NCBI GenBank assembly: GCA_017962235.1
Contig: JAGCVS010000013.1
Span: forward strand, 1 to 54,417
DNA length: 54,417 bases
From: Bacteroidales bacterium
GTDB taxonomy: Bacteria; Bacteroidota; Bacteroidia; Bacteroidales; UBA932
Direction: 5' to 3'
The position numbers were made by a program, and so were the translations under genes. This document shows, one piece after another, positions 1-54,417 of the stretch. The notes below the pieces were generated by a model. That model did not search any database. It was given only the letters and a program-made list of their open reading frames with translations, and was not told where the DNA came from. Numbering within the stretch: the stretch's first letter is position 1; the number at the start of each line of letters is the position of its first letter.

Positions 1-216
1 TCGTTTACGGCTCCCGCCGACGGAACCCTCATCGTTACTGCCGGCTCTGCAAGTGCAGGCAATGCCCGTGAATATGTGGTGGTTGATGCCACCGGCACGG
101 AGCAGACCAAGAGTGTCGATGCCCCGGAAGATAAAGAGTTCGATATTGTGGCAGGAGATGTCCTGATTTATCCCAAGGCCGGCATCCGTTTCTACAAGTT
201 CCAATACAAGCCTTGA
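1..216 (+). CDS. C-terminal fragment of a secreted, probably carbohydrate-active protein (5' end outside window)
   Basis: The first 216 bases read as an open frame that ends in TGA at 214-216, giving 71 residues with no start inside the window. The residues alternate small, polar and hydrophobic side chains (for example GTLIVTAGSASAGNAREYVVV and the end GIRFYKFQYKP), which is typical of a beta-sandwich module. Bacteroidales pectate lyases and pectinesterases often end in a comparable module, and uxaC follows directly, so a pectin-active extracellular enzyme is a reasonable inference. The catalytic part is not visible, so the function is not shown. Confidence 0.55.
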   Translation, partial: SFTAPADGTLIVTAGSASAGNAREYVVVDATGTEQTKSVDAPEDKEFDIVAGDVLIYPKAGIRFYKFQYKP

Positions 217-221
217 CAGAA

Positions 222-1637
222 ATGAGTTTCATCAACGAAAACTTTATGCTGCAGAGTGATACGGCCAGGGAGCTGTATCACTCACACGCAGCCAAAATGC
301 CGATAATAGACTATCACTGCCACCTGGTGCCGCAGCAGATAGCAGAGAACATCCAGTTCCGGGACATCACGCAGCTTTGGCTGGTGGACGGCCACTACGG
401 CGACCACTACAAGTGGCGCGCTATGAGGGGCAACGGTGTGAGCGAAGACTACCTGACAGGCGGCAAGCATACCGCCTGGGAGACCTTCGAGAAGTGGGCC
501 GAGACTGTGCCCTACACTATGCGAAACCCCCTCTACCACTGGACTCATCTGGAGCTGAGCCGCGTGTTTGGAATAGACAAACTCCTGAGCCCCAAGACGG
601 CCCGAGAGATCTTTGAGGAGTGCAATGCAAAGCTGGCCACCGAAGAGTACCGCGGACAGGCGCTGATACGCAAGTTCAACGTTGAGGTTGTCTGCACCAC
701 AGACGACCCCGCCGACGACCTGCGCTGGCACAAGATGATAGCTGCCAAGCCCTTCGGCACCAAGGTAATTCCCGCCTGGAGGCCCGACAAGGCTATGGCC
801 ATAGAGAACCCCGCCGCCTACAAGGCCTATCTGAAGCAGCTGGGCGAGGCTGCCGGAATGGAGATAGACTCTTATGCAGATCTCCAGGAGGCGCTTAAGA
901 AGCGTCACGACTTCTTCGCCTCTATGGGCTGCAAGCTCTCCGATCACGGTCTGGAGACCTTCTACGCGGCGGATTACACCGAGCTGGAGATAGAGATCAT
1001 CTTCAAGAAGGTGCTGCTGGGCAAAGCTCCCAGCCCCAAGGAGCTGGAGAAGTTCCGCAGCGCGTTCCTCTTTGACCAGGCTGTGATGGACGCCGAAGCT
1101 GGCTGGGCACAGCAGTTCCACGTGGGCGCCATCCGCAACAACAACACCAAGATGTTCGAGGCGGTAGGTCCCGACACCGGCTACGACGCCATCCACGACC
1201 TGGATATGGCCGCCGCCGGCCACCGGTTCTTCGACCGCCTGACCAAGGCGGACCGTCTGGCCAAGACCATCCTCTACTGCCTGAATCCCAAGGACAATGC
1301 CGTGCTGATGACAATGGCCTACACCTTCAACGACGGCACGGTGCCCGGCAAGATGCAGTTCGGCAGCGGCTGGTGGTTCCTGGACCAGGAGGTCGGAATG
1401 CGCCGCCAGCTGGATTCGCTGAGCAACCTGGGCCTTTTGAGCCGCTTTGTGGGTATGCTCACCGACAGCCGCAGTTTCATCTCCTATCCTCGTCACGAGT
1501 ATTTCCGCCGCATACTGTGCGACGTGCTGGGCCGCGACGTGGAGCAGGGCAAACTCCCCGCTTCGGAGCTGGACTTCATAGGCAAGATGGTAGAGGATAT
1601 CTCCTATAACAACGCTAAAAACTATTTCAACTTCTGA
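222..1637 (+). CDS. uxaC: Uronate isomerase
   Basis: Converts D-galacturonate to D-tagaturonate (and glucuronate to fructuronate), the first cytoplasmic step of saturated hexuronate catabolism. The protein is 471 residues, the usual family length. The metal-binding HxH of the amidohydrolase fold is seen as DYHCHL at about residues 30-35, followed by family signatures such as HYKWRAMR and NPLYHWTHLEL. The ATG at 222 was chosen over an in-frame TTG at 213, because TTG overlaps the upstream stop and homologues start close to MSFI. The gene overlaps uxaA by one base (TGATG), so translation is probably coupled. It is the first intact gene of the operon. Confidence 0.96.
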   Translation: MSFINENFMLQSDTARELYHSHAAKMPIIDYHCHLVPQQIAENIQFRDITQLWLVDGHYGDHYKWRAMRGNGVSEDYLTGGKHTAWETFEKWAETVPYTMRNPLYHWTHLELSRVFGIDKLLSPKTAREIFEECNAKLATEEYRGQALIRKFNVEVVCTTDDPADDLRWHKMIAAKPFGTKVIPAWRPDKAMAIENPAAYKAYLKQLGEAAGMEIDSYADLQEALKKRHDFFASMGCKLSDHGLETFYAADYTELEIEIIFKKVLLGKAPSPKELEKFRSAFLFDQAVMDAEAGWAQQFHVGAIRNNNTKMFEAVGPDTGYDAIHDLDMAAAGHRFFDRLTKADRLAKTILYCLNPKDNAVLMTMAYTFNDGTVPGKMQFGSGWWFLDQEVGMRRQLDSLSNLGLLSRFVGMLTDSRSFISYPRHEYFRRILCDVLGRDVEQGKLPASELDFIGKMVEDISYNNAKNYFNF

Positions 1638-3187
1638 TGAAGTACATCAAAATCAATCCCGACGACAATGTGGCGGTGGCGCTGGAAGACCTGCGCCGCG
1701 GCGACGTTGTAGAGGGCATAACCCTTCTGCAGGATGTCCCCCGGGGCCACAAGGTGGTCCTGGAGGGGCTCCGTGCGGGAGACAATGTGATTAAATACGG
1801 TTACCCGATAGGGCACGTGACGGCAGACGCTCCGGCGGGCTCTATGGTGGACCACGCCACAGTCAAGACCAATCTGGAGGGACTGCTCGAGTACAGTTAC
1901 AATCCCGCCCTGGCAGAGATTCCCGCCGCCGGGCAAAGGCGCACCTTCAAGGGTTATCGCCGCGCCGACGGTCAGGTGGGTATCCGCAACCAGATTTGGG
2001 TCATCCCCACGGTGGGCTGCGTGAACGGCATCTGCCAGGAGCTGGTGGAACGCTTCAGGGCAGAAATTGCCGGCTCTGACTCCGGACAAGCTTTGCTCTG
2101 CGGAGATAAGAATTTAGGAAGAATCTCCGCGTCGCAAACTTGTCCTGCGTCTGCTGAGCCGGTAGATATCATAGCCTTCCCGCACAACTACGGCTGCAGC
2201 CAGCTGGGCGCCGACCACGAGAATACCAGGACCATCCTGGCCGATATGGTGCACCATCCCAATGCGGGCGGTGTGCTGGTGGTGAGTCTCGGCTGCGAAA
2301 ACAACCAGCTGGAGGCGTTCCGCGAACTGGTCGGACCTGTGGACGATAGCCGCGTGAATATGTTCGTGACACAGACGGTCGGGGACGAGATAGAGTATGG
2401 CCTGAAGTGCCTGCGCGAGATTTATGCAGTGTGCAGCAAGGACTGCCGCGAAGATGTTCCGGTGAGCGAGCTGCGCGTGGGTCTCAAGTGCGGCGGCAGC
2501 GACGGCCTTAGCGGCATCACCGCAAATCCCCTGCTGGGTGTCTTTTCCGACTGGATTGTGGCCCAGGGCGGCACAACCGTCCTGACCGAGGTTCCGGAGA
2601 TGTTCGGAGCCGAAACCATCTTGATGAACCGCTGCCAGGATGCGGCAACCTTTGAAAAAACAGTCTCCCTGATAAACGATTTCAAGGAGTATTTCATAAA
2701 GCAGGGGATGCCGGTATATGAAAACCCTTCGCCGGGCAACAAGGCGGGCGGCATATCGACCCTTGAAGAGAAGTCGCTGGGCTGCACCCAAAAGTGCGGC
2801 AAGAGCATTGTCCGCGGCGTGCTTCGCTACGGCGAAAGGCTCTCAGTGAAAGGGCTGAATCTGCTGAGCGCTCCCGGCAACGACCTGGTGGCATCCACCG
2901 CACTTGCGGCGAGCGGCTGCCAGATAGTGCTTTTCACCACCGGCCGCGGCACTCCGTTTGGCAGTTTTGTCCCCACAATGAAAATTGCCACCAACACCCT
3001 GCTTGCCCAGGGCAAGCCGCGCTGGATAGATTTCAACGCCGGCGCCTTGGCCCAGGACGAGCCCATGGAGGCTGTTGCCGGACGTTTCACCGACTATGTG
3101 CTGGCCGTGGCCAGCGGGCAGAAGGTGAACAACGAGAAAAACGGCTACCACGAGATAGCCATCTTTAAACAAGGAGTAACTTTATAG
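1637..3187 (+). CDS. uxaA: Altronate dehydratase, with an in-frame palindromic insertion
   Basis: Dehydrates D-altronate to 2-keto-3-deoxygluconate, the third step of galacturonate breakdown. The protein is 516 residues, with an N-terminal SAF-type domain (about 1-75) and the large UxaA catalytic region carrying GCSQLG, GCENN, LKCGGSDG and GCTQKCGKS motifs, whose cysteines fit an iron-dependent dehydratase. Between the conserved stretches ending FRAEI and starting DIIAFPHNYG there are about 20-29 extra residues (roughly 146-174). They are encoded by a long inverted repeat with codons (TTA, AGA) unlike the rest of the gene. Relatives as I recall them lack this segment. The frame stays open, so the enzyme is probably functional. 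The start overlaps the uxaC stop, and uxaB follows 12 bases downstream. Confidence 0.95.
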   Translation: MKYIKINPDDNVAVALEDLRRGDVVEGITLLQDVPRGHKVVLEGLRAGDNVIKYGYPIGHVTADAPAGSMVDHATVKTNLEGLLEYSYNPALAEIPAAGQRRTFKGYRRADGQVGIRNQIWVIPTVGCVNGICQELVERFRAEIAGSDSGQALLCGDKNLGRISASQTCPASAEPVDIIAFPHNYGCSQLGADHENTRTILADMVHHPNAGGVLVVSLGCENNQLEAFRELVGPVDDSRVNMFVTQTVGDEIEYGLKCLREIYAVCSKDCREDVPVSELRVGLKCGGSDGLSGITANPLLGVFSDWIVAQGGTTVLTEVPEMFGAETILMNRCQDAATFEKTVSLINDFKEYFIKQGMPVYENPSPGNKAGGISTLEEKSLGCTQKCGKSIVRGVLRYGERLSVKGLNLLSAPGNDLVASTALAASGCQIVLFTTGRGTPFGSFVPTMKIATNTLLAQGKPRWIDFNAGALAQDEPMEAVAGRFTDYVLAVASGQKVNNEKNGYHEIAIFKQGVTL

Positions 3188-3199
3188 AGAAATATAAAT

Positions 3200-4639
3200 A
3201 TGGAAAAGCTTAACCGCACTACGGCCCCCCAGGCCAAGAAATACACAGAAAAAATAATCCAGTTTGGAGAGGGTAACTTCTTGAGAGCCTTTATAGAATG
3301 GATCATATGGAAAACCAACCAGAAGACCGATTTTGACGGTTCGGTGGTAATAGTGCAGCCGATAGAGAAGGGTATGGTGGATTGGCTCAACGACCAGGAC
3401 GGCCTCTACCACCTGAATCTGCAGGGCCTCCAGGAGGGCAAACCGGTGGACAGTGTGGACCTTATAGACGTGGTGAGCCGCGGCCTTAACCCCTACACCG
3501 ATTTTGATGCCTATATGAAGCTGGCAGAGCAGCCCCGGATGCGCTTCGTGATATCCAACACTACCGAGGCGGGCATCGCCTTTGACCCCGCCTGCAAGCT
3601 GACAGACGCCCCGGCAAGTTCCTATCCCGGCAAACTGACCCAGCTGCTCTATCATCGCTACGAATTCTTCAAGGGCGACAAGAGCAAAGGCTTCATCATA
3701 TTCCCCTGCGAGCTGATTTTCGAAAACGGCAAGCACCTGAAAGAGTGCATCCGCCAGTATATCGACCTCTGGAACCTGGGCGAAGGCTTCCGTGACTGGT
3801 TTGAGACGACCTGCGGAGTCTATTCCACCCTGGTGGACCGCATCGTGCCGGGTTATCCCCGCGACACCGCCGAGCAGCTCTGCGAAAGGGTCGGCTACAA
3901 AGACAACCTGCTGGACAAGGCTGAGATTTTCCACCTTTGGGTGATTGAGGCTCCGGCCGAAATTGCAAAGGAATTCCCTGCAGACAAGGCGGGCCTGCAC
4001 GTGCTGTTCGTGCCCAGCGAGGCGCCTTACCACGAGCGCAAGGTGACCCTGCTGAACGGTCCTCACACCGTGCTCAGCCCCGTGGGCTACCTGAGCGGCC
4101 TGAACACCGTGAAGGAGTGTTGCGAGGATCCCGAAATAGGTCCGTTTGTGCACAAGGTGATGCACGAGGAGCTGCTGCCCACCCTGAATCTGCCCCGCGA
4201 AGAGCTCGAGAAGTTTGCCGACGACGTTATGGAGCGCTTCCGCAATCCGTTTGTGAAGCACTTTGTGACCAGCATTATGCTCAACTCCTTCCCCAAGTTC
4301 AAGACCCGCGACCTGCCCGGCCTCAAGACCTATCTGGAGCGCAAGGGCACTCTGCCCAAGGGTATCGTGCTGGGTCTGGCGGCCATCTGCACCTACTATA
4401 AGGGCGGCAAACGCGGCGAAGACGAAATTGTGCCCAACGATGACCCTAAAATCGTATCTTTGTTACAGGAACTCTGGGCTACCGGCGATGTCGCCCGTGT
4501 GGCGCGCGGCGTTCTGGCAGACGACTTCATCTGGGGTGAGGACCTCAACGCCATCCCCGGCCTTACCGAGGCGCTCACTGCCGATCTCGCGCTGATCCAG
4601 AAAGAGGGTATGCGCGCAGCCGTAAAAAGTATTTTGTAA
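3200..4639 (+). CDS. uxaB: Tagaturonate reductase (altronate oxidoreductase)
   Basis: NADH-dependent reduction of D-tagaturonate to D-altronate, the second step of the galacturonate route between UxaC and UxaA. The protein is 479 residues and belongs to the mannitol/altronate long-chain dehydrogenase family. The N-terminal dinucleotide-binding strand and loop read IQFGEGNFLRAF (about residues 21-32), followed by the ISNTTEAGI segment typical of UxaB. The C-terminal half holds the catalytic-lysine region (KVTLLNGPHT). It is preceded by uxaA with a 12-base gap. It is followed by a palindromic repeat before the transporter, so the operon may be processed or partly attenuated there. Confidence 0.95.
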   Translation: MEKLNRTTAPQAKKYTEKIIQFGEGNFLRAFIEWIIWKTNQKTDFDGSVVIVQPIEKGMVDWLNDQDGLYHLNLQGLQEGKPVDSVDLIDVVSRGLNPYTDFDAYMKLAEQPRMRFVISNTTEAGIAFDPACKLTDAPASSYPGKLTQLLYHRYEFFKGDKSKGFIIFPCELIFENGKHLKECIRQYIDLWNLGEGFRDWFETTCGVYSTLVDRIVPGYPRDTAEQLCERVGYKDNLLDKAEIFHLWVIEAPAEIAKEFPADKAGLHVLFVPSEAPYHERKVTLLNGPHTVLSPVGYLSGLNTVKECCEDPEIGPFVHKVMHEELLPTLNLPREELEKFADDVMERFRNPFVKHFVTSIMLNSFPKFKTRDLPGLKTYLERKGTLPKGIVLGLAAICTYYKGGKRGEDEIVPNDDPKIVSLLQELWATGDVARVARGVLADDFIWGEDLNAIPGLTEALTADLALIQKEGMRAAVKSIL

Positions 4640-4646
4640 TGAATAA

Positions 4647-4731
4647 GAGATTTCTCGACTCCGCCCTTCGGGCTTCGCTCGAAATGACACAGCCCTGACA
4701 TTTCGCCTGAGCGAAACGAGTGGAGAAATCT
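4647..4731. repeat. Intergenic palindromic repeat, copy 1 with a degenerate inverted half-copy
   Basis: The segment 4647-4689 (begins GAGATTTCTCGACT, ends CGCTCGAAATGACA) is the reverse complement, with a few mismatches, of 9762-9805. A weaker inverted copy follows at 4696-4731 (TGACATTTCG ... GGAGAAATCT), so 4647-4731 can fold into a long hairpin. The element fills the uxaB-transporter gap. I recognise this kind of sequence as a common dispersed intergenic repeat in Bacteroidota genomes, but only the copies in this window are shown here. Confidence 0.8.
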
Positions 4732-4734
4732 AAA

Positions 4735-6213
4735 ATGCAAATAAAAATGAGTACTCAAAAGAAACTTATGACCAACTGGCGCTGGTGGATCTGCAGCCTG
4801 CTGTTTGTGGCCACCACGGTGAACTATCTGGACCGTCAGGTGCTTTCGCTCACCTACGAGGAGTTCATCAAGCCCGAATTCCACTGGACCGATGCCAACT
4901 ACGGTACCATCACCAGCTTCTTCTCTATCTTCTATGCCATCTGCTGCCTGTTTGCGGGCAAGTTTGTGGATTGGATGGGGACCAAGAAGGGTTACCTGAT
5001 CGCCATCGGAGTGTGGAGCGCAGGCGCCTGCCTGCACGCCCTCTGCGGCTGGGCCACAGCCGGCATCGTTGGTCTGGACAGCGTAGCGGCTATGCGCGCT
5101 GTCGAGGCGGGCAGCAAGATAGCGCTGGCAGTCTCAACCACATCGGTATATCTGTTCCTGCTATGCCGCGGCATATTGGCCCTCGGTGAGGCGGGCAACT
5201 TCCCCGCCGCCATCAAGGTTACGGCGGAATATTTCCCCAAGAAGGACCGCGCTTTCGCCACCTCCATCTTCAATGCCGGTGCCTCGGTGGGCGCGCTTGC
5301 CGCCCCGCTGATTATCCCGCCGCTGGCTGTGAAACTTGGCTGGGAGATGGCCTTCATCATTATCGGCGGCCTGGGCTTCATCTGGATGTTCTTCTGGGCC
5401 TTTATGTACGACAAGCCCGAGAAGAGCAAGAAGGTGAATGCTGCGGAGCTGGAGTATATCCATCAAGACGACGCTGAGGAGGCAGCCGAGAAGGCGGCTG
5501 CGGCTGAGGCTGCTGCAAAAGAGAAGGCAATCCCCTTCCTCAAGTGCTTTTCATACCGTCAGACCTGGGCGTTCATCGTGGGCAAGTTTTTCACCGACGG
5601 CGTATGGTGGTTCTTCCTGTTCTGGGCGCCGAGCTACTTCAGCAACCAGTTCCACGCCCCCGCAACTTCCGGCCTGGGCCAGGCGCTGATTTTCACCCTT
5701 TATCTGATAGTGACGGTAGTGTCCATAGGCGGCGGTTACCTGCCCAAGATTTTTGTGGACAAGAAGGGGATGAACCCCTATGCCGGCCGTATGCTGGCGA
5801 TGCTCATCTTCGCCTTCTTCCCGCTGGCAGCGCTGTTTGCACAGCCCCTGGGCGTACATTTCAATTCCCCCTGGTGGCCGGCCATCCTGATAGGCCTGGC
5901 GGCTGCGGGCCATCAGGCCTGGAGCGCCAACCTCTTCTCTACCGTGGGTGATATGTTCCCCAAGAGTACCATCGCCACCATCACCGGCATCGGTGCAATG
6001 GCGGGCGGCGTAGGCTCCATGATTATCCAGAAAGTTGCCGGCAACCTGTTTACCTATGCCGAAAATGCGGGCGAAGCGTTCCGGTTCCTGGGCTTCACCG
6101 GCAAACCGGCAGGCTACTTTGTGATGTTCTGCTTCTGCGGTATCGCCTATCTTCTGGCATGGATCCTTATGAAGTCGCTGGTACCCAAGTATAAACCGAT
6201 AGTCCTTGAATAG
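4735..6213 (+). CDS. MFS transporter, hexuronate (ExuT-like) type
   Basis: Inner-membrane major facilitator of about 492 residues, probably the proton-coupled importer of galacturonate or unsaturated uronate for the surrounding enzymes. Twelve hydrophobic segments can be followed. The first is preceded by NWRWWICSLLF, and the family motif NYLDRQVLSL lies in the first loop, as in the anion:cation symporter family that includes ExuT. The central loop between the two halves is alanine/glutamate rich (EEAAEKAAAAEAAAKEKA). The ATG at 4735 was preferred; an in-frame ATG at 4747 is equally possible, and a GTG at 4720 lies inside the palindromic repeat and is unlikely. The stop abuts the next start, so the genes are co-transcribed. 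Substrate is inferred from context. Confidence 0.88.
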   Translation: MQIKMSTQKKLMTNWRWWICSLLFVATTVNYLDRQVLSLTYEEFIKPEFHWTDANYGTITSFFSIFYAICCLFAGKFVDWMGTKKGYLIAIGVWSAGACLHALCGWATAGIVGLDSVAAMRAVEAGSKIALAVSTTSVYLFLLCRGILALGEAGNFPAAIKVTAEYFPKKDRAFATSIFNAGASVGALAAPLIIPPLAVKLGWEMAFIIIGGLGFIWMFFWAFMYDKPEKSKKVNAAELEYIHQDDAEEAAEKAAAAEAAAKEKAIPFLKCFSYRQTWAFIVGKFFTDGVWWFFLFWAPSYFSNQFHAPATSGLGQALIFTLYLIVTVVSIGGGYLPKIFVDKKGMNPYAGRMLAMLIFAFFPLAALFAQPLGVHFNSPWWPAILIGLAAAGHQAWSANLFSTVGDMFPKSTIATITGIGAMAGGVGSMIIQKVAGNLFTYAENAGEAFRFLGFTGKPAGYFVMFCFCGIAYLLAWILMKSLVPKYKPIVLE

Positions 6214-7068
6214 ATGAAAAGAATCTTCCTGTTGTTTGCCTTTGCCGCATTGATGGCGACAGGCTGCAAACCCGCCTCAAAAGTTATGGCCCGTGCCGTA
6301 CCAGAACGTGCCGACGACTTCGTATTTGAGAACAACCTGATAGCCGGACGTTTCTACGGCGAGGCGCTGGAGGGCAATCCCACCTCTCCCGGCCTGGATG
6401 TCTGGGTCAAGATGCCCGGAAAGCTGGTGGCCGACGTGTGGTATAAGGGGGCGCAGAAAGACCCCGAGTATTATCATCACAATCACGGCGGCAAAGACTG
6501 CTACAAGGTGGCGGTTTCGCTGGGCGGCGGTGCTTCGGTTCCGTTTATCAACGGGCGGCTGTGCTATCCTGCCACAAACTACCGCGCCAGCAGCGTGGAG
6601 TATCACGGCAACGACACGGTGGTCTTTACCCTCTCTTATCCCAAGTGGGAGGCTGATTCGGGCATTGTGGTATCCCTGGACAAGAAGGTGACGGTGGCGG
6701 CAGATTCCTATTTCATAGATGTGGAGGATGTATATACCTTCTCCGGAGTGCCGATGCTGGTTATTGCGGCGGGATTTACCCGCCACCAGGCACTCGGGAC
6801 CATTGAGTCAGAGCACAATAAGTCCGACCGCCTGGCCATATGGGAGGCAGCTTCCGACCAGAGCGTTGAGAAAGAGGACGGTATGCTGGGCGTCGCAGTG
6901 GTTATGCCCGGGGCGCAGATGAGCATCTTCCCTGCGGACCGCAGCCATTCCCTGCTGCTCAAGGCTACCGGCAGTGGCGAACCCGTGCGCTACAAGGTGG
7001 GTTCCTGCTGGTCCAAGGGCGATATAAAGAGCGCAGACGATTGGTTTAACGTCGTAGATGAGCAATAA
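6214..7068 (+). CDS. DUF4861 family lipoprotein
   Basis: A 284-residue exported protein. The N-terminus is a lipoprotein signal (hydrophobic stretch, then lipobox LMATGC at about residues 14-19), so it is probably anchored in the outer membrane or the periplasmic face. The rest resembles DUF4861 (PGLDVWVKMPGKLVADVWYK, HHNHGGKDCYK, NGRLCYPATNY), a family that I know mostly from Bacteroidota pectin and uronate loci. Catalytic function is not established. Conserved histidine, aspartate and tryptophan patches and a beta-rich pattern suggest a carbohydrate-binding or carbohydrate-active enzyme. The ATG follows the transporter stop directly, and the 3' end overlaps kduD by 11 bases. Confidence 0.8.
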   Translation: MKRIFLLFAFAALMATGCKPASKVMARAVPERADDFVFENNLIAGRFYGEALEGNPTSPGLDVWVKMPGKLVADVWYKGAQKDPEYYHHNHGGKDCYKVAVSLGGGASVPFINGRLCYPATNYRASSVEYHGNDTVVFTLSYPKWEADSGIVVSLDKKVTVAADSYFIDVEDVYTFSGVPMLVIAAGFTRHQALGTIESEHNKSDRLAIWEAASDQSVEKEDGMLGVAVVMPGAQMSIFPADRSHSLLLKATGSGEPVRYKVGSCWSKGDIKSADDWFNVVDEQ

Positions 7069-7873
7069 TATGAACGAAATGTTTTCTCTCAAGGGGCGCA
7101 ACGCCTGGATTACCGGCGCCGCCTACGGCATAGGCTTCGCGATAGCAAAGGCTTTCGTTGAGGCAGGAATAGACAACATCATTTTCAACACCAGCAACGA
7201 AGCCTCTATGCAGAAGGGTCTCGAGGCCTACCGCGAGGCGGGCATCGGCAATGTGCACGGCTATGTGTGCGACGTCACCGACGAGGCGGCCGTCAAGGCC
7301 TTGGTAGAGAAGATCCATGCCGAGGTCGGCCCCATCCACATCCTGGTAAACAATGCCGGAATCATCAAGCGCATCCCTATGCACAAGATGAGCCGCGCCG
7401 AGTTCCAGCAGGTGATTGACGTGGACCTGGTGGGCCCGTACATCTGCTCTGCCGCCGTTGTGCCGGAGATGATGGAGCGCCGCGAGGGCAAGATCATCAA
7501 CATATGTTCTATGATGAGCGAGCTGGGCCGCGAGACAGTGAGCGCCTACGCCGCTGCCAAGGGCGGATTGAAGATGTTGACCCGCAACATCTGCTCTGAA
7601 TACGGCGAGTATAACATCCAGTGCAACGGCCTGGGCCCCGGCTATATCGCCACTCCCCAGACCGCCCCGCTCCGTGAAAGGCAGAGCGACGGCAGCCGTC
7701 ATCCCTTTGACAGTTTCATCTGCGCCAAGACGCCGGCGGGACGCTGGCTCGATCCCGATGAGCTGGCAGGTCCGGCGGTGTTCCTGGCCAGCCGCGCCTC
7801 GGACGCCGTTAACGGCCATATTTTGTATGTAGACGGAGGAATCCTCGCTTACATTGGTAAACAACCCAAATAA
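7058..7873 (+). CDS. kduD: SDR dehydrogenase, KduD / gluconate 5-dehydrogenase type
   Basis: NAD(P)-dependent short-chain dehydrogenase of 271 residues. In this context it most likely reduces 2,5-diketo-3-deoxygluconate (the KduI product) to 2-keto-3-deoxygluconate; Bacteroides homologues are usually annotated gluconate 5-dehydrogenase. It has the Rossmann glycine motif TGAAYGIG (about residues 20-27), NNAG, the catalytic Ser (ICSMMSELG) and YxxxK (YAAAKGG), and the C-terminal end YVDGGILAYIGKQ. The start at 7058 overlaps DUF4861 by 11 bases; ATG 7070 is an alternative that would leave a one-base gap. kduI starts 3 bases after the stop. Confidence 0.9.
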   Translation: MSNNMNEMFSLKGRNAWITGAAYGIGFAIAKAFVEAGIDNIIFNTSNEASMQKGLEAYREAGIGNVHGYVCDVTDEAAVKALVEKIHAEVGPIHILVNNAGIIKRIPMHKMSRAEFQQVIDVDLVGPYICSAAVVPEMMERREGKIINICSMMSELGRETVSAYAAAKGGLKMLTRNICSEYGEYNIQCNGLGPGYIATPQTAPLRERQSDGSRHPFDSFICAKTPAGRWLDPDELAGPAVFLASRASDAVNGHILYVDGGILAYIGKQPK

Positions 7874-7876
7874 CTT

Positions 7877-8719
7877 ATGAAACTTAATTGTACAGTACGT
7901 CAGGCGTCGAGTAACGTAGACGCCAAGCATTATGATACAGAGCGGCTCCGCAGCGAATATCTGGTAGAAAACCTGATGGTGGCCGACGAAATCAATATGG
8001 TCTATTCTATGTTCGACCGCATAATCTGCGGCGGCGCGGTGCCGGTAAAGGAAGATTTGCTGCTCAGCGCCCCCGAGGTCCTGCGGGCCGACTTCTTCAC
8101 CCAGCGCCGCGAGCTGGGCATTATCAATGTCGGCGGCGAAGGCATCGTGCAGGTAGGGGAGGAGTCCTACAGGATTCCCTTCAAAGAGGCGCTCTATGTG
8201 GGCCGCGGCAACCGCCATGTCACCTTCAAGAGCGTTGACCCCGCTCACCCCGCGCACTTCTATTTCTGCAGCGCAACGGCTCACAGGGAGACCGGCGTGA
8301 AGCAGGTCAGCAAGAAAGACGCTGTGGTGATGCATCTGGGAAGTCTGGAAGAGAGCAACGAGCGCACCATCAACCGCCTGCTGGTCAAGGAGGTGGTGCC
8401 GTGCTGCCAGCTGCAGATGGGTATGACCGAACTGGCTCCGGGCAGCACCTGGAACACTATGCCGGCCCACACCCACGACCGCCGTATGGAGGTTTATTTC
8501 TACTTTGAGGTGCCCGAGGATGCCGCCGTGTGCCACTTTATGGGCGAGCCGCAGCAGACCCGTCACATCTGGATGCACAACGAGCAGGCGGTGATATCGC
8601 CCCAGTGGAGCATCCACAGCGCCTGCGCTACCCGCAACTACACTTTCATCTGGGGTATGTGCGGCGAAAATGACGACTACAACGATATGGACTGGTGTGA
8701 AACAAAAGATTTGAGATAA
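7877..8719 (+). CDS. kduI: 5-keto-4-deoxyuronate isomerase
   Basis: Isomerises 5-keto-4-deoxyuronate, the open form of the unsaturated uronate released by pectate lyases, to 2,5-diketo-3-deoxygluconate. The 280 residues match the family length. It is a cupin-type fold with the zinc-binding HTHDRRMEVYFYF segment (about residues 197-209) and downstream His/Glu positions (NEQAVISPQWSIHSACAT). It sits between kduD and kdgK with gaps of 3 bases on each side, giving a complete unsaturated-uronate branch next to the Uxa branch. Confidence 0.96.
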   Translation: MKLNCTVRQASSNVDAKHYDTERLRSEYLVENLMVADEINMVYSMFDRIICGGAVPVKEDLLLSAPEVLRADFFTQRRELGIINVGGEGIVQVGEESYRIPFKEALYVGRGNRHVTFKSVDPAHPAHFYFCSATAHRETGVKQVSKKDAVVMHLGSLEESNERTINRLLVKEVVPCCQLQMGMTELAPGSTWNTMPAHTHDRRMEVYFYFEVPEDAAVCHFMGEPQQTRHIWMHNEQAVISPQWSIHSACATRNYTFIWGMCGENDDYNDMDWCETKDLR

Positions 8720-8722
8720 GAT

Positions 8723-9760
8723 ATGAGTAAAGTTGTAACATTCGGCGAGGTGATGCTTCGCCTCTCGACCCCCGGCTATCTGCGTTTTGGCCAGGCGCAT
8801 CAGTTCGATGCGACCTTTGGCGGCGGCGAGGCTAATGTGGCTGTGTCGCTGGCAAATTATGGCGTGGACGCACACTTTGTGACCCGCCTGCCCAAGAATG
8901 ACATAGCCGATATGTGCACCGCAGAGCTCCGCGGCCTGGGTGTGAATACAGACGATATAGTTTACGGCGGCGACCGCGTCGGCATCTATTATCTGGAGAC
9001 CGGCGCCGTGGCCCGCGGCAGCAAGGTGGTCTATGACCGTGCCCATTCTGCAATCAGCGAGATCCAGCCCGGTATGGTGGACTGGCATAAGGTGCTTCAG
9101 GGAGCCGACTGGTTCCACTGGACCGGCATAACGCCTGCTCTTAGCCAGGGAGCGGCTGACGCCTGCCTGGAGGCCATCAACGTGGCCAACGAGATGGGCG
9201 TGAAGGTCTCCTGCGATCTCAACTACCGCAAGAAACTCTGGAAATACGGCAAGAGCGCATCTGAGGTTATGCCCGACCTGGTGGCCGGCTGCGACCTGAT
9301 CCTTGGCAACGAAGAGGATGCCGAGAAGGAGTTCGGCATCAAGCCCGAAGGCTTCGACGCAGAGAAAACGGGCGGCGAGATAGACCAGAACATCTTCATC
9401 AGCGTAGGGCAGCAGCTTATGGCCAGGTTCCCCCGCTGCAAGAAGGTGGCGGTAACCCTGCGCGGGTCCATCAACGCCAACCACAACACCTGGGGAGGCG
9501 TTTTGTACGACGGCAAGACCCTGTGGCAGAGCCGTCGCTACGACATAACCCACATCGTGGACCGCGTGGGCGGCGGCGACTCCTTTATGGGCGGCCTGCT
9601 CTACGGCCTGCTGGCCTATGACTCCGACCAGAAAGCCATTGAGTTTGCTGCGGCGGCATCGGCCCTGAAACATACCATTATTGGCGATTATAACAGAGTT
9701 TCCGTTGCCGAGGTCGAAGCCCTTATGGCCGGCGGCGGCAGCGGAAGAGTATCGCGGTAA
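8723..9760 (+). CDS. kdgK: 2-keto-3-deoxygluconate kinase
   Basis: ATP-dependent phosphorylation of 2-keto-3-deoxygluconate (KDG) to KDPG, where the Uxa and Kdu branches meet. The 345-residue PfkB family protein has the N-terminal FGGGEANVAVSLANYG segment, a lid region around residues 80-110, and the C-terminal signature DRVGGGDSFMGGLLYG (about 275-290), which carries the catalytic aspartate and anion hole. The C-terminal dozen residues (MAGGGSGRVSR) look poorly conserved. A 74-base gap containing the second palindromic repeat separates it from kdgA. Confidence 0.94.
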   Translation: MSKVVTFGEVMLRLSTPGYLRFGQAHQFDATFGGGEANVAVSLANYGVDAHFVTRLPKNDIADMCTAELRGLGVNTDDIVYGGDRVGIYYLETGAVARGSKVVYDRAHSAISEIQPGMVDWHKVLQGADWFHWTGITPALSQGAADACLEAINVANEMGVKVSCDLNYRKKLWKYGKSASEVMPDLVAGCDLILGNEEDAEKEFGIKPEGFDAEKTGGEIDQNIFISVGQQLMARFPRCKKVAVTLRGSINANHNTWGGVLYDGKTLWQSRRYDITHIVDRVGGGDSFMGGLLYGLLAYDSDQKAIEFAAAASALKHTIIGDYNRVSVAEVEALMAGGGSGRVSR

Positions 9761-9761
9761 C

Positions 9762-9805
9762 TGTCATTTCGAGCGAAGCCCGGCAGGGCGAAGTCGAGAA
9801 ATCTC
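9762..9805. repeat. Intergenic palindromic repeat, copy 2
   Basis: This 44-base segment starts TGTCATTTCGAGCGAAGC and ends GTCGAGAAATCTC. It is the inverted counterpart of 4647-4689. Its own core (GAAGCCCGGCAGGGCGAAG) is partly self-complementary. It lies directly after the kdgK stop, in the kdgK-kdgA spacer, and could act as an RNA stem-loop that protects or ends transcripts. Confidence 0.8.
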
Positions 9806-9834
9806 ATTGCAAATGAGTCAAATAAATCAACCAT

Positions 9835-10497
9835 ATGTCCAAGTTCAACAAGATAGACACTATCAACCTGATCCGCACCACCGGCATTGTACCGGTATTT
9901 TACAATGCGGATGTGGAAATCACCAAGAAGGTGGTGAAGGCCTGCTACGACGGCGGCATCCGCGCCTTTGAATTCACCAACCGCGGCGACGGAGCCCACA
10001 CGGTGTTCGAGGCGGTGCTGCCATTTGTGCGCAGCGAATGCCCCGAAATGGCCTTTGGAGCCGGCACCATACTGGATGCTCCCACCGCGGCGATGTATAT
10101 CCAGATGGGGGCCGATTTTCTGGTATCACCCTGTATGGCAGAGGACGTAGCGGCTCTTGCCGGCCGCCGTGGCGTGCCCTACAGCCCCGGCTGCGGCACC
10201 GTGACCGAGATCGTCCACGCAATGGAAATCGGCTGCGACTTGGTGAAGATTTTCCCCGCGGGCACTGTCGGCGGCCCTGCGTTCGTGAAGAACGTGCTGG
10301 CTCCGCTGCCCTGGGCAATGATTATGGCCACCGGTGCTGTGGAACCTAAAGAAGAGAACCTGCGTGCCTGGGCCGCCAGCGGCGTGACCGCCGTGGGTAT
10401 GGGCTCCAAACTCTTCCCCAAGAGTGCCATCGCCTCTGGCGACTGGGCGGCCATCAGCGACCTCTGCGCCAAGAGCCTCGCCTGGTTCAGAAAATGA
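9835..10497 (+). CDS. kdgA: 2-keto-3-deoxy-6-phosphogluconate aldolase
   Basis: Class I aldolase splitting KDPG into pyruvate and glyceraldehyde-3-phosphate, the last step of the operon's pathway. It may also act on 4-hydroxy-2-oxoglutarate, as many family members do. The 220 residues form one TIM barrel with the proton-relay Glu in FEFTNRG (about residues 41-47), FGAGTIL, the SPCM loop, and the Schiff-base lysine in LVKIFPAG (about 135-142). Start ATG at 9835. The stop overlaps the next start (ATGATG), which implies coupling with the pectinesterase gene. Confidence 0.96.
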   Translation: MSKFNKIDTINLIRTTGIVPVFYNADVEITKKVVKACYDGGIRAFEFTNRGDGAHTVFEAVLPFVRSECPEMAFGAGTILDAPTAAMYIQMGADFLVSPCMAEDVAALAGRRGVPYSPGCGTVTEIVHAMEIGCDLVKIFPAGTVGGPAFVKNVLAPLPWAMIMATGAVEPKEENLRAWAASGVTAVGMGSKLFPKSAIASGDWAAISDLCAKSLAWFRK

Positions 10498-12188
10498 TGC
10501 GCAGGATTATAGTGGCTCTGACGGTGGCGCTGGCTGCGATTGCCTGCGGCAAGCAACCCGAGCCGCTGCCCACCGAATTGGGCGTGCCGCAAAATGTTGT
10601 GTTGCACTCTTCCGGTGAAACCTCCCTCACCTTCCAGTGGGATCCGGTGGAGGGTGCCGACGGCTATGCCTGGCGGCTGACCAAAGGCGGCGCCAGTGTA
10701 CAGGAGGGGCGCGCCTCCAAGCGCAATGTCACCGTCACGGGGCTGGAAGCAGCGACGCCCTACCGCTTTTGCGTGTGTGCGCTTGCCGGCGATATAGCAT
10801 CTGCCTACAGCACCGAGATAGAGGCCAAGACCGCCGGGGATCCCTATGTCCCGCCCGGACCTGGGGCAGAGACGGTGTGCGTGGATGCTCCGATAGTGCT
10901 GGAATATGACACATCTCCCGTTTTGTCCGCTGCCGGCCTTATTCGCGTATTGGACGAAAGCGGCAAAGAGGTGGACCGCATAGATTTGGCCGATATGGCC
11001 ACCGTCACCGTCCGCGAGAGCGACGGGGCGATGATTCCAAAGGCGCAGATTACGGCCGAAACCAGCTTTAACACCTTTATGGACGCGTTGCACTGCGGCC
11101 GTTGGCGCATTGTCCACTACACGCCGTTGCGCGTAGAAGGCAATAAAATGATTATTACCCTTCACAACGAGGCGCTGGACTTCGGCAAGAAGTATTCTGT
11201 AGAAGTGGATGGTGTGAGCAAAGCAGACTTTACCACCGCGCCGGCACCGTCAAAGACGGCAATCCGCGTGGCGGGGGACGGCAGCGGCGATTTCTGCACC
11301 ATCCAGCGGGCGCTGAGCTATGCGGCCGAGGGTGCCACAATATCCGTCGCCCACGGCACATACCGCGAGATGCTTTATCTGCGGGACAAAAAAGACATTA
11401 CCATCAAGGGTGATTCCCGCGACGGCGTCAGGATAGTTTATCCCAACAACGAGAGCTATGAGGGCGGTTCCGGTGCGGCGGCAACGTCCAAACCCGCCAT
11501 CGGTGCCAAGACGGGTGCATCGGGTGGCCGCGGCCTGTTCCTGGTGGAAAACTGCGACAATCTTCGACTGGAAAACCTAACTATAGAAAACAGTTTCGGA
11601 GAGCAGAAGGGCCAGGCGGAGACCATCTACTTCAACTCCGGCAACAACACCCACAGGCTGACCATAGAGAACTGCTCGCTCATCTCCTTGCAGGATACGT
11701 TCCTCACAAAAGGCCGCGTGTGGGTCCATAACAGCCTAATCGCCGGCCACGTAGATTACATCTGGGGCTATCCTGAGGTGTGCCTGTTCGAAGATTGCGA
11801 AATCCGCTCCCGCGCCGCCGGCTATATAATCCAGGCCCGGGTGCCCAAGGCCACCGACAAGGGTTTTGTCTTCCTTAACTGCTCACTTACGGCAGAAGAC
11901 GGAGTGTCTTCCGGCAGTGTATATCTTGCCCGCAGCGGAGGCTCGACTGACTACTTTGACAATGTGGTGTTTGTCAATTGTATGATGTCACCGGTGATTG
12001 CTGAGGCGGGCTGGTATTCCAACCCCGCCCCCAATCCTTCAGTTCCCACCGCCACCGCCGGCTGGAGAGAATTCGGCAGCAAAGACGCCTCCGGCCGTGC
12101 TGTTACCGGCCACAACGCCTACGGCAAAGAACTCTCAGCCACTGAAGTCCAGGGCTACCTGAGCAAAGAATCGGTGCTGGGGTGGTAA
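10494..12188 (+). CDS. Secreted pectin methylesterase with N-terminal Fn3 domain
   Basis: Removes methyl esters from homogalacturonan outside the cytoplasm, opening it to lyases. The product is 564 residues. A lipoprotein signal with lipobox AIAC ends near residue 18. A fibronectin type III domain follows (about 28-115), then a linker domain (about 125-250) and a right-handed beta-helix carboxylesterase family 8 domain (about 255-560). Family motifs are present: GTYRE, GQAET, QDTFL and DYIWG with both catalytic aspartates, and YLARSG in place of LGRPW, keeping the arginine. ATG 10494 overlaps kdgA; ATG 10497 is a second choice. It is the last gene of the operon. The lipobox suggests surface or periplasmic anchoring. 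Confidence 0.93.
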   Translation: MMRRIIVALTVALAAIACGKQPEPLPTELGVPQNVVLHSSGETSLTFQWDPVEGADGYAWRLTKGGASVQEGRASKRNVTVTGLEAATPYRFCVCALAGDIASAYSTEIEAKTAGDPYVPPGPGAETVCVDAPIVLEYDTSPVLSAAGLIRVLDESGKEVDRIDLADMATVTVRESDGAMIPKAQITAETSFNTFMDALHCGRWRIVHYTPLRVEGNKMIITLHNEALDFGKKYSVEVDGVSKADFTTAPAPSKTAIRVAGDGSGDFCTIQRALSYAAEGATISVAHGTYREMLYLRDKKDITIKGDSRDGVRIVYPNNESYEGGSGAAATSKPAIGAKTGASGGRGLFLVENCDNLRLENLTIENSFGEQKGQAETIYFNSGNNTHRLTIENCSLISLQDTFLTKGRVWVHNSLIAGHVDYIWGYPEVCLFEDCEIRSRAAGYIIQARVPKATDKGFVFLNCSLTAEDGVSSGSVYLARSGGSTDYFDNVVFVNCMMSPVIAEAGWYSNPAPNPSVPTATAGWREFGSKDASGRAVTGHNAYGKELSATEVQGYLSKESVLGW

Positions 12189-12215
12189 ATCAATCTTGAC
12201 AAAGACCTCGACTCC

Positions 12216-12259
12216 TGCCACGAAGACAAAGAGAAACCCCTCACGTTGTCCTCGTGGCA
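12216..12259. terminator. Long hairpin after the pectin operon
   Basis: Arms TGCCACGAAGACAA (12216-12229) and TTGTCCTCGTGGCA (12246-12259) pair over 14 bases with one G-T mismatch around a 16-base loop. It lies 28 bases after the pectinesterase stop and just before the tyrS promoter. The U-run after the stem is interrupted (ATTGTCCAATATTTTT), so termination is likely but not of the classic form. A dispersed repeat is an alternative. Confidence 0.5.
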
Positions 12260-12277
12260 TTGTCCAATATTTTTATG

Positions 12278-12285
12278 TACCTTTG
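12278..12285 (+). promoter_or_regulatory. Candidate -7 box (TACCTTTG) for tyrS
   Basis: A perfect match to the Bacteroidota TAnnTTTG element, 29 bases before the tyrS ATG. No well-spaced TTTG -33 element is clear. A short inverted repeat (ACCT-TTGC-AGGT) overlaps the box. Confidence 0.6.
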
Positions 12286-12314
12286 CAGGTTGTATTCAAA
12301 CTGATACGAATCTG

Positions 12315-13601
12315 ATGAAAAACTTTGTAGAAGAACTCAAGTGGAGGGGGATGATTCAGGATATCATGCCCGGGACGGAAGAGAAACTGATGGAGGGGCC
12401 GCAGGCGGCCTATGTGGGCATCGACCCCACGGCGGACAGCTTGCACATTGGCCATCTGGTGAGCGTGATGATTCTGAAGCACTTCCAGGCGTGCGGACAC
12501 AAGCCGTTCGCGCTGGTAGGCGGAGCCACCGGCATGATTGGCGACCCGTCTATGAAGAGCGCGGAGCGCAACCTTCTGGACGAGGCAACCCTGACGCACA
12601 ACGTGGCATGTCTCAAGGCGCAGCTGGCCCGCTTCCTGGACTTTGAGAGCGACGCGCCCAACAAGGCGGAGCTGGTGAACAACTACGACTGGATGAAGGA
12701 TTACACGTTCATCAACTTTATCCGCGACATTGGCAAGCACATCACCGTGAACTATATGATGGCCAAGGACAGCGTGAAAAAGCGCCTCTCGCGCGATTCC
12801 AGCGAGGGTATGTCCTTTACGGAATTCAGCTATCAGCTGATGCAGGGCTACGACTTTTACTGGCTGTGGAAGAACCGCGGCTGTATCCTGCAGCTGGGCG
12901 GCAGCGACCAGTGGGGCAACATTACCACCGGCACTGAGCTTATCCGCCGCATGGACGGAGGCGAGGCATTCGCCCTCACCTGCCCGCTGATCCGCAAGGC
13001 GGACGGCACCAAGTTCGGCAAGACCGAGAAGGGCAACGTATGGCTGGACGCTGAGCGCACTTCGCCGTACGAGTTCTATCAGTTCTGGTTGAATGTGTCC
13101 GATGAGGATGCGGAGCGCTACATCAAGATCTTCACGATGCTGGACCGCGAGACCATAGATGCTGCCATCGCCGCCCACCGCGAGGATCCCGGCCGCCGCG
13201 AGCTGCAGAAACTGCTGGCGCGCGAGATCACCGTTATGGTTCACGGGCAGCAGGCGTACGAAAGCGCAGTGGCTGCATCGCAGATGCTCTTTGGCGGCAA
13301 CTCGGAGGCACTGCGCAAGCTGGACGAACGCACCTTCAGGGCTGTGTTCAGCGATGTGCCGTCTTACACACTGCCCAAGGCTGAGCTGCCGTGCAACATC
13401 CTGGACCTGCTGGCGGTCAAGACCGATATCCTCCCCTCCAAGGGTGAGGCCCGCAAGATGGTGCAGGGCAACGGCATCTCCATCAACAAGGATAAGTTCA
13501 CCGACCCTAACGGCAGCGTTACGGAGGCCGACATTGTAAACGGTCACTACATCCTGGCCCAGAAGGGGAAGAAGAATTACTATATCATAAACATCGCATA
13601 G
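12315..13601 (+). CDS. tyrS: Tyrosyl-tRNA synthetase
   Basis: Charges tRNA-Tyr in the cytoplasm. The protein is 428 residues from ATG 12315. An in-frame ATG at 12246 would add 23 residues encoded within the hairpin and promoter, so it was rejected. Class I signatures are HIGH in SLHIGHL (about residues 44-50) and a KMSKS-like KFGKT (about 232-236). The tyrosine-binding region reads [11 protein letters not shown], and a C-terminal S4-like RNA-binding domain ([19 protein letters not shown]) ends the protein. rbfA follows after 2 bases. Confidence 0.97.
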
Positions 13602-13603
13602 TT

Positions 13604-13951
13604 ATGGAAGGACCGGCAAGCACCAGACAACTGAAGGTCGCGTCGCAAATCAAGCGCGACATGGCGGAAATTATCCGCGGCCGCGGCATGGCCGCCTTTG
13701 ACGGGGCGCTGGTCTCCGTGAGCGGCGTGAAGATCAGCCCGGACCTTTCCCAGGCCAAGGTTTACGTGAGCATATTCCCCTCCACCAAGAGCGAGGCGGT
13801 TATGGAAATCATTGGGGAACAGACCCGTTCCCTGCGCGGAGAGCTTGGCCGTCGCGTGGGCAAGCAGCTGCGCATTGTCCCGGAGCTGGTTTTCTTCCTT
13901 GACGACAGTCTGGACTACGTGGAACATATAGAAGAGCTTCTCAAGAAGTAG
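13604..13951 (+). CDS. rbfA: Ribosome-binding factor A
   Basis: Assists late maturation of the 30S subunit and 16S rRNA 5'-end processing. It has 115 residues, the normal compact KH-like protein, with conserved REGRGMAAF-like start (IIRGRGMAAFDGALVSVSGVK), the DLSQAKVYVSIF strand and the C-terminal LRIVPELVFFLDDSLDY motif. It is cotranscribed with tyrS and followed 15 bases later by the LolE-like gene, an order common in Bacteroidales. Confidence 0.95.
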   Translation: MEGPASTRQLKVASQIKRDMAEIIRGRGMAAFDGALVSVSGVKISPDLSQAKVYVSIFPSTKSEAVMEIIGEQTRSLRGELGRRVGKQLRIVPELVFFLDDSLDYVEHIEELLKK

Positions 13952-13966
13952 CCCCCGCGCCCGGTT

Positions 13967-15190
13967 TTGAACACCACATTCTTCATAGCCAGGCGGTATC
14001 TGTTTGCCCGCAAGTCGCATAACGTGATAAACATAATATCAGTTATATCGGCCGCAGGCATCGCCGTGGGGTGCGCCGCGCTGGTCATTATCCTCTCTAT
14101 CTACAACGGCTTTGACGACCTTCTGAAGGGGATGTTCGAGAGTTACACCCCAGATGTGGTGGTGGCGCCGCTGGATAGCAAGGTATTCACCCCCTCGGAG
14201 CAGACGCTGGACTATCTGGTTGCGCGCGAGGAGATTGCATCTGTGTGCGAAGTGCTGGAAGAAACGGTGTTCCTCAAATATGGCGATAGGGAGGCGATAG
14301 TCACCGCCCGCGGCGTGGATTCTCTCTATCAGCAGGTGACGGGACTGGCGGCGTATGTCTCTCAGGGCAGCTTCGATCTGAAGGACGGCGAGCTGGACCA
14401 GATGGTGCTGGGTTCATCCATAGCCCGCAACCTGCGCATCAACACCAAGTTTGTGACGCCGCTGGAGGTCTATTTCCCGTCGCGCACCGCGCGCGTATCT
14501 CTCACCGACCCCACGGCGGCCCTCAAGAAGGTGAGGGTGTTCCCCGCCGGCACCATATCCCTGGAAAAAGATTTTGACGAGCAGTACGTGTACATGCCCA
14601 TAGAGGCGTTGCGCACCCTTCTGGAGCGCGACACAGAGGTCTCGCGGCTGGAGATACGCCTCAAGCCGGAGGCGCTCACAGCCGGCGGTACCGTGTCAAA
14701 ACAACTGCAGAACAATATCGCGGAGCAGTTTGGCAGCGGCTTCACCGTCCGCAACAAATATCAGCAGAACGAGTCGCTGTACAAGATGATGACATACGAG
14801 AAGCTGGCGATATACCTCATACTGCTGTTTGTGGTGCTGATTATCTCCTGCAACGTGTTCGGCTCGCTCTCCATGCTTATAATTGAGAAGCAGGGCGACA
14901 TAGAGATACTCCGCTCTATGGGGGCCAACGACAAGATGATAAACCGCATCTTTACCACTGAAGGGTGGATGATATCGCTGCTGGGCGCCGCTGTGGGCGT
15001 GATTATTGGTGTGGCGGTGTGCCTGGCGCAGCAGTATCTGCACATCGTGCGCATGCCCGGCAATTTCATCACTCCGTACTATCCGGTGCACATGCAACTT
15101 ACAGATTTGATGTTGATTTTTGTCTCCGTAGCGGCCATAGGATACCTTATGTCGCACTTCGTGAAGGCAGTCCGCATCAAAAAACAGTAG
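13967..15190 (+). CDS. LolE/FtsX-type ABC transporter permease (lipoprotein release)
   Basis: Inner-membrane permease of 407 residues. It probably belongs to a LolCE-like complex that releases lipoproteins toward the outer membrane. The N-terminal FIARRYLFARKSHNVINIIS and first membrane helix (about 20-48) are followed by a large MacB-like periplasmic domain (about 50-270) and three C-terminal helices (about 285-400) with the FtsX-family LIIEKQGDIEILRSMGA coupling segment. The start is TTG at 13967: no suitable ATG exists and the TTG start gives the family N-terminus. The ATPase partner is not in the window. Confidence 0.88.
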   Translation: MNTTFFIARRYLFARKSHNVINIISVISAAGIAVGCAALVIILSIYNGFDDLLKGMFESYTPDVVVAPLDSKVFTPSEQTLDYLVAREEIASVCEVLEETVFLKYGDREAIVTARGVDSLYQQVTGLAAYVSQGSFDLKDGELDQMVLGSSIARNLRINTKFVTPLEVYFPSRTARVSLTDPTAALKKVRVFPAGTISLEKDFDEQYVYMPIEALRTLLERDTEVSRLEIRLKPEALTAGGTVSKQLQNNIAEQFGSGFTVRNKYQQNESLYKMMTYEKLAIYLILLFVVLIISCNVFGSLSMLIIEKQGDIEILRSMGANDKMINRIFTTEGWMISLLGAAVGVIIGVAVCLAQQYLHIVRMPGNFITPYYPVHMQLTDLMLIFVSVAAIGYLMSHFVKAVRIKKQ

Positions 15191-15220
15191 GCCGGCATTA
15201 CAATTTCGCAGTTTTTATAC

Positions 15221-15228
15221 TACCTTAG
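15221..15228 (+). promoter_or_regulatory. Candidate -7 box for ilvE (TACCTTAG, one mismatch)
   Basis: Close to TAnnTTTG with one mismatch, 21 bases before the ilvE ATG in the 58-base gap after the permease gene. No clear -33 element was found, so this is tentative. Confidence 0.4.
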
Positions 15229-15248
15229 CCGCCGTTAACATTAAGACT

Positions 15249-16265
15249 ATGGCAGCTAAAATCGATTGGAACAACCTTGGCTTTGATTATATCAAGACAA
15301 ACGCCAACATCAGGTGCCGGTTCGACGGCAAGAAGTGGAGTCAGCTTGCAATTACAGACGACGAATATATTCACATGCATATCGCCACCATGGGCCTGCA
15401 TTACGGCATCATGGCGTTCGAGGGGCTGAAGGCCTTCCGCGGCGTGGACGGCAAGGTGCGCCTGTTCCGCGCGGCAGACAATGCCCGCCGCTTCCAGAGC
15501 TCCGCATACAAGCTGTGTCTGGAGCCGATGCCCACCGATGTGTTTGTGGAGGCGTGCGTGCGTCTGGTAAAGGAGAACATCGATTTTGTGCCGCCGTACG
15601 AGTCGGGGGCTTCGCTCTATGTGCGTCCGCTGATGTACGGGTCGCAGATTGCGATTGGTGTGCACCGCTGCCCCGAGGTGGATATCATCTTCTTTGCATC
15701 GCCCGTAGGGCCCTATTTCAAGGGGGGCATGCACCTTATCAAGGTGGTGATTGACCGTATGCAGGACCGCGCCGCACCGCGCGGCACCGGCGACATCAAG
15801 GCAGGCGGCAACTACGCCTCCAGCCTGCTCTCCGGAGAGAAGGCTCACGAGATGGGCTACGACAACGTGATGTATCTGGACGCCGCCCAGCACCGTTTCA
15901 TTGAGGAGTGTGGCGCCGCCAACTTCTTCGGCATAAAGAACGGCACCTATGTGACGCCGGCATCGCCCTCCATCCTGCCGTCGGTGACCAACGACAGCCT
16001 CCGCACCCTGGCTCACGACATGGGTCTCAACGTGGAGCAGCGCCCTGTTACCGTAGAGGAGCTCAAGACCTTTGAAGAGGCGGGCGCCTGCGGTACCGCA
16101 GCCGTGATTTCGCCCATCGGCTCCATATATGACATCGATACTCAGGAATATATAGACTACGGCAAGAAGATAGGCCCCGTGAGCCTCGCCCTCTACAACG
16201 CCCTTCGCGACATCCAGTACGGCCGCGCCGAGGACAAACACAATTGGTGCATAATAGTGGAGTAA
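15249..16265 (+). CDS. ilvE: Branched-chain amino acid aminotransferase
   Basis: PLP-dependent last step of valine, leucine and isoleucine synthesis. The protein is 338 residues, fold-type IV. The substrate-loop segment MHYGIMAFEGLKAFR-like (LHYGIMAFEGLKAF) lies near residue 55, the Schiff-base lysine in GDIKAGGNYASS near residue 183, EECGAANFFG near 220 and GTAAVISPIG near 284. It appears as a single transcription unit with its own terminator at 16288-16322. Confidence 0.96.
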   Translation: MAAKIDWNNLGFDYIKTNANIRCRFDGKKWSQLAITDDEYIHMHIATMGLHYGIMAFEGLKAFRGVDGKVRLFRAADNARRFQSSAYKLCLEPMPTDVFVEACVRLVKENIDFVPPYESGASLYVRPLMYGSQIAIGVHRCPEVDIIFFASPVGPYFKGGMHLIKVVIDRMQDRAAPRGTGDIKAGGNYASSLLSGEKAHEMGYDNVMYLDAAQHRFIEECGAANFFGIKNGTYVTPASPSILPSVTNDSLRTLAHDMGLNVEQRPVTVEELKTFEEAGACGTAAVISPIGSIYDIDTQEYIDYGKKIGPVSLALYNALRDIQYGRAEDKHNWCIIVE

Positions 16266-16287
16266 TTCGGGCTCGCAGAACGAAACG

Positions 16288-16322
16288 AAAAACAGCGCTC
16301 AAGCAAGCTTGGCGCTGTTTTT
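16288..16322 (+). terminator. Rho-independent terminator of ilvE
   Basis: Arms AAAAACAGCGC (16288-16298) and GCGCTGTTTTT (16312-16322) pair perfectly around a 13-base loop, ending in a T-run. Located 23 bases after the ilvE stop. The A-run on the left makes it potentially bidirectional, so it may also end the reverse-strand tRNA-Ser transcript. Confidence 0.85.
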
Positions 16323-16332
16323 ATGTGTTCGG

Positions 16333-16420
16333 CGGTGAGGGGGGGATTCGAACCCCCGGTACCCTAATCGGGTACGTCAGTTTAGCAAACTGGTGGTTTC
16401 AGCCACTCACCCACCTCACC
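16333..16420 (-). tRNA. tRNA-Ser (GCU anticodon)
   Basis: On the reverse strand the 88 bases fold as a class II tRNA. The acceptor stem is GGTGAGG/CCTCACC, followed by a D-arm and the anticodon stem CAGTT/AACTG with loop TTGCTAA giving GCU. A long variable arm (GTACCCG/GGGTAC) and a T-arm GGGGGTTCGAATCCCCC complete it. The discriminator is G and CCA is not encoded. It is transcribed divergently from tRNA-Pro. Confidence 0.95.
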
Positions 16421-16430
16421 GGAGGGATTG

Positions 16431-16461
16431 CAAAGGTAGGGGTTTTTATTGATTCCCCAAA
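16431..16461 (-). promoter_or_regulatory. Promoter of tRNA-Ser
   Basis: On the reverse strand, TTTG (16458-16461) and TACCTTTG (16431-16438) are separated by 19 bases, the spacing expected for the Bacteroidota -33/-7 promoter. Ten bases separate the box from the tRNA 5' end. Confidence 0.8.
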
Positions 16462-16467
16462 TTTTTT

Positions 16468-16475
16468 TACCTTTG
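16468..16475 (+). promoter_or_regulatory. -7 box (TACCTTTG) of tRNA-Pro
   Basis: A perfect TAnnTTTG element, nine bases before the tRNA-Pro 5' end. The -33 region would fall in GGTTTTTATTG (16441-16451), which contains T-rich but no exact TTTG at ideal spacing. It mirrors the tRNA-Ser promoter. Confidence 0.75.
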
Positions 16476-16484
16476 CCGCTCATT

Positions 16485-16558
16485 CGGGATGTGGCGCAGT
16501 TGGTTAGCGCACTTGGTTTGGGACCAAGGGGTCCCCCGTTCGAGTCGGGGTATCCCGA
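16485..16558 (+). tRNA. tRNA-Pro (UGG anticodon)
   Basis: These 74 bases fold as a class I tRNA. The acceptor is CGGGATG/TATCCCG, the D-arm GCGC...GCGC, and the anticodon stem CTTGG/CCAAG has loop TTTGGGA giving UGG. The T-arm is CCCCGTTCGAGTCGGGG, the discriminator is A, and CCA is not encoded. A strong terminator follows immediately. Confidence 0.96.
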
Positions 16559-16563
16559 CGAAA

Positions 16564-16588
16564 GGCCGGCAGGGATGCCGGCTTTTTT
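16564..16588 (+). terminator. Rho-independent terminator of tRNA-Pro
   Basis: GCCGGC (16565-16570) and GCCGGC (16577-16582) form a GC-rich stem around AGGGAT, followed by six T residues. It begins six bases after the tRNA 3' end and just before the convergent DUF456 gene. Confidence 0.9.
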
Positions 16589-16599
16589 GTTCTCCGCCT

Positions 16600-17073
16600 T
16601 TAGTTGAAGAAGCGGAACATGTACCACATCATCAGGCCGCTGGCCACGAGTTTGAGGAAGGTGCCGCACAGAAAGCCGGCAAAGGAGCCCATGGCGGGCT
16701 TTACGGAGTCGGCGATGGCGGTGCGGTTGATGATGACCTCGGCGGCGAGTGCGCCCAGGAAGGCGCCGGCAATCATACCCCAGGGCGGGAAGAAGATGAG
16801 TCCTGCCAGCAGCCCCACCAGCGAGCCGCGGCCGGCCGCTTTGGAGCCTCCCGTGAGGCGGGTGAAGTGGGCCGGTACGGTGTAGTCCAGTATGGTGACA
16901 GCTATGGTGATGCCCAGCCATATCAGCAAAAATTGCAGGGACATCTCTCCGTTACCAAAAAAGTAGAGCAGCAGCAGGGCGCCCCAGCTGAGCGGCGGCC
17001 CGGGAATCACCGGCAAAAAGCATCCGATGATGCCCGCCAGCGCTATTATCACGGCTATGATGTTAATCCACAT
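16600..17073 (-). CDS. DUF456 family membrane protein
   Basis: Small inner-membrane protein of 157 residues with four to five hydrophobic segments. The DUF456 pattern is clear: a first helix followed by GCFLPVIPGPPLSWGALLLL, the central DYTVPAHFTRLTGGSKAAGRGS loop, the glycine-rich helix GMIAGAFLGALAAEV and a final helix near the C-terminus. Function in the family is unknown; it recurs beside lipid A and envelope genes. It is the last gene of the reverse-strand dusB-lpxK operon, 5 bases after lpxK. Confidence 0.9.
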   Translation of the reverse strand: MWINIIAVIIALAGIIGCFLPVIPGPPLSWGALLLLYFFGNGEMSLQFLLIWLGITIAVTILDYTVPAHFTRLTGGSKAAGRGSLVGLLAGLIFFPPWGMIAGAFLGALAAEVIINRTAIADSVKPAMGSFAGFLCGTFLKLVASGLMMWYMFRFFN

Positions 17074-17078
17074 AATGT

Positions 17079-18101
17079 CTAAAAGAGTCCTTCTGTGGTC
17101 TCGTCTTCTACGAGGCCGATTTCAATGGGAATGTAGAATATGCGTTCTTTGAGGGCGTCGCGCACGGCGGGGTGGCGGCGGATGCGCTGGGCGTCCTTCT
17201 CGGTTGTGAGGATGATGGCCTGAGGCCGCTTGCGGGCGAACTTCTCTATCTGACGGATGTCGTGCGCGCTGAAGGCGTGATGGTCGCCGAACTCGATATG
17301 ATAGTGACGCGGGTAGCGCGCCCCCACGTGCATGCGAAGCTGGTCGCTGCCGGCGATGCCGGTGAAAAGTATCGCCTCCTTGGAGTAGAGGTAGCGCCGG
17401 TTGCCCTGCTCGAACACCGGCTCCGGGTCGAAATACTGAATGGTGGTAAAGAAGACCTTCTGATGCGGGTTGATGCGGTTGGCTTCCACCGCCTGCTGTT
17501 TCTCCCACTCGTTGAGATACGGCGGGCACTTGGTGATGATCACGGTGTCGGCGCGGCGCAGCTGCCCCGGCAGGTCGCGCAGCCGTCCGAACGGCAGCAG
17601 GCTGTCGCGGAATATCGGCCTGTTATAATTGATAAGTGTAATCTGCCGGTCTGGGGTCAGGCGGCGGTACTGCATGCCGTCGTCCAGCAGAATCACCTCC
17701 GGCACGTCGCCAAAGGGCAGGGCCATGAGCATGTTCACGGCGCGCACCCGGTTGCGGTCTACAATCACCTTTATCTGGGGGAACTTGCGCTTGATTTGCA
17801 GCGGCTCGTCGCCCACATCTTCCACGCGGCTGTCGGCCTCTACAAAGCGGCAGGTGCGGGGGTGCTTGCGCCCGTATCCGCGCGAAATCACCGCCACGCG
17901 GCACGCCTGCGAGAGGTATTCGCGTATGAACATCTCCACGTGGGGGGTCTTGCCGGTGCCGCCCACGGTTATGTTGCCAACGGAGATGATGCGCACGTTA
18001 TCGAACTTCACGCTCTTCTTCCACCCTTTGTCCCAGGCGCGGTTGCGCAGCCAAAGGGCCAGTGCATAGGGGAAAGCGAATATGTTGCCGATGGTAGCCA
18101 T
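17079..18101 (-). CDS. lpxK: Tetraacyldisaccharide 4'-kinase
   Basis: Phosphorylates the 4' position of the lipid A disaccharide at the cytoplasmic face of the inner membrane. The protein is 340 residues, with an N-terminal hydrophobic anchor (IFAFPYALALWLRN) and the Walker A loop GNITVGGTGKTPHVE (about residues 42-56). Further motifs are SRGYGRK, DEPLQIKRKFP and LLDDGMQYRRL (about 140-150), and a C-terminal TTEKDAQRI segment. Three bases separate it from dusB upstream. It implies an outer membrane with lipid A. Confidence 0.95.
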   Translation of the reverse strand: MATIGNIFAFPYALALWLRNRAWDKGWKKSVKFDNVRIISVGNITVGGTGKTPHVEMFIREYLSQACRVAVISRGYGRKHPRTCRFVEADSRVEDVGDEPLQIKRKFPQIKVIVDRNRVRAVNMLMALPFGDVPEVILLDDGMQYRRLTPDRQITLINYNRPIFRDSLLPFGRLRDLPGQLRRADTVIITKCPPYLNEWEKQQAVEANRINPHQKVFFTTIQYFDPEPVFEQGNRRYLYSKEAILFTGIAGSDQLRMHVGARYPRHYHIEFGDHHAFSAHDIRQIEKFARKRPQAIILTTEKDAQRIRRHPAVRDALKERIFYIPIEIGLVEDETTEGLF

Positions 18102-18104
18102 GCT

Positions 18105-19079
18105 TTATTGCCAGTGTTCGCCCACGTAGTCGAGGGTCTTGTACAGTTCGTCTATATCGGTCAAAGTTACAAGTTTCATGCGGGTATCCTTGAAATTGTC
18201 CAGACCTTTGAAATAGCAGCTCAGGTGGCGGCGCATCTCAAACACGCCGCGCCGTTCGCCCTTGATCTCTACCGATTTGGCCAGATGGTCCTTGGCCAGC
18301 GCCACCCGTTCCGCCACAGAGAGGGGCGGCAGCTCTTCTCCGGTGTCCAGGTAGTGCCGCATCTCGCGGAATATCCAGGGGTGCCCGAAGCTCGCCCGGC
18401 CAACCATTACCGCGTCCACGCCGTACCGGTCAAAGGCGTTCTTGGCATCCTGCGGGGTGCGGATGTCGCCGTTGCCTATTATGGGGATGTGCATGCGGGG
18501 GTTGTTCTTCACCTCGCCAATCAGGGTCCAGTCAGCCTCTCCCTTGTACATCTGGGCGCGGGTTCGGCCGTGTATGGTGAGGGCGGCGATGCCGGCGTCC
18601 TGCAGCCGTTCTGCCAGCTCCACGATAATCTTGGAGTCGTTGTCCCACCCCAGGCGCGTCTTTACGGTGACGGGGGTGTGCACCGCCTCCACCACGCGGC
18701 GGGTGATCTCCACCATCTTGTCGGGCTCGCGCATCATGCCGCTGCCGGCGCCGCGGCCCGCAATCTTCTTCACGGGGCAACCGAAGTTGATGTCGATGAC
18801 GTCGGGGCGGGCGGCCTCCACCTTTACGGCAGAATCCACCATCGCATCGGGCATATGGCCGTATATCTGTATGCCGATGGGGTGTTCGTAGTCATAAATG
18901 GTGAATTTTGCGAGCGATTTGGGGACGTCGCGCACAAGGGCGTCGCTGGATACAAATTCGGTGTAGACCATGCTCGCGCCGAACTTTTTGCAGATGTAGC
19001 GGAAAGAGGCGTCGGTGACGTCTTCCATGGGCGCCAGAAAGAGGGGACGCGGCCCAAAATCTATTCCTGCGAGCTTCAC
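18105..19079 (-). CDS. dusB: tRNA-dihydrouridine synthase (DusB/NifR3 type)
   Basis: FMN-dependent reduction of uridine to dihydrouridine in tRNA D-loops. The protein is 324 residues, with an N-terminal TIM barrel carrying LAPMEDVTDASFR, INFGCPVKKI (with the catalytic Cys), GSGMMREP, IHGRTRAQMYKG and IGNGDIRTPQDA, and a C-terminal helical domain. The start is GTG at 19079; it gives the normal family N-terminus (VKLAGIDFG read as M). It is first in the dusB-lpxK-DUF456 operon. A possible -7 element, TACTTTAG (reverse strand, 19085-19092), has one mismatch. Confidence 0.95.
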   Translation of the reverse strand: MKLAGIDFGPRPLFLAPMEDVTDASFRYICKKFGASMVYTEFVSSDALVRDVPKSLAKFTIYDYEHPIGIQIYGHMPDAMVDSAVKVEAARPDVIDINFGCPVKKIAGRGAGSGMMREPDKMVEITRRVVEAVHTPVTVKTRLGWDNDSKIIVELAERLQDAGIAALTIHGRTRAQMYKGEADWTLIGEVKNNPRMHIPIIGNGDIRTPQDAKNAFDRYGVDAVMVGRASFGHPWIFREMRHYLDTGEELPPLSVAERVALAKDHLAKSVEIKGERRGVFEMRRHLSCYFKGLDNFKDTRMKLVTLTDIDELYKTLDYVGEHWQ

Positions 19080-19099
19080 GGCGGCTAAAGTAACATATT

Positions 19100-19130
19100 T
19101 TTGCCACTTTGAAAAAATTATCTACCTTTG
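19100..19130 (+). promoter_or_regulatory. Promoter of the rplM-rpsI operon
   Basis: TTTG (19100-19103) and TACCTTTG (19123-19130) are 19 bases apart, a textbook Bacteroidota promoter. The transcript would carry a leader of about 55 bases before the GTG start of rplM. In it, CCCAG/CTGGG (19137-19153) can form a small hairpin that might have an autoregulatory role; that is speculative. Confidence 0.85.
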
Positions 19131-19190
19131 CAGCCCCCCAGACCAAAGCTGGGTCGCAACATTAAGTATTAATCACTAAATCAACAGACT

Positions 19191-19643
19191 GTGGACACAT
19201 TAAGTTACAAAACCAAGTCGGTCAACAAAGAGAACTCCTCCAAAGAGTGGGTTATCATTGATGCTACCGATCAGGTCCTTGGTCGTCTGGCAAGCAGGGT
19301 TGCAATTTTGCTCCGCGGCAAAAACAAACCCAACTTCACGCCCAACGCAGACTGCGGTGACAATGTTATCATTATCAATGCAGACAAGGTGCGTCTCACC
19401 GGCAAGAAGCTTACAGACAAGGTGTACGTACGCCACACCGGTTATCCCGGAGGCCAGCGCTTCACCACTCCCAAGGATTTGTTCTCACGCAAACCGTTGG
19501 CCGTTCTCGAGCACGCCGTTCGCGGAATGCTCCCCCGTACCCGTCTTGGCGAGCAGCAGTTCCATAACCTGCATCTCTATGTAGGCAGCGAGCATCCTCA
19601 CCAGGCGCAGAATCCCAAAACAATCACCCTTAACGAGATTTAA
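19191..19643 (+). CDS. rplM: Ribosomal protein uL13
   Basis: Large-subunit protein of 150 residues. Diagnostic segments are [52 protein letters not shown], the HTGYPGG motif and [15 protein letters not shown]. The start is GTG at 19191; the resulting [10 protein letters not shown] matches Bacteroidota homologues, and no ATG precedes it. rpsI starts 11 bases downstream, the universally conserved pairing. Confidence 0.97.
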
Positions 19644-19654
19644 CAAAACGAAGC

Positions 19655-20044
19655 ATGGAAGTAATTAACGCCCTTGGAAGACGTAAATCAGCAGTTGCTC
19701 GCGTTTATGTTAGCACCGGTAAAGGCAACATTACCATCAACGACCGTCCGATGGACGAGTATTTCAAAGAGGATACTCTCCGCTACATCGTTCGTCAGCC
19801 CCTGGAGGTTACCGATACCCTCGCTTCTTTCGACATCAAGGCCAATCTTGATGGCGGCGGAATCAAAGGTCAGGCAGAGGCACTCCGCCTTGCAATCGCC
19901 CGCGCGCTTTGCAAAGTGGACACCGAGGCCTATCGTCCGGTTCTGAAGTCTAACGGCTTCCTGACCCGCGATGCTCGCGAGGTCGAGAGAAAGAAACCCG
20001 GTCAGCCTGGTGCACGTAAGCGTTTCCAGTTCAGCAAACGTTAA
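19655..20044 (+). CDS. rpsI: Ribosomal protein uS9
   Basis: Small-subunit protein of 129 residues with the start [40 protein letters not shown]-type core ([13 protein letters not shown]), and the basic tail ending RKRFQFSKR, whose last residues contact P-site tRNA. It follows rplM. The 164-base gap after it carries the structured rpsB leader. Confidence 0.97.
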
Positions 20045-20068
20045 CATTAACACTGATTTACTTACGCA

Positions 20069-20170
20069 CAGCAGCTATTCTAAAATTACGGGACCAATTA
20101 TTTTGCTACCCATAGTTTGTACTGCTGCGGAAAATATGAGAGACCAATACTCATTGCTACTCTCGTATTG
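20069..20170 (+). promoter_or_regulatory. Structured leader of rpsB with two related stem-loops
   Basis: Between rpsI and rpsB there is a gap of 164 bases. Stem-loop A pairs GGG (20090-20092) with CCC (20109-20111) around a 16-base loop beginning ACCAAT and ending TTGCTA. Stem-loop B pairs GAGAG (20138-20142) with CTCTC (20060-like position 20160-20164) around a 17-base loop with the same ACCAAT...TTGCTA ends. CAGCAG (20069-20074) and CTGCTG (20122-20127) enclose the first. Conserved loops with different but complementary stems suggest a structured RNA, perhaps the target for autoregulation by S2. That role is inferred. Confidence 0.6.
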
Positions 20171-20208
20171 ATGAAAAGAGAAAAACAAAACACAAACAAT
20201 TATTAACA

Positions 20209-21045
20209 ATGTCAAGAACAAATTTCCAAGACTTGCTTGATGCAGGTGTTCACTTCGGTCACATGAAGAGAAAATGGAATCCCAAAATGGCTCCGTACAT
20301 CTTTATGGAGAAGAACGGGATCCACATCATAGACCTGCATAAGACTGTAGTTAAAATAGATGAGGCAGCAGCAGCCCTCAAGCAGCTCGCACGCACGGGC
20401 CGCAAGGTGCTCTTTGTTGCTACAAAGAAACAGGCCAAGGATATCGTGGCAGAGAAGGCAGCAGCAGTTGGCATGCCCTACGTAACTGAGCGCTGGGCAG
20501 GCGGTATGCTCACCAACTTCCCCACCATCCGCAAGGCCGTCAAGAAGATGACCTCCATCGACAAGATGAAAGAGGACGGTACTTATGACACTCTCGCTAA
20601 GCGCGAGCGCCTGCAGATAGACCGCCAGAAGGCCAAACTGGAGAAGAACCTCGGTTCTATCAAGGATCTGGCCCGCCTCCCTTCAGCACTGTTCGTTGTG
20701 GATGTCCAGAAAGAGGTTAACGCCGTAAAAGAGGCAAATCGTTTGAACATTCCGGTATTTGCAATGGTTGATACATGTTGCGATCCCACAAACATTGATT
20801 ATGTAATTCCGGCAAACGACGACGCTGCAAAGTCTATCGCTATCGTGATGGACGCAGTTTGCGCAGCAATCGCAGAGGGAACGGCAGAGCGTCAGATGGA
20901 CAAGGACAAAGAGGCAGAAGAGAAGAGCGAAGGCGAGGCTGAGGCACCTGCAAAGAAGGTACGCCCCCGTCGCGCTGCACGCAAAGAGGCTGAGCCCGCA
21001 GCAGAGAAACCCGCTGAGGCTCCCGCAGAGACTCCTGCAGAGTAA
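20209..21045 (+). CDS. rpsB: Ribosomal protein uS2
   Basis: Small-subunit protein of 278 residues. Family motifs are LLDAGVHFGHMKRKWNPKM (near the N-terminus), FVATKKQAKDIV, ERWAGGMLTNFPTI, and the PVFAMVDTCCDPTNIDYVIPANDDA block. The last 50 residues or so are a glutamate/alanine/proline/lysine-rich tail (EEKSEGEAEAPAKK, then repeated PAE units). Such a tail is common in Bacteroidota S2 and probably unstructured. Codon use favours GCA, GAG and GTT. tsf follows after 26 bases. Confidence 0.97.
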   Translation: MSRTNFQDLLDAGVHFGHMKRKWNPKMAPYIFMEKNGIHIIDLHKTVVKIDEAAAALKQLARTGRKVLFVATKKQAKDIVAEKAAAVGMPYVTERWAGGMLTNFPTIRKAVKKMTSIDKMKEDGTYDTLAKRERLQIDRQKAKLEKNLGSIKDLARLPSALFVVDVQKEVNAVKEANRLNIPVFAMVDTCCDPTNIDYVIPANDDAAKSIAIVMDAVCAAIAEGTAERQMDKDKEAEEKSEGEAEAPAKKVRPRRAARKEAEPAAEKPAEAPAETPAE

Positions 21046-21071
21046 TTATTAACCGTCAAAAACTTTCAGAG

Positions 21072-22067
21072 ATGGAAATTAAAGCAGTAGATGTTGCAAA
21101 GTTGCGCAAAATGACCGGTGCCGGCATGATGGACTGCAAGAAGGCTCTCGTAGAGGCTGAAGGCGACTTTAACCGCGCACAGGAAATCATCCGCGAGAAG
21201 GGCAAGCTGGTTGCAGCTAAGCGCGCCGACCGCGAGACCAACGAGGGTGCCGTGATTGCACGCATCACCCCCGACAACAAGACCGCCATCCTGGTGGCTC
21301 TTGGCTGCGAGACCGACTTCGTATCGGCTACCGCAGAGTTCAAGGCTCTTGCAGAGGCTGTGGCTGATGCAGCTATGGCAGCTCTCCCTGAAGATAAGGC
21401 AACTCTTGAGGCAGCTCCCATGCCCAACGGCCAGACCGTTGCTGAGTTCATCACAGAGCAGGCTGCAAAGTGCGGCGAGAAGCACCAGATTGCTTACTAC
21501 GCAAAGATGAATGCAGAGTTCATTGGCTCTTACATCCACTTTACCCGCAAAGACGGCGCTATAGTAGGTTTCAACAAGGAGGTTCCCGCAGACCTGGCAA
21601 AGCACATCGCAATGCAGGTGACTTCCATGAAGCCCGTTGCTGTTGATGAGGCAAGCGTTCCCGAGAACGTGGTTAAGCAGGAGCTTGAGGTCGCTGTTGA
21701 GAAGACCAAGGAAGAGCAGGTTCGCAAGGCTGTGGACAACGCTCTCAAGAAAGCAGGTATCAACCCTGCACACTGCGACAGCGAAGACCACATCTCTTCC
21801 AACACCGCCAAGGGTTGGCTCACCGAGGCACAGGCTGCACAGGCACGCGAGATTATCGCTACCGTTGGCGCAAGCGCAGCAGCAAGCCTCAACGAGGGTA
21901 TGATCCAGAACATCGCCAAGGGCCGTCTGGCCAAGTTCTTCAAAGAGCAGACCCTGGAGAACCAGGAGTTTGTAATGGAGGGCAAGGTGAGCGTTAAAGA
22001 TCATATCAAGAGCGTTGACGCTGCAGCCAAGGTTACCGGTTTCTGCCGTTTCTCCCTGAGCGACTAA
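21072..22067 (+). CDS. tsf: Elongation factor Ts
   Basis: Guanine nucleotide exchange factor for EF-Tu. The protein is 331 residues. The N-terminal UBA-like domain contains AVDVAKLRKMTGAGMMDCKKAL, followed by the conserved CETDFVSAT motif (about residues 79-87) that contacts EF-Tu, and two core subdomains. It forms the usual rpsB-tsf pair. A strong terminator follows 24 bases after the stop. Confidence 0.97.
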   Translation: MEIKAVDVAKLRKMTGAGMMDCKKALVEAEGDFNRAQEIIREKGKLVAAKRADRETNEGAVIARITPDNKTAILVALGCETDFVSATAEFKALAEAVADAAMAALPEDKATLEAAPMPNGQTVAEFITEQAAKCGEKHQIAYYAKMNAEFIGSYIHFTRKDGAIVGFNKEVPADLAKHIAMQVTSMKPVAVDEASVPENVVKQELEVAVEKTKEEQVRKAVDNALKKAGINPAHCDSEDHISSNTAKGWLTEAQAAQAREIIATVGASAAASLNEGMIQNIAKGRLAKFFKEQTLENQEFVMEGKVSVKDHIKSVDAAAKVTGFCRFSLSD

Positions 22068-22090
22068 GCGGAACGGGTAATTTTTCAAAA

Positions 22091-22127
22091 ATAAAAGACT
22101 GGCCTTGGTGCCGGTCTTTTATTTTTT
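22091..22127 (+). terminator. Rho-independent terminator after tsf
   Basis: The left arm AAAAGACTGGC pairs with GCCGGTCTTTT around a short loop and is followed by ATTTTTT. It closes the rpsB-tsf unit immediately before the GH2 gene's -7 box. Confidence 0.88.
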
Positions 22128-22128
22128 G

Positions 22129-22157
22129 TACCTTTATCGGACTAATTAAAACCGATA
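22129..22157 (+). promoter_or_regulatory. -7 box and inverted repeat upstream of the GH2 gene
   Basis: TACCTTTA (22129-22136) differs from TAnnTTTG at one base. The inverted repeat TATCGG (22135-22140) and CCGATA (22152-22157) runs from the box to the A of the start codon. A site for a regulator is possible but not shown. Confidence 0.45.
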
Positions 22158-23965
22158 TGAAAAGATTCCTGATGGCACTTGCAATCGTTTCGATTGCAGC
22201 CTCTTGCACAGACCAGAAACAGACAGTTGAATGGCAGCCCGCAGGGGAGCACATCCTCACCCAGTGGGCAGCGGACATAGATGCGGCTAACCCTCTGCCG
22301 GAATATCCCCGGCCGCAGATGGTGAGAAAAGAGTGGATGAACCTGAACGGACTCTGGGACTATACCACAGCCCTTTCTTCCGGCAAGATTCTGGTTCCGT
22401 TCCCGCTGGAGAGCGCCCTGAGCGGCGTGTGCGGCAAGGTGGGGGAGGATTCGCTGCTGGTTTACGCCCGCAAGTTCGACATCCCCGCCAAGTATCTCAA
22501 GGGGCGCGTGATTCTGAACTGCGGCGCAGTTGATTGCTACGGCACCATCCGCATCAACGGAGAGGTGGCTGCGGAGCATGCGGGCGGCTACACCTCCTTC
22601 AGCGCCGATATTACCGAGTTCCTGCATCAGGGAGAGAACGAGATACAGGTGGCCGTGATAGACCGCACCGACACCGACTTCAATGCGGTGGGCAAGCAGC
22701 GCGTGAACGCCAGCGGCATCTGGTACACCTCCGTGACCGGCATCTGGCAGACCATCTGGCTGGAGCCGGTGCCTGAGAATTACATAGAGAAGCTGCGCAT
22801 CACCCCCTATCTGGACCTGGGCACCCTCACCGTGAATGCCGCCTGCTCCGGCGCCGGCACCGTTGAGGTCAAGGTTCTGGACGGCGGCCGCACCGTTGCC
22901 ACAGGCAGCGGCAAGGCGGGCGAAGACATCAACATAAAGATAGAGAATCCCCACCTCTGGAGCCCCGACGACCCGTTCCTCTACGATTTGAAGGTGGCTC
23001 TGAAGGCCAGCGGCAAGAAGGTGGACGAGGTTAAGAGCTATGCTGCCATGCGCAAGGTTTCTGCCTGCCGCGACAACGACGGCACGCTGCGCATAGCCCT
23101 GAACGACAAGCCGGTATTCTGCTTTGGCCCCCTGGACCAGGGTTGGTGGCCCGACGGCCTTTACACCGCCCCCACAGACGAGGCGCTGGAGTTTGACGTG
23201 CGCCGCACCAAAGAGCTTGGCTACAACACCATCCGCAAACACGTGAAGGTGGAGCCGGAGCGCTGGTATTACCACTGCGACCGTCTGGGCGTGATGGTTT
23301 GGCAGGATATGCCCAACGGCGACAACACCACCAGCCCCAAGTGGGACGGCCAGGACGATTTCATGCCGGTGCCCGAACCCGAACCGCGCCGCGGAGAGGA
23401 GAGCCAGGCACAGTACTGGAAAGACTGGAGCGCTGAGATGGACCAGCTGCACAACCACCCCTGCATCATAGTCTGGGTGCCTTTCAACGAAGCTTGGGGC
23501 CAGTTCAATACCATGGAGGTGGCTACCCGCACCAAGCTGATGGATCCGACCCGTCTGGTGAATCCCGCCAGCGGCGGCAACCTGTACCCCTGCGGCGACA
23601 TCGTGGATTTCCACAACTATTCTGAGAATCCGCTGCCCCGCAGCCTCCCGCACAAGGATTATGTGGTGGTTGTGGGCGAATTCGGCGGCCTTGGTCTGCG
23701 CGTCCCGGAACATACCTGGGTGAACGACGGCTGGGGTTACCGTGAGCTTGGCGACAGCGACGCCCTTACAGACAAGTATATCTCTTATGTAGAGAGGATT
23801 ATCGCCAACGTGAAGGCCATGGACATCTCCGGCGCAATCTACACCCAGACCACAGACTGCGAGACGGAGCTGAACGGTTTTTACACCTACGACCGTGCTG
23901 TGTTCAAGTTCGATGAGAAACGCTTCACGGAAATCAACAACAAACTGAGCCATATTTTTGATTAA
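22157..23965 (+). CDS. Glycoside hydrolase family 2 lipoprotein
   Basis: Retaining glycosidase of 602 residues, beta-galactosidase/beta-glucuronidase superfamily; the exact sugar cannot be read from the sequence. A lipoprotein signal ends in lipobox IAASC (about residues 13-17). The order is a sugar-binding beta-sandwich (about 55-215), an immunoglobulin-like domain (about 215-315) and a TIM barrel (about 320-600). The acid/base is E445 in PFNEAWG and the nucleophile is E508 in VVGEFGG. GNDTD-like and QDMPNGDNT loops near the active site also fit the family. It has its own promoter and terminator. The barrel belongs to the group often annotated simply as glycoside hydrolase family 2. Confidence 0.9.
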   Translation: MKRFLMALAIVSIAASCTDQKQTVEWQPAGEHILTQWAADIDAANPLPEYPRPQMVRKEWMNLNGLWDYTTALSSGKILVPFPLESALSGVCGKVGEDSLLVYARKFDIPAKYLKGRVILNCGAVDCYGTIRINGEVAAEHAGGYTSFSADITEFLHQGENEIQVAVIDRTDTDFNAVGKQRVNASGIWYTSVTGIWQTIWLEPVPENYIEKLRITPYLDLGTLTVNAACSGAGTVEVKVLDGGRTVATGSGKAGEDINIKIENPHLWSPDDPFLYDLKVALKASGKKVDEVKSYAAMRKVSACRDNDGTLRIALNDKPVFCFGPLDQGWWPDGLYTAPTDEALEFDVRRTKELGYNTIRKHVKVEPERWYYHCDRLGVMVWQDMPNGDNTTSPKWDGQDDFMPVPEPEPRRGEESQAQYWKDWSAEMDQLHNHPCIIVWVPFNEAWGQFNTMEVATRTKLMDPTRLVNPASGGNLYPCGDIVDFHNYSENPLPRSLPHKDYVVVVGEFGGLGLRVPEHTWVNDGWGYRELGDSDALTDKYISYVERIIANVKAMDISGAIYTQTTDCETELNGFYTYDRAVFKFDEKRFTEINNKLSHIFD

Positions 23966-23973
23966 ACGGCACT

Positions 23974-23998
23974 TACACGCGCGCGTGGCGTGTTTTTT
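23974..23998 (+). terminator. Terminator after the GH2 gene
   Basis: ACACGC (23975-23980) pairs with GCGTGT (23988-23993) around GCGCGTG, with the T-run at 23993-23998. It lies about 9 bases after the GH2 stop. Confidence 0.7.
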
Positions 23999-24005
23999 GT
24001 AGGGT

Positions 24006-24034
24006 TATAGCGTTTTTTATCTTTAAACGCTATA
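24006..24034 (+). promoter_or_regulatory. Palindrome spanning the -7 box and start codon of the RND operon
   Basis: TATAGCGTTT (24006-24015) and AAACGCTATA (24025-24034) are perfect 10-base inverted arms around a 9-base centre. The likely -7 box TATCTTTA (24018-24025) lies in the centre, and the last arm base is the A of the ATG. TTTG at about 23996-23999 could serve as -33. This is a good candidate operator for an efflux-pump repressor, although no regulator gene is adjacent. Confidence 0.6.
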
Positions 24035-25338
24035 TGAAAATCAAAATACAGAAGGTGGCAGTGTGCGCATGCATAGCAGTTGCAGCGTCGCTCGCCGCCT
24101 TCACTGTTTCTGCCCAGGAGAGCCTGTCGCTGTCGCTGCAGCAGGCCATGGACATGGCTGTGGAGCGCAATAACACGCTGGCCAACGCAGCCCTGGACGT
24201 CCGTGTGGCAAAGGCCAACAAGTGGGCCGCGATTGCGGCGATGCTGCCCCAGATAAACGGCAGCGGCGATTATTCCAACTTCATGGGATATGAGATGGAC
24301 CTGCGCGGCATGACCATCGCCATGCCTCCGTACATCACCCTGGGCCTTCGCACCAGCATGACGCTGAACCCCGCTATGATTGTGAATGCGCAGATAAGCG
24401 ACATCTCCGGCAAGATGTCTGACATCACGCTGCAGCAGAGCGAGCAGGAAATCACCAATCAGGTGAAGACGCTCTATCTCTCCGCGCTGGTGTCGGAAGA
24501 GGTGCTGGAGCTGCTGGGGCGCAACCTGGACTGCCTTCACCGCCTGTATGATATGACCATGACATCGGTGAACGTGGGTGCCAGCGAGCAGACCGCAGCA
24601 GACCAGATAGCGGTGCAGGTGGCGCAGCTGGAGAACAGCATTGCCAGCAGCAAGCGCACCATGGAGATGACATACAACTCGCTGCGCCTGTTGCTGGACG
24701 TGGATGTCGCCACTGAAATCGCCCTCACCGATTCGCTGGACAAGCTGATGGCCACAGACGATTATCTGGACCTGCTCAGCGAAGATTTTGACATGGAGCG
24801 CAACTACACCTGGCAGCTGATGCAGAAGAACACTGAGCTGAGCAAGAAGCAGCTGGACGCCACAATTATGTCGGGCCTCCCCAGCCTCACGGCATATCAT
24901 CAGTACAGCTACAAGGAGTATCTGAGCAAGGATGCCAACGTGATGAACATGACGCCGCCCAACATGATTGGCGCGACGTTGTCGGTGCCCCTTTTCACCT
25001 CGCTGCAGCAGACCAAGAAGGTGGAGGCGGCGCGTCTGGCATACGACAAGCAGAAGAACACGATGCACGACACCGAGCAATCGCTCAAGGTGCAGCACCG
25101 CCAGCTGTGCTACAACCTGAGCACGGCATATGACACCTACAACACCCAGAGGCAGAACATGGATGTGACGCAGAGGGTATTTGACAACATCTCCAAACGT
25201 TACGAGCAGGGGTATTCCTCTGCCATGGACCTCACCACTTCCGGCACCACGCTCATCAACGCGCAGAGCGCCTATGTGCAGTCCATCATGGAGTTCCTGA
25301 ACGCCCGCATCGCCCTTGAAAAACTTTTGAATAAATAA
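24034..25338 (+). CDS. TolC-family outer membrane channel protein
   Basis: Outer-membrane exit duct of a tripartite RND pump. It has 434 residues with a signal peptide (about 1-28, ending VSAQ) and two repeats of the outer membrane efflux protein family, predicted as long coiled-coil helices with beta-barrel strands. Typical pieces are LSLQQAMDMAVERNNTLANA at the start of the mature protein and the KRYEQGYSSAMDLTTSGTTLINAQ segment near the end. It is the first gene of the operon, with the adaptor following 3 bases later. The start cannot be moved far downstream without losing the signal peptide. Confidence 0.93.
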   Translation: MKIKIQKVAVCACIAVAASLAAFTVSAQESLSLSLQQAMDMAVERNNTLANAALDVRVAKANKWAAIAAMLPQINGSGDYSNFMGYEMDLRGMTIAMPPYITLGLRTSMTLNPAMIVNAQISDISGKMSDITLQQSEQEITNQVKTLYLSALVSEEVLELLGRNLDCLHRLYDMTMTSVNVGASEQTAADQIAVQVAQLENSIASSKRTMEMTYNSLRLLLDVDVATEIALTDSLDKLMATDDYLDLLSEDFDMERNYTWQLMQKNTELSKKQLDATIMSGLPSLTAYHQYSYKEYLSKDANVMNMTPPNMIGATLSVPLFTSLQQTKKVEAARLAYDKQKNTMHDTEQSLKVQHRQLCYNLSTAYDTYNTQRQNMDVTQRVFDNISKRYEQGYSSAMDLTTSGTTLINAQSAYVQSIMEFLNARIALEKLLNK

Positions 25339-25341
25339 GAA

Positions 25342-26376
25342 ATGAGATATATGAAGAACTGTTCGATACTGTTGGTTTGCGCCGCCATGGCGCTCGCCGT
25401 GGCCTGCAACGGCTCCCAGAAGAGCAAGCAGAACACCGGCGATAGAGTTCGCGAAGAACTTGTGGAGACCACCGTGCTCCGTCCGGTGGAGGTGATGCGC
25501 ACGATTGATGTGTCCACCACCCTGGAGGGATACCAGAAGATGAGCGTCGCCCCCGGCGTTACGGGCCGCATAGAGCACATCTTTGTGGATGTCGGCAGCC
25601 GCGTGGGACGTGGCGCCAACCTGGTGCGGATGGACCAGCAGCAGTACAACACCACCAAGCTCACCTTTGCCAACCTGGCGCTGGAACTCAGCCGTCTGGA
25701 GGCGCTGGTGGCTTCCGGCGCGGTATCGCAGCAGACGCTGGACCAGACCCGTCTGAGCTACGACCAGACCAAGGAGAGCCTCCGCTTTCTGGAAGAGAAC
25801 ACCTTTGTGAAGGCGCAGTTCGGCGGCGTGATTTCCGCCAAGAATTATGAGGACGGCGAGCTTTACAGCGGACAGGCGATACTGGAACTCACCCAGATCA
25901 ACACTCTCAAGGCGCTGATGCCCATCCCGGAGAGCTACTATCCGCAGGTGAAGGCGGGGATGAAGGTGGATATCCGTTCCGACATCTATCCCGACACCGT
26001 GTTCCCCGCAACGATAGAGATTGTTTATCCCACCATCGACCCGGCGACCCACACCTTCAACGTGAAGGTGCGCATCCCCAACAGCCAGGAGCAGCTCCGC
26101 CCCGGTATGTACGTGCACACTTCGCTGGAAATGGGACAGAGCACCGCGCTGCTGATTCCGTATCAGTCGGTACAGAAGCTCACCGGCGCCAACGACCGCT
26201 ACATCTACCTGAACGAAGGGGGCACCGCCCGTCGCATTTTTGTGCAGATAGGCCAGCGCTTCGACGATATGATAGAGGTGATTTCAGACGAGGTCAAGGA
26301 AGGGGTCGAGGTTGTCACCACCGGCGCTGAGAAGCTGGTGGACGGGTGCAAGCTCAACGTTGCCAAAACTTATTAG
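25342..26376 (+). CDS. RND efflux periplasmic adaptor (membrane fusion protein)
   Basis: Links the pump to the outer-membrane channel. The 344-residue protein has a lipoprotein signal with lipobox LAVAC (about residues 18-22). Next is the first half of the lipoyl-like domain (MSVAPGVTGRIEHIFVDVGSRVGRGANLVRMD), a short alpha-hairpin, the second lipoyl half (LEENTFVKAQFGGVISAKNYEDGEL), then beta-barrel and membrane-proximal domains. It lies between the TolC-like and pump genes with gaps of 3 and 12 bases. An alternative start at 25351 (MKNC) would still leave a signal. Confidence 0.93.
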   Translation: MRYMKNCSILLVCAAMALAVACNGSQKSKQNTGDRVREELVETTVLRPVEVMRTIDVSTTLEGYQKMSVAPGVTGRIEHIFVDVGSRVGRGANLVRMDQQQYNTTKLTFANLALELSRLEALVASGAVSQQTLDQTRLSYDQTKESLRFLEENTFVKAQFGGVISAKNYEDGELYSGQAILELTQINTLKALMPIPESYYPQVKAGMKVDIRSDIYPDTVFPATIEIVYPTIDPATHTFNVKVRIPNSQEQLRPGMYVHTSLEMGQSTALLIPYQSVQKLTGANDRYIYLNEGGTARRIFVQIGQRFDDMIEVISDEVKEGVEVVTTGAEKLVDGCKLNVAKTY

Positions 26377-26388
26377 CAGGAGGACGGT

Positions 26389-29300
26389 ATGAGTATCTAC
26401 AAATCGGCGATTGACAATCCCGTAACCACCATACTGGTGTATGTGGCGGTGGTGATCATCGGCGTGTTCGCGTTCCTGCAGCTGCCGGTGGACCGCTTCC
26501 CCCAGATGGACCCGCCGTACATTACGGTGATGACCACATATCCGGGGGCCAGCGCCTCCGAGGTAGAGGCCAACGTCACCAAGCTGGTGGAGAACAGCCT
26601 CAACTCTGTGGACAACCTCAAGCGACTGACCTCCACCTCAAAGGATAACTATTCCACAGTGCTTCTGGAGATGGAGTGGGGGGCCGACATGGACGAGGCC
26701 ATGAACGATATCCGCTCTTACGTGGATATGCTCAAGGACAACCTTCCCACCGGCTGTACTAACCCCTACATCTTCAAATTCAACTCTTCTGCCGCCCCGG
26801 TAATCGTGTATTCCGTGACGGCCGCTGACAGCTACGCCGGCCTGGACAAGATTATGAACGATGTGGTGGTGCCGCAGCTCAACCGCGTGGACGGCATCGG
26901 CAACATCTCCGTTTCCGGTGCGCCCGAAAGGTATGTCTACATCGATGTGGACCAGAACAAGCTGGACGCGTTCGGCATCCCGCTGGAGAGCATAGGTACT
27001 GCGGTGAGCGCCAACAACGTGAACGTGAGCGGCGGCGTGGTAAAGATGACCAAAGAGCAGTACAACCTGCAGGTGCGCAGCGAGTATATCCTCAGCCGCG
27101 AGATAGAGGATATCGTGGTTACCACAACCGCCACCGGGCAGAAGGTATTCGTGAGGGATGTGGCTTCCGTACGCGACACCATCAAGGACCTCTCTCTGGA
27201 CGAGAAGATCAACGGCCGCGAAGGCGTGCGCATGCGCATCTCCAAGCAGACGGGCGCCAATACCGTGAAGATTTGCCGCGACGTCCGCAAGGAGATAGAG
27301 AGCATCAAGCATAACCTCCCCAGCGACATCGACATCAGGGTGTTGTTCGATACTTCTGAAGAAATCGAGGATTCCATCAATTCACTGGAGGAGTCCATCC
27401 TGTACGCGCTGCTGTTTGTGGTGCTGGTGGTGTTCCTGTTCCTGGGCAAGTGGCGCGCCACCTTCATTATCGGCATCACCATCCCCATCGCCCTGATTGT
27501 GGGTTTCATCTACCTCTGGTTCGTGGGGAGCTCCATCAATATAATCTCGCTCTGCTCGCTCACGGTGGCCATCGGTATGGTGGTGGACGATGCGATTGTG
27601 GTGCTGGAAAACATCTCCAAGCATATAGACCGCGGGTCTTCGCCGCGCGAGGCGGCCATCTACGCCACCAACGAGGTGTGGATATCGGTTATCGCCACCA
27701 CGCTGGTGATTGCAGCGGTATTCATCCCCCTCACCATGCTCAAGGGCATGGCGGGCATGCTGTTCAAGGAGCTGGGCTGGATTGTGACCATTGTGGTTTC
27801 TACATCCACCGCGGTGGCCATCACCCTGACCCCGATGCTGGCCAGCAAGCTGCTCAAGCCGCGCAAGGTATCGGTAGACGAGCAGGGACGTCTGGTAGAG
27901 GAGAAACAGAACAAGGACTGGTATGAAAAGACCGTGGTGCGCGTGCTGGACAAGGTAGACGACTGGTACGCGAACCTGCTCCGCTTCTGCCTGCGGCACA
28001 AGGCGGGCACCCTGATTGTGGCGCTGCTGCTGTTCCTGGGCTCGCTGGTATTCGTATTCACGGGCAAAATCGGCACCGACTTCATGCAGCAGACCGATAA
28101 CAGCCGTATCAGCATCAACATTGAGCTGCAGAACGGCACCAAGATAGAGCAGACGCTGCTCACCGCCCGCGCCATTGAGGCCCGTATCAACGAGCTGGTG
28201 CCCGAGCTGGAGCGCGTGGCTACCACCGCCGGAACCAACGACGCCAGCGGCGCATCGGCCATCTTCAACAATACCACCAACAACACCATCAACATGACGG
28301 TGGTGTGCGTGAAGAAGAATCACCGCAAGCGCTCCATATTCGAGATTGCGGAGGTGCTGCGCGAAGAAATCGCCAAGTATCCGGAGATCGTGCGCTATCA
28401 GTGCGTGGTTTCCAGCGGATTTGGCGGCGGTGGCGGTGCCTCTACCGTGAATGTTGAGGTTTACGGCTATGACTTTGACGCCACCAACATCGTGGCTCAG
28501 GAGGTGAGCGAGGCCATTCGCGCCAACGTGCCCGGAGCCCGCGACATCAAGATCGGCCGCGACAAGGACCGCCCAGAGCTCAACGTGGTGATAGACAAGG
28601 AGAAGGTATCGTCACTGGGGCTCAGCTCCTCCGCCGTGTCCACCTACATCCGCAACCGCGTGAGCGGCCTCACCGTGGGCTATTTGAAAGAGGACGGCGA
28701 CGAATATCCCATCGTGCTCCGTCTCAAGGAAGAGAACCGCAACAGCCTCTCAGATATCATGGACCTCACCATGCCCACTCCGGCGGGAGGCCGTGTGAAG
28801 CTGGGCGAACTGGCGGTGGTGGAGGAGTACTTTGCGCCGCCCAAGATAGACCGCAAGAGCCGTCAGCGCTATATCAGCATCAGCGTAACGCCGTATAAGG
28901 TTTCGCTGGGCGAGCTGGCAGCGCAGATTACCACCGTGATGCAGGACATCAATATGCCCAACGGCGTCACCTACGTGCTCTCCGGAGATTACGAAGAGCA
29001 GCAGGAGAGTTTTGGCAACATGGCGCTGTTGCTGTTCCTGGTGCTGATGCTGGTTTATGTGGTGATGGCTTCGCAGTTTGGATCATTCAGCAAGCCCGCC
29101 ATCATAATGCTGGCCATTCCGTTTGCAATCACCGGCGTAATCATCGCCCTGCTGATAACCAAGACCTCCCTTGACCTCATTGGTGCGCTGGGCCTTATCA
29201 TGCTCACCGGTATCGTGGTAAAGAACGGTATCGTGCTGGTGGATTACATCAACCTGATGCGTGACCGCGGATACGAGCTGGGCGAGGCCATCGCGCTGTC

Positions 29301-29580
29301 CGGCCGCAGCCGTCTGCGCCCCGTACTCATGACGGCGCTCACCACCCTGCTGGGTATGCTCCCCATGGCCCTTTCCACGGGTGAGGGTAGCGAGATGTGG
29401 CACCCCATGGGCGTGGTGGTGATTGGCGGTCTGCTGGTATCCACCTTCATCACCCTGATTGTGGTGCCGGTATTCTACGCCGTGCTCAGCCGCCATGGAG
29501 AGCGTGACATGAAAGAGAAGCAGCGCAAGGAGTATATCTTCATGAAGCTCAACCCAGATGCAGAACCCATTAAACAGTAA
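26389..29580 (+). CDS. RND efflux pump, hydrophobic/amphiphilic (HAE) type
   Basis: Proton-driven inner-membrane pump of 1063 residues, AcrB/MexB-like. It has 12 membrane helices in two homologous halves and two large periplasmic loops. The proton-relay residues are visible: D400 and D401 in GMVVDDAIVV of TM4 and K945 in GIVVKNGIVL of TM10. The N-terminus (MSIYKSAIDNPVTTILVYVAVVI) and the VDRFPQMDPPYITVMTTYPGAS stretch are standard. Substrates may be bile acids, drugs or detergents, which cannot be told apart here; the DD pair argues against heavy-metal CzcA types. Confidence 0.94.
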   Translation: MSIYKSAIDNPVTTILVYVAVVIIGVFAFLQLPVDRFPQMDPPYITVMTTYPGASASEVEANVTKLVENSLNSVDNLKRLTSTSKDNYSTVLLEMEWGADMDEAMNDIRSYVDMLKDNLPTGCTNPYIFKFNSSAAPVIVYSVTAADSYAGLDKIMNDVVVPQLNRVDGIGNISVSGAPERYVYIDVDQNKLDAFGIPLESIGTAVSANNVNVSGGVVKMTKEQYNLQVRSEYILSREIEDIVVTTTATGQKVFVRDVASVRDTIKDLSLDEKINGREGVRMRISKQTGANTVKICRDVRKEIESIKHNLPSDIDIRVLFDTSEEIEDSINSLEESILYALLFVVLVVFLFLGKWRATFIIGITIPIALIVGFIYLWFVGSSINIISLCSLTVAIGMVVDDAIVVLENISKHIDRGSSPREAAIYATNEVWISVIATTLVIAAVFIPLTMLKGMAGMLFKELGWIVTIVVSTSTAVAITLTPMLASKLLKPRKVSVDEQGRLVEEKQNKDWYEKTVVRVLDKVDDWYANLLRFCLRHKAGTLIVALLLFLGSLVFVFTGKIGTDFMQQTDNSRISINIELQNGTKIEQTLLTARAIEARINELVPELERVATTAGTNDASGASAIFNNTTNNTINMTVVCVKKNHRKRSIFEIAEVLREEIAKYPEIVRYQCVVSSGFGGGGGASTVNVEVYGYDFDATNIVAQEVSEAIRANVPGARDIKIGRDKDRPELNVVIDKEKVSSLGLSSSAVSTYIRNRVSGLTVGYLKEDGDEYPIVLRLKEENRNSLSDIMDLTMPTPAGGRVKLGELAVVEEYFAPPKIDRKSRQRYISISVTPYKVSLGELAAQITTVMQDINMPNGVTYVLSGDYEEQQESFGNMALLLFLVLMLVYVVMASQFGSFSKPAIIMLAIPFAITGVIIALLITKTSLDLIGALGLIMLTGIVVKNGIVLVDYINLMRDRGYELGEAIALSGRSRLRPVLMTALTTLLGMLPMALSTGEGSEMWHPMGVVVIGGLLVSTFITLIVVPVFYAVLSRHGERDMKEKQRKEYIFMKLNPDAEPIKQ

Positions 29581-29583
29581 CGT

Positions 29584-29877
29584 ATGAAAGCCGTTTTTAT
29601 AGTGTTCAACCAGGCCAATACGGGCCGTGTGGAGTTCCTGCTTGATGAACTCCGGATTTCCGGTTTCACCCTGTTTGAGGATGTCCAGGGGCGCGGTACC
29701 TCCACCGGCGTGCCCCACCGCGGCACCCACGCCTGGCCCGAGATGAATTCCGCAGTGCTCACAGTTGTGGAAGACGATAAGGTAGACGAGCTGCTGCTCA
29801 CCGTGAAGAAGCTGGACATGCGCAACAAAGAGGTGGGCGTGCGCGCCTTTGTGTGGAATATCGAAAAAGAAGTTTAA
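29584..29877 (+). CDS. PII-like small protein of the RND operon
   Basis: A 97-residue protein that appears to have the ferredoxin-like fold of the PII/CutA group. It begins MKAVFIVFNQANTGRVEFLL with a GFTLFEDVQGRGTSTGVPHRGTHAWP loop, then MNSAVLTVVEDDKVDELL and a final strand. The QGRG loop is where PII proteins bind ligands. It starts 3 bases after the pump stop, so it is co-expressed. Comparable small PII-like proteins accompany some RND and metal-efflux operons, so it may sense a ligand and modulate the pump. This is inference. Confidence 0.7.
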   Translation: MKAVFIVFNQANTGRVEFLLDELRISGFTLFEDVQGRGTSTGVPHRGTHAWPEMNSAVLTVVEDDKVDELLLTVKKLDMRNKEVGVRAFVWNIEKEV

Positions 29878-29882
29878 ATTTG
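29875..29882 (+). promoter_or_regulatory. -7 box (TAAATTTG) of the thioredoxin gene
   Basis: A perfect TAnnTTTG element overlapping the stop of the PII-like gene, 19 bases before the thioredoxin ATG. It allows expression independent of the pump operon. Confidence 0.6.
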
Positions 29883-29901
29883 TATTCACATTTAATCCAA
29901 T

Positions 29902-30222
29902 ATGTTTATGGCACAGATTATCAACGATTCCAATTTTGCCGAGATAATTGCGGGCGGAAAGCCCGTGATGGTAGATTTCTGGGCTACCTGGTGCGGTCCC
30001 TGCCGTGCAATGGCACCCGTGGTGGACGAACTGGCAGCAGAATTCGAAGGCAAGGCAGTGGTTGCCAAGTGCGACGTGGACGAGGCGTCTGACTTTCCCA
30101 CCCAGATGGGTATCCGCAATATCCCCACCTTTATCTTCTTCAAGGATGGCAAGATGGTGGACAGGCTGGTGGGGGTGAATCCCAAGAGTGTCTTTGTTGA
30201 GAAGCTGAACTCACTTTTATAA
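29902..30222 (+). CDS. trxA: Thioredoxin
   Basis: Cytoplasmic disulfide reductase of 106 residues. The active site WCGPC has cysteines 31 and 34, preceded by VMVDFWAT and followed by the cis-proline segment RNIPTFIFFKDGK. No signal peptide is present. ATG 29902 is used; ATG 29908 (MAQII) is equally good. The porin-like gene starts a base or two after the stop, so read-through is likely. Confidence 0.95.
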   Translation: MFMAQIINDSNFAEIIAGGKPVMVDFWATWCGPCRAMAPVVDELAAEFEGKAVVAKCDVDEASDFPTQMGIRNIPTFIFFKDGKMVDRLVGVNPKSVFVEKLNSLL

Positions 30223-30223
30223 G

Positions 30224-30865
30224 ATGAAAAGGATTGTTTGCTGGGCGGCTGCCCTTTGTGCTAGCCTTATGGTGAGCACTTCTGCCGCAGCCGGCGGCGG
30301 GTTCCTCTTCAAGGCGGGACTCACCAATTCCAATATGGACCTCAACCGGGATGTGGCCAGCGTGCTGTCGGATGTCTTCACAGACAGCTTTTTCTCCGAC
30401 TTCACCTGCTACAATATCGGTTTTGGATACCGCACCGGGCAGTGGAACAACTTCAAGCTGCAGCCGGAGCTGGTATACAACGTGCGCGGCACCCGCATAG
30501 ACGAATTCACCCAGTGGAAGATGGCCTATCTGGAGCTTCCGCTCAACATCCAGTGGGGTCTGGACCTTATTGTGATGCGTCCGTACATACAGGTGGCGCC
30601 GTTTGTGGGGTACGACTTCAAGAACACCATAAGCGACACCGAGGCGGGCAACGCCCTGGGCGAGTATACCAAGAACGCCAACCGCTTTGAGTACGGCCTG
30701 AGCCTGGGCGGCGGTATTGACCTGATGAACCGCATCCAGCTCAGCCTCTGCTACAGCTGGAACTTTGGAGACGTGGTGAACCTGGATTCTTACAGGGACG
30801 ACATTTCCGGCATAAGCCGCCGCAACGCCCACTGCCTCCAGTTCTCAATGGCATATTTCTTCTAA
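30224..30865 (+). CDS. Outer-membrane beta-barrel protein (porin-family)
   Basis: A 213-residue protein with a signal peptide (about 1-23, ending SAAA) and a C-terminus ending in aromatic residues (QFSMAYFF), the usual barrel end. Alternating strands such as FSDFTCYNIGFGYRTG, LQPELVYNVRG and QLSLCYSWNFG fit an eight- to ten-strand barrel of the kind annotated as porin-family or PorT-like in Bacteroidota. The function is not known. It lies between thioredoxin and the polyprenyl synthase gene (2-base gap downstream). Confidence 0.8.
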   Translation: MKRIVCWAAALCASLMVSTSAAAGGGFLFKAGLTNSNMDLNRDVASVLSDVFTDSFFSDFTCYNIGFGYRTGQWNNFKLQPELVYNVRGTRIDEFTQWKMAYLELPLNIQWGLDLIVMRPYIQVAPFVGYDFKNTISDTEAGNALGEYTKNANRFEYGLSLGGGIDLMNRIQLSLCYSWNFGDVVNLDSYRDDISGISRRNAHCLQFSMAYFF

Positions 30866-30867
30866 AG

Positions 30868-31824
30868 ATGGGATCGGAGATTAAAGCGTTTCTGGGTGAG
30901 GACTGGCAGAAGTTTGAACGGCTCTTCTCAGAGATGCTCAGCTCCCGGATACCTATCCTGAATAAAGTTAACGAATACATCATCGAGCGCAGCGGAAAGC
31001 AGTTGCGCCCGATGCTCTGTTTATTGACGGCCAGCATGTGCGCCGGGGCGTGCAACGACGCATCGGTGCGCTGCGCGGTGGCGGCGGAGATGATTCACAC
31101 CGCCACTCTGCTGCACGACGATGTGGCGGACGAGAGCGCCGTCCGCCGCGGACATCCCACAATCAGCGCGGTTATGTCCCCCACGGCGTCGGTGCTGGTG
31201 GGCGACTTCTGGCTGTCGCGCGGCGTGGCCACCCTGCTCGAAATCTGCGACAACGAAATCTTCCGCTACTTCACCGTCTGCCTGGGAGATCTGGCAGAGG
31301 GGGAGATGTTCCAGATAGAGCGGGCTGCGGCGCTGGACACCACTTATGATGATTATATATACATCATCGCCCACAAGACATCGTCTCTGTTCTGCGCTGC
31401 CGCCAAAAGCGGGGCGCGCAGCGTAGGGGCTTCAGAAGAACAGATAGCGGCGGTGGAGAGCTTTGCCCGCCATCTGGGGCACGCTTTCCAGATGCGCGAC
31501 GATATTCTGGATTATTCTCCGGCGCTCTCCATTGGCAAGCCCACCGGGCAGGACATCCGTGAGCGAAAGATAACCCTGCCACTGCTGGGGGCGTTTGAAA
31601 ACGCCGGCCCGCAGGCACGTGCGGCCGTGATTGCAGATATAGAGGCCGACCGCTACGACGGCGTGCTCCCCTTTGTGCAGCAACACGGCGGCATCGAATA
31701 CGCTCAGAAGGTTCTGGAGAGCGAAACCGCCCGCGCCGTGGCCGCCCTGGACATCTTCCCGGACACCCCTGCCCGCCAGAAACTCATCTCCCTGGCCCGC
31801 AGCCTCTGCCTCCGCGAAGCGTAA
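30868..31824 (+). CDS. Polyprenyl diphosphate synthase
   Basis: Trans-prenyltransferase of 318 residues that adds isopentenyl units; by size and motifs it most likely supplies the menaquinone side chain (IspB-like). The first aspartate-rich motif HDDVADESAVRRG begins at D84 and the second, RDDILDYS, at D211. A GKQLRPMLCLL segment near residue 40 binds diphosphate. The chain length is set by residues before the first motif, which are AEMIHTATLL, without bulky aromatic residues next to it, consistent with a long product. Confidence 0.93.
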   Translation: MGSEIKAFLGEDWQKFERLFSEMLSSRIPILNKVNEYIIERSGKQLRPMLCLLTASMCAGACNDASVRCAVAAEMIHTATLLHDDVADESAVRRGHPTISAVMSPTASVLVGDFWLSRGVATLLEICDNEIFRYFTVCLGDLAEGEMFQIERAAALDTTYDDYIYIIAHKTSSLFCAAAKSGARSVGASEEQIAAVESFARHLGHAFQMRDDILDYSPALSIGKPTGQDIRERKITLPLLGAFENAGPQARAAVIADIEADRYDGVLPFVQQHGGIEYAQKVLESETARAVAALDIFPDTPARQKLISLARSLCLREA

Positions 31825-31843
31825 AATTAGTACCCGCGGTTGA

Positions 31844-31888
31844 TTTGCGGCAAATGCACATTTTTTTTACCTTTGTGCCACTTGGCAC
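31844..31888 (+). promoter_or_regulatory. Promoter with palindrome at the expected start site, TPR protein gene
   Basis: TTTG (31844-31847) and TACCTTTG (31868-31875) are 20 bases apart, a near-ideal promoter. GTGCCA-CT-TGGCAC (31875-31888) directly follows, centred near the expected transcription start. It could be an operator or a 5'-end hairpin of the message. The leader is about 50 bases. Confidence 0.75.
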
Positions 31889-31933
31889 GCTATGTGCTAT
31901 TTACACCCATTGAACAACATTTTACCTGACATT

Positions 31934-32890
31934 ATGAAAAAGATATTTATCACTTTGGTTGTCGCAATGGCAACATTCGGTTTTGCAAAGGCCCAGGATA
32001 TCGAGGCTGCCGTAACCCTTTACAACGAGGCTGCCACCCTGCTGAACGATGGCAGTGTTGCAGAATCGCTTCCAAAATTCCTTGAGTGTCTTGACATGGC
32101 AAACACGCTTGGCGAAGAGGCCAGCAATGTTGTGAACGACTGTCAGGATATCATCCCCAAGATTTACATGAAGCTCGCAGAAGAGGCTGCAGAGGCTAGC
32201 GAATTTGATACAGCTATCGAAAACTGCCGCAAGGTCCTCGAGACTTCTGCTGCATTCAACAACAACGACGAGGCTTATTCCAAGGCAGAGGGCCTGATTC
32301 CTCAGGTACTCAACGCAAAGGGCGGCGCCCAGATCAACGCCAAGGACTTTGCCGGTGCAATCGAGACCTTCAAGGAGCTGGTTGCTGCCGACGAGACCAA
32401 CACCAAGGCTATGATCCGTCTGGGTCAGTCTTATGTAGGTGCCGGCGATGTTGACTCCGCTATCGAGGCGTTCACCAACGCTGCCACCGCAGGCGAGGGT
32501 ACCAATGTAGAGAAGGATGCCAAGAAGCAGATTTCCAACTGCTACCTCAAGAAGGCTGTCGCTTGCCAGAAGGCTAAGGACAACCGCGGTGCAATGGAGA
32601 ATGCACAGCGTTCTGCAGAGGCAATGGATTCCCCCAACGCAGAGAAGGTTATCGGCGTGAGCGCCCTCAACCTGAAGCAGTACGATGTTGCAATCAACGC
32701 ATTCGAGGCATATCTTGCACTCGCTCCCAATGCAAGCGACAAGGCACAGATCATCTATCAGCTGGCAACCTCTTACGAGGGTCGCAAAGATCGCGCTAAA
32801 GCTTGCGCATACTACAAGCAGATCATCAAAGATCCCAAGTTTGGTGCAGTTGCCAAGTACAAAGTAGAAGAGGAGTTCAAATGCAACTAA
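31934..32890 (+). CDS. Exported tetratricopeptide-repeat protein
   Basis: A 318-residue protein with a signal peptide (MKKIFITLVVAMATFGFAKAQ). The mature part is alpha-helical with at least four TPR-like units (for example FAGAIETFKELVAADETNTKAMIRLGQSYVGAGDVDSAIEAFTNAA, written here only as a description of its 34-residue period). TPR proteins mediate assembly in the periplasm; the partner is unknown. Codons are biased to GCA, GTT and GCT, like the ribosomal genes, which suggests high expression. The frame is open further upstream to 31892, but the signal peptide fixes the ATG at 31934. The last 10 bases overlap the U32 gene. Confidence 0.85.
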   Translation: MKKIFITLVVAMATFGFAKAQDIEAAVTLYNEAATLLNDGSVAESLPKFLECLDMANTLGEEASNVVNDCQDIIPKIYMKLAEEAAEASEFDTAIENCRKVLETSAAFNNNDEAYSKAEGLIPQVLNAKGGAQINAKDFAGAIETFKELVAADETNTKAMIRLGQSYVGAGDVDSAIEAFTNAATAGEGTNVEKDAKKQISNCYLKKAVACQKAKDNRGAMENAQRSAEAMDSPNAEKVIGVSALNLKQYDVAINAFEAYLALAPNASDKAQIIYQLATSYEGRKDRAKACAYYKQIIKDPKFGAVAKYKVEEEFKCN

Positions 32891-34755
32891 AAAGGCTTGA
32901 GCTTTTAGCTCCTGCTAAGACCTGTGACATCGGCATCGCGGCCATCGACTGCGGTGCCGATGCCGTATATATCGCCGGGCCGGGGTTTGGAGCGCGCGTC
33001 GCGGCCGGCAATCCGGTGAGCGAAATAGCCCGCCTGTGCGCCTACGCCCACAAATTCTCTGCACGCATCTACACCACCGTAAACACCATCGTCTTTGAAA
33101 ACGAGCTGGCGGAGGTGGAGAAGATGATTTGGGAGATGTATGAGGCGGGGGTGGACGCCCTTATAGTGCAGGATCTGGGCATCACCCGCCTGAACCTGCC
33201 GCCGATAGAGCTGCATGCCTCCACCCAGTGCGCAATCCGCACCTCGCAGCAGGCGGCGGCGCTGGCTTCGCTGGGCTTCAAACGGCTGATACTGGAGCGG
33301 CAGCTCTCGCTGGAGCAGATCCGCGCCATCCGCGATGCGATCCCCGGCACGGAGCTGGAATTCTTTGTGCACGGTGCCATCTGCGTATGCTACAGTGGCA
33401 ACTGCTACCTGTCGCAGTACCTTACGGGGCGCAGCGCCAACCGCGGCGCCTGCATCCAGGCGTGCCGCAGCTTCTACGATGTGGTGGACAGCGACGGTCG
33501 CGTACTGGCACGAGAAAAGAGCATCCTCTCTCCTAAAGATTATCGGCTGGACAACCGTCTGGAAGAGCTGGCCGATGCCGGAATCTGCTCTTTCAAGATT
33601 GAGGGGCGGCTCAAGAACGACAGCTACGTGAAGAATCTCTGCCGGCACTACCGCGGCTGTCTGGATGAGTTATTCTCACGCAGGCCGGAATATGCGCCGG
33701 CCTCTTCCGGCACGCAGGAAGGCGGTTTTACACCCAATCCGGATGCGACTTTCAACCGCGGCTACACGGAGTTCTTCATAGACGGCCGGCGCGAGGCCTG
33801 GAACAGTCTGGAGAGCACCAAGAGCCTTGGAGAATACATTGGCACGGTGCAGAAAGTGGATAAGACATCTGTCTTGACAGATGCGAGGTCTTTGTCCAAC
33901 GGCGACGGCCTTGTGTTCGTAACCGGTAACGGCATTGTGGGCATGAGGGCCGATGTGGTGACCGTCAGCCGGGTGACCGTGAAGGACACCGCCGGCATCG
34001 CCCCGGGCGACAAGATATACCGCAACTACAATATCAAGTTTGAGAGACAGTTACAGAACGATATGCCGCGCCGCAAGATAGATGTCGGTGTGGAATTCGG
34101 GCAAGACGAGGTCCGCGCCACCGATGTCGACGGTTTCTGCGTTACACTGCCGCTGCCCCAGAATGCGCCTGTGGCAGACAAGCAGGAGGCGGCAGCCGAC
34201 AATATCCGCCGCAACCTGGGCAAGCGTACGGACCATTTTGACTTCAGGTGCGAAGCGGTGGCTCAGGCGCCGGTGCGGTTCTATCCCGCAGCCACCCTGA
34301 ACGCCCTGCGCCGCGAACTTGCTGAGAAATTAACAGAAGGCCGCCTGGCGGCTATATCGGCACATCGTTCCGGTATCGGTCCAAACAAAGGCAGGATACC
34401 TGAAAAAACGGCCCAAAAACCGGGTATTGGTCCACAGTCCGGACCGTTACCGCAGCAGGCTGGCGGCAGTCAGTGCGGTACCGCCACCTACACCGCCAAC
34501 TGCGCGAACCACCTTGCGCGCGGGGTGCTGCTGGATATGGGATATTCGCAGGTGGAGGATGCCTATGAAATCGCCCCTAAGCCCGATGCAGAGCTGATGC
34601 GCAGCCGCTACTGCGTGAAATATGAGCTGGGTCTGTGTCCAAAATTGCACCCCGCAACCAAGGTCAAAGAGCCACTTTATCTGCTTAACGGAGGCAACCG
34701 CCTGCGCCTGCAATTCGATTGCAAAAATTGCGAAATGATAGTAACTTTGCCTTAA
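32881..34755 (+). CDS. U32 family peptidase / tRNA or rRNA hydroxylation-type protein
   Basis: A 624-residue member of the U32 family, related to YegQ (TrhP/RlhA), whose members act in tRNA or rRNA hydroxylation rather than as proven proteases. The N-terminal barrel has ELLAPAKTCDIGIAAIDCGADAVY, the EFFVHGAICVCYSGNCYLS and NRGACIQACR cysteine segments, and SFKIEGRLK. The C-terminal domain has further cysteines (CVKYELGLCPKL, CKNCEM) that could bind iron-sulfur or zinc. About residues 495-530 form an unusual linker with a repeat of GIGP units. ATG 32881 overlaps the TPR gene. Confidence 0.88.
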   Translation: MQLKRLELLAPAKTCDIGIAAIDCGADAVYIAGPGFGARVAAGNPVSEIARLCAYAHKFSARIYTTVNTIVFENELAEVEKMIWEMYEAGVDALIVQDLGITRLNLPPIELHASTQCAIRTSQQAAALASLGFKRLILERQLSLEQIRAIRDAIPGTELEFFVHGAICVCYSGNCYLSQYLTGRSANRGACIQACRSFYDVVDSDGRVLAREKSILSPKDYRLDNRLEELADAGICSFKIEGRLKNDSYVKNLCRHYRGCLDELFSRRPEYAPASSGTQEGGFTPNPDATFNRGYTEFFIDGRREAWNSLESTKSLGEYIGTVQKVDKTSVLTDARSLSNGDGLVFVTGNGIVGMRADVVTVSRVTVKDTAGIAPGDKIYRNYNIKFERQLQNDMPRRKIDVGVEFGQDEVRATDVDGFCVTLPLPQNAPVADKQEAAADNIRRNLGKRTDHFDFRCEAVAQAPVRFYPAATLNALRRELAEKLTEGRLAAISAHRSGIGPNKGRIPEKTAQKPGIGPQSGPLPQQAGGSQCGTATYTANCANHLARGVLLDMGYSQVEDAYEIAPKPDAELMRSRYCVKYELGLCPKLHPATKVKEPLYLLNGGNRLRLQFDCKNCEMIVTLP

Positions 34756-34756
34756 T

Positions 34757-35779
34757 ATGCGTTTTGCGGACATATATGGCAACGATGCGATTAAGGCGCG
34801 CCTTACCAAGATGGTTGATGAGAACCGCCTGGGGCATGCCCTGCTGCTGGTAGAGCAGGAGGGGACTGGCGCCATTGCCTTTGCCATAGCCCTTTCGCAA
34901 TACCTGAACTGCAAGCACCGCAGCGGCGGCGACAGTTGCGGAGAGTGCTCCAGCTGTCAGCGTCACGCCAAGTTCACCTATCCCGACATCCACTTTGTAT
35001 TTCCGGTAAACTCGTCACCCAAGCTCTCGGAGCAGGAGAAAAAGCGCCCCATAAGCGCCTATTTCATGCGCGACTTTGCGCAACTGGTCACAGAGAATCC
35101 ATATTTTGACAGCCGCGAGTTTACAGATGCGCTGGGAATAGAGAACAAGGCGGGCGCCATCACCGTGAACGAGGCGCGCGAAATAGCCGACACCCTCTCC
35201 CTGCAGCCATACGAATCGGACTACAAGATTATGGTGATATGGCAGCCGGAGAAGATGACTACCGATGCCGCCAACAAGTTGCTCAAGCTGCTGGAAGAGC
35301 CGCCGGCAGGAACCCTGTTTCTGATGGTGACCCAGAGCGCGGAGAAGATGCTCCCCACAGTGCTCTCCCGCTGCCAGATAATCCATCTGCAGCCGGTGGA
35401 GCGCGACGGTGCGGTGGACGAGCATAGCGACCAGCTGCTGCGCGACCTTCTGGAGGCGTCGCTTTCAAAGTCGCTGACAGATGTGCTGGACGCCGCCGAT
35501 GCCATTTCGTCGCTGGGCAAGGACAAGCAGCGCCAGTGGTGCATCTACGCAGAGGGTTTCATCCGCAAAATGTATATGATTTCCCGCGGGCTGGAGGGCA
35601 TCTCCTTTGCCCGGCAGGAAGAGAAAGATTACATTGCAACGCTGGTCCCCCGTATCAAAGAGCCGTTTTACGGCAAGGCGGCCGCGGCGCTGGATGCCGC
35701 CATCCGCATGATAGAGAGCAACGTGTCGGCTAAACTGGTTTTCGCCGACCTGGGGAACCGCTTTTATTTATACATTTAG
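34757..35779 (+). CDS. holB: DNA polymerase III subunit delta prime
   Basis: Clamp-loader subunit of 340 residues. The AAA+ core has lost a working Walker A: the expected lysine is replaced in EQEGTGAIAFA, as in non-ATPase delta prime proteins. A four-cysteine zinc knuckle lies at about residues 55-71 (C, CGECSSC). The SRC arginine-finger motif is seen in PTVLSRCQ. The region KLLKLLEEPP precedes it. It starts one base after the U32 stop and is followed by ricT after 6 bases. Confidence 0.93.
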   Translation: MRFADIYGNDAIKARLTKMVDENRLGHALLLVEQEGTGAIAFAIALSQYLNCKHRSGGDSCGECSSCQRHAKFTYPDIHFVFPVNSSPKLSEQEKKRPISAYFMRDFAQLVTENPYFDSREFTDALGIENKAGAITVNEAREIADTLSLQPYESDYKIMVIWQPEKMTTDAANKLLKLLEEPPAGTLFLMVTQSAEKMLPTVLSRCQIIHLQPVERDGAVDEHSDQLLRDLLEASLSKSLTDVLDAADAISSLGKDKQRQWCIYAEGFIRKMYMISRGLEGISFARQEEKDYIATLVPRIKEPFYGKAAAALDAAIRMIESNVSAKLVFADLGNRFYLYI

Positions 35780-35785
35780 ACTGAG

Positions 35786-37111
35786 ATGGATTACGAAGAT
35801 AAGAATCACGATTGCTCCCGCGGCTGTATAGTGGACCGCGACGACGCCGGCGCGCTTAGGGTGGCCTACAACAGCGGCTGCTGCAAGCTGGCAGACTTTG
35901 ACTGGCTGGCGGGCATCGACGACGACAAGTACAAAGACCTGTACGAAGTCCGCTTCAAGAACACCCGCAAGGGCATCTACCGCAACGATTCGGGGCAGAT
36001 GCTGCGCGAGGGCGACCTGGTGATTGTGGAGGCCACCAACGGCCATGACCTGGGCATCGTGACCCTTTGCGGCGCGGTGGTGCTGAGGCAGATGATGCGT
36101 CGCAAGATAAACCCCGAGACCTATCAGTTCAAGAAGATATACCGCAAGGCCAAGGCGCTGGACATAGAGCGCTGGCAGGAGGCGATTGCCCGCGAGCACG
36201 CCACCATGATCCGCTCCCGTCAGCTGGCCGCGAACCTTGGGCTGGAGATGAAGATCGGCGACGTGGAGTTCCAGGGCGACGGTACCAAGGCCATCTTCTA
36301 CTACATCGCAGACGAGCGCGTGGACTTCCGTCAGCTTATCAAGGACTTTGCGGAGGAATTCCATATCCGCATAGAGATGAAGCAGATAGGGGCGCGCCAG
36401 GAGGCGGGTCTCATAGGCGGCCTGGGCGTTTGCGGACGCCCGCTGTGCTGCTCCAAGTTCATGGCAGATTTCAAGTCCATCACCACCGCGGCGGCCCGCT
36501 GCCAGGACCTCGCCCTCAATCCGCAGAAGCTCGCCGGACAGTGCAGCAAGCTTAAATGCTGCATCAACTATGAGGCATCAACATATATCGACGCCCGCAA
36601 GAACCTGCCCGATGCCCGCGAACCGCTCGATCTGAAGGACGGTCTGGCATATCTGGTGAAGACCGACGTGCTGATGGGCACCATGTGGTTCTCCTTTGAC
36701 AAGAACAATATGGCCAACATGTTCCCGCTGAGCGCGGAGCAGGTGATACAGATCCGCGAGCTGAACCGCCACGGGAAGAAGGGCGACTCCGTGATAGAGA
36801 AGGCAAAGGGCGGCGACGACACCCCCGAATTTGTGAGCGCGGTGGGCGACGACAGCATCTCCCGCTTTGACAAGGCGGGCAAGCGGCGCAACCGCGACCG
36901 TGACCGTGACCGCGATCGCGATCGCGATCGTGGGGAGCGCGCCGGCAAAGAGCCTCAGGAGCGCGAAAAGACCGACCGGAATGGCGAGAACGCAAACCGC
37001 GGTGACCGGGAGGGCAACCGCAGCGAAAACGGCAACCGAGAGAACCGCAACGACCGGGGTGGCCGCAACCGTAACAACCGCCGCCGTCACCGTAATGAAA
37101 ACAAGGCGTAA
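35786..37111 (+). CDS. ricT: PSP1-domain protein RicT with arginine/aspartate-rich tail
   Basis: A 441-residue PSP1 homologue. In Bacillus the RicT protein, with RicA and RicF, forms an iron-sulfur complex affecting RNA processing; the partners are not in this window. Cysteine motifs CGRPLCCSKF and GQCSKLKCCINYE (about residues 215-270) are present. The last 75 residues are highly charged: a perfect six-fold hexamer repeat encodes (Arg-Asp)6 at residues 370-381, then Asn/Arg/Glu-rich sequence. The tail looks disordered and may bind RNA. gldH overlaps its 3' end by 17 bases. Confidence 0.9.
   Translation: MDYEDKNHDCSRGCIVDRDDAGALRVAYNSGCCKLADFDWLAGIDDDKYKDLYEVRFKNTRKGIYRNDSGQMLREGDLVIVEATNGHDLGIVTLCGAVVLRQMMRRKINPETYQFKKIYRKAKALDIERWQEAIAREHATMIRSRQLAANLGLEMKIGDVEFQGDGTKAIFYYIADERVDFRQLIKDFAEEFHIRIEMKQIGARQEAGLIGGLGVCGRPLCCSKFMADFKSITTAAARCQDLALNPQKLAGQCSKLKCCINYEASTYIDARKNLPDAREPLDLKDGLAYLVKTDVLMGTMWFSFDKNNMANMFPLSAEQVIQIRELNRHGKKGDSVIEKAKGGDDTPEFVSAVGDDSISRFDKAGKRRNRDRDRDRDRDRDRGERAGKEPQEREKTDRNGENANRGDREGNRSENGNRENRNDRGGRNRNNRRRHRNENKA
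36893..36928 (+). repeat. Hexamer tandem repeat in ricT
   Basis: Six in-frame copies of CGYGAY (CGCGAC, two CGTGAC, three CGCGAT) encode (Arg-Asp)6. Copy number could change by slippage without breaking the frame. Confidence 0.9.
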
Positions 37112-37598
37112 ATATCTGCTGCTTCCCCTGCTGCTCTGCATTGCTGCAGCATGCTCCAATCCGCACGAGCGGCTCACGCTGGTGCATGTGAACCAGCCCT
37201 CCGAGCTGGAGAACGGCATCAGCTTTGACATGGACATAGAGCAGGGATACACCTATTCCACCGCCATCGTATGCAGCATAGATGCGGCGCAGCTTTTCAA
37301 AGAGAAGGTAAACCTCTCCCTGGAAGTCATAGCTCCCAATTACGATTCTTTCAAAGAGAAAGTCACTTTCCCGCTGGTGCAGAACGGCTCCCAGAGGGCC
37401 GCGCTTGGCGGAGAGAGGGCGGCAGTGCGGTTCCAGAGGCACGGCTCCCTGCTGGACAACCAGTGGGGATGGCGCCGGGGCATAACCTGCGACACCCTTC
37501 CGGGGCGCTGGCGCGTGATAATTACCGCAGACAACCCAACCGACATGAACCGGATTCGGGCCGTTGGTTTTTCATATAAAGGCGAAGCCGATGAGTAA
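37095..37598 (+). CDS. gldH: GldH-family lipoprotein
   Basis: A 167-residue lipoprotein. The signal carries lipobox IAAAC (about residues 17-21). The family is known from Flavobacterium gliding, but homologues are common in non-gliding Bacteroidota, so motility need not be inferred. The pattern TYSTAIVCSIDAAQLFKEKVNLSLEVI and DNQWGWRRGITCDTL fits. The ATG at 37095 lies inside the end of ricT in another frame; earlier in-frame codons would be the charged ricT tail read out of frame and were rejected. The 3' end overlaps trmB by 8 bases. The ricT-gldH order recurs in Bacteroidota. Confidence 0.8.
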   Translation: MKTRRKYLLLPLLLCIAAACSNPHERLTLVHVNQPSELENGISFDMDIEQGYTYSTAIVCSIDAAQLFKEKVNLSLEVIAPNYDSFKEKVTFPLVQNGSQRAALGGERAAVRFQRHGSLLDNQWGWRRGITCDTLPGRWRVIITADNPTDMNRIRAVGFSYKGEADE

Positions 37599-38259
37599 GA
37601 ACAAGCTCTTCAAGTTTGCAGAGAACGAGACCTTCTCCTGCCTGATACAGCCCACCACAGAGCAGATGCTCGCGGGCGACCATCCCCTGAAAGGGAACTG
37701 GGGGCACGACGTGTTCCACAACACCAATCCCATAGTCCTGGAGCTGGGATGCGGCAAAGGGGAGTATACCATAGCGCTGGCGCAGCGCAATCCCGGTGTG
37801 AACTATATCGGTGTGGACATCAAGGGGGCGCGGCTCTGGAAAGGGGCCAAGTTCGCCACCCAGAACGCTATGCCCAACGTGGCCTTCCTGCGCACCCGCA
37901 TAGACTTTATAAAGGCTATTTTCGCCCCCGGCGAAGTGTCTGAAATCTGGATAACCTTTGCCGACCCGCAGCCCAAGAGCCCCAACCGGCGCCTCACCTC
38001 TCCGGTGTTCCTGGACCGCTACAGGGCCTTCCTGACCCCCGGCGGCATAGTGAATCTCAAGACCGACAGCCAGCTGCTGCACGAATACACCCTGGAGGTG
38101 GTCCGCGAGCAGAATCTGGAGCTGATTGAGGCCAATAACGACATCTACGGCACAGGCCGCGTTACGGAGGATGACATCCTCAACGTCAAGACCTATTACG
38201 AGAGCAAATTCCTCGCAGAAGGACTCCCCATTACATATTTAGCCTTCCGCCTGCGGTAG
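37591..38259 (+). CDS. trmB: tRNA (guanine-N7-)-methyltransferase
   Basis: S-adenosylmethionine-dependent methylation of G46 in tRNA. The protein is 222 residues. The SAM-binding motif is LELGCGKGEYTIALAQ (about residues 50-65), with YIGVDIKGARLW and the family motif FADPQPKSPNRRLTSP. ATG 37591 overlaps gldH; a GTG at 37564 would add nine residues with no homology. It is the last gene of the forward run, convergent with the inositol-phosphatase gene. A short palindrome (GCCGTT-AA-AACGGC, 38262-38275) lies between them. Confidence 0.95.
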   Translation: MSKNKLFKFAENETFSCLIQPTTEQMLAGDHPLKGNWGHDVFHNTNPIVLELGCGKGEYTIALAQRNPGVNYIGVDIKGARLWKGAKFATQNAMPNVAFLRTRIDFIKAIFAPGEVSEIWITFADPQPKSPNRRLTSPVFLDRYRAFLTPGGIVNLKTDSQLLHEYTLEVVREQNLELIEANNDIYGTGRVTEDDILNVKTYYESKFLAEGLPITYLAFRLR

Positions 38260-38265
38260 CCGCCG

Positions 38266-39060
38266 TTAAAACGGCAGCTTGTCAAGGTGGTTGCGGACTA
38301 TCTCTTTGATCCGGCGGCAGCTGGACTCACAGTTGGCAGCAATTACCATGGAGGGGACGTATAGCGACGGGAAGTCGGTGTCAAAGCTGCACACGGCGCC
38401 GCCCGCTTCTGTGAGAATAAGGGAGGCGGCGGCGTAGTCCCACGGCATCAGCCGCAGTTCAAAGTAGAGGTCGGCATAGCCGGAGGCGGTCAGGCAGAGC
38501 TCCACGGCGGCAGAGCCGGTGCGGCGCACGTCGTTGCACTTGTTGTACAAATCGTATATTATGTCGCTGCAGATGCGCGACCACTCTTTGTGGTAGGTGC
38601 TCATGGCGGTGTACAGCAGCCCGTCTGCAAACGGTCTGTCTGAGACATGGATGGGGCGGCCGTTGCAGAAGGCACAGCAGCCCTTCTGCGCGCAGTACAA
38701 CTCTTCCCGCCAGGGGCTGTAAACCACGCCCATGTATTGCTCCCCGCCCTTTATCAGTCCTACGCTTATGCAGCAGTTCTCGTTGCCGCGGGCGTAGTTG
38801 GCGGTGCCGTCTATCGGGTCGATTACCCAGACGTATTCGTGTCCTGCAATATCGTTCAAATCTTCTTCTTCGCAGAGGAATCCGCTGCCCGGAACCAGTG
38901 CGGCCAGGTGCTCCGTAAGATAATCCTGCACCGCCAGGTCAGAAGATGTTACCAGATTCTCCCGGGTGCCCTTGTCGTGCACCTCGAAGCCGGAGCGCAC
39001 CATAAGCTTTGCCGCCTGGCGCACGACACCGGCTATTTGTTCTAATGTGATGTTGGTCAT
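38266..39060 (-). CDS. Inositol monophosphatase family protein
   Basis: Magnesium-dependent phosphatase of 264 residues; family members act on inositol phosphate, 3'-phosphoadenosine-5'-phosphate or NADP, so the substrate is undetermined. Metal-site motifs are CEEEDL (about residues 80-85), DPIDGTANYARG (about 99-110) and the C-terminal WDYAAASLILTEAGG. A -7 box (TATCTTTG, reverse strand 39069-39076) ends 8 bases before the ATG, so its message may be leaderless. It is divergent from the DUF3109 gene. Confidence 0.92.
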   Translation of the reverse strand: MTNITLEQIAGVVRQAAKLMVRSGFEVHDKGTRENLVTSSDLAVQDYLTEHLAALVPGSGFLCEEEDLNDIAGHEYVWVIDPIDGTANYARGNENCCISVGLIKGGEQYMGVVYSPWREELYCAQKGCCAFCNGRPIHVSDRPFADGLLYTAMSTYHKEWSRICSDIIYDLYNKCNDVRRTGSAAVELCLTASGYADLYFELRLMPWDYAAASLILTEAGGAVCSFDTDFPSLYVPSMVIAANCESSCRRIKEIVRNHLDKLPF

Positions 39061-39068
39061 AGCGGCGG

Positions 39069-39076
39069 CAAAGATA
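39069..39076 (-). promoter_or_regulatory. -7 box close to the inositol-phosphatase start codon
   Basis: TATCTTTG on the reverse strand matches TAnnTTTG, with 8 bases between it and the ATG at 39060. The resulting leader would be only a few bases. Confidence 0.65.
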
Positions 39077-39097
39077 GCAAAGACCGCAGTTTTTGCG

Positions 39098-39105
39098 TAG
39101 ATTTG
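39098..39105 (+). promoter_or_regulatory. -7 box close to the DUF3109 start codon
   Basis: TAGATTTG matches TAnnTTTG with 8 bases between it and the ATG at 39114, mirroring the divergent promoter at 39069-39076. Confidence 0.65.
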
Positions 39106-39113
39106 CGCACAAT

Positions 39114-39749
39114 ATGATAGCGATAGACGACATACTGGTTTCTGACGAGATTCTCACTGAGTATTTTGCGTGCGATTATGAGCGGTGCAAGGGGGCGTGC
39201 TGTGTGATTGGGGAGAGCGGCGCACCGCTGGCAGAAGAGGAGGCGGAGCAGCTGGAGCGCGCCTGGCCGGCGTACAGCCCTATCATGACGCCGCAGGGGC
39301 GTGATTGTGTAGACAAGACAGGCTTCTTTGAGATTGACCGCGAGGGAGACATGGTTACCCCGCTGATGGAAATGGAGGCGGAGGCGCGGCAGGCCACCGG
39401 CAACAAGACCCTTTGCGAGACCTCAGACAACCCGTGTGCATTTACCTTTTTTGAGAACGGCAACTGCCTGTGCGCGGTGGAACGGGCGCACATTTGCGGC
39501 AAGTGCGATTTTATAAAACCGATATCCTGCCGGCTGTATCCTATCCGGGAATTCACTTTCTCGGACGGAAGCCGGGCCATGAACCTGCATCACTGGGCGT
39601 TGTGCAAGGAGGCCTTTGAGAAGGGGAAGAAAGAGGGGATAAAGGTGTATGAATTCCTCAAAGAACCCATAATAGCGGCCTACGGCGCAGATTTCTACGC
39701 ACAACTCGCCGCTGCAGATTCTATTCTGCAGGAGATGGGTAAGTCTTAA
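39114..39749 (+). CDS. DUF3109 family cysteine-rich protein
   Basis: A 211-residue protein with a YkgJ-like cysteine cluster: CDYERCKGACC near the N-terminus, then CETSDNPCAF, CLCAVERAHICGKC and SCRLYP. Such clusters probably bind zinc or an iron-sulfur centre; the biochemical role is unknown. The ATG at 39114 (MIAIDDILVSDEIL) matches family N-termini; a TTG at 39093 would lie upstream of the -7 box. Conserved histidines (LHHWALC) accompany the last cysteine. Confidence 0.88.
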   Translation: MIAIDDILVSDEILTEYFACDYERCKGACCVIGESGAPLAEEEAEQLERAWPAYSPIMTPQGRDCVDKTGFFEIDREGDMVTPLMEMEAEARQATGNKTLCETSDNPCAFTFFENGNCLCAVERAHICGKCDFIKPISCRLYPIREFTFSDGSRAMNLHHWALCKEAFEKGKKEGIKVYEFLKEPIIAAYGADFYAQLAAADSILQEMGKS

Positions 39750-39759
39750 AAATGCGGGT

Positions 39760-40017
39760 TTATTCTTCTCCCGCCTTGGCGCTCTCTTCTGCCAGGGTCT
39801 CTTCCGGAATGTCACATTCCTTTGCCGCCAGAATGGCGCAGGCCTGGTCGTAATCCTCATCCGCCACTACCAGCTCTATATCAAAGTTGCCGCCGGCAAA
39901 ATAGCCCGCATAGGGCATATTCTCATTGAGGATGTTGCAGCGGATACCCTCCGCCTCCAGCAGGGAGCGGTCCATCTGTGCGTCCATGACGCTGGGGTAA
40001 TACTTTACGGTTTTCAT
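39760..40017 (-). CDS. DUF2007 family small protein
   Basis: An 85-residue protein with the DUF2007 (putative signal-transducing) pattern: MKTVKYYPSVMDAQMDRSLLEAEGIRCNILNENM, then IELVVADEDYDQACAIL. It resembles a single ferredoxin-like domain with an acidic, probably flexible tail (PEETLAEESAKAGEE). It has no signal or membrane segment. It lies 2 bases after the membrane protein gene upstream and is convergent with the DUF3109 gene. Confidence 0.85.
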   Translation of the reverse strand: MKTVKYYPSVMDAQMDRSLLEAEGIRCNILNENMPYAGYFAGGNFDIELVVADEDYDQACAILAAKECDIPEETLAEESAKAGEE

Positions 40018-40019
40018 GG

Positions 40020-40505
40020 CTATTCCTGGCTTTGAGGATGGCTCATCCGGTAATTGTAATACACGTTGCTGATAATGCGGAAGGTGTCGCGGCTGGGGCC
40101 GTCTACCTTTACCACACCGGGGGTGTCATCGTTCACAATAAAGGTGATGGCATCCTCCCACATGCGGGTCAGGCGGATTGCCAGACGCCCGCTGCGGAAC
40201 TTCATGTTGCCGTTCTCTTCGCTCACAAGGTTGTAGCCCGCCTCTTCCATGGTCTTCATCACGGAGTCGCGGTATTCCGGCCATTCGCCGTCCAGGTTCA
40301 GGCGCCCCTTGCGGTAGCCGAGGGCGGGATATATCGCCGCGATGCCCACAAACACAATTACTATGGGCAGCAGCGACCCCTCCTGGAACATGTCGGGCAG
40401 GGAGGTGAACTTCTGATGTGAGGTCAGGAGCACTATCCCGATGCAGATGAAGAATATAATTACAAAGTACAGTAAGTACTTGAGAGAACGAATCAGATAC
40501 CGCAT
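40020..40505 (-). CDS. Small membrane protein of unknown function
   Basis: About 161 residues with two hydrophobic segments near the N-terminus (YLLYFVIIFFICIGIVLL and LPIVIVFVGIAAIYPAL), followed by a soluble domain of about 100 residues (DGEWPEYRDSVMKTMEEAGYN ... RDTFRIISNVYYNYR). I do not recognise a named family; similar proteins appear to be common in Bacteroidales. The ATG at 40505 was chosen because the two membrane segments start right after it. A -7 box lies at 40535-40542. Cotranscribed with the DUF2007 gene. Confidence 0.7.
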   Translation of the reverse strand: MRYLIRSLKYLLYFVIIFFICIGIVLLTSHQKFTSLPDMFQEGSLLPIVIVFVGIAAIYPALGYRKGRLNLDGEWPEYRDSVMKTMEEAGYNLVSEENGNMKFRSGRLAIRLTRMWEDAITFIVNDDTPGVVKVDGPSRDTFRIISNVYYNYRMSHPQSQE

Positions 40506-40534
40506 TATCGTTTGGTTTAACAATTGTACATTCA

Positions 40535-40552
40535 CAAAAATAACTAATTTTG
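40535..40552. promoter_or_regulatory. Back-to-back divergent -7 boxes
   Basis: The reverse strand carries TATTTTTG (40535-40542) for the membrane-protein operon. The forward strand carries TAATTTTG (40545-40552) for the coiled-coil gene. They are separated by two bases and together form an imperfect palindrome. The two promoters probably exclude each other, or share a regulator. Confidence 0.6.
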
Positions 40553-40575
40553 TGTCAAGTTAACAATCATTCATT

Positions 40576-41442
40576 ATGGAAACTGCAGAGAAATTGCGCA
40601 AAATCATAATCGGCCTGGGTATGCTGGCTGCGATACTGCTTATCGCTTTGGTGATTATCTGGATAAATAACAGCAAGATTGTAACCCAGCTTAAGGTAGA
40701 GAAAGCCGACCTCACGGAGCAGATGATTGCCTTGCGGTCCGATTACGATTCGTTGCAGACTTCCAGCACCCTGCTCACCGACTCCCTGGCGGTAGAGCGC
40801 GAGAAGGTAGACCAGATGATTGAGCGCCTCAAAAAGACGGAGGCTACCAACCGTGCCGCCATCAAGAAGTATGAGAACGAGCTGGGCACAATGCGTTCCA
40901 TAATGAAGCACTACATCGTTCAGATAGACTCGCTCAATAACTTGAACAACACTCTGCGTCAGGAGGCCAACAACGCCAAGAAAGACGCCGCCGCCAGCCG
41001 CAAGAAATACGACGAGCTGCGCGAGACAACGGACAATTACGCAAAACAGGTTGAGAAGGGGAGCGTGGTCAAGGCCCGCGGCATAACCCTGGTGGGCATC
41101 AACGGCAGCGGCAGCGAAACCGACCGCAGCAGCCGTGTGGTTAAGTTGCGCACCGACCTCAGCCTGGTAGAGAACGCCCTGGCAAAGACGGGCTACCGCC
41201 GCATCTATATCCGCGTGAAGGGGCCCGACGGCATCCTGATGACCTCTGCGGACCAGAAGATGTTTACCAGCGGCGGCGAGGAGATGGTTTGCAGCGCATC
41301 CCGCGAAGTTGACTATCAGGGCAGCGAGGTGGAGATGAGCATCTACTTCTCCGGCGACGGCAGCTATACCAAGGGTACCTATTCCGTTGACGTATACAGC
41401 GCCGACGGCAAGCTGGGCAGCGCCGACCTTATCCTGAGATAG
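40576..41442 (+). CDS. Membrane-anchored coiled-coil protein of unknown function
   Basis: A 288-residue protein. One N-terminal membrane helix (about 10-30, IIIGLGMLAAILLIALVII) is followed by a long coiled coil (about 35-165) and a C-terminal beta-rich domain (about 170-288, beginning VVKARGITLVGINGSG, with IYIRVKGPDGILMTS). It probably extends into the periplasm, since there is no retention signal other than the helix. Relatives appear widespread in Bacteroidetes without a named function. hemW starts one base after the stop. Confidence 0.75.
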   Translation: METAEKLRKIIIGLGMLAAILLIALVIIWINNSKIVTQLKVEKADLTEQMIALRSDYDSLQTSSTLLTDSLAVEREKVDQMIERLKKTEATNRAAIKKYENELGTMRSIMKHYIVQIDSLNNLNNTLRQEANNAKKDAAASRKKYDELRETTDNYAKQVEKGSVVKARGITLVGINGSGSETDRSSRVVKLRTDLSLVENALAKTGYRRIYIRVKGPDGILMTSADQKMFTSGGEEMVCSASREVDYQGSEVEMSIYFSGDGSYTKGTYSVDVYSADGKLGSADLILR

Positions 41443-41443
41443 C

Positions 41444-42532
41444 TTGGCCGGGATATACGTCCATATCCCGTTCTGTGCCTCTTTCTGCACTTACTGCGGC
41501 TTTTATTCCGAGGTCTGCCCCGGAAAGGAGCCGCAGCTGCGTTATGTGCGGGCGTTGGAACGCGAGGCCTCAATGCGCCGCGACTTTTTCAAGGAAGGAC
41601 AAACAATAAAGACGATATACTTTGGCGGCGGCACACCGTCGCTGCTGCCGGATGAAGCGTTTCCGCATCTGAGGGACGCTCTTGCCGCGGCGTTCGACCT
41701 CTCTGAAGTGGAAGAATTCACCGTTGAGGTCAATCCGGAGGATGTCGCCTCCCGCAGCGGTCTGCTGCCGGCGCTCAAAAGCATCGGCGCGAACCGCATC
41801 AGCATGGGGGTTCAGTCGTTCTGCGACCGGCATCTGAAATGGATGAACCGGCGTCACAGCGCCGCCACCGCCATACAGGCATTTGAAAAACTCCGCGAGA
41901 GCGGATTTGACAATATCTCCATCGATCTGATATTCGGCTTTCCCGGCCTCACCGATGCGCAGTGGCGCGACACCCTGCAACAGGCGGTGGCGCTGCATCC
42001 GGAGCACATATCGGCCTACCAGATGAGCATAGATGCCGACAGTATGCTGGCGGAACTGGTGGCGGCAGAACAGTATTCAGAACCGGAAGATGAAACCTGT
42101 GCGCGGCAGTACGCCATGCTTCAGCAGGCGCTGGAGGCGGCTGGCTACGAGCAGTACGAGATATCCAATTTCTGCCTGCCAGGGCGCCATTCCCGGCACA
42201 ACAGCGCATACTGGGTGCGGGAGCCTTACATTGGCCTGGGGGCAGCTGCACACTCTTTCAACGGCACCGATATCCGCAGCTGGAACCCCTCTTCCATAGA
42301 GGAGTATTGCAGCGCGCTGGAAGCGGGAAAACTCCCCGCAGGGGGGAGCGAAACCCTCAATGAGAGGGATGTATACAACGAGAAGATAATGCTGGGCCTG
42401 CGCACCGCAAAGGGTGTGGAGAAATCCCTGATAGAGCGCCCCGGCATATTACAAGACACGGGAGACGCTTACCGCATCCCCCGTGACAAATTCTTTATCT
42501 GTGACTCTGTTATTGAGGATTTCCTCAGATAA
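41444..42532 (+). CDS. hemW: Radical SAM protein HemW (haem chaperone)
   Basis: A 362-residue member of the HemN/HemW group. The radical SAM cysteine motif is CASFCTYC (about residues 10-17), followed by YFGGGTPSLL, VEVNPEDV and the HemW-type NSAYW and YIGLGAAAHSF. HemW proteins hand haem to targets and usually lack the HemN-specific N-terminal residues; the sequence fits HemW, but direct proof is absent. The start is TTG at 41444, which gives the family's MAGIYVHIPFC; no ATG is available. It is convergent, with no gap, to the fumarate reductase gene. Confidence 0.9.
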   Translation: MAGIYVHIPFCASFCTYCGFYSEVCPGKEPQLRYVRALEREASMRRDFFKEGQTIKTIYFGGGTPSLLPDEAFPHLRDALAAAFDLSEVEEFTVEVNPEDVASRSGLLPALKSIGANRISMGVQSFCDRHLKWMNRRHSAATAIQAFEKLRESGFDNISIDLIFGFPGLTDAQWRDTLQQAVALHPEHISAYQMSIDADSMLAELVAAEQYSEPEDETCARQYAMLQQALEAAGYEQYEISNFCLPGRHSRHNSAYWVREPYIGLGAAAHSFNGTDIRSWNPSSIEEYCSALEAGKLPAGGSETLNERDVYNEKIMLGLRTAKGVEKSLIERPGILQDTGDAYRIPRDKFFICDSVIEDFLR

Positions 42533-43198
42533 TTACATCACGCCGTTGGCCTTCAGGCAAGCCACAATCGCGGTGACTGCAAAGCCGCCCATGAGCAGGG
42601 TAGCGTAGATGATACCGATTACTTTGGTGCGTTTGAGCCACTTTTCGCCGCTCCAGCCGATTGTCTGGAAAGCGCTCCAGAAGCCGTGGGTGAGGTGCAT
42701 CCAGATAGCTAAGAACCATACCAGATAGAGCACTGTGATGCAGATGCTGCCAAAGGTGGTGCTCAGCAACATGTTGGGATCCTCTGCATGGCCGCCGGTG
42801 AGATCCAGCAGCTGCATGTGTGCCCAGAAATCGGTGAGGTGCAGGCACAGACCCAGCAGCACGATGAGGCCCAGCCAGATCATGTTGCGTGCAGCCCAGG
42901 AGTCGGTGGCAGCCTTGTTGGCAACTTCATATCTCTTGATGCCGCCGCGCGCCTTAAGGTTGCCCACCTCAAGGATAATAGCATAGCAGATGTGGAAGAT
43001 AAAGCCTGCGGCAAGTATCGGACCCATGATGGTTACAATGGGAAGCGCCATGAAATCGCAGACTGCCTGGAATGTCTCTGCGCTGAACACGCTGGTGAAA
43101 TTGAGCACCATGTGCATTGTCAGGAAGAGAATCATGAACAGACCGGTCACGCTCATGATGAGCTTTTTGCCGATAGAAGATTTGAAGAGTTTTGCCAT
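42533..43198 (-). CDS. Fumarate reductase / succinate dehydrogenase cytochrome b subunit (isolated gene)
   Basis: Inner-membrane di-haem cytochrome b of 221 residues, five helices, with FLTMHMVLNF, FIFHICYAI, LHLTDFW and MHLTHGFWSAFQT histidine positions for haem ligation, as in Bacteroides and Wolinella type complexes. The flavoprotein and iron-sulfur subunit genes, which normally follow directly in one operon, are absent: the next gene is convergent hemW. A -7 box TAACTTTG (reverse strand 43236-43243) lies about 38 bases upstream. Either the other subunits lie elsewhere or this copy serves another complex. Confidence 0.92.
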   Translation of the reverse strand: MAKLFKSSIGKKLIMSVTGLFMILFLTMHMVLNFTSVFSAETFQAVCDFMALPIVTIMGPILAAGFIFHICYAIILEVGNLKARGGIKRYEVANKAATDSWAARNMIWLGLIVLLGLCLHLTDFWAHMQLLDLTGGHAEDPNMLLSTTFGSICITVLYLVWFLAIWMHLTHGFWSAFQTIGWSGEKWLKRTKVIGIIYATLLMGGFAVTAIVACLKANGVM

Positions 43199-43252
43199 AG
43201 TATGATAGATTGTTTCTTTTTCGCTTAAGCGGATGCAAAGTTAACCCGAAAG

Positions 43253-43283
43253 TTGTAAATAACATAATCTTTGAATACTTTTG
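43253..43283 (+). promoter_or_regulatory. Promoter of pyrH
   Basis: TTG (43253-43255) and TACTTTTG (43276-43283) are 20 bases apart, the spacing expected. The leader is about 20 bases. Confidence 0.75.
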
Positions 43284-43308
43284 TTTTAATTTAATCGAAA
43301 AAAAAGCT

Positions 43309-44019
43309 ATGAAATACGGCAGAATCCTTCTTAAACTCAGCGGAGAGGCCCTTGCAGGCGCTTCCGGTAAAGGTCTCGACGAGAATCAGCTCACAGTGTA
43401 TGCCCGCCAGATAGCGCAGGTGGTGCGCGGCGGCACCCAGGTTGCGATTGTGGTGGGCGGCGGTAACATATTCCGCGGCCTGGCCGGCGTGTCCTCCGGG
43501 TTCGAAAGGGTGCGCGGAGACCAGATGGGCATGCTTGCCACCGTCATCAACTCCATTGGCCTGTCGCTCTACATCAAGGCGGCCGGCGTTCCGGCGGAGG
43601 TATTCTCCAGCATCAAGATGGAGCCGATGTGCAAGTATTATGTGCGCGACGAGGCTGTCAAGTTCATGGAGGCGGGCGGCGTGGCCCTGATTGCGGGCGG
43701 CACAGGCAACCCCTTCTTCTCTACCGATTCCGCATCCGCGCTGCGCGCGTGCGAGATTGGCGCCGACGCCCTGCTCAAGGGTACCAAGGTAGATGGCGTA
43801 TACGACAGCGACCCCATGAAGAACCCCAACGCCCAGAAATACGGCTGGCTCTCTTACGACAAAGCTTTGGCAGACAATTTGAAAGTGATGGACGCCACCG
43901 CGTTCACCCTCTGCCGTGAGAACAACATGCCCATCGTGGTGTTCAACATGAACCAGGAGGGGACGCTGGAGGGAATCGTGGCCGGGGAGAACCTGGGCAC
44001 GGTGGTTTGCAATGAATAA
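43309..44019 (+). CDS. pyrH: Uridylate kinase
   Basis: Phosphorylates UMP to UDP in pyrimidine synthesis. The protein is 236 residues, amino-acid kinase family. Motifs are RILLKLSGEALAG at the N-terminus, VVGGGNIFRG (about residues 48-57), GGTGNPFFSTDSA and KGTKVDGVYDSDP. The ATG at 43309 was chosen over an upstream ATG at 43210 because the latter precedes the promoter box. It is adjacent to frr, the classical pairing, with a 15-base gap. Confidence 0.96.
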   Translation: MKYGRILLKLSGEALAGASGKGLDENQLTVYARQIAQVVRGGTQVAIVVGGGNIFRGLAGVSSGFERVRGDQMGMLATVINSIGLSLYIKAAGVPAEVFSSIKMEPMCKYYVRDEAVKFMEAGGVALIAGGTGNPFFSTDSASALRACEIGADALLKGTKVDGVYDSDPMKNPNAQKYGWLSYDKALADNLKVMDATAFTLCRENNMPIVVFNMNQEGTLEGIVAGENLGTVVCNE

Positions 44020-44034
44020 CTAAAAAGTACAGAT

Positions 44035-44598
44035 ATGATTGAAAAAGCCAATGAAGTGCTCGATTTAGCCGAGCTCAAGATGGATGATGCAGTGTCGCAT
44101 CTGCAGGAAGAACTCAAGACCTACCGTGCAGGCAAGGCCAATCCCGAGGTATTCGCATCTGTAGTAGTAAACTATTACGGCGCTGCCACTCCGCTGCCGC
44201 AGATGTCCAACATCACCACACCCGATGCCAAGACCATGCTCATCCAGCCTTGGGACAAGAGCATGATACACGCTATAGAGAAGGCCATCATGGACGCCAA
44301 CCTGGGCTTCACCCCGCAGAACAACGGCGAGGTAATCCGCATCAACGTGCCCGCTCTCACCGAGGAGCGCCGCCGCGAGCTGGTGAAGAAGGCCCGCACG
44401 GAGGGCGAGACCGCCAAGGTGAGCGTGCGCAACGCCCGCCGCGACGCGATGGACGCTCTCAAGAAGCTTCAGAAAGAGGGTCTTCCTGAAGATGTTGAGA
44501 AAGACAACGAAGAGAAGGTCCAGAAGCTTACCGACAAGTTTGTAAAGAAAGTGGACGAGGTTCTGGAGGCAAAGGAGAAAGAGATTATGACCGTATAG
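44035..44598 (+). CDS. frr: Ribosome recycling factor
   Basis: Splits the post-termination complex with EF-G. The protein is 187 residues, the usual three-helix bundle with a small beta domain. Signatures are ELKTYRAGKANPEVF, the VNYYGAATPLPQMSNITTPDAKTM stretch, and NVPALTEERRRELVKKA. It follows pyrH. Its 3' end overlaps the convergent miaA by 14 bases. Confidence 0.96.
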   Translation: MIEKANEVLDLAELKMDDAVSHLQEELKTYRAGKANPEVFASVVVNYYGAATPLPQMSNITTPDAKTMLIQPWDKSMIHAIEKAIMDANLGFTPQNNGEVIRINVPALTEERRRELVKKARTEGETAKVSVRNARRDAMDALKKLQKEGLPEDVEKDNEEKVQKLTDKFVKKVDEVLEAKEKEIMTV

Positions 44599-45454
44599 GG
44601 TCTACCCACTCTATCTCGATGCCCCAGCGGCGTTCCATACCGCGGAACCAGGTCATCTGGCGTTTCGCAAACTGATGGATAGCGGTCTTAAGGCCGCTTT
44701 TCATTTCTTCATACGTGAGCTCGCCAATCAGGTAGCGGGTCACGAACTTGTATTCCAGTCCGTAGTAGATCAGGTCTTCCGGCGGGACGCCCTTGTCCAG
44801 CAGCCCCTTCACCTCGTCTACCATACCCGCCGCAAGGCGTTCGTCCAGACGTCGGTCTATGCGCTCGCGCCGCTCTTCGCGGGAGACGTTGAGCCCTATG
44901 AACTTGGTGGTCTTGGGGAGGTATTCGCTGCGCACCACCGGGTGCTCCTGCTCCCAGATGGCTATCTCCAGGGCGCGTATCAGCCGCCGCCGGGTGTCAT
45001 AATCGGTGTGGTTGTGGAGCTTCTTGAGGCTCGCCAGCCGCGCTATCAGGGTCTCGTCGTCATACTTCTCCAGCTCGGCGCGCAGGGCAGGGTCGGCAGG
45101 TACGTCGGGCAGGTGGTAGGCGCAGCACACCGCCTCTATGTAGAGCCCGCTTCCGCCGCACAGAATGGCCCGCCGGCCGCGCTCCAGAATGTCCTTGTAA
45201 ACCTTTTCAAAGTCGCGCTGGTAGCGGAATATGTCGTATTTTTCGCCCGCATCCACGATATCGATAAGGTGGTAGGGGACATCGCCATACTCTTCAAGAT
45301 CCTTGCCGGTGCCGATGTCCATGCCGCGGTATACCTGCCGCGAATCGGCGGAGATTATCTCCGCGCCCATGCGGCGGGCCAGGTCAACGGCGTACCTGGT
45401 TTTCCCGGAAGCCGTCGGCCCCAACACGCAAACTATGTCGTATTCGTCGTACAT
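44585..45454 (-). CDS. miaA: tRNA dimethylallyltransferase
   Basis: Transfers a dimethylallyl group to A37 of tRNAs reading U-starting codons. The protein is 289 residues. The P-loop is GPTASGKTRYA (about residues 12-22). Other motifs are SADSRQVYRGMDIGTGK, the GGSGLYIEAV segment and DYDTRRRLIRALEI. The promoter box (TACCTTTG, reverse strand 45462-45469) ends only 7 bases before the ATG, suggesting a leaderless message. It overlaps frr tail to tail by 14 bases. Confidence 0.95.
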   Translation of the reverse strand: MYDEYDIVCVLGPTASGKTRYAVDLARRMGAEIISADSRQVYRGMDIGTGKDLEEYGDVPYHLIDIVDAGEKYDIFRYQRDFEKVYKDILERGRRAILCGGSGLYIEAVCCAYHLPDVPADPALRAELEKYDDETLIARLASLKKLHNHTDYDTRRRLIRALEIAIWEQEHPVVRSEYLPKTTKFIGLNVSREERRERIDRRLDERLAAGMVDEVKGLLDKGVPPEDLIYYGLEYKFVTRYLIGELTYEEMKSGLKTAIHQFAKRQMTWFRGMERRWGIEIEWVDPIRS

Positions 45455-45461
45455 ACCAAAG

Positions 45462-45469
45462 CAAAGGTA
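45462..45469 (-). promoter_or_regulatory. -7 box very close to the miaA start codon
   Basis: TACCTTTG on the reverse strand, with 7 bases between it and the ATG at 45454. CATACC and GGTATG form an inverted repeat from the box to the start codon. Confidence 0.7.
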
Positions 45470-45481
45470 TGATTTTTATAG

Positions 45482-45489
45482 TATATTTG
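45482..45489 (+). promoter_or_regulatory. -7 box (TATATTTG) of the BACON lipoprotein gene
   Basis: A perfect TAnnTTTG element, 25 bases before the ATG at 45515, divergent from the miaA promoter. No clear -33 element. Confidence 0.6.
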
Positions 45490-45514
45490 CATGGTTCAAA
45501 ACGGACATTCAGTT

Positions 45515-46390
45515 ATGAAACAGATACATTTGATTATGATTTCGCTCGCGGCGGCGCTGGTGTGTGCCTGCGGGCCTGCGGTGGATGCCAACCTTGAAAT
45601 GGCAGACGGCAGCGACGGCCATCTGGAGTATACCAATGCGCGTCAGACCATAGCAGTCAAGATAAACAGCAACACCTCCTGGAAGGCCGTCTCCGATGCC
45701 GACTGGCTGGTGGTGGAGACCGCCAAGGGAGAGGCTGGCGAGGATGTCGAGATTCAGTTCACCCTTGCCCCGAACGCCGATTATGCATACCGCGACGCTA
45801 TCATAACCGTAACTGCCGGCAAGGCGACATTGCAGATATACGTAACCCAGCAGCCGCAGCTGTTATACCTTATCAATGAGAATTTTGACAGCGAGGATCT
45901 GATTATGGAGGCGACCTTCACCAACGGCTGGTACGGAGACAACAACGCCGCTCTGGATGTGGACGGCGATGGGTTTGGATGGAGACGCATAAAGGACACG
46001 GAGACCGGCATGACATACGCTTATTCCTGCTCTTATCAGGAAGATCTGGACAGGATTCTGAGCCCCGACAACTGGCTGGTATCGCCCCGCGTCACCATTC
46101 CCGCAACCGGCTTCCTGCTGCGCTGGGATGCCAAGGGTTATGACCCGGATCCGCAGTATCTGGGCGATAAATACGAGGTTTACATTGCAGATTATGATGA
46201 TGGTCAGCCTCTGCAGCTGCTCTCAAAAGTGTGCGAAGAGGTTACCACCAGCGCAACCCGGCTCACCTCCCACAAAATAGAGCTGGACGCTTACGTGGGG
46301 CGCCGCATATGCCTCGCTTTCCATCATTATGAGTCTTACAACCTGAGCAAGGTGATGATAACCAACGTGGAGATCTCCAACAGGCGGTAG
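45515..46390 (+). CDS. BACON-domain lipoprotein with choice-of-anchor J-like domain
   Basis: A 291-residue surface or periplasmic lipoprotein. The signal ends in lipobox LVCAC (about residues 15-19). A BACON (carbohydrate-binding-associated) domain follows (about 30-112, with NTSWKAVSDADWLVV and the C-terminal ITVTAGKATLQIYVTQ). The rest (about 115-291) has NENFDSED, DNWLVSPRVTIP and LAFHHYES, which fit a cleaved-adhesin/choice-of-anchor J jelly roll. It probably binds a glycan or protein; no catalytic residues are evident. The ATG at 45515 was chosen for the signal peptide. Confidence 0.8.
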   Translation: MKQIHLIMISLAAALVCACGPAVDANLEMADGSDGHLEYTNARQTIAVKINSNTSWKAVSDADWLVVETAKGEAGEDVEIQFTLAPNADYAYRDAIITVTAGKATLQIYVTQQPQLLYLINENFDSEDLIMEATFTNGWYGDNNAALDVDGDGFGWRRIKDTETGMTYAYSCSYQEDLDRILSPDNWLVSPRVTIPATGFLLRWDAKGYDPDPQYLGDKYEVYIADYDDGQPLQLLSKVCEEVTTSATRLTSHKIELDAYVGRRICLAFHHYESYNLSKVMITNVEISNRR

Positions 46391-46393
46391 TGT

Positions 46394-46843
46394 ATGGGCA
46401 AGGCGCAGAGCACGGTGGTGATAAAGAACAGGCGGGCTTCCTTCGACTACGAGTTCATTGAGAAGTTCACCGCCGGCATCGTGCTTTCCGGTACAGAGAT
46501 CAAGTCCATCCGGGCCGGGAAGGCCTCTCTGGTGGACGCCTACTGCTACTTTGTGAACGGCGAACTGTATGTGCGCAACATGAACGTTGCGGAATACTGG
46601 TGGGGCAGCTACAACCGGCACGACCCCAAGCGGGACCGCAAGCTGCTGCTCACAAAGCGCGAACTGCGGCGGCTGCAGCGCGCCACCCGCGAGAAGGGCA
46701 TGACCATAGTTGCGGTGCGCATCTTTATCAGCGAAAAAGGGTATGCGAAACTCGATATTGCGCTGGCCCGCGGCAAGCGGGAGTTCGATAAACGGGAAAC
46801 CATCAAGGAGAAGGACCTGAGAAGAGAAATGGAGAGGAAATAA
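46394..46843 (+). CDS. smpB: SsrA-binding protein
   Basis: Partner of tmRNA in ribosome rescue. The protein is 149 residues with a central beta-barrel ([32 protein letters not shown] as the leading part) and a basic C-terminal tail ([17 protein letters not shown]) that enters the ribosome mRNA channel. The tmRNA gene itself is not in the window. It starts 3 bases after the BACON gene. The terminator stem begins inside its last codons. Confidence 0.95.
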
Positions 46844-46856
46844 TCCTCTCTTTTTT
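46832..46856 (+). terminator. Terminator overlapping the smpB stop codon
   Basis: GAGAGG (46832-46837) pairs with CCTCTC (46845-46850) around a 7-base loop that contains the TAA stop, followed by six T residues. Confidence 0.82.
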
Positions 46857-46892
46857 CTTTATGGTATGAGTGTTTTTTCCATTAAAAATGCT

Positions 46893-46900
46893 TAAATTTG
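46893..46900 (+). promoter_or_regulatory. -7 box (TAAATTTG) of the oxidoreductase-DUF1080 operon
   Basis: A perfect TAnnTTTG element, giving a leader of about 70 bases before the ATG at 46974. The -33 region is T-rich (TGTTTTTTCC) without an exact TTTG. No operator is recognised. Confidence 0.65.
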
Positions 46901-46973
46901 ACAGATATTGAAGCGAAACCAGCCGAAATATCAGCTAACAGATTTTATATCAGTTAAATAACAATAAAACGAC

Positions 46974-48242
46974 ATGACAAGCAGAAGACAATTCCTCAAG
47001 GGAACAGCGGCTGTGGCTGCGTTCACCATCTTGCCGCGCCACGTGCTCGGCGGTAAAGGCTACATCGCTCCCAGCGACCAGCTCACAAAGGGTATCATCG
47101 GCTTCGGCGGCATCGGCCGCGGCCATCACTTCCACATGCCCGACCGCCTGGTTGCAGTTTGCGATGTTGACCAGACCCGTCTGGACAGGGGCGAGAGAAT
47201 GGCCAAAGAGGCCGGATTCGGCCAGGTAGCCTGCTACCACAACTTCATGGACCTTATCCATGACCCCAACGTGGACATCGTACACGTCTGCACCCCGCCT
47301 CACTGGCATGCAATTATGTCCATAGAGGCAGCCAAGGCAGGCAAGGATGTATGGTGCGAAAAACCCATGACCCGTACCATCGGCGAGGGCAAGAGGGTTG
47401 TTGAGGCGATGAAGCGCTACAACACCATTTTCCGTCTGAATACCTGGTTCCGCTTTGAGGATACCTTCTACGGTCTCGGCACCGAGGTGGCTCCCCTCAA
47501 GAAACTCGTGAACAGCGGCCTGCTGGGCTGGCCCCTCAAGGTCACCGTTTCCAAGCATACCGGTTTCGACTGGAAGTTCTTCTGGGTAGGTAAGGAGCAT
47601 CTGGATCCCCAGCCCATCCCCGAGTACTTTGACTATGACATGTGGCTGGGTCCCGCACCCTACAAGCCGTACAACGAGCACCGCTGCCACGACACCTTCC
47701 GCGGTTACTGGGACTACGATGCCGGCGGACTTGGCGATATGGGTCAGCACTATCTCGACCCCGTACAGTACCTGCTTGGCAAGGATGACGAGAGCCCCGT
47801 TAAGGTTGAGATCGATGCGCCTCAGCAGCACTACGACGCTGCCGGCACATGGCGTGAGATTAAATACACCTATGCAGACGGCTGCCAGATAGTTCTCTGG
47901 GGAGAGGACTTCGGCGATCCCAAGACCCCTTATATCCAGGGCCCCAACGGAAACGTATACAACAACTTCGTATGCGATATCCCCGGCTGGAAAGACAAAC
48001 TCGCAGACTTCCCCGATCCGCTGCCTCAGGAGACCGATTTCCTGGAGTGCGTACGTACCCGCAAGAAATTCGCCCTCAACGAGATCAACGGCCACCGCAG
48101 CTGCACCCTGGTCAACATCGGTGCAGTGGCACTGCAGTTGGGCCGCACCCTCTACTTTGACTCCGACAAGCAGGAATTCATCAACGACGATGCCGCCAAC
48201 CGTCTGGTTTACCAGCCTATGCGCGCGCCTTGGAAACTCTAA
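46974..48242 (+). CDS. Tat-exported Gfo/Idh/MocA family oxidoreductase (first)
   Basis: NAD(P)-linked dehydrogenase of 422 residues. A twin-arginine signal, SRRQFLKG, occupies residues 3-10, followed by a hydrophobic stretch (AAVAAFTILP), so the folded protein is exported. The Rossmann glycine motif is GFGGIGRGHH (about residues 43-52). The family motif CEKPMT (about 125-130) carries the catalytic lysine region. In the suggested pathway, such enzymes oxidise the 3-hydroxyl of a glycoside. It opens the operon, 18 bases before the large DUF1080 gene. Confidence 0.88.
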   Translation: MTSRRQFLKGTAAVAAFTILPRHVLGGKGYIAPSDQLTKGIIGFGGIGRGHHFHMPDRLVAVCDVDQTRLDRGERMAKEAGFGQVACYHNFMDLIHDPNVDIVHVCTPPHWHAIMSIEAAKAGKDVWCEKPMTRTIGEGKRVVEAMKRYNTIFRLNTWFRFEDTFYGLGTEVAPLKKLVNSGLLGWPLKVTVSKHTGFDWKFFWVGKEHLDPQPIPEYFDYDMWLGPAPYKPYNEHRCHDTFRGYWDYDAGGLGDMGQHYLDPVQYLLGKDDESPVKVEIDAPQQHYDAAGTWREIKYTYADGCQIVLWGEDFGDPKTPYIQGPNGNVYNNFVCDIPGWKDKLADFPDPLPQETDFLECVRTRKKFALNEINGHRSCTLVNIGAVALQLGRTLYFDSDKQEFINDDAANRLVYQPMRAPWKL

Positions 48243-48260
48243 TCATCGGGAGGAATCAAC

Positions 48261-51149
48261 ATGAAAAAGATACTTAAAAGTTTACTGATAGTTGCGCTGC
48301 TGTTCGTCTGCGTTGGTGTTCAGGCACAGCCCAATCAGCGTAAAGCCAGCACCATAGTGGGCGACGCCCTGGCAAAGTTCCCCGCAAAGGACATGAAGCT
48401 CTACAACGAGCTTGCAACCGAGCTTCTGGGCACCGGCCAGGAGGGTATGGACCTGCTCTACAACATGCTGGAGAAGCAGGACGACTCTATGGTTCCCGTT
48501 GAGTTCGCCCTTAGCGCCATCACCACCAAGGCATCCGAGGTGGGCGGCGAGACCCTTGAGAATGTAAAGAAGGCATTCAAGGGCTATGCAGACAAAACCA
48601 AAGACGAGACCATCAAGCAGCTTTTTGTGCGCCAGCTCCTTTTCCTGGGAGAGAATTACGACGGCAAGAATGTCACCACCTCTTCTGAACTGGATCCCGG
48701 CACCACTCCGGAGCCCAAGGTGAAGGATATCGTAAAGAGCCTCAAGAAGGGTGTGGACAATGTCACCCTGTTCGATATGCTCAACAAGGTGAAGGATGTG
48801 GCTGCAGCCAAAGAGGCTATCGTGACAGCCCTTCCCAAGGTGAAGAGCAACGACAACAAGGCTGACCTTCTCTGGTGGCTGGGTGAGCAGAAAGACAAGG
48901 CTCTCTCCAAGACCTTCAAGTCATATCTTTCAGATCCCGACGCACGCATCCGCAAGGAGGCTGCATGGGCACTCACCAAATCGGGCTGCGGCTGCGCCCT
49001 GCCCGCAATGGCCAAGATGCTCACCAGCAGCGACGAGGGTGATGTGGCTGTGGCAGAACAGTGCCTCCGCTGCCTCCCCGGCAAGGTTGCCGACGTTGTG
49101 GCTCCGTATTACGACAAGGCGGGTGCTGCCGGCAAAGCAGCCATCCTGAACCTTATCGGCCAGCGCGAGTCCGAGATCAACAAGGATCTTGTTATGGGCA
49201 GCCTGTTTGACGATGCCAAGGGTGTGGGTGACGCAGCTTTCGCAGCACTGCCGGCTGTGGCAGAGCGCGAAGATCTGCAGACCCTCTTCTCCCTGCTTGA
49301 GAGCAGCAGCGAAGACAACCGCGCCAAGATCCAGGACGCTATCCTGGCGGCAATGGAGGGTATGACAGACGCTGAGAAGCTGGAAGTTCTCACCAACCGC
49401 AACAACATCGTGACCCCGCTGAGCAGGACCTACTACTGGCCCATGATCCTGAAGGTGGCCAACATATCCCAGGTAGCAGGCTTCATCAACAAGAATGCAG
49501 GCGACAAGGCATTTGTGGAGATGGCAGTTCCCCAGTACATCGTTAAGGTGGAGACCCTGGGCGAGCCCGGTCCCCAGCGCCTGCTCCGCTACCGCGAGAT
49601 TATGGACAACGTCTGGAAAGATGAGCAGAAGGGTCTGATTCTGGACTGCATAGGCAACACCGGCGCATTCCAGGGCATCATGTTCGCTGCCAAGTATCTG
49701 GACAACAAGGCAACCGAGGTTCCCGCAGCCAACGCAATCCGCAAGATTGCCACCAGCAACCCCAACTACTACGGTCCTCAGATCATAGAGGTGATGAACC
49801 GCATCAAGGGCGTGGACACCGGCCGCGACTATCCTTACGATCTGCAGCGCATTGAGAATTATCTGGCTGCTGCTCCCAAGGACGACCCCGGTTATGTATC
49901 CATGTTCAACGGCAAGGACCTCACCGGCTGGCAGGGCATGATCCCCACCAACGAGTGGGGTGAGGGCAACCCCTACCTCCGTTACAAACTCTCTCCCAAG
50001 CAGCTCGCCGCAGCACAGGCTAAGGCCGACAAGGTTATGGCAGAGAACTGGGTTGTGGAGAACGGCAACATAGAGTTTGTGGGCCACGCATACGACAACC
50101 TCTGCACCACCAAGAAGTACAAAGACTTTGAGATGTATCTGGACTGGAAGATTTATCCCGGTCAGAGAGAGGGCGATGCAGGTATCTATCTGCGTAGCTG
50201 CCCTCAGGTACAGATATGGGACACCGCCCGCGTATGGGTAGGCGCTCAGGTGGGCAGCGGCGGTCTGTATAATAACCAGAAGACAGAGCGCATCCCTCTG
50301 GTTATCGCAGACAACGCGGTTGGCGAGTGGAACAGCTTCTACATCAAGATGCAGGGCGAGCGCGTAACCGTTCTGCTGAACGGCCGCCTGGTGGTAGACA
50401 ACATCGTGCTTGAAAACTACTGGGACCGCAGCCTCCCTATTCCTGTTGAGGAGTTCATCGAGCTGCAGGCACACGGCAGCCGCATCGCATACCGCGACCT
50501 CTATATCCATGAGCTTCCCAGCCAGGAGCCTTCAAAACTCACTCCTGAAGAGGAGGCAGAGGGCTTTGAGATGCTGTTCGACGGTACCAGCCTGCACAAG
50601 TGGCACGGCAACAAGGTGGATTACAACGTCAAGGACGGTGTAATCGCAGTTGAGAGCCGCAGCCGCGGCGGCAGCTGGATCGGCGACCTGTATACCAACG
50701 ACGAATATGCAGATTTCATCTTCCGCTTTGAGTTCAAGCTCACCCCCGGCGCCAACAACGGCGTGGGTGTGCGTTCTCCCGGCGAGGGCGACTCTGCATA
50801 CGTTGGCTATGAGGTTCAGATCCTGGATCACTACAACGACATCTACAAGGGCTGGCTGGCACCTTATCAGTACCACGGCTCGCTCTACGGCATTATCCCC
50901 GCCAAGAACCGCGATGCCCTCAAACCTGTGGGCGAGTGGAACAGCGAGGAGATTTACATGAAGGGGAGCTACATCCGCGTGACCGTTAACGGCCAGGTTG
51001 TCACCGAGGGTGACATTGTGGAGGCTTCCAAGAACGGCACCATAGACGGCAACGAGCACCCGGGCCTGAAGCGCACCAGCGGTTACATCGGCTTCCTGGG
51101 TCATGGCGACCGTCTGTGGATCCGCAACGTCCGCGTAAAACGCCTTTAA
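48261..51149 (+). CDS. HEAT-repeat and double DUF1080 fusion (3-keto-glycoside hydrolase-like)
   Basis: An exported protein of 962 residues. The signal peptide is about 1-22 (ending VQAQ). An alpha-helical region with HEAT-like repeats spans about 30-530. Two DUF1080 (3-keto-disaccharide hydrolase, lectin-like beta-sandwich) domains follow, at about 543-751 (starts SMFNGKDLTGWQG) and 766-962 (starts EMLFDGTSLHKWHG, ends IRNVRVKRL). DUF1080 proteins have been reported to cleave 3-keto-glycosides. Both copies keep the GDAGIYLRS or NNGVGVRSP core. One may be catalytic and one binding. The fusion is in operon with the two oxidoreductases; the cleaved bond is inferred. Confidence 0.85.
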   Translation: MKKILKSLLIVALLFVCVGVQAQPNQRKASTIVGDALAKFPAKDMKLYNELATELLGTGQEGMDLLYNMLEKQDDSMVPVEFALSAITTKASEVGGETLENVKKAFKGYADKTKDETIKQLFVRQLLFLGENYDGKNVTTSSELDPGTTPEPKVKDIVKSLKKGVDNVTLFDMLNKVKDVAAAKEAIVTALPKVKSNDNKADLLWWLGEQKDKALSKTFKSYLSDPDARIRKEAAWALTKSGCGCALPAMAKMLTSSDEGDVAVAEQCLRCLPGKVADVVAPYYDKAGAAGKAAILNLIGQRESEINKDLVMGSLFDDAKGVGDAAFAALPAVAEREDLQTLFSLLESSSEDNRAKIQDAILAAMEGMTDAEKLEVLTNRNNIVTPLSRTYYWPMILKVANISQVAGFINKNAGDKAFVEMAVPQYIVKVETLGEPGPQRLLRYREIMDNVWKDEQKGLILDCIGNTGAFQGIMFAAKYLDNKATEVPAANAIRKIATSNPNYYGPQIIEVMNRIKGVDTGRDYPYDLQRIENYLAAAPKDDPGYVSMFNGKDLTGWQGMIPTNEWGEGNPYLRYKLSPKQLAAAQAKADKVMAENWVVENGNIEFVGHAYDNLCTTKKYKDFEMYLDWKIYPGQREGDAGIYLRSCPQVQIWDTARVWVGAQVGSGGLYNNQKTERIPLVIADNAVGEWNSFYIKMQGERVTVLLNGRLVVDNIVLENYWDRSLPIPVEEFIELQAHGSRIAYRDLYIHELPSQEPSKLTPEEEAEGFEMLFDGTSLHKWHGNKVDYNVKDGVIAVESRSRGGSWIGDLYTNDEYADFIFRFEFKLTPGANNGVGVRSPGEGDSAYVGYEVQILDHYNDIYKGWLAPYQYHGSLYGIIPAKNRDALKPVGEWNSEEIYMKGSYIRVTVNGQVVTEGDIVEASKNGTIDGNEHPGLKRTSGYIGFLGHGDRLWIRNVRVKRL

Positions 51150-51191
51150 GACAGCAATAATCCAATAATACACAAACAATAAATCAAGATT

Positions 51192-52694
51192 ATGAGTAAA
51201 AACATGTCAAGAAGGTCTTTCCTTCAAACAAGTGCGATGGCAGCAGGCGCAGCTATGGTTGCGGCTCCCATGTTCAGCACAAGTGCAGCTGCAGCAGAAC
51301 CCAAAAAAGAGAAGAAGAAAGTTGCAGCTACCGATAAGCTGAATATCGTGGGCGTCGGTATCGGCGGCCGCGGTGCTGCTGACATCAACGGTATGGCATC
51401 CCAGAACATCGTTGCACTCTGCGACTGCGACTGGAACTATGCTGCCGGCGAGATGTCACGCTTCCCCAATGCAAAGAAGTACAAAGACTATCGTAAGATG
51501 TTCGATGAGATCGGCAACGAGTTTGACGCTGTGGTAGTAGGTACCGCAGACCATACTCATGCCTGCATCGCAGCAGCTGCCCTTGCAATGGGCAAGCATG
51601 TATACTGCGAGAAGCCTCTGACCCACACCGTTTACGAAACCCGCCTGCTTACCAAGCTGGCTAAGGCTAACGGTCTTGCAACCCAGATGGGTAACCAGGG
51701 CGCATCCCTGAACTCTACCCGTCAGGTAATCGAGGCAATCCAGAGCGGCCTCATCGGTGAGGTTCGCAAGGTGGACGCTTTCACAGACCGTCCCATCTGG
51801 CCACAGGGCCTGGAGACCCCCGCAGGTGTAGATCCCATCCCCGACACTCTTGACTGGGATATCTTTATCGGTCCTGCAAAGTACCGTCCGTTCAACACCA
51901 TCTATCACCCTTGGAACTGGCGTGGCTGGTGGGACTTCGGTACCGGCGCACTGGGCGATATGGCTTGTCACATCCTGCAGCCCGTTGTAGACGCCCTCAA
52001 GCTTGGTTCACCCATCTCCTGCCAGGGTAGCTCTACCAACCTGATGATTGACTGCGCACCCAATGCACAGATCGTTAAGTTCAAATTCCCCGCTCGTGAC
52101 AACATGCCCAAGGTTGGTATGCCCGAGGTTGAGGTTACCTGGTACGACGGCGGCCTGAAGCCCGACTTCCCCGCTGGCTGGCCTATCGGCAGGAACATGA
52201 ACCAGAGCGGCGGCGCCGCTATCTTCTACGGAACCAAGGACGTTCTCGTTTGCGGTTGCTACGGCGTTAACCCTTGGCTGCTCTCCGGCAAACCCATCCC
52301 CGCAGCTTCCGTTACCCGCGAGGTTGAGAACCAGGACCACCATGCAGACTTCATCCGCGCTTGCAAGGAGTCCAAGGAGAACCGCGTACCTTGCAAATCT
52401 GACTTCCAGTTTGCAGGCCCTCTGAACGAGATGGTTGTTATGGGTGTCCTCGCAGTACGTCTGCAGGGCCTCAACCGCGAGCTCGCATGGGATGGCAAGA
52501 ACATGAAGTTCACCAACATCAGCCCCGCAGAGACCATCCAGTTCAAAGTTAAGGACGGCTTCAGCGTTCACGACGGTCACCCGACATTCGAGGACAAGTA
52601 CACCGATCCTATCAATGCACAGGCTTTCGCAGCAGAGCTTATCAAGCACACCTATCGTGAGGGTTATGACCTGCCCGCAATGCCGCAGATTTAA
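51192..52694 (+). CDS. Tat-exported Gfo/Idh/MocA family oxidoreductase (second)
   Basis: A 500-residue NAD(P)-linked dehydrogenase with a twin-arginine signal, MSRRSFLQ (residues 4-11, after MSKN), and an alanine-rich membrane stretch. The Rossmann motif is VGVGIGGRGAADI (about 53-65), and the lysine motif is CEKPLT (about 140-145). It is about 80 residues longer than the first copy, from a larger C-terminal domain (GAAIFYGTKDVLVCGCYG). Codons favour GCA, GTT and GCT strongly, like rpsB and tsf. The 42-base gap before it and 21-base gap after it keep it in the operon. Confidence 0.9.
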   Translation: MSKNMSRRSFLQTSAMAAGAAMVAAPMFSTSAAAAEPKKEKKKVAATDKLNIVGVGIGGRGAADINGMASQNIVALCDCDWNYAAGEMSRFPNAKKYKDYRKMFDEIGNEFDAVVVGTADHTHACIAAAALAMGKHVYCEKPLTHTVYETRLLTKLAKANGLATQMGNQGASLNSTRQVIEAIQSGLIGEVRKVDAFTDRPIWPQGLETPAGVDPIPDTLDWDIFIGPAKYRPFNTIYHPWNWRGWWDFGTGALGDMACHILQPVVDALKLGSPISCQGSSTNLMIDCAPNAQIVKFKFPARDNMPKVGMPEVEVTWYDGGLKPDFPAGWPIGRNMNQSGGAAIFYGTKDVLVCGCYGVNPWLLSGKPIPAASVTREVENQDHHADFIRACKESKENRVPCKSDFQFAGPLNEMVVMGVLAVRLQGLNRELAWDGKNMKFTNISPAETIQFKVKDGFSVHDGHPTFEDKYTDPINAQAFAAELIKHTYREGYDLPAMPQI

Positions 52695-52715
52695 AGATTA
52701 ACACCATTAAGAATT

Positions 52716-53477
52716 ATGAAGAGAATATTTGCATTGGCAGCCATCTGCCTTATGGTGCTCAGCCTGAGCGCTTGCAAGAACAACAAGAAGAAAGCTGCCG
52801 ACGCTGCTGCAGACGATGCTGTGGCAATCTTTGACGGCGAGACCTGGGAAGGCTGGCGCGGTTATCTTACCGACCATGTTCCTGGTGCCTGGACCATCGA
52901 GGACGGTTGCATCAAGATCAACGGCTCCGGCCGCGGTGAGGCTGGTGCAGTTGACGGCGGCGACATTATCTTCGCAGCCAAGAAGTTCAAAAACTTTGAG
53001 TTCACTTTCGAGTGGAAGGTTTCCGAGGGTGCAAACTCCGGTGTATTCTTCCTGGCACAGGAAGTTCCCGGCATCTCCATCTATCAGACCTGCCCCGAGT
53101 ACCAGATCCTTGACAACGAGCGTCACCCCGATGCCAAACTGGGTCGCGACGGCAACCGCCAGAGTGCTTCCCTGTATGACATCATCCCTGCAAAGCCGCA
53201 GAATGCTAAGCCCGCAGGTGAGTGGAACACCGCCAAGATCATGGTTTACGAAGGCACCGTTGTTCACTATCAGAACGGCGAGCCCGTTGTAGAATATCAC
53301 CTTTGGACTCCCAAGTGGGAGGAGCTGATCAACAACAGCAAGTTCTCCCAGGCTAACATGCCCGAGTCCTATGAGTATATCCTCAACGTAGGTGGCGAGA
53401 ACCACGAGGGTTACATCGGCCTCCAGGACCACGGCGACACCGTTTGGTATCGCAACCTCAAGGTTAAGGAACTCTAG
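52716..53477 (+). CDS. DUF1080 lipoprotein (3-keto-glycoside hydrolase-like)
   Basis: A 253-residue single-domain DUF1080 protein. The lipobox is SLSAC (about residues 14-18). The domain spans about 38-253, starting AIFDGETWEGWRG and containing ENFEFTFEWKVSEGANSGVFFLAQE-like core (GANSGVFFL), YQILDNERHPDA, and ending WYRNLKVKEL. It is probably outer-membrane or periplasmic. As a partner of the Tat-exported dehydrogenases, it could cleave the 3-keto-glycosides they make. It is the last gene, followed by a strong terminator. Confidence 0.9.
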   Translation: MKRIFALAAICLMVLSLSACKNNKKKAADAAADDAVAIFDGETWEGWRGYLTDHVPGAWTIEDGCIKINGSGRGEAGAVDGGDIIFAAKKFKNFEFTFEWKVSEGANSGVFFLAQEVPGISIYQTCPEYQILDNERHPDAKLGRDGNRQSASLYDIIPAKPQNAKPAGEWNTAKIMVYEGTVVHYQNGEPVVEYHLWTPKWEELINNSKFSQANMPESYEYILNVGGENHEGYIGLQDHGDTVWYRNLKVKEL

Positions 53478-53490
53478 TCTTAACCCAAAC

Positions 53491-53528
53491 AAAAAATCAG
53501 GACCGCCAGCCGACGGTCCTGATTTTTT
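53491..53528. terminator. Strong bidirectional terminator
   Basis: A perfect 15-base stem (53491-53505 with 53514-53528, arms AAAAAATCAGGACCG and CGGTCCTGATTTTTT) with an 8-base loop has T-runs on both strands. It ends both the DUF1080 operon and the convergent pgk gene. Confidence 0.95.
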
Positions 53529-53544
53529 ATATGCTTGTTGGTGA

Positions 53545-54417
53545 TTAGCCCTGGATAGCTGCGATGCCGGGGAGGACTTTGCCCTCGAGGTATTCGAGCA
53601 TTGCGCCGCCGCCGGTGGATACGTAGCTTACCTTGTCGGCATAACCCATCTGGGTAACTGCTGCAACGCTGTCGCCGCCGCCCACAAGGGTGAATGCGCC
53701 CTTATCGGTGGCCTCTTTAAGGGCCTGTGCAATGGCGTTGGTGCCCTTTGCAAAGTTGGGCATCTCAAACACGCCAACGGGGCCGTTCCAGAGGACGGTC
53801 TTTGAGGCGAGGATTACTTCGCGGAACTTAGCCACGGTCTCGGGAGCTGCATCCACACCCTCGTACTCGTCGGGGATATTGTCAGAGGGGCAGATAACGG
53901 TGTTGGCATCGTTGCTGAATGCGTCAGCTGCCACAACGGTGTCGGAGAGATAAACCTTCACACCTTTCTTGCGAGCCTCACTGAGCACGTTGAGGGCAAC
54001 GTCTTTCTGATCCTCTTCGCTGAGGGACTTGCCAATCTTGCCGCCCAGAGCCAGTTTGAAGGTATAAACCATACCGCCGCCGATAATCAGGTTGTCCACC
54101 AGGTCCAGCAGATGGGAGATGATACCGATCTTGGAGGATACCTTGCTGCCGCCGATGATAGCGGTGAGGGGACGCTGGGGAGATTCCAGTACGGTGTTGA
54201 TGGCCTTGATCTCACCTTCCATCACATAGCCGAACATCTTGTCGTTGGGGAAGTATTCAGCGATGAGGGCTGTGGAAGCGTGTGCGCGGTGTGCGGTGCC
54301 GAATGCATCGTTGATGTAGCAGTCTGCATAAGAAGCGAGCTTCTTCACAAACTTTTTCTGGCTGGCCTTTACAACAGCCTTGGCAGCCTTCTTCTCTTCA
54401 TCTGTAGCGTCTGCTGC
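53545..54417 (-). CDS. pgk: Phosphoglycerate kinase, C-terminal part (5' end outside window)
   Basis: Glycolytic ATP-forming kinase; 290 C-terminal residues are present, ending in a TAA-type stop at 53545. The open frame continues to the window edge, so a GTG at 54346-54348 is internal rather than the start. Signatures are [22 protein letters not shown], the hinge and [42 protein letters not shown] and the C-terminal [14 protein letters not shown], which binds nucleotide phosphates. About 100 N-terminal residues are missing. Confidence 0.96.

Follow-up and report, generated by a model that had tools for sequence, protein, structure and literature searches.

The operon at positions 46974-53477 of the window, the 54,417-nucleotide stretch of DNA of a Bacteroidales bacterium that we analysed, presents a known pathway in a new arrangement, together with a conserved, uncharacterised and probably accessory module. 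The known part is genes 3 and 4; the worthwhile part is genes 1 and 2, a conserved module built around a HEAT-tandem-DUF1080 protein, and a literature search found no paper that assigns a function to it. Oxidative cutting of sugars by bacteria can open bonds that resist normal glycosidases, such as those of glucosinolates. We consider it likely that its products form a system of the cell envelope that cleaves glycosides without hydrolysis and consists of two fused modules, of which module I (genes 1 and 2) would extend module II (genes 3 and 4). This proposal draws on homology, domains, conserved residues, gene order and co-occurrence, from which we infer all of the chemistry, the partnership and the location of the proteins. 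Since genes 1 and 2 are directly amenable to knockout or purification, the reach of the pathway can be tested.

The four open reading frames all lie on the + strand between smpB (assigned by PF01668) and the convergent pgk, with intergenic gaps of 18, 42 and 21 bases in gene order. The features are:

46831-46851, + strand: terminator-like hairpin, weaker than the one after gene 4, that ends smpB and borders the operon upstream; a T run follows its 8-pair stem
46974-48242, + strand: gene 1, 422 aa, Gfo/Idh/MocA dehydrogenase of an uncharacterised subfamily with Tat-type export
48261-51149, + strand: gene 2, 962 aa, secreted; HEAT solenoid plus two DUF1080 (3-keto-disaccharide hydrolase) domains
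48342-49880, + strand: gene 2, HEAT-type helical solenoid (aa 28-540; PF13646), nearly all helical in the model
49887-50510, + strand: gene 2, DUF1080 domain A (aa 543-750), which retains H738 and has Gln (Q649) at the position of the motif Glu
50562-51146, + strand: gene 2, DUF1080 domain B (aa 768-962), which retains E851 and H948
51192-52694, + strand: gene 3, 500 aa, glycoside 3-dehydrogenase with Tat-type export, the same type as BT_2158 and Alistipes AL3
52716-53477, + strand: gene 4, 253 aa, DUF1080 lipoprotein, BT2157-type 3-keto-glycoside eliminase/hydratase
53491-53528, unstranded: intrinsic terminator, strong and symmetric, that separates gene 4 from the convergent pgk; hairpin of 15 pairs, -21.7 kcal/mol, z -7.22

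Genes 1 and 3 pass Pfam cut-offs as Gfo/Idh/MocA proteins and genes 2 and 4 pass that of PF06439 (DUF1080, a family currently named 3-keto-disaccharide hydrolase), bearing out the original prediction of a compact four-gene operon in which the two kinds alternate. The strong terminator of that prediction was recovered as the hairpin downstream of gene 4; the scan that yielded the hairpin at the end of smpB ran near chance level (9 such sites vs. 7.6 expected). The single promoter that it also proposed was not confirmed, as a sigma-70 scan of 45500-54417 performed near chance (7 found vs. 4.8 expected) and the Bacteroidota TTTG/TANNTTTG pattern gave 0 matches upstream of gene 1 and 3 elsewhere in the window. 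All four genes are under purifying selection when compared with five relatives (dN/dS 0.02-0.23 overall; gene 1: 0.02-0.10; gene 2: 0.13-0.23; gene 3: 0.06-0.11; gene 4: 0.05-0.18).

On the NCBIfam model NF058561 (BT_2158_fam, glycoside 3-dehydrogenase), gene 3 scored 785.8 bits against a cut-off of 750, covering 1-487 of 487, and its PDB matches 8tdf (E 2e-208) and 8tdh (E 3e-207) carry titles that name AL3, the glucoside-3-dehydrogenase of Alistipes, in one case with bound trehalose. Gene 4 scored 164.6 bits on PF06439 (cut-off 26.8) and matched 3osd, 8rr2 and 8tda with E values near 1e-98; the titles of its structural matches name BT2157, a 3-keto-glycoside eliminase/hydratase and a 3-keto-2-hydroxy-glucal-hydratase, and the closest is BT2157 (3osd). 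We assign genes 3 and 4 to the known Bacteroides route, gene 3 for passing the BT_2158 cut-off and gene 4 for having BT2157 as its nearest match. The literature describes BT2158 as a glycoside 3-dehydrogenase of the periplasm whose deletion mutant fails to grow on trehalose, leucrose and palatinose (PMC11300592), and according to a review the in vitro conversion of glucosinolates requires BT2158 plus BT2156 or BT2157 (PMC12385236). On raffinose-family sugars, mutants in BT2157 and BT2158 are reported to grow without a defect (PMC11501099), which weakens the case for a broad role of this route. Among relatives of gene 4, H239 was present in 15/15 readable sequences and E128 in 16/16. In the alignment, 9fbe has Asn at the His of the gene 4 QDHGD motif; judged from its residue numbers, 9fbe would be the H275N variant of a B. 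theta lyase, which is reported to be hydration-deficient (PMC13273386). We take the HG-motif His of the DUF1080 domains to correspond to H275 of the B. theta enzyme, and gene 4 retains this His, as do both domains of gene 2.

Gene 2 scored 264.7 bits on PF06439 (cut-off 26.8) over two stretches (132.4 for domain A and 145.4 for domain B when scored singly), and because it has two such domains the operon carries three. Its predicted structure has a mean pLDDT of 85.6, and the closest Foldseek match is BT3469 (PDB 4jqt), aligned over residues 543-962. The HEAT solenoid is poorly conserved (median identity 27% to 76 relatives); domain A has a median identity of 64.5% and retains both H738 (77/77) and Q649 (77/77), and domain B retains its His in 76/76 readable sequences. 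The motif Glu, which is the Glu of E-x-Q-x-x-D and putatively catalytic, occurs in most aligned solved members, in gene 4 (16/16) and in domain B (77/77); domain A alone lacks it. The original prediction of two exported DUF1080 proteins is thus right about PF06439 in genes 2 and 4, but it overlooked the solenoid and second DUF1080 domain of gene 2 and the lipoprotein signal of gene 4; its concern whether these domains keep their active-site residues is settled favourably for the catalytic His in all three, but not for the motif Glu, which is Gln in domain A.

Gene 1 scored 464.2 bits on PF19051, 74 bits on PF01408 and 26.9 bits on PF10518, and its residues E129-K130-P131, D255 and H259 are at least 90% conserved among 26 aligned sequences. 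It is remote from characterised enzymes (best solved relative E 7e-24), and with 141.9 bits it stays well short of the NF058561 cut-off of 750, so that it is only a distant relative of the BT_2158 family. On NF058563 (BT_2159 disaccharide 3-dehydrogenase; cut-off 650), gene 1 scored 25.2 and gene 3 scored 22.6 bits.

Tat signals on both dehydrogenases, as originally predicted, were confirmed by signal models, relatives and genome content. The gene 1 signal passes PF10518 (26.9 vs. a cut-off of 22.7) and lies just below the cut-off of TIGR01409 (16.6 vs. 16.7), and the gene 3 signal passes TIGR01409 (17.5) and lies just below PF10518 (21.9). A Tat-like R/K-R motif occurs within residues 1-60 in 70/74 relatives of gene 1, two of the 4 exceptions being truncated by contig ends, and in 15/15 relatives of gene 3. 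TatC is encoded in the same genome (E 9e-63), and both proteins thus combine a twin-arginine signal with a genomic TatC. By eye, gene 4 starts with a putative lipoprotein signal (LSLSAC) and gene 2 with a putative Sec-type signal.

A scan with gene 2 returned 118 relatives, and the best 80 loci were kept for gene-order counts. Among these best 80 of 118, gene 1 lies immediately 5' of gene 2 in 78/78 readable loci, a number that includes fragmented copies of gene 1 (L060, L082) and some contig-end cuts; in the other 2 the contig begins inside gene 2, so that gene 1 is unreadable. The four-gene order is present in 13 of the same 80 loci (L015-L025, L030 and L044), complete or cut solely by contig ends, all of them in Bacteroidales MAGs whose titles mostly carry ruminant names. 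One further locus (L029) has genes 1-3 until the contig ends, and another (L028) has genes 1, 2, 4 and a fifth gene and lacks gene 3. At 12 examined places where gene 3 is unlinked to gene 1 (L111-L122), gene 4 was adjacent in 12/12, and at three further places (L125-L127) genes 1 and 2 occur without genes 3 and 4 nearby. Judged by these arrangements, the operon consists of two separable modules, genes 1-2 and genes 3-4, and the four-gene fusion is lineage-specific, alongside one reversed fusion in which genes 3, 4 and 5 precede genes 1 and 2 (L091). Conservation of the four-gene order, on which the original prediction depended, was therefore found in close relatives but gives way beyond them to the separate modules.

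When 28 gene 3 proteins were placed in a tree, the fused order fell mostly in a single clade, together with one unfused genome of the same genus (G014), at weak support; L091, a long branch, fell in a separate clade. Because the reversed fusion sits in a different gene 3 clade, the modules were probably joined at least twice. The module of genes 1 and 2 is itself conserved throughout Bacteroidales, cultured species of Parabacteroides and Bacteroides included. In 11 loci, some of them from these two genera, it is directly preceded by another TIM-barrel gene, whose start is signal-like (cluster c6; the one example examined is PF01261).

Relatives of the fused locus carry a fifth gene that the window lacks:

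53478-53544, + strand: site of gene 5 (exported TIM-barrel lipoprotein) in relatives, empty here and in L019, from tblastn and intergenic sequences

Gene 5, a TIM-barrel protein with a lipoprotein-like start, follows gene 4 in 11/12 fused relatives with readable downstream sequence, a count that takes two loci (L023, L025) up to the contig end, while L022 ends before the site. It also lies within 1.4 kb of the unlinked gene 3 in 10 of the 12 places examined. Between gene 4 and pgk of the window there is no such gene, the terminator and pgk coming directly after gene 4, and the genome gave a single match to the gene 5 query, of 35% identity and on a different contig. The fifth gene appears to have been lost from this operon. 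Solved relatives of gene 5 are 8tct, 8tcd and 8tcs (E 2e-50 to 1e-48), which we take to be 3-keto-glycoside lyases. Their accession numbers are near those of the AL3 entries. Loss of gene 5 need not break the route, because relatives of gene 4 perform both elimination and hydration, as the title of 8rr2 states.

Genes 1 and 3 share genomes more often than expected. In an order-level sample of 148 genomes (completeness floor 90%; gene 1 threshold E 1e-100), gene 1 was found in 12 and gene 3 in 35, and 12/12 genomes with gene 1 also had gene 3, with 2.8 expected (hypergeometric 6e-9); counted by family, the same held for 11/11 families with gene 1. The two genes sit in separate operons in 11 of these 12 genomes, the window's own genome being the sole one with a shared operon. 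Among 59 genomes of the window's family (E 1e-60), gene 1 was found in 13 and gene 3 in 23, the latter including two genomes with just a distant paralogue. Gene 3 of at least 58% identity accompanied gene 1 in 11 of the 13; in G032 (84% complete) and G038 (85% complete), gene 1 is present and the sole gene 3 is a 37% paralogue. Among the 40 family genomes that are at least 90% complete, gene 3 was present in 7/7 with gene 1. A control family of GH109-like exported Gfo/Idh proteins, found in 11/148 genomes, co-occurred with gene 3 in 8/11 and with gene 1 in 5/11, and the difference between 12/12 and 8/11 was not significant (Fisher p 0.09). Because the control is enriched too, part of the association reflects the gathering of such genes in the same genomes. 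Most genomes that carry the module of genes 1 and 2 also have the known pathway, and since this module is found nearly always in genomes with module II, it probably extends module II. The original suggestion that the four genes act together has gained from this co-occurrence, within the limit set by the control, and from the reversed fusion.

In the scheme that we propose, gene 3, Tat-exported and presumably with NAD bound, would oxidise C3 of a glycoside, and the gene 4 lipoprotein would eliminate the aglycone or partner sugar, then hydrate the 2-hydroxy-3-keto-glucal; a dehydrogenase would reduce the resulting 3-keto-sugar, restoring the cofactor. Genes 1 and 2 would be a second dehydrogenase/DUF1080 pair of like kind. 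Gene 1 would most likely take glycosides that gene 3 refuses, or perform the reductive step; domain B of gene 2 would cleave its product, domain A, with Gln for Glu, would serve substrate binding or one half-reaction, and the HEAT solenoid would hold substrate or partners. Exported C3 oxidation followed by DUF1080 cleavage, the core of the original prediction, is well supported for genes 3 and 4 by their close relation to characterised enzymes; for genes 1 and 2 we infer it. The lack of a 3-keto-sugar reductase, which had seemed a puzzle, weighs less because a published scheme assigns this reduction, on preliminary evidence, to an oxidoreductase of the Gfo type (PMC10628242).

Genes 1 and 2 could instead form a second full pathway for another substrate class, independent of genes 3 and 4 and merely sharing their transcript, an alternative that we take seriously and place a little short of an even chance. 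Each pair does hold a dehydrogenase and a DUF1080 protein, the pairs stand apart elsewhere (genes 1-2 at L125-L127, genes 3-4 at all of L111-L122), and in seven loci SusC/SusD-like genes (clusters c13 and c14, assigned by position and sequence start only) lie nearby. An independent pathway would not need gene 3, however, and gene 1 without gene 3 was seen in 0 of the 148 order-sample genomes; the probable joining of the modules at least twice also speaks against independence. The nesting of gene 1 in genomes with gene 3 would suit a single pathway of two steps, in which one dehydrogenase oxidises the glycoside and the other reduces 3-keto-glucose while the DUF1080 proteins divide elimination and hydration. 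The Gln of domain A could then mark a half-reaction, and in the Agrobacterium operon one dehydrogenase is described as oxidising and a Gfo oxidoreductase, on preliminary evidence, as reducing (PMC10628242). Yet 23 of the 35 genomes with gene 3 are without gene 1, which therefore cannot be a required step, and gene 4 relatives already carry out both elimination and hydration; we regard this division of labour as rather unlikely.

That gene 1 and the HEAT/DUF1080 protein are non-catalytic, being structural or glycan-binding, with genes 3 and 4 as the only enzymes, strikes us as improbable. An accidental grouping without functional meaning would fit the confinement of the four-gene order to one lineage (13/80 loci, best 80 of 118), but we consider it very improbable: smpB adjoins the fused loci in 11/11 with readable upstream sides, across a range of synonymous divergence (0.2-1.3 for the five relatives that were compared), purifying selection acts on all four genes, and a second, reversed fusion exists. 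Downstream, pgk was found within the available sequence in six fused loci (L016, L019, L020, L021, L024 and L030). A more specific version of the reading of genes 1 and 2 as an extension of the known route, which we put forward tentatively, is that they are an accessory module so far unrecognised in the 3-keto-glycoside pathway of Bacteroidales, comprising a dehydrogenase and a HEAT-scaffolded tandem eliminase/hydratase with specialised Glu and Gln active sites, that would handle substrates or products beyond those of genes 3 and 4, possibly in a solenoid-held complex.

Among known systems, the operon can be compared with B. thetaiotaomicron BT2156-BT2160, a 3-keto route for glucosinolates and disaccharides, with which it shares a gene 3 of the BT2158 family and a gene 4 closest to BT2157. 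Relatives of the window, and not the window itself, also carry the exported TIM-barrel fifth gene, the kind as which BT2156 is annotated (PMC10434189). The window operon differs in having neither this TIM-barrel gene nor a BT2159-family gene (gene 1 reaches 25 bits against 650) and in having the added module with its HEAT-tandem-DUF1080 protein. The Alistipes AL1-AL3 pathway, reportedly the subject of a 2024 paper by Nasseri et al. in Nature, has counterparts of gene 3 in AL3 (8tdf/8tdh) and of gene 4 in AL2 (8v31, E 8e-94); the type of gene 5 (8tcd/8tct/8tcs relatives) is missing from the window, where genes 1 and 2 are extra. BT3469 (4jqt) has two consecutive DUF1080 domains as in gene 2, but its solved chain has no HEAT solenoid and its sequence matches gene 2 at just E 2e-24. 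The Caulobacter 3-ketolactose route likewise couples periplasmic C3 oxidation to a DUF1080 protein, whose role was proposed from mutant fitness, but its LacABC is described as a three-component membrane-bound dehydrogenase, in contrast to the Tat-exported Gfo/Idh/MocA proteins of the window (PMC9007349). Finally, the Agrobacterium GlycDH-AtOGE-AtHYD operon is reported to follow the same course of oxidation, elimination, hydration and reduction with two oxidoreductases and two lyase/hydratases, but its lyase and hydratase are of the sugar-phosphate-isomerase type, AtOGE having a TIM-barrel fold, rather than DUF1080 proteins (PMC10628242).

Comparison of the window with L019, a relative's locus that also lacks gene 5 (the TIM-barrel lipoprotein-like gene that follows gene 4 in other relatives), revealed 93-95% identity from gene 4 through the terminator (52700-53900, in 400-base steps), as against 68-92% across genes 2-3 (400-base steps). 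Similarly, dS between the two was 0.19 for gene 4 and 0.51-0.68 for genes 1-3. Since the gene 4-terminator stretch is closer to L019 than genes 2-3 are, and gene 4 dS is lower, the sequences hint that the gene 5 deletion spread by recombination. Another relative departs naturally from the dehydrogenase/DUF1080 pairing: its operon (L028:1-4979) contains genes 1, 2, 4, and 5 without gene 3.

Elsewhere in the window, the gene directly before smpB (45491-46390) encodes a putative lipoprotein that combines BACON and Cleaved_Adhesin domains. The promoter-like TTTG-N18-22-TANNTTTG has three exact matches in the window (at 16431, 19100, and 31844; chance expectation 0.23).

Three further loci lie in the window's own genome:

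C9:27600-30000 (L095), a second DUF1080 protein adjoining a Gfo/Idh protein
C6:111363-112406 (L107:10364-11407), a TIM-barrel protein, lipoprotein-like, with 8tcd/8tcs among its relatives
C7:72000-84000 (L100), a row of Gfo/Idh, AP_endonuc_2, and NapC/NirT-cytochrome genes adjoining a rhamnosidase

At L095, the DUF1080 protein has a lipoprotein-like start, its Gfo/Idh neighbor is Tat-like and 37% identical to gene 3, and GH92 and other glycosidase genes flank the pair. The C6 TIM barrel ends in a cysteine-rich C-terminal tail. The L100 row, which may be an oxidation unit that is exported and has an outlet for electrons, encodes Gfo/Idh and AP_endonuc_2 proteins that each have a signal-like start, together with a sulfatase-modifying-factor domain fused to a NapC/NirT cytochrome. 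The nearest match of the AP_endonuc_2 protein is 3kws, followed by 6wn6, a 3-keto-D-glucoside 4-epimerase.
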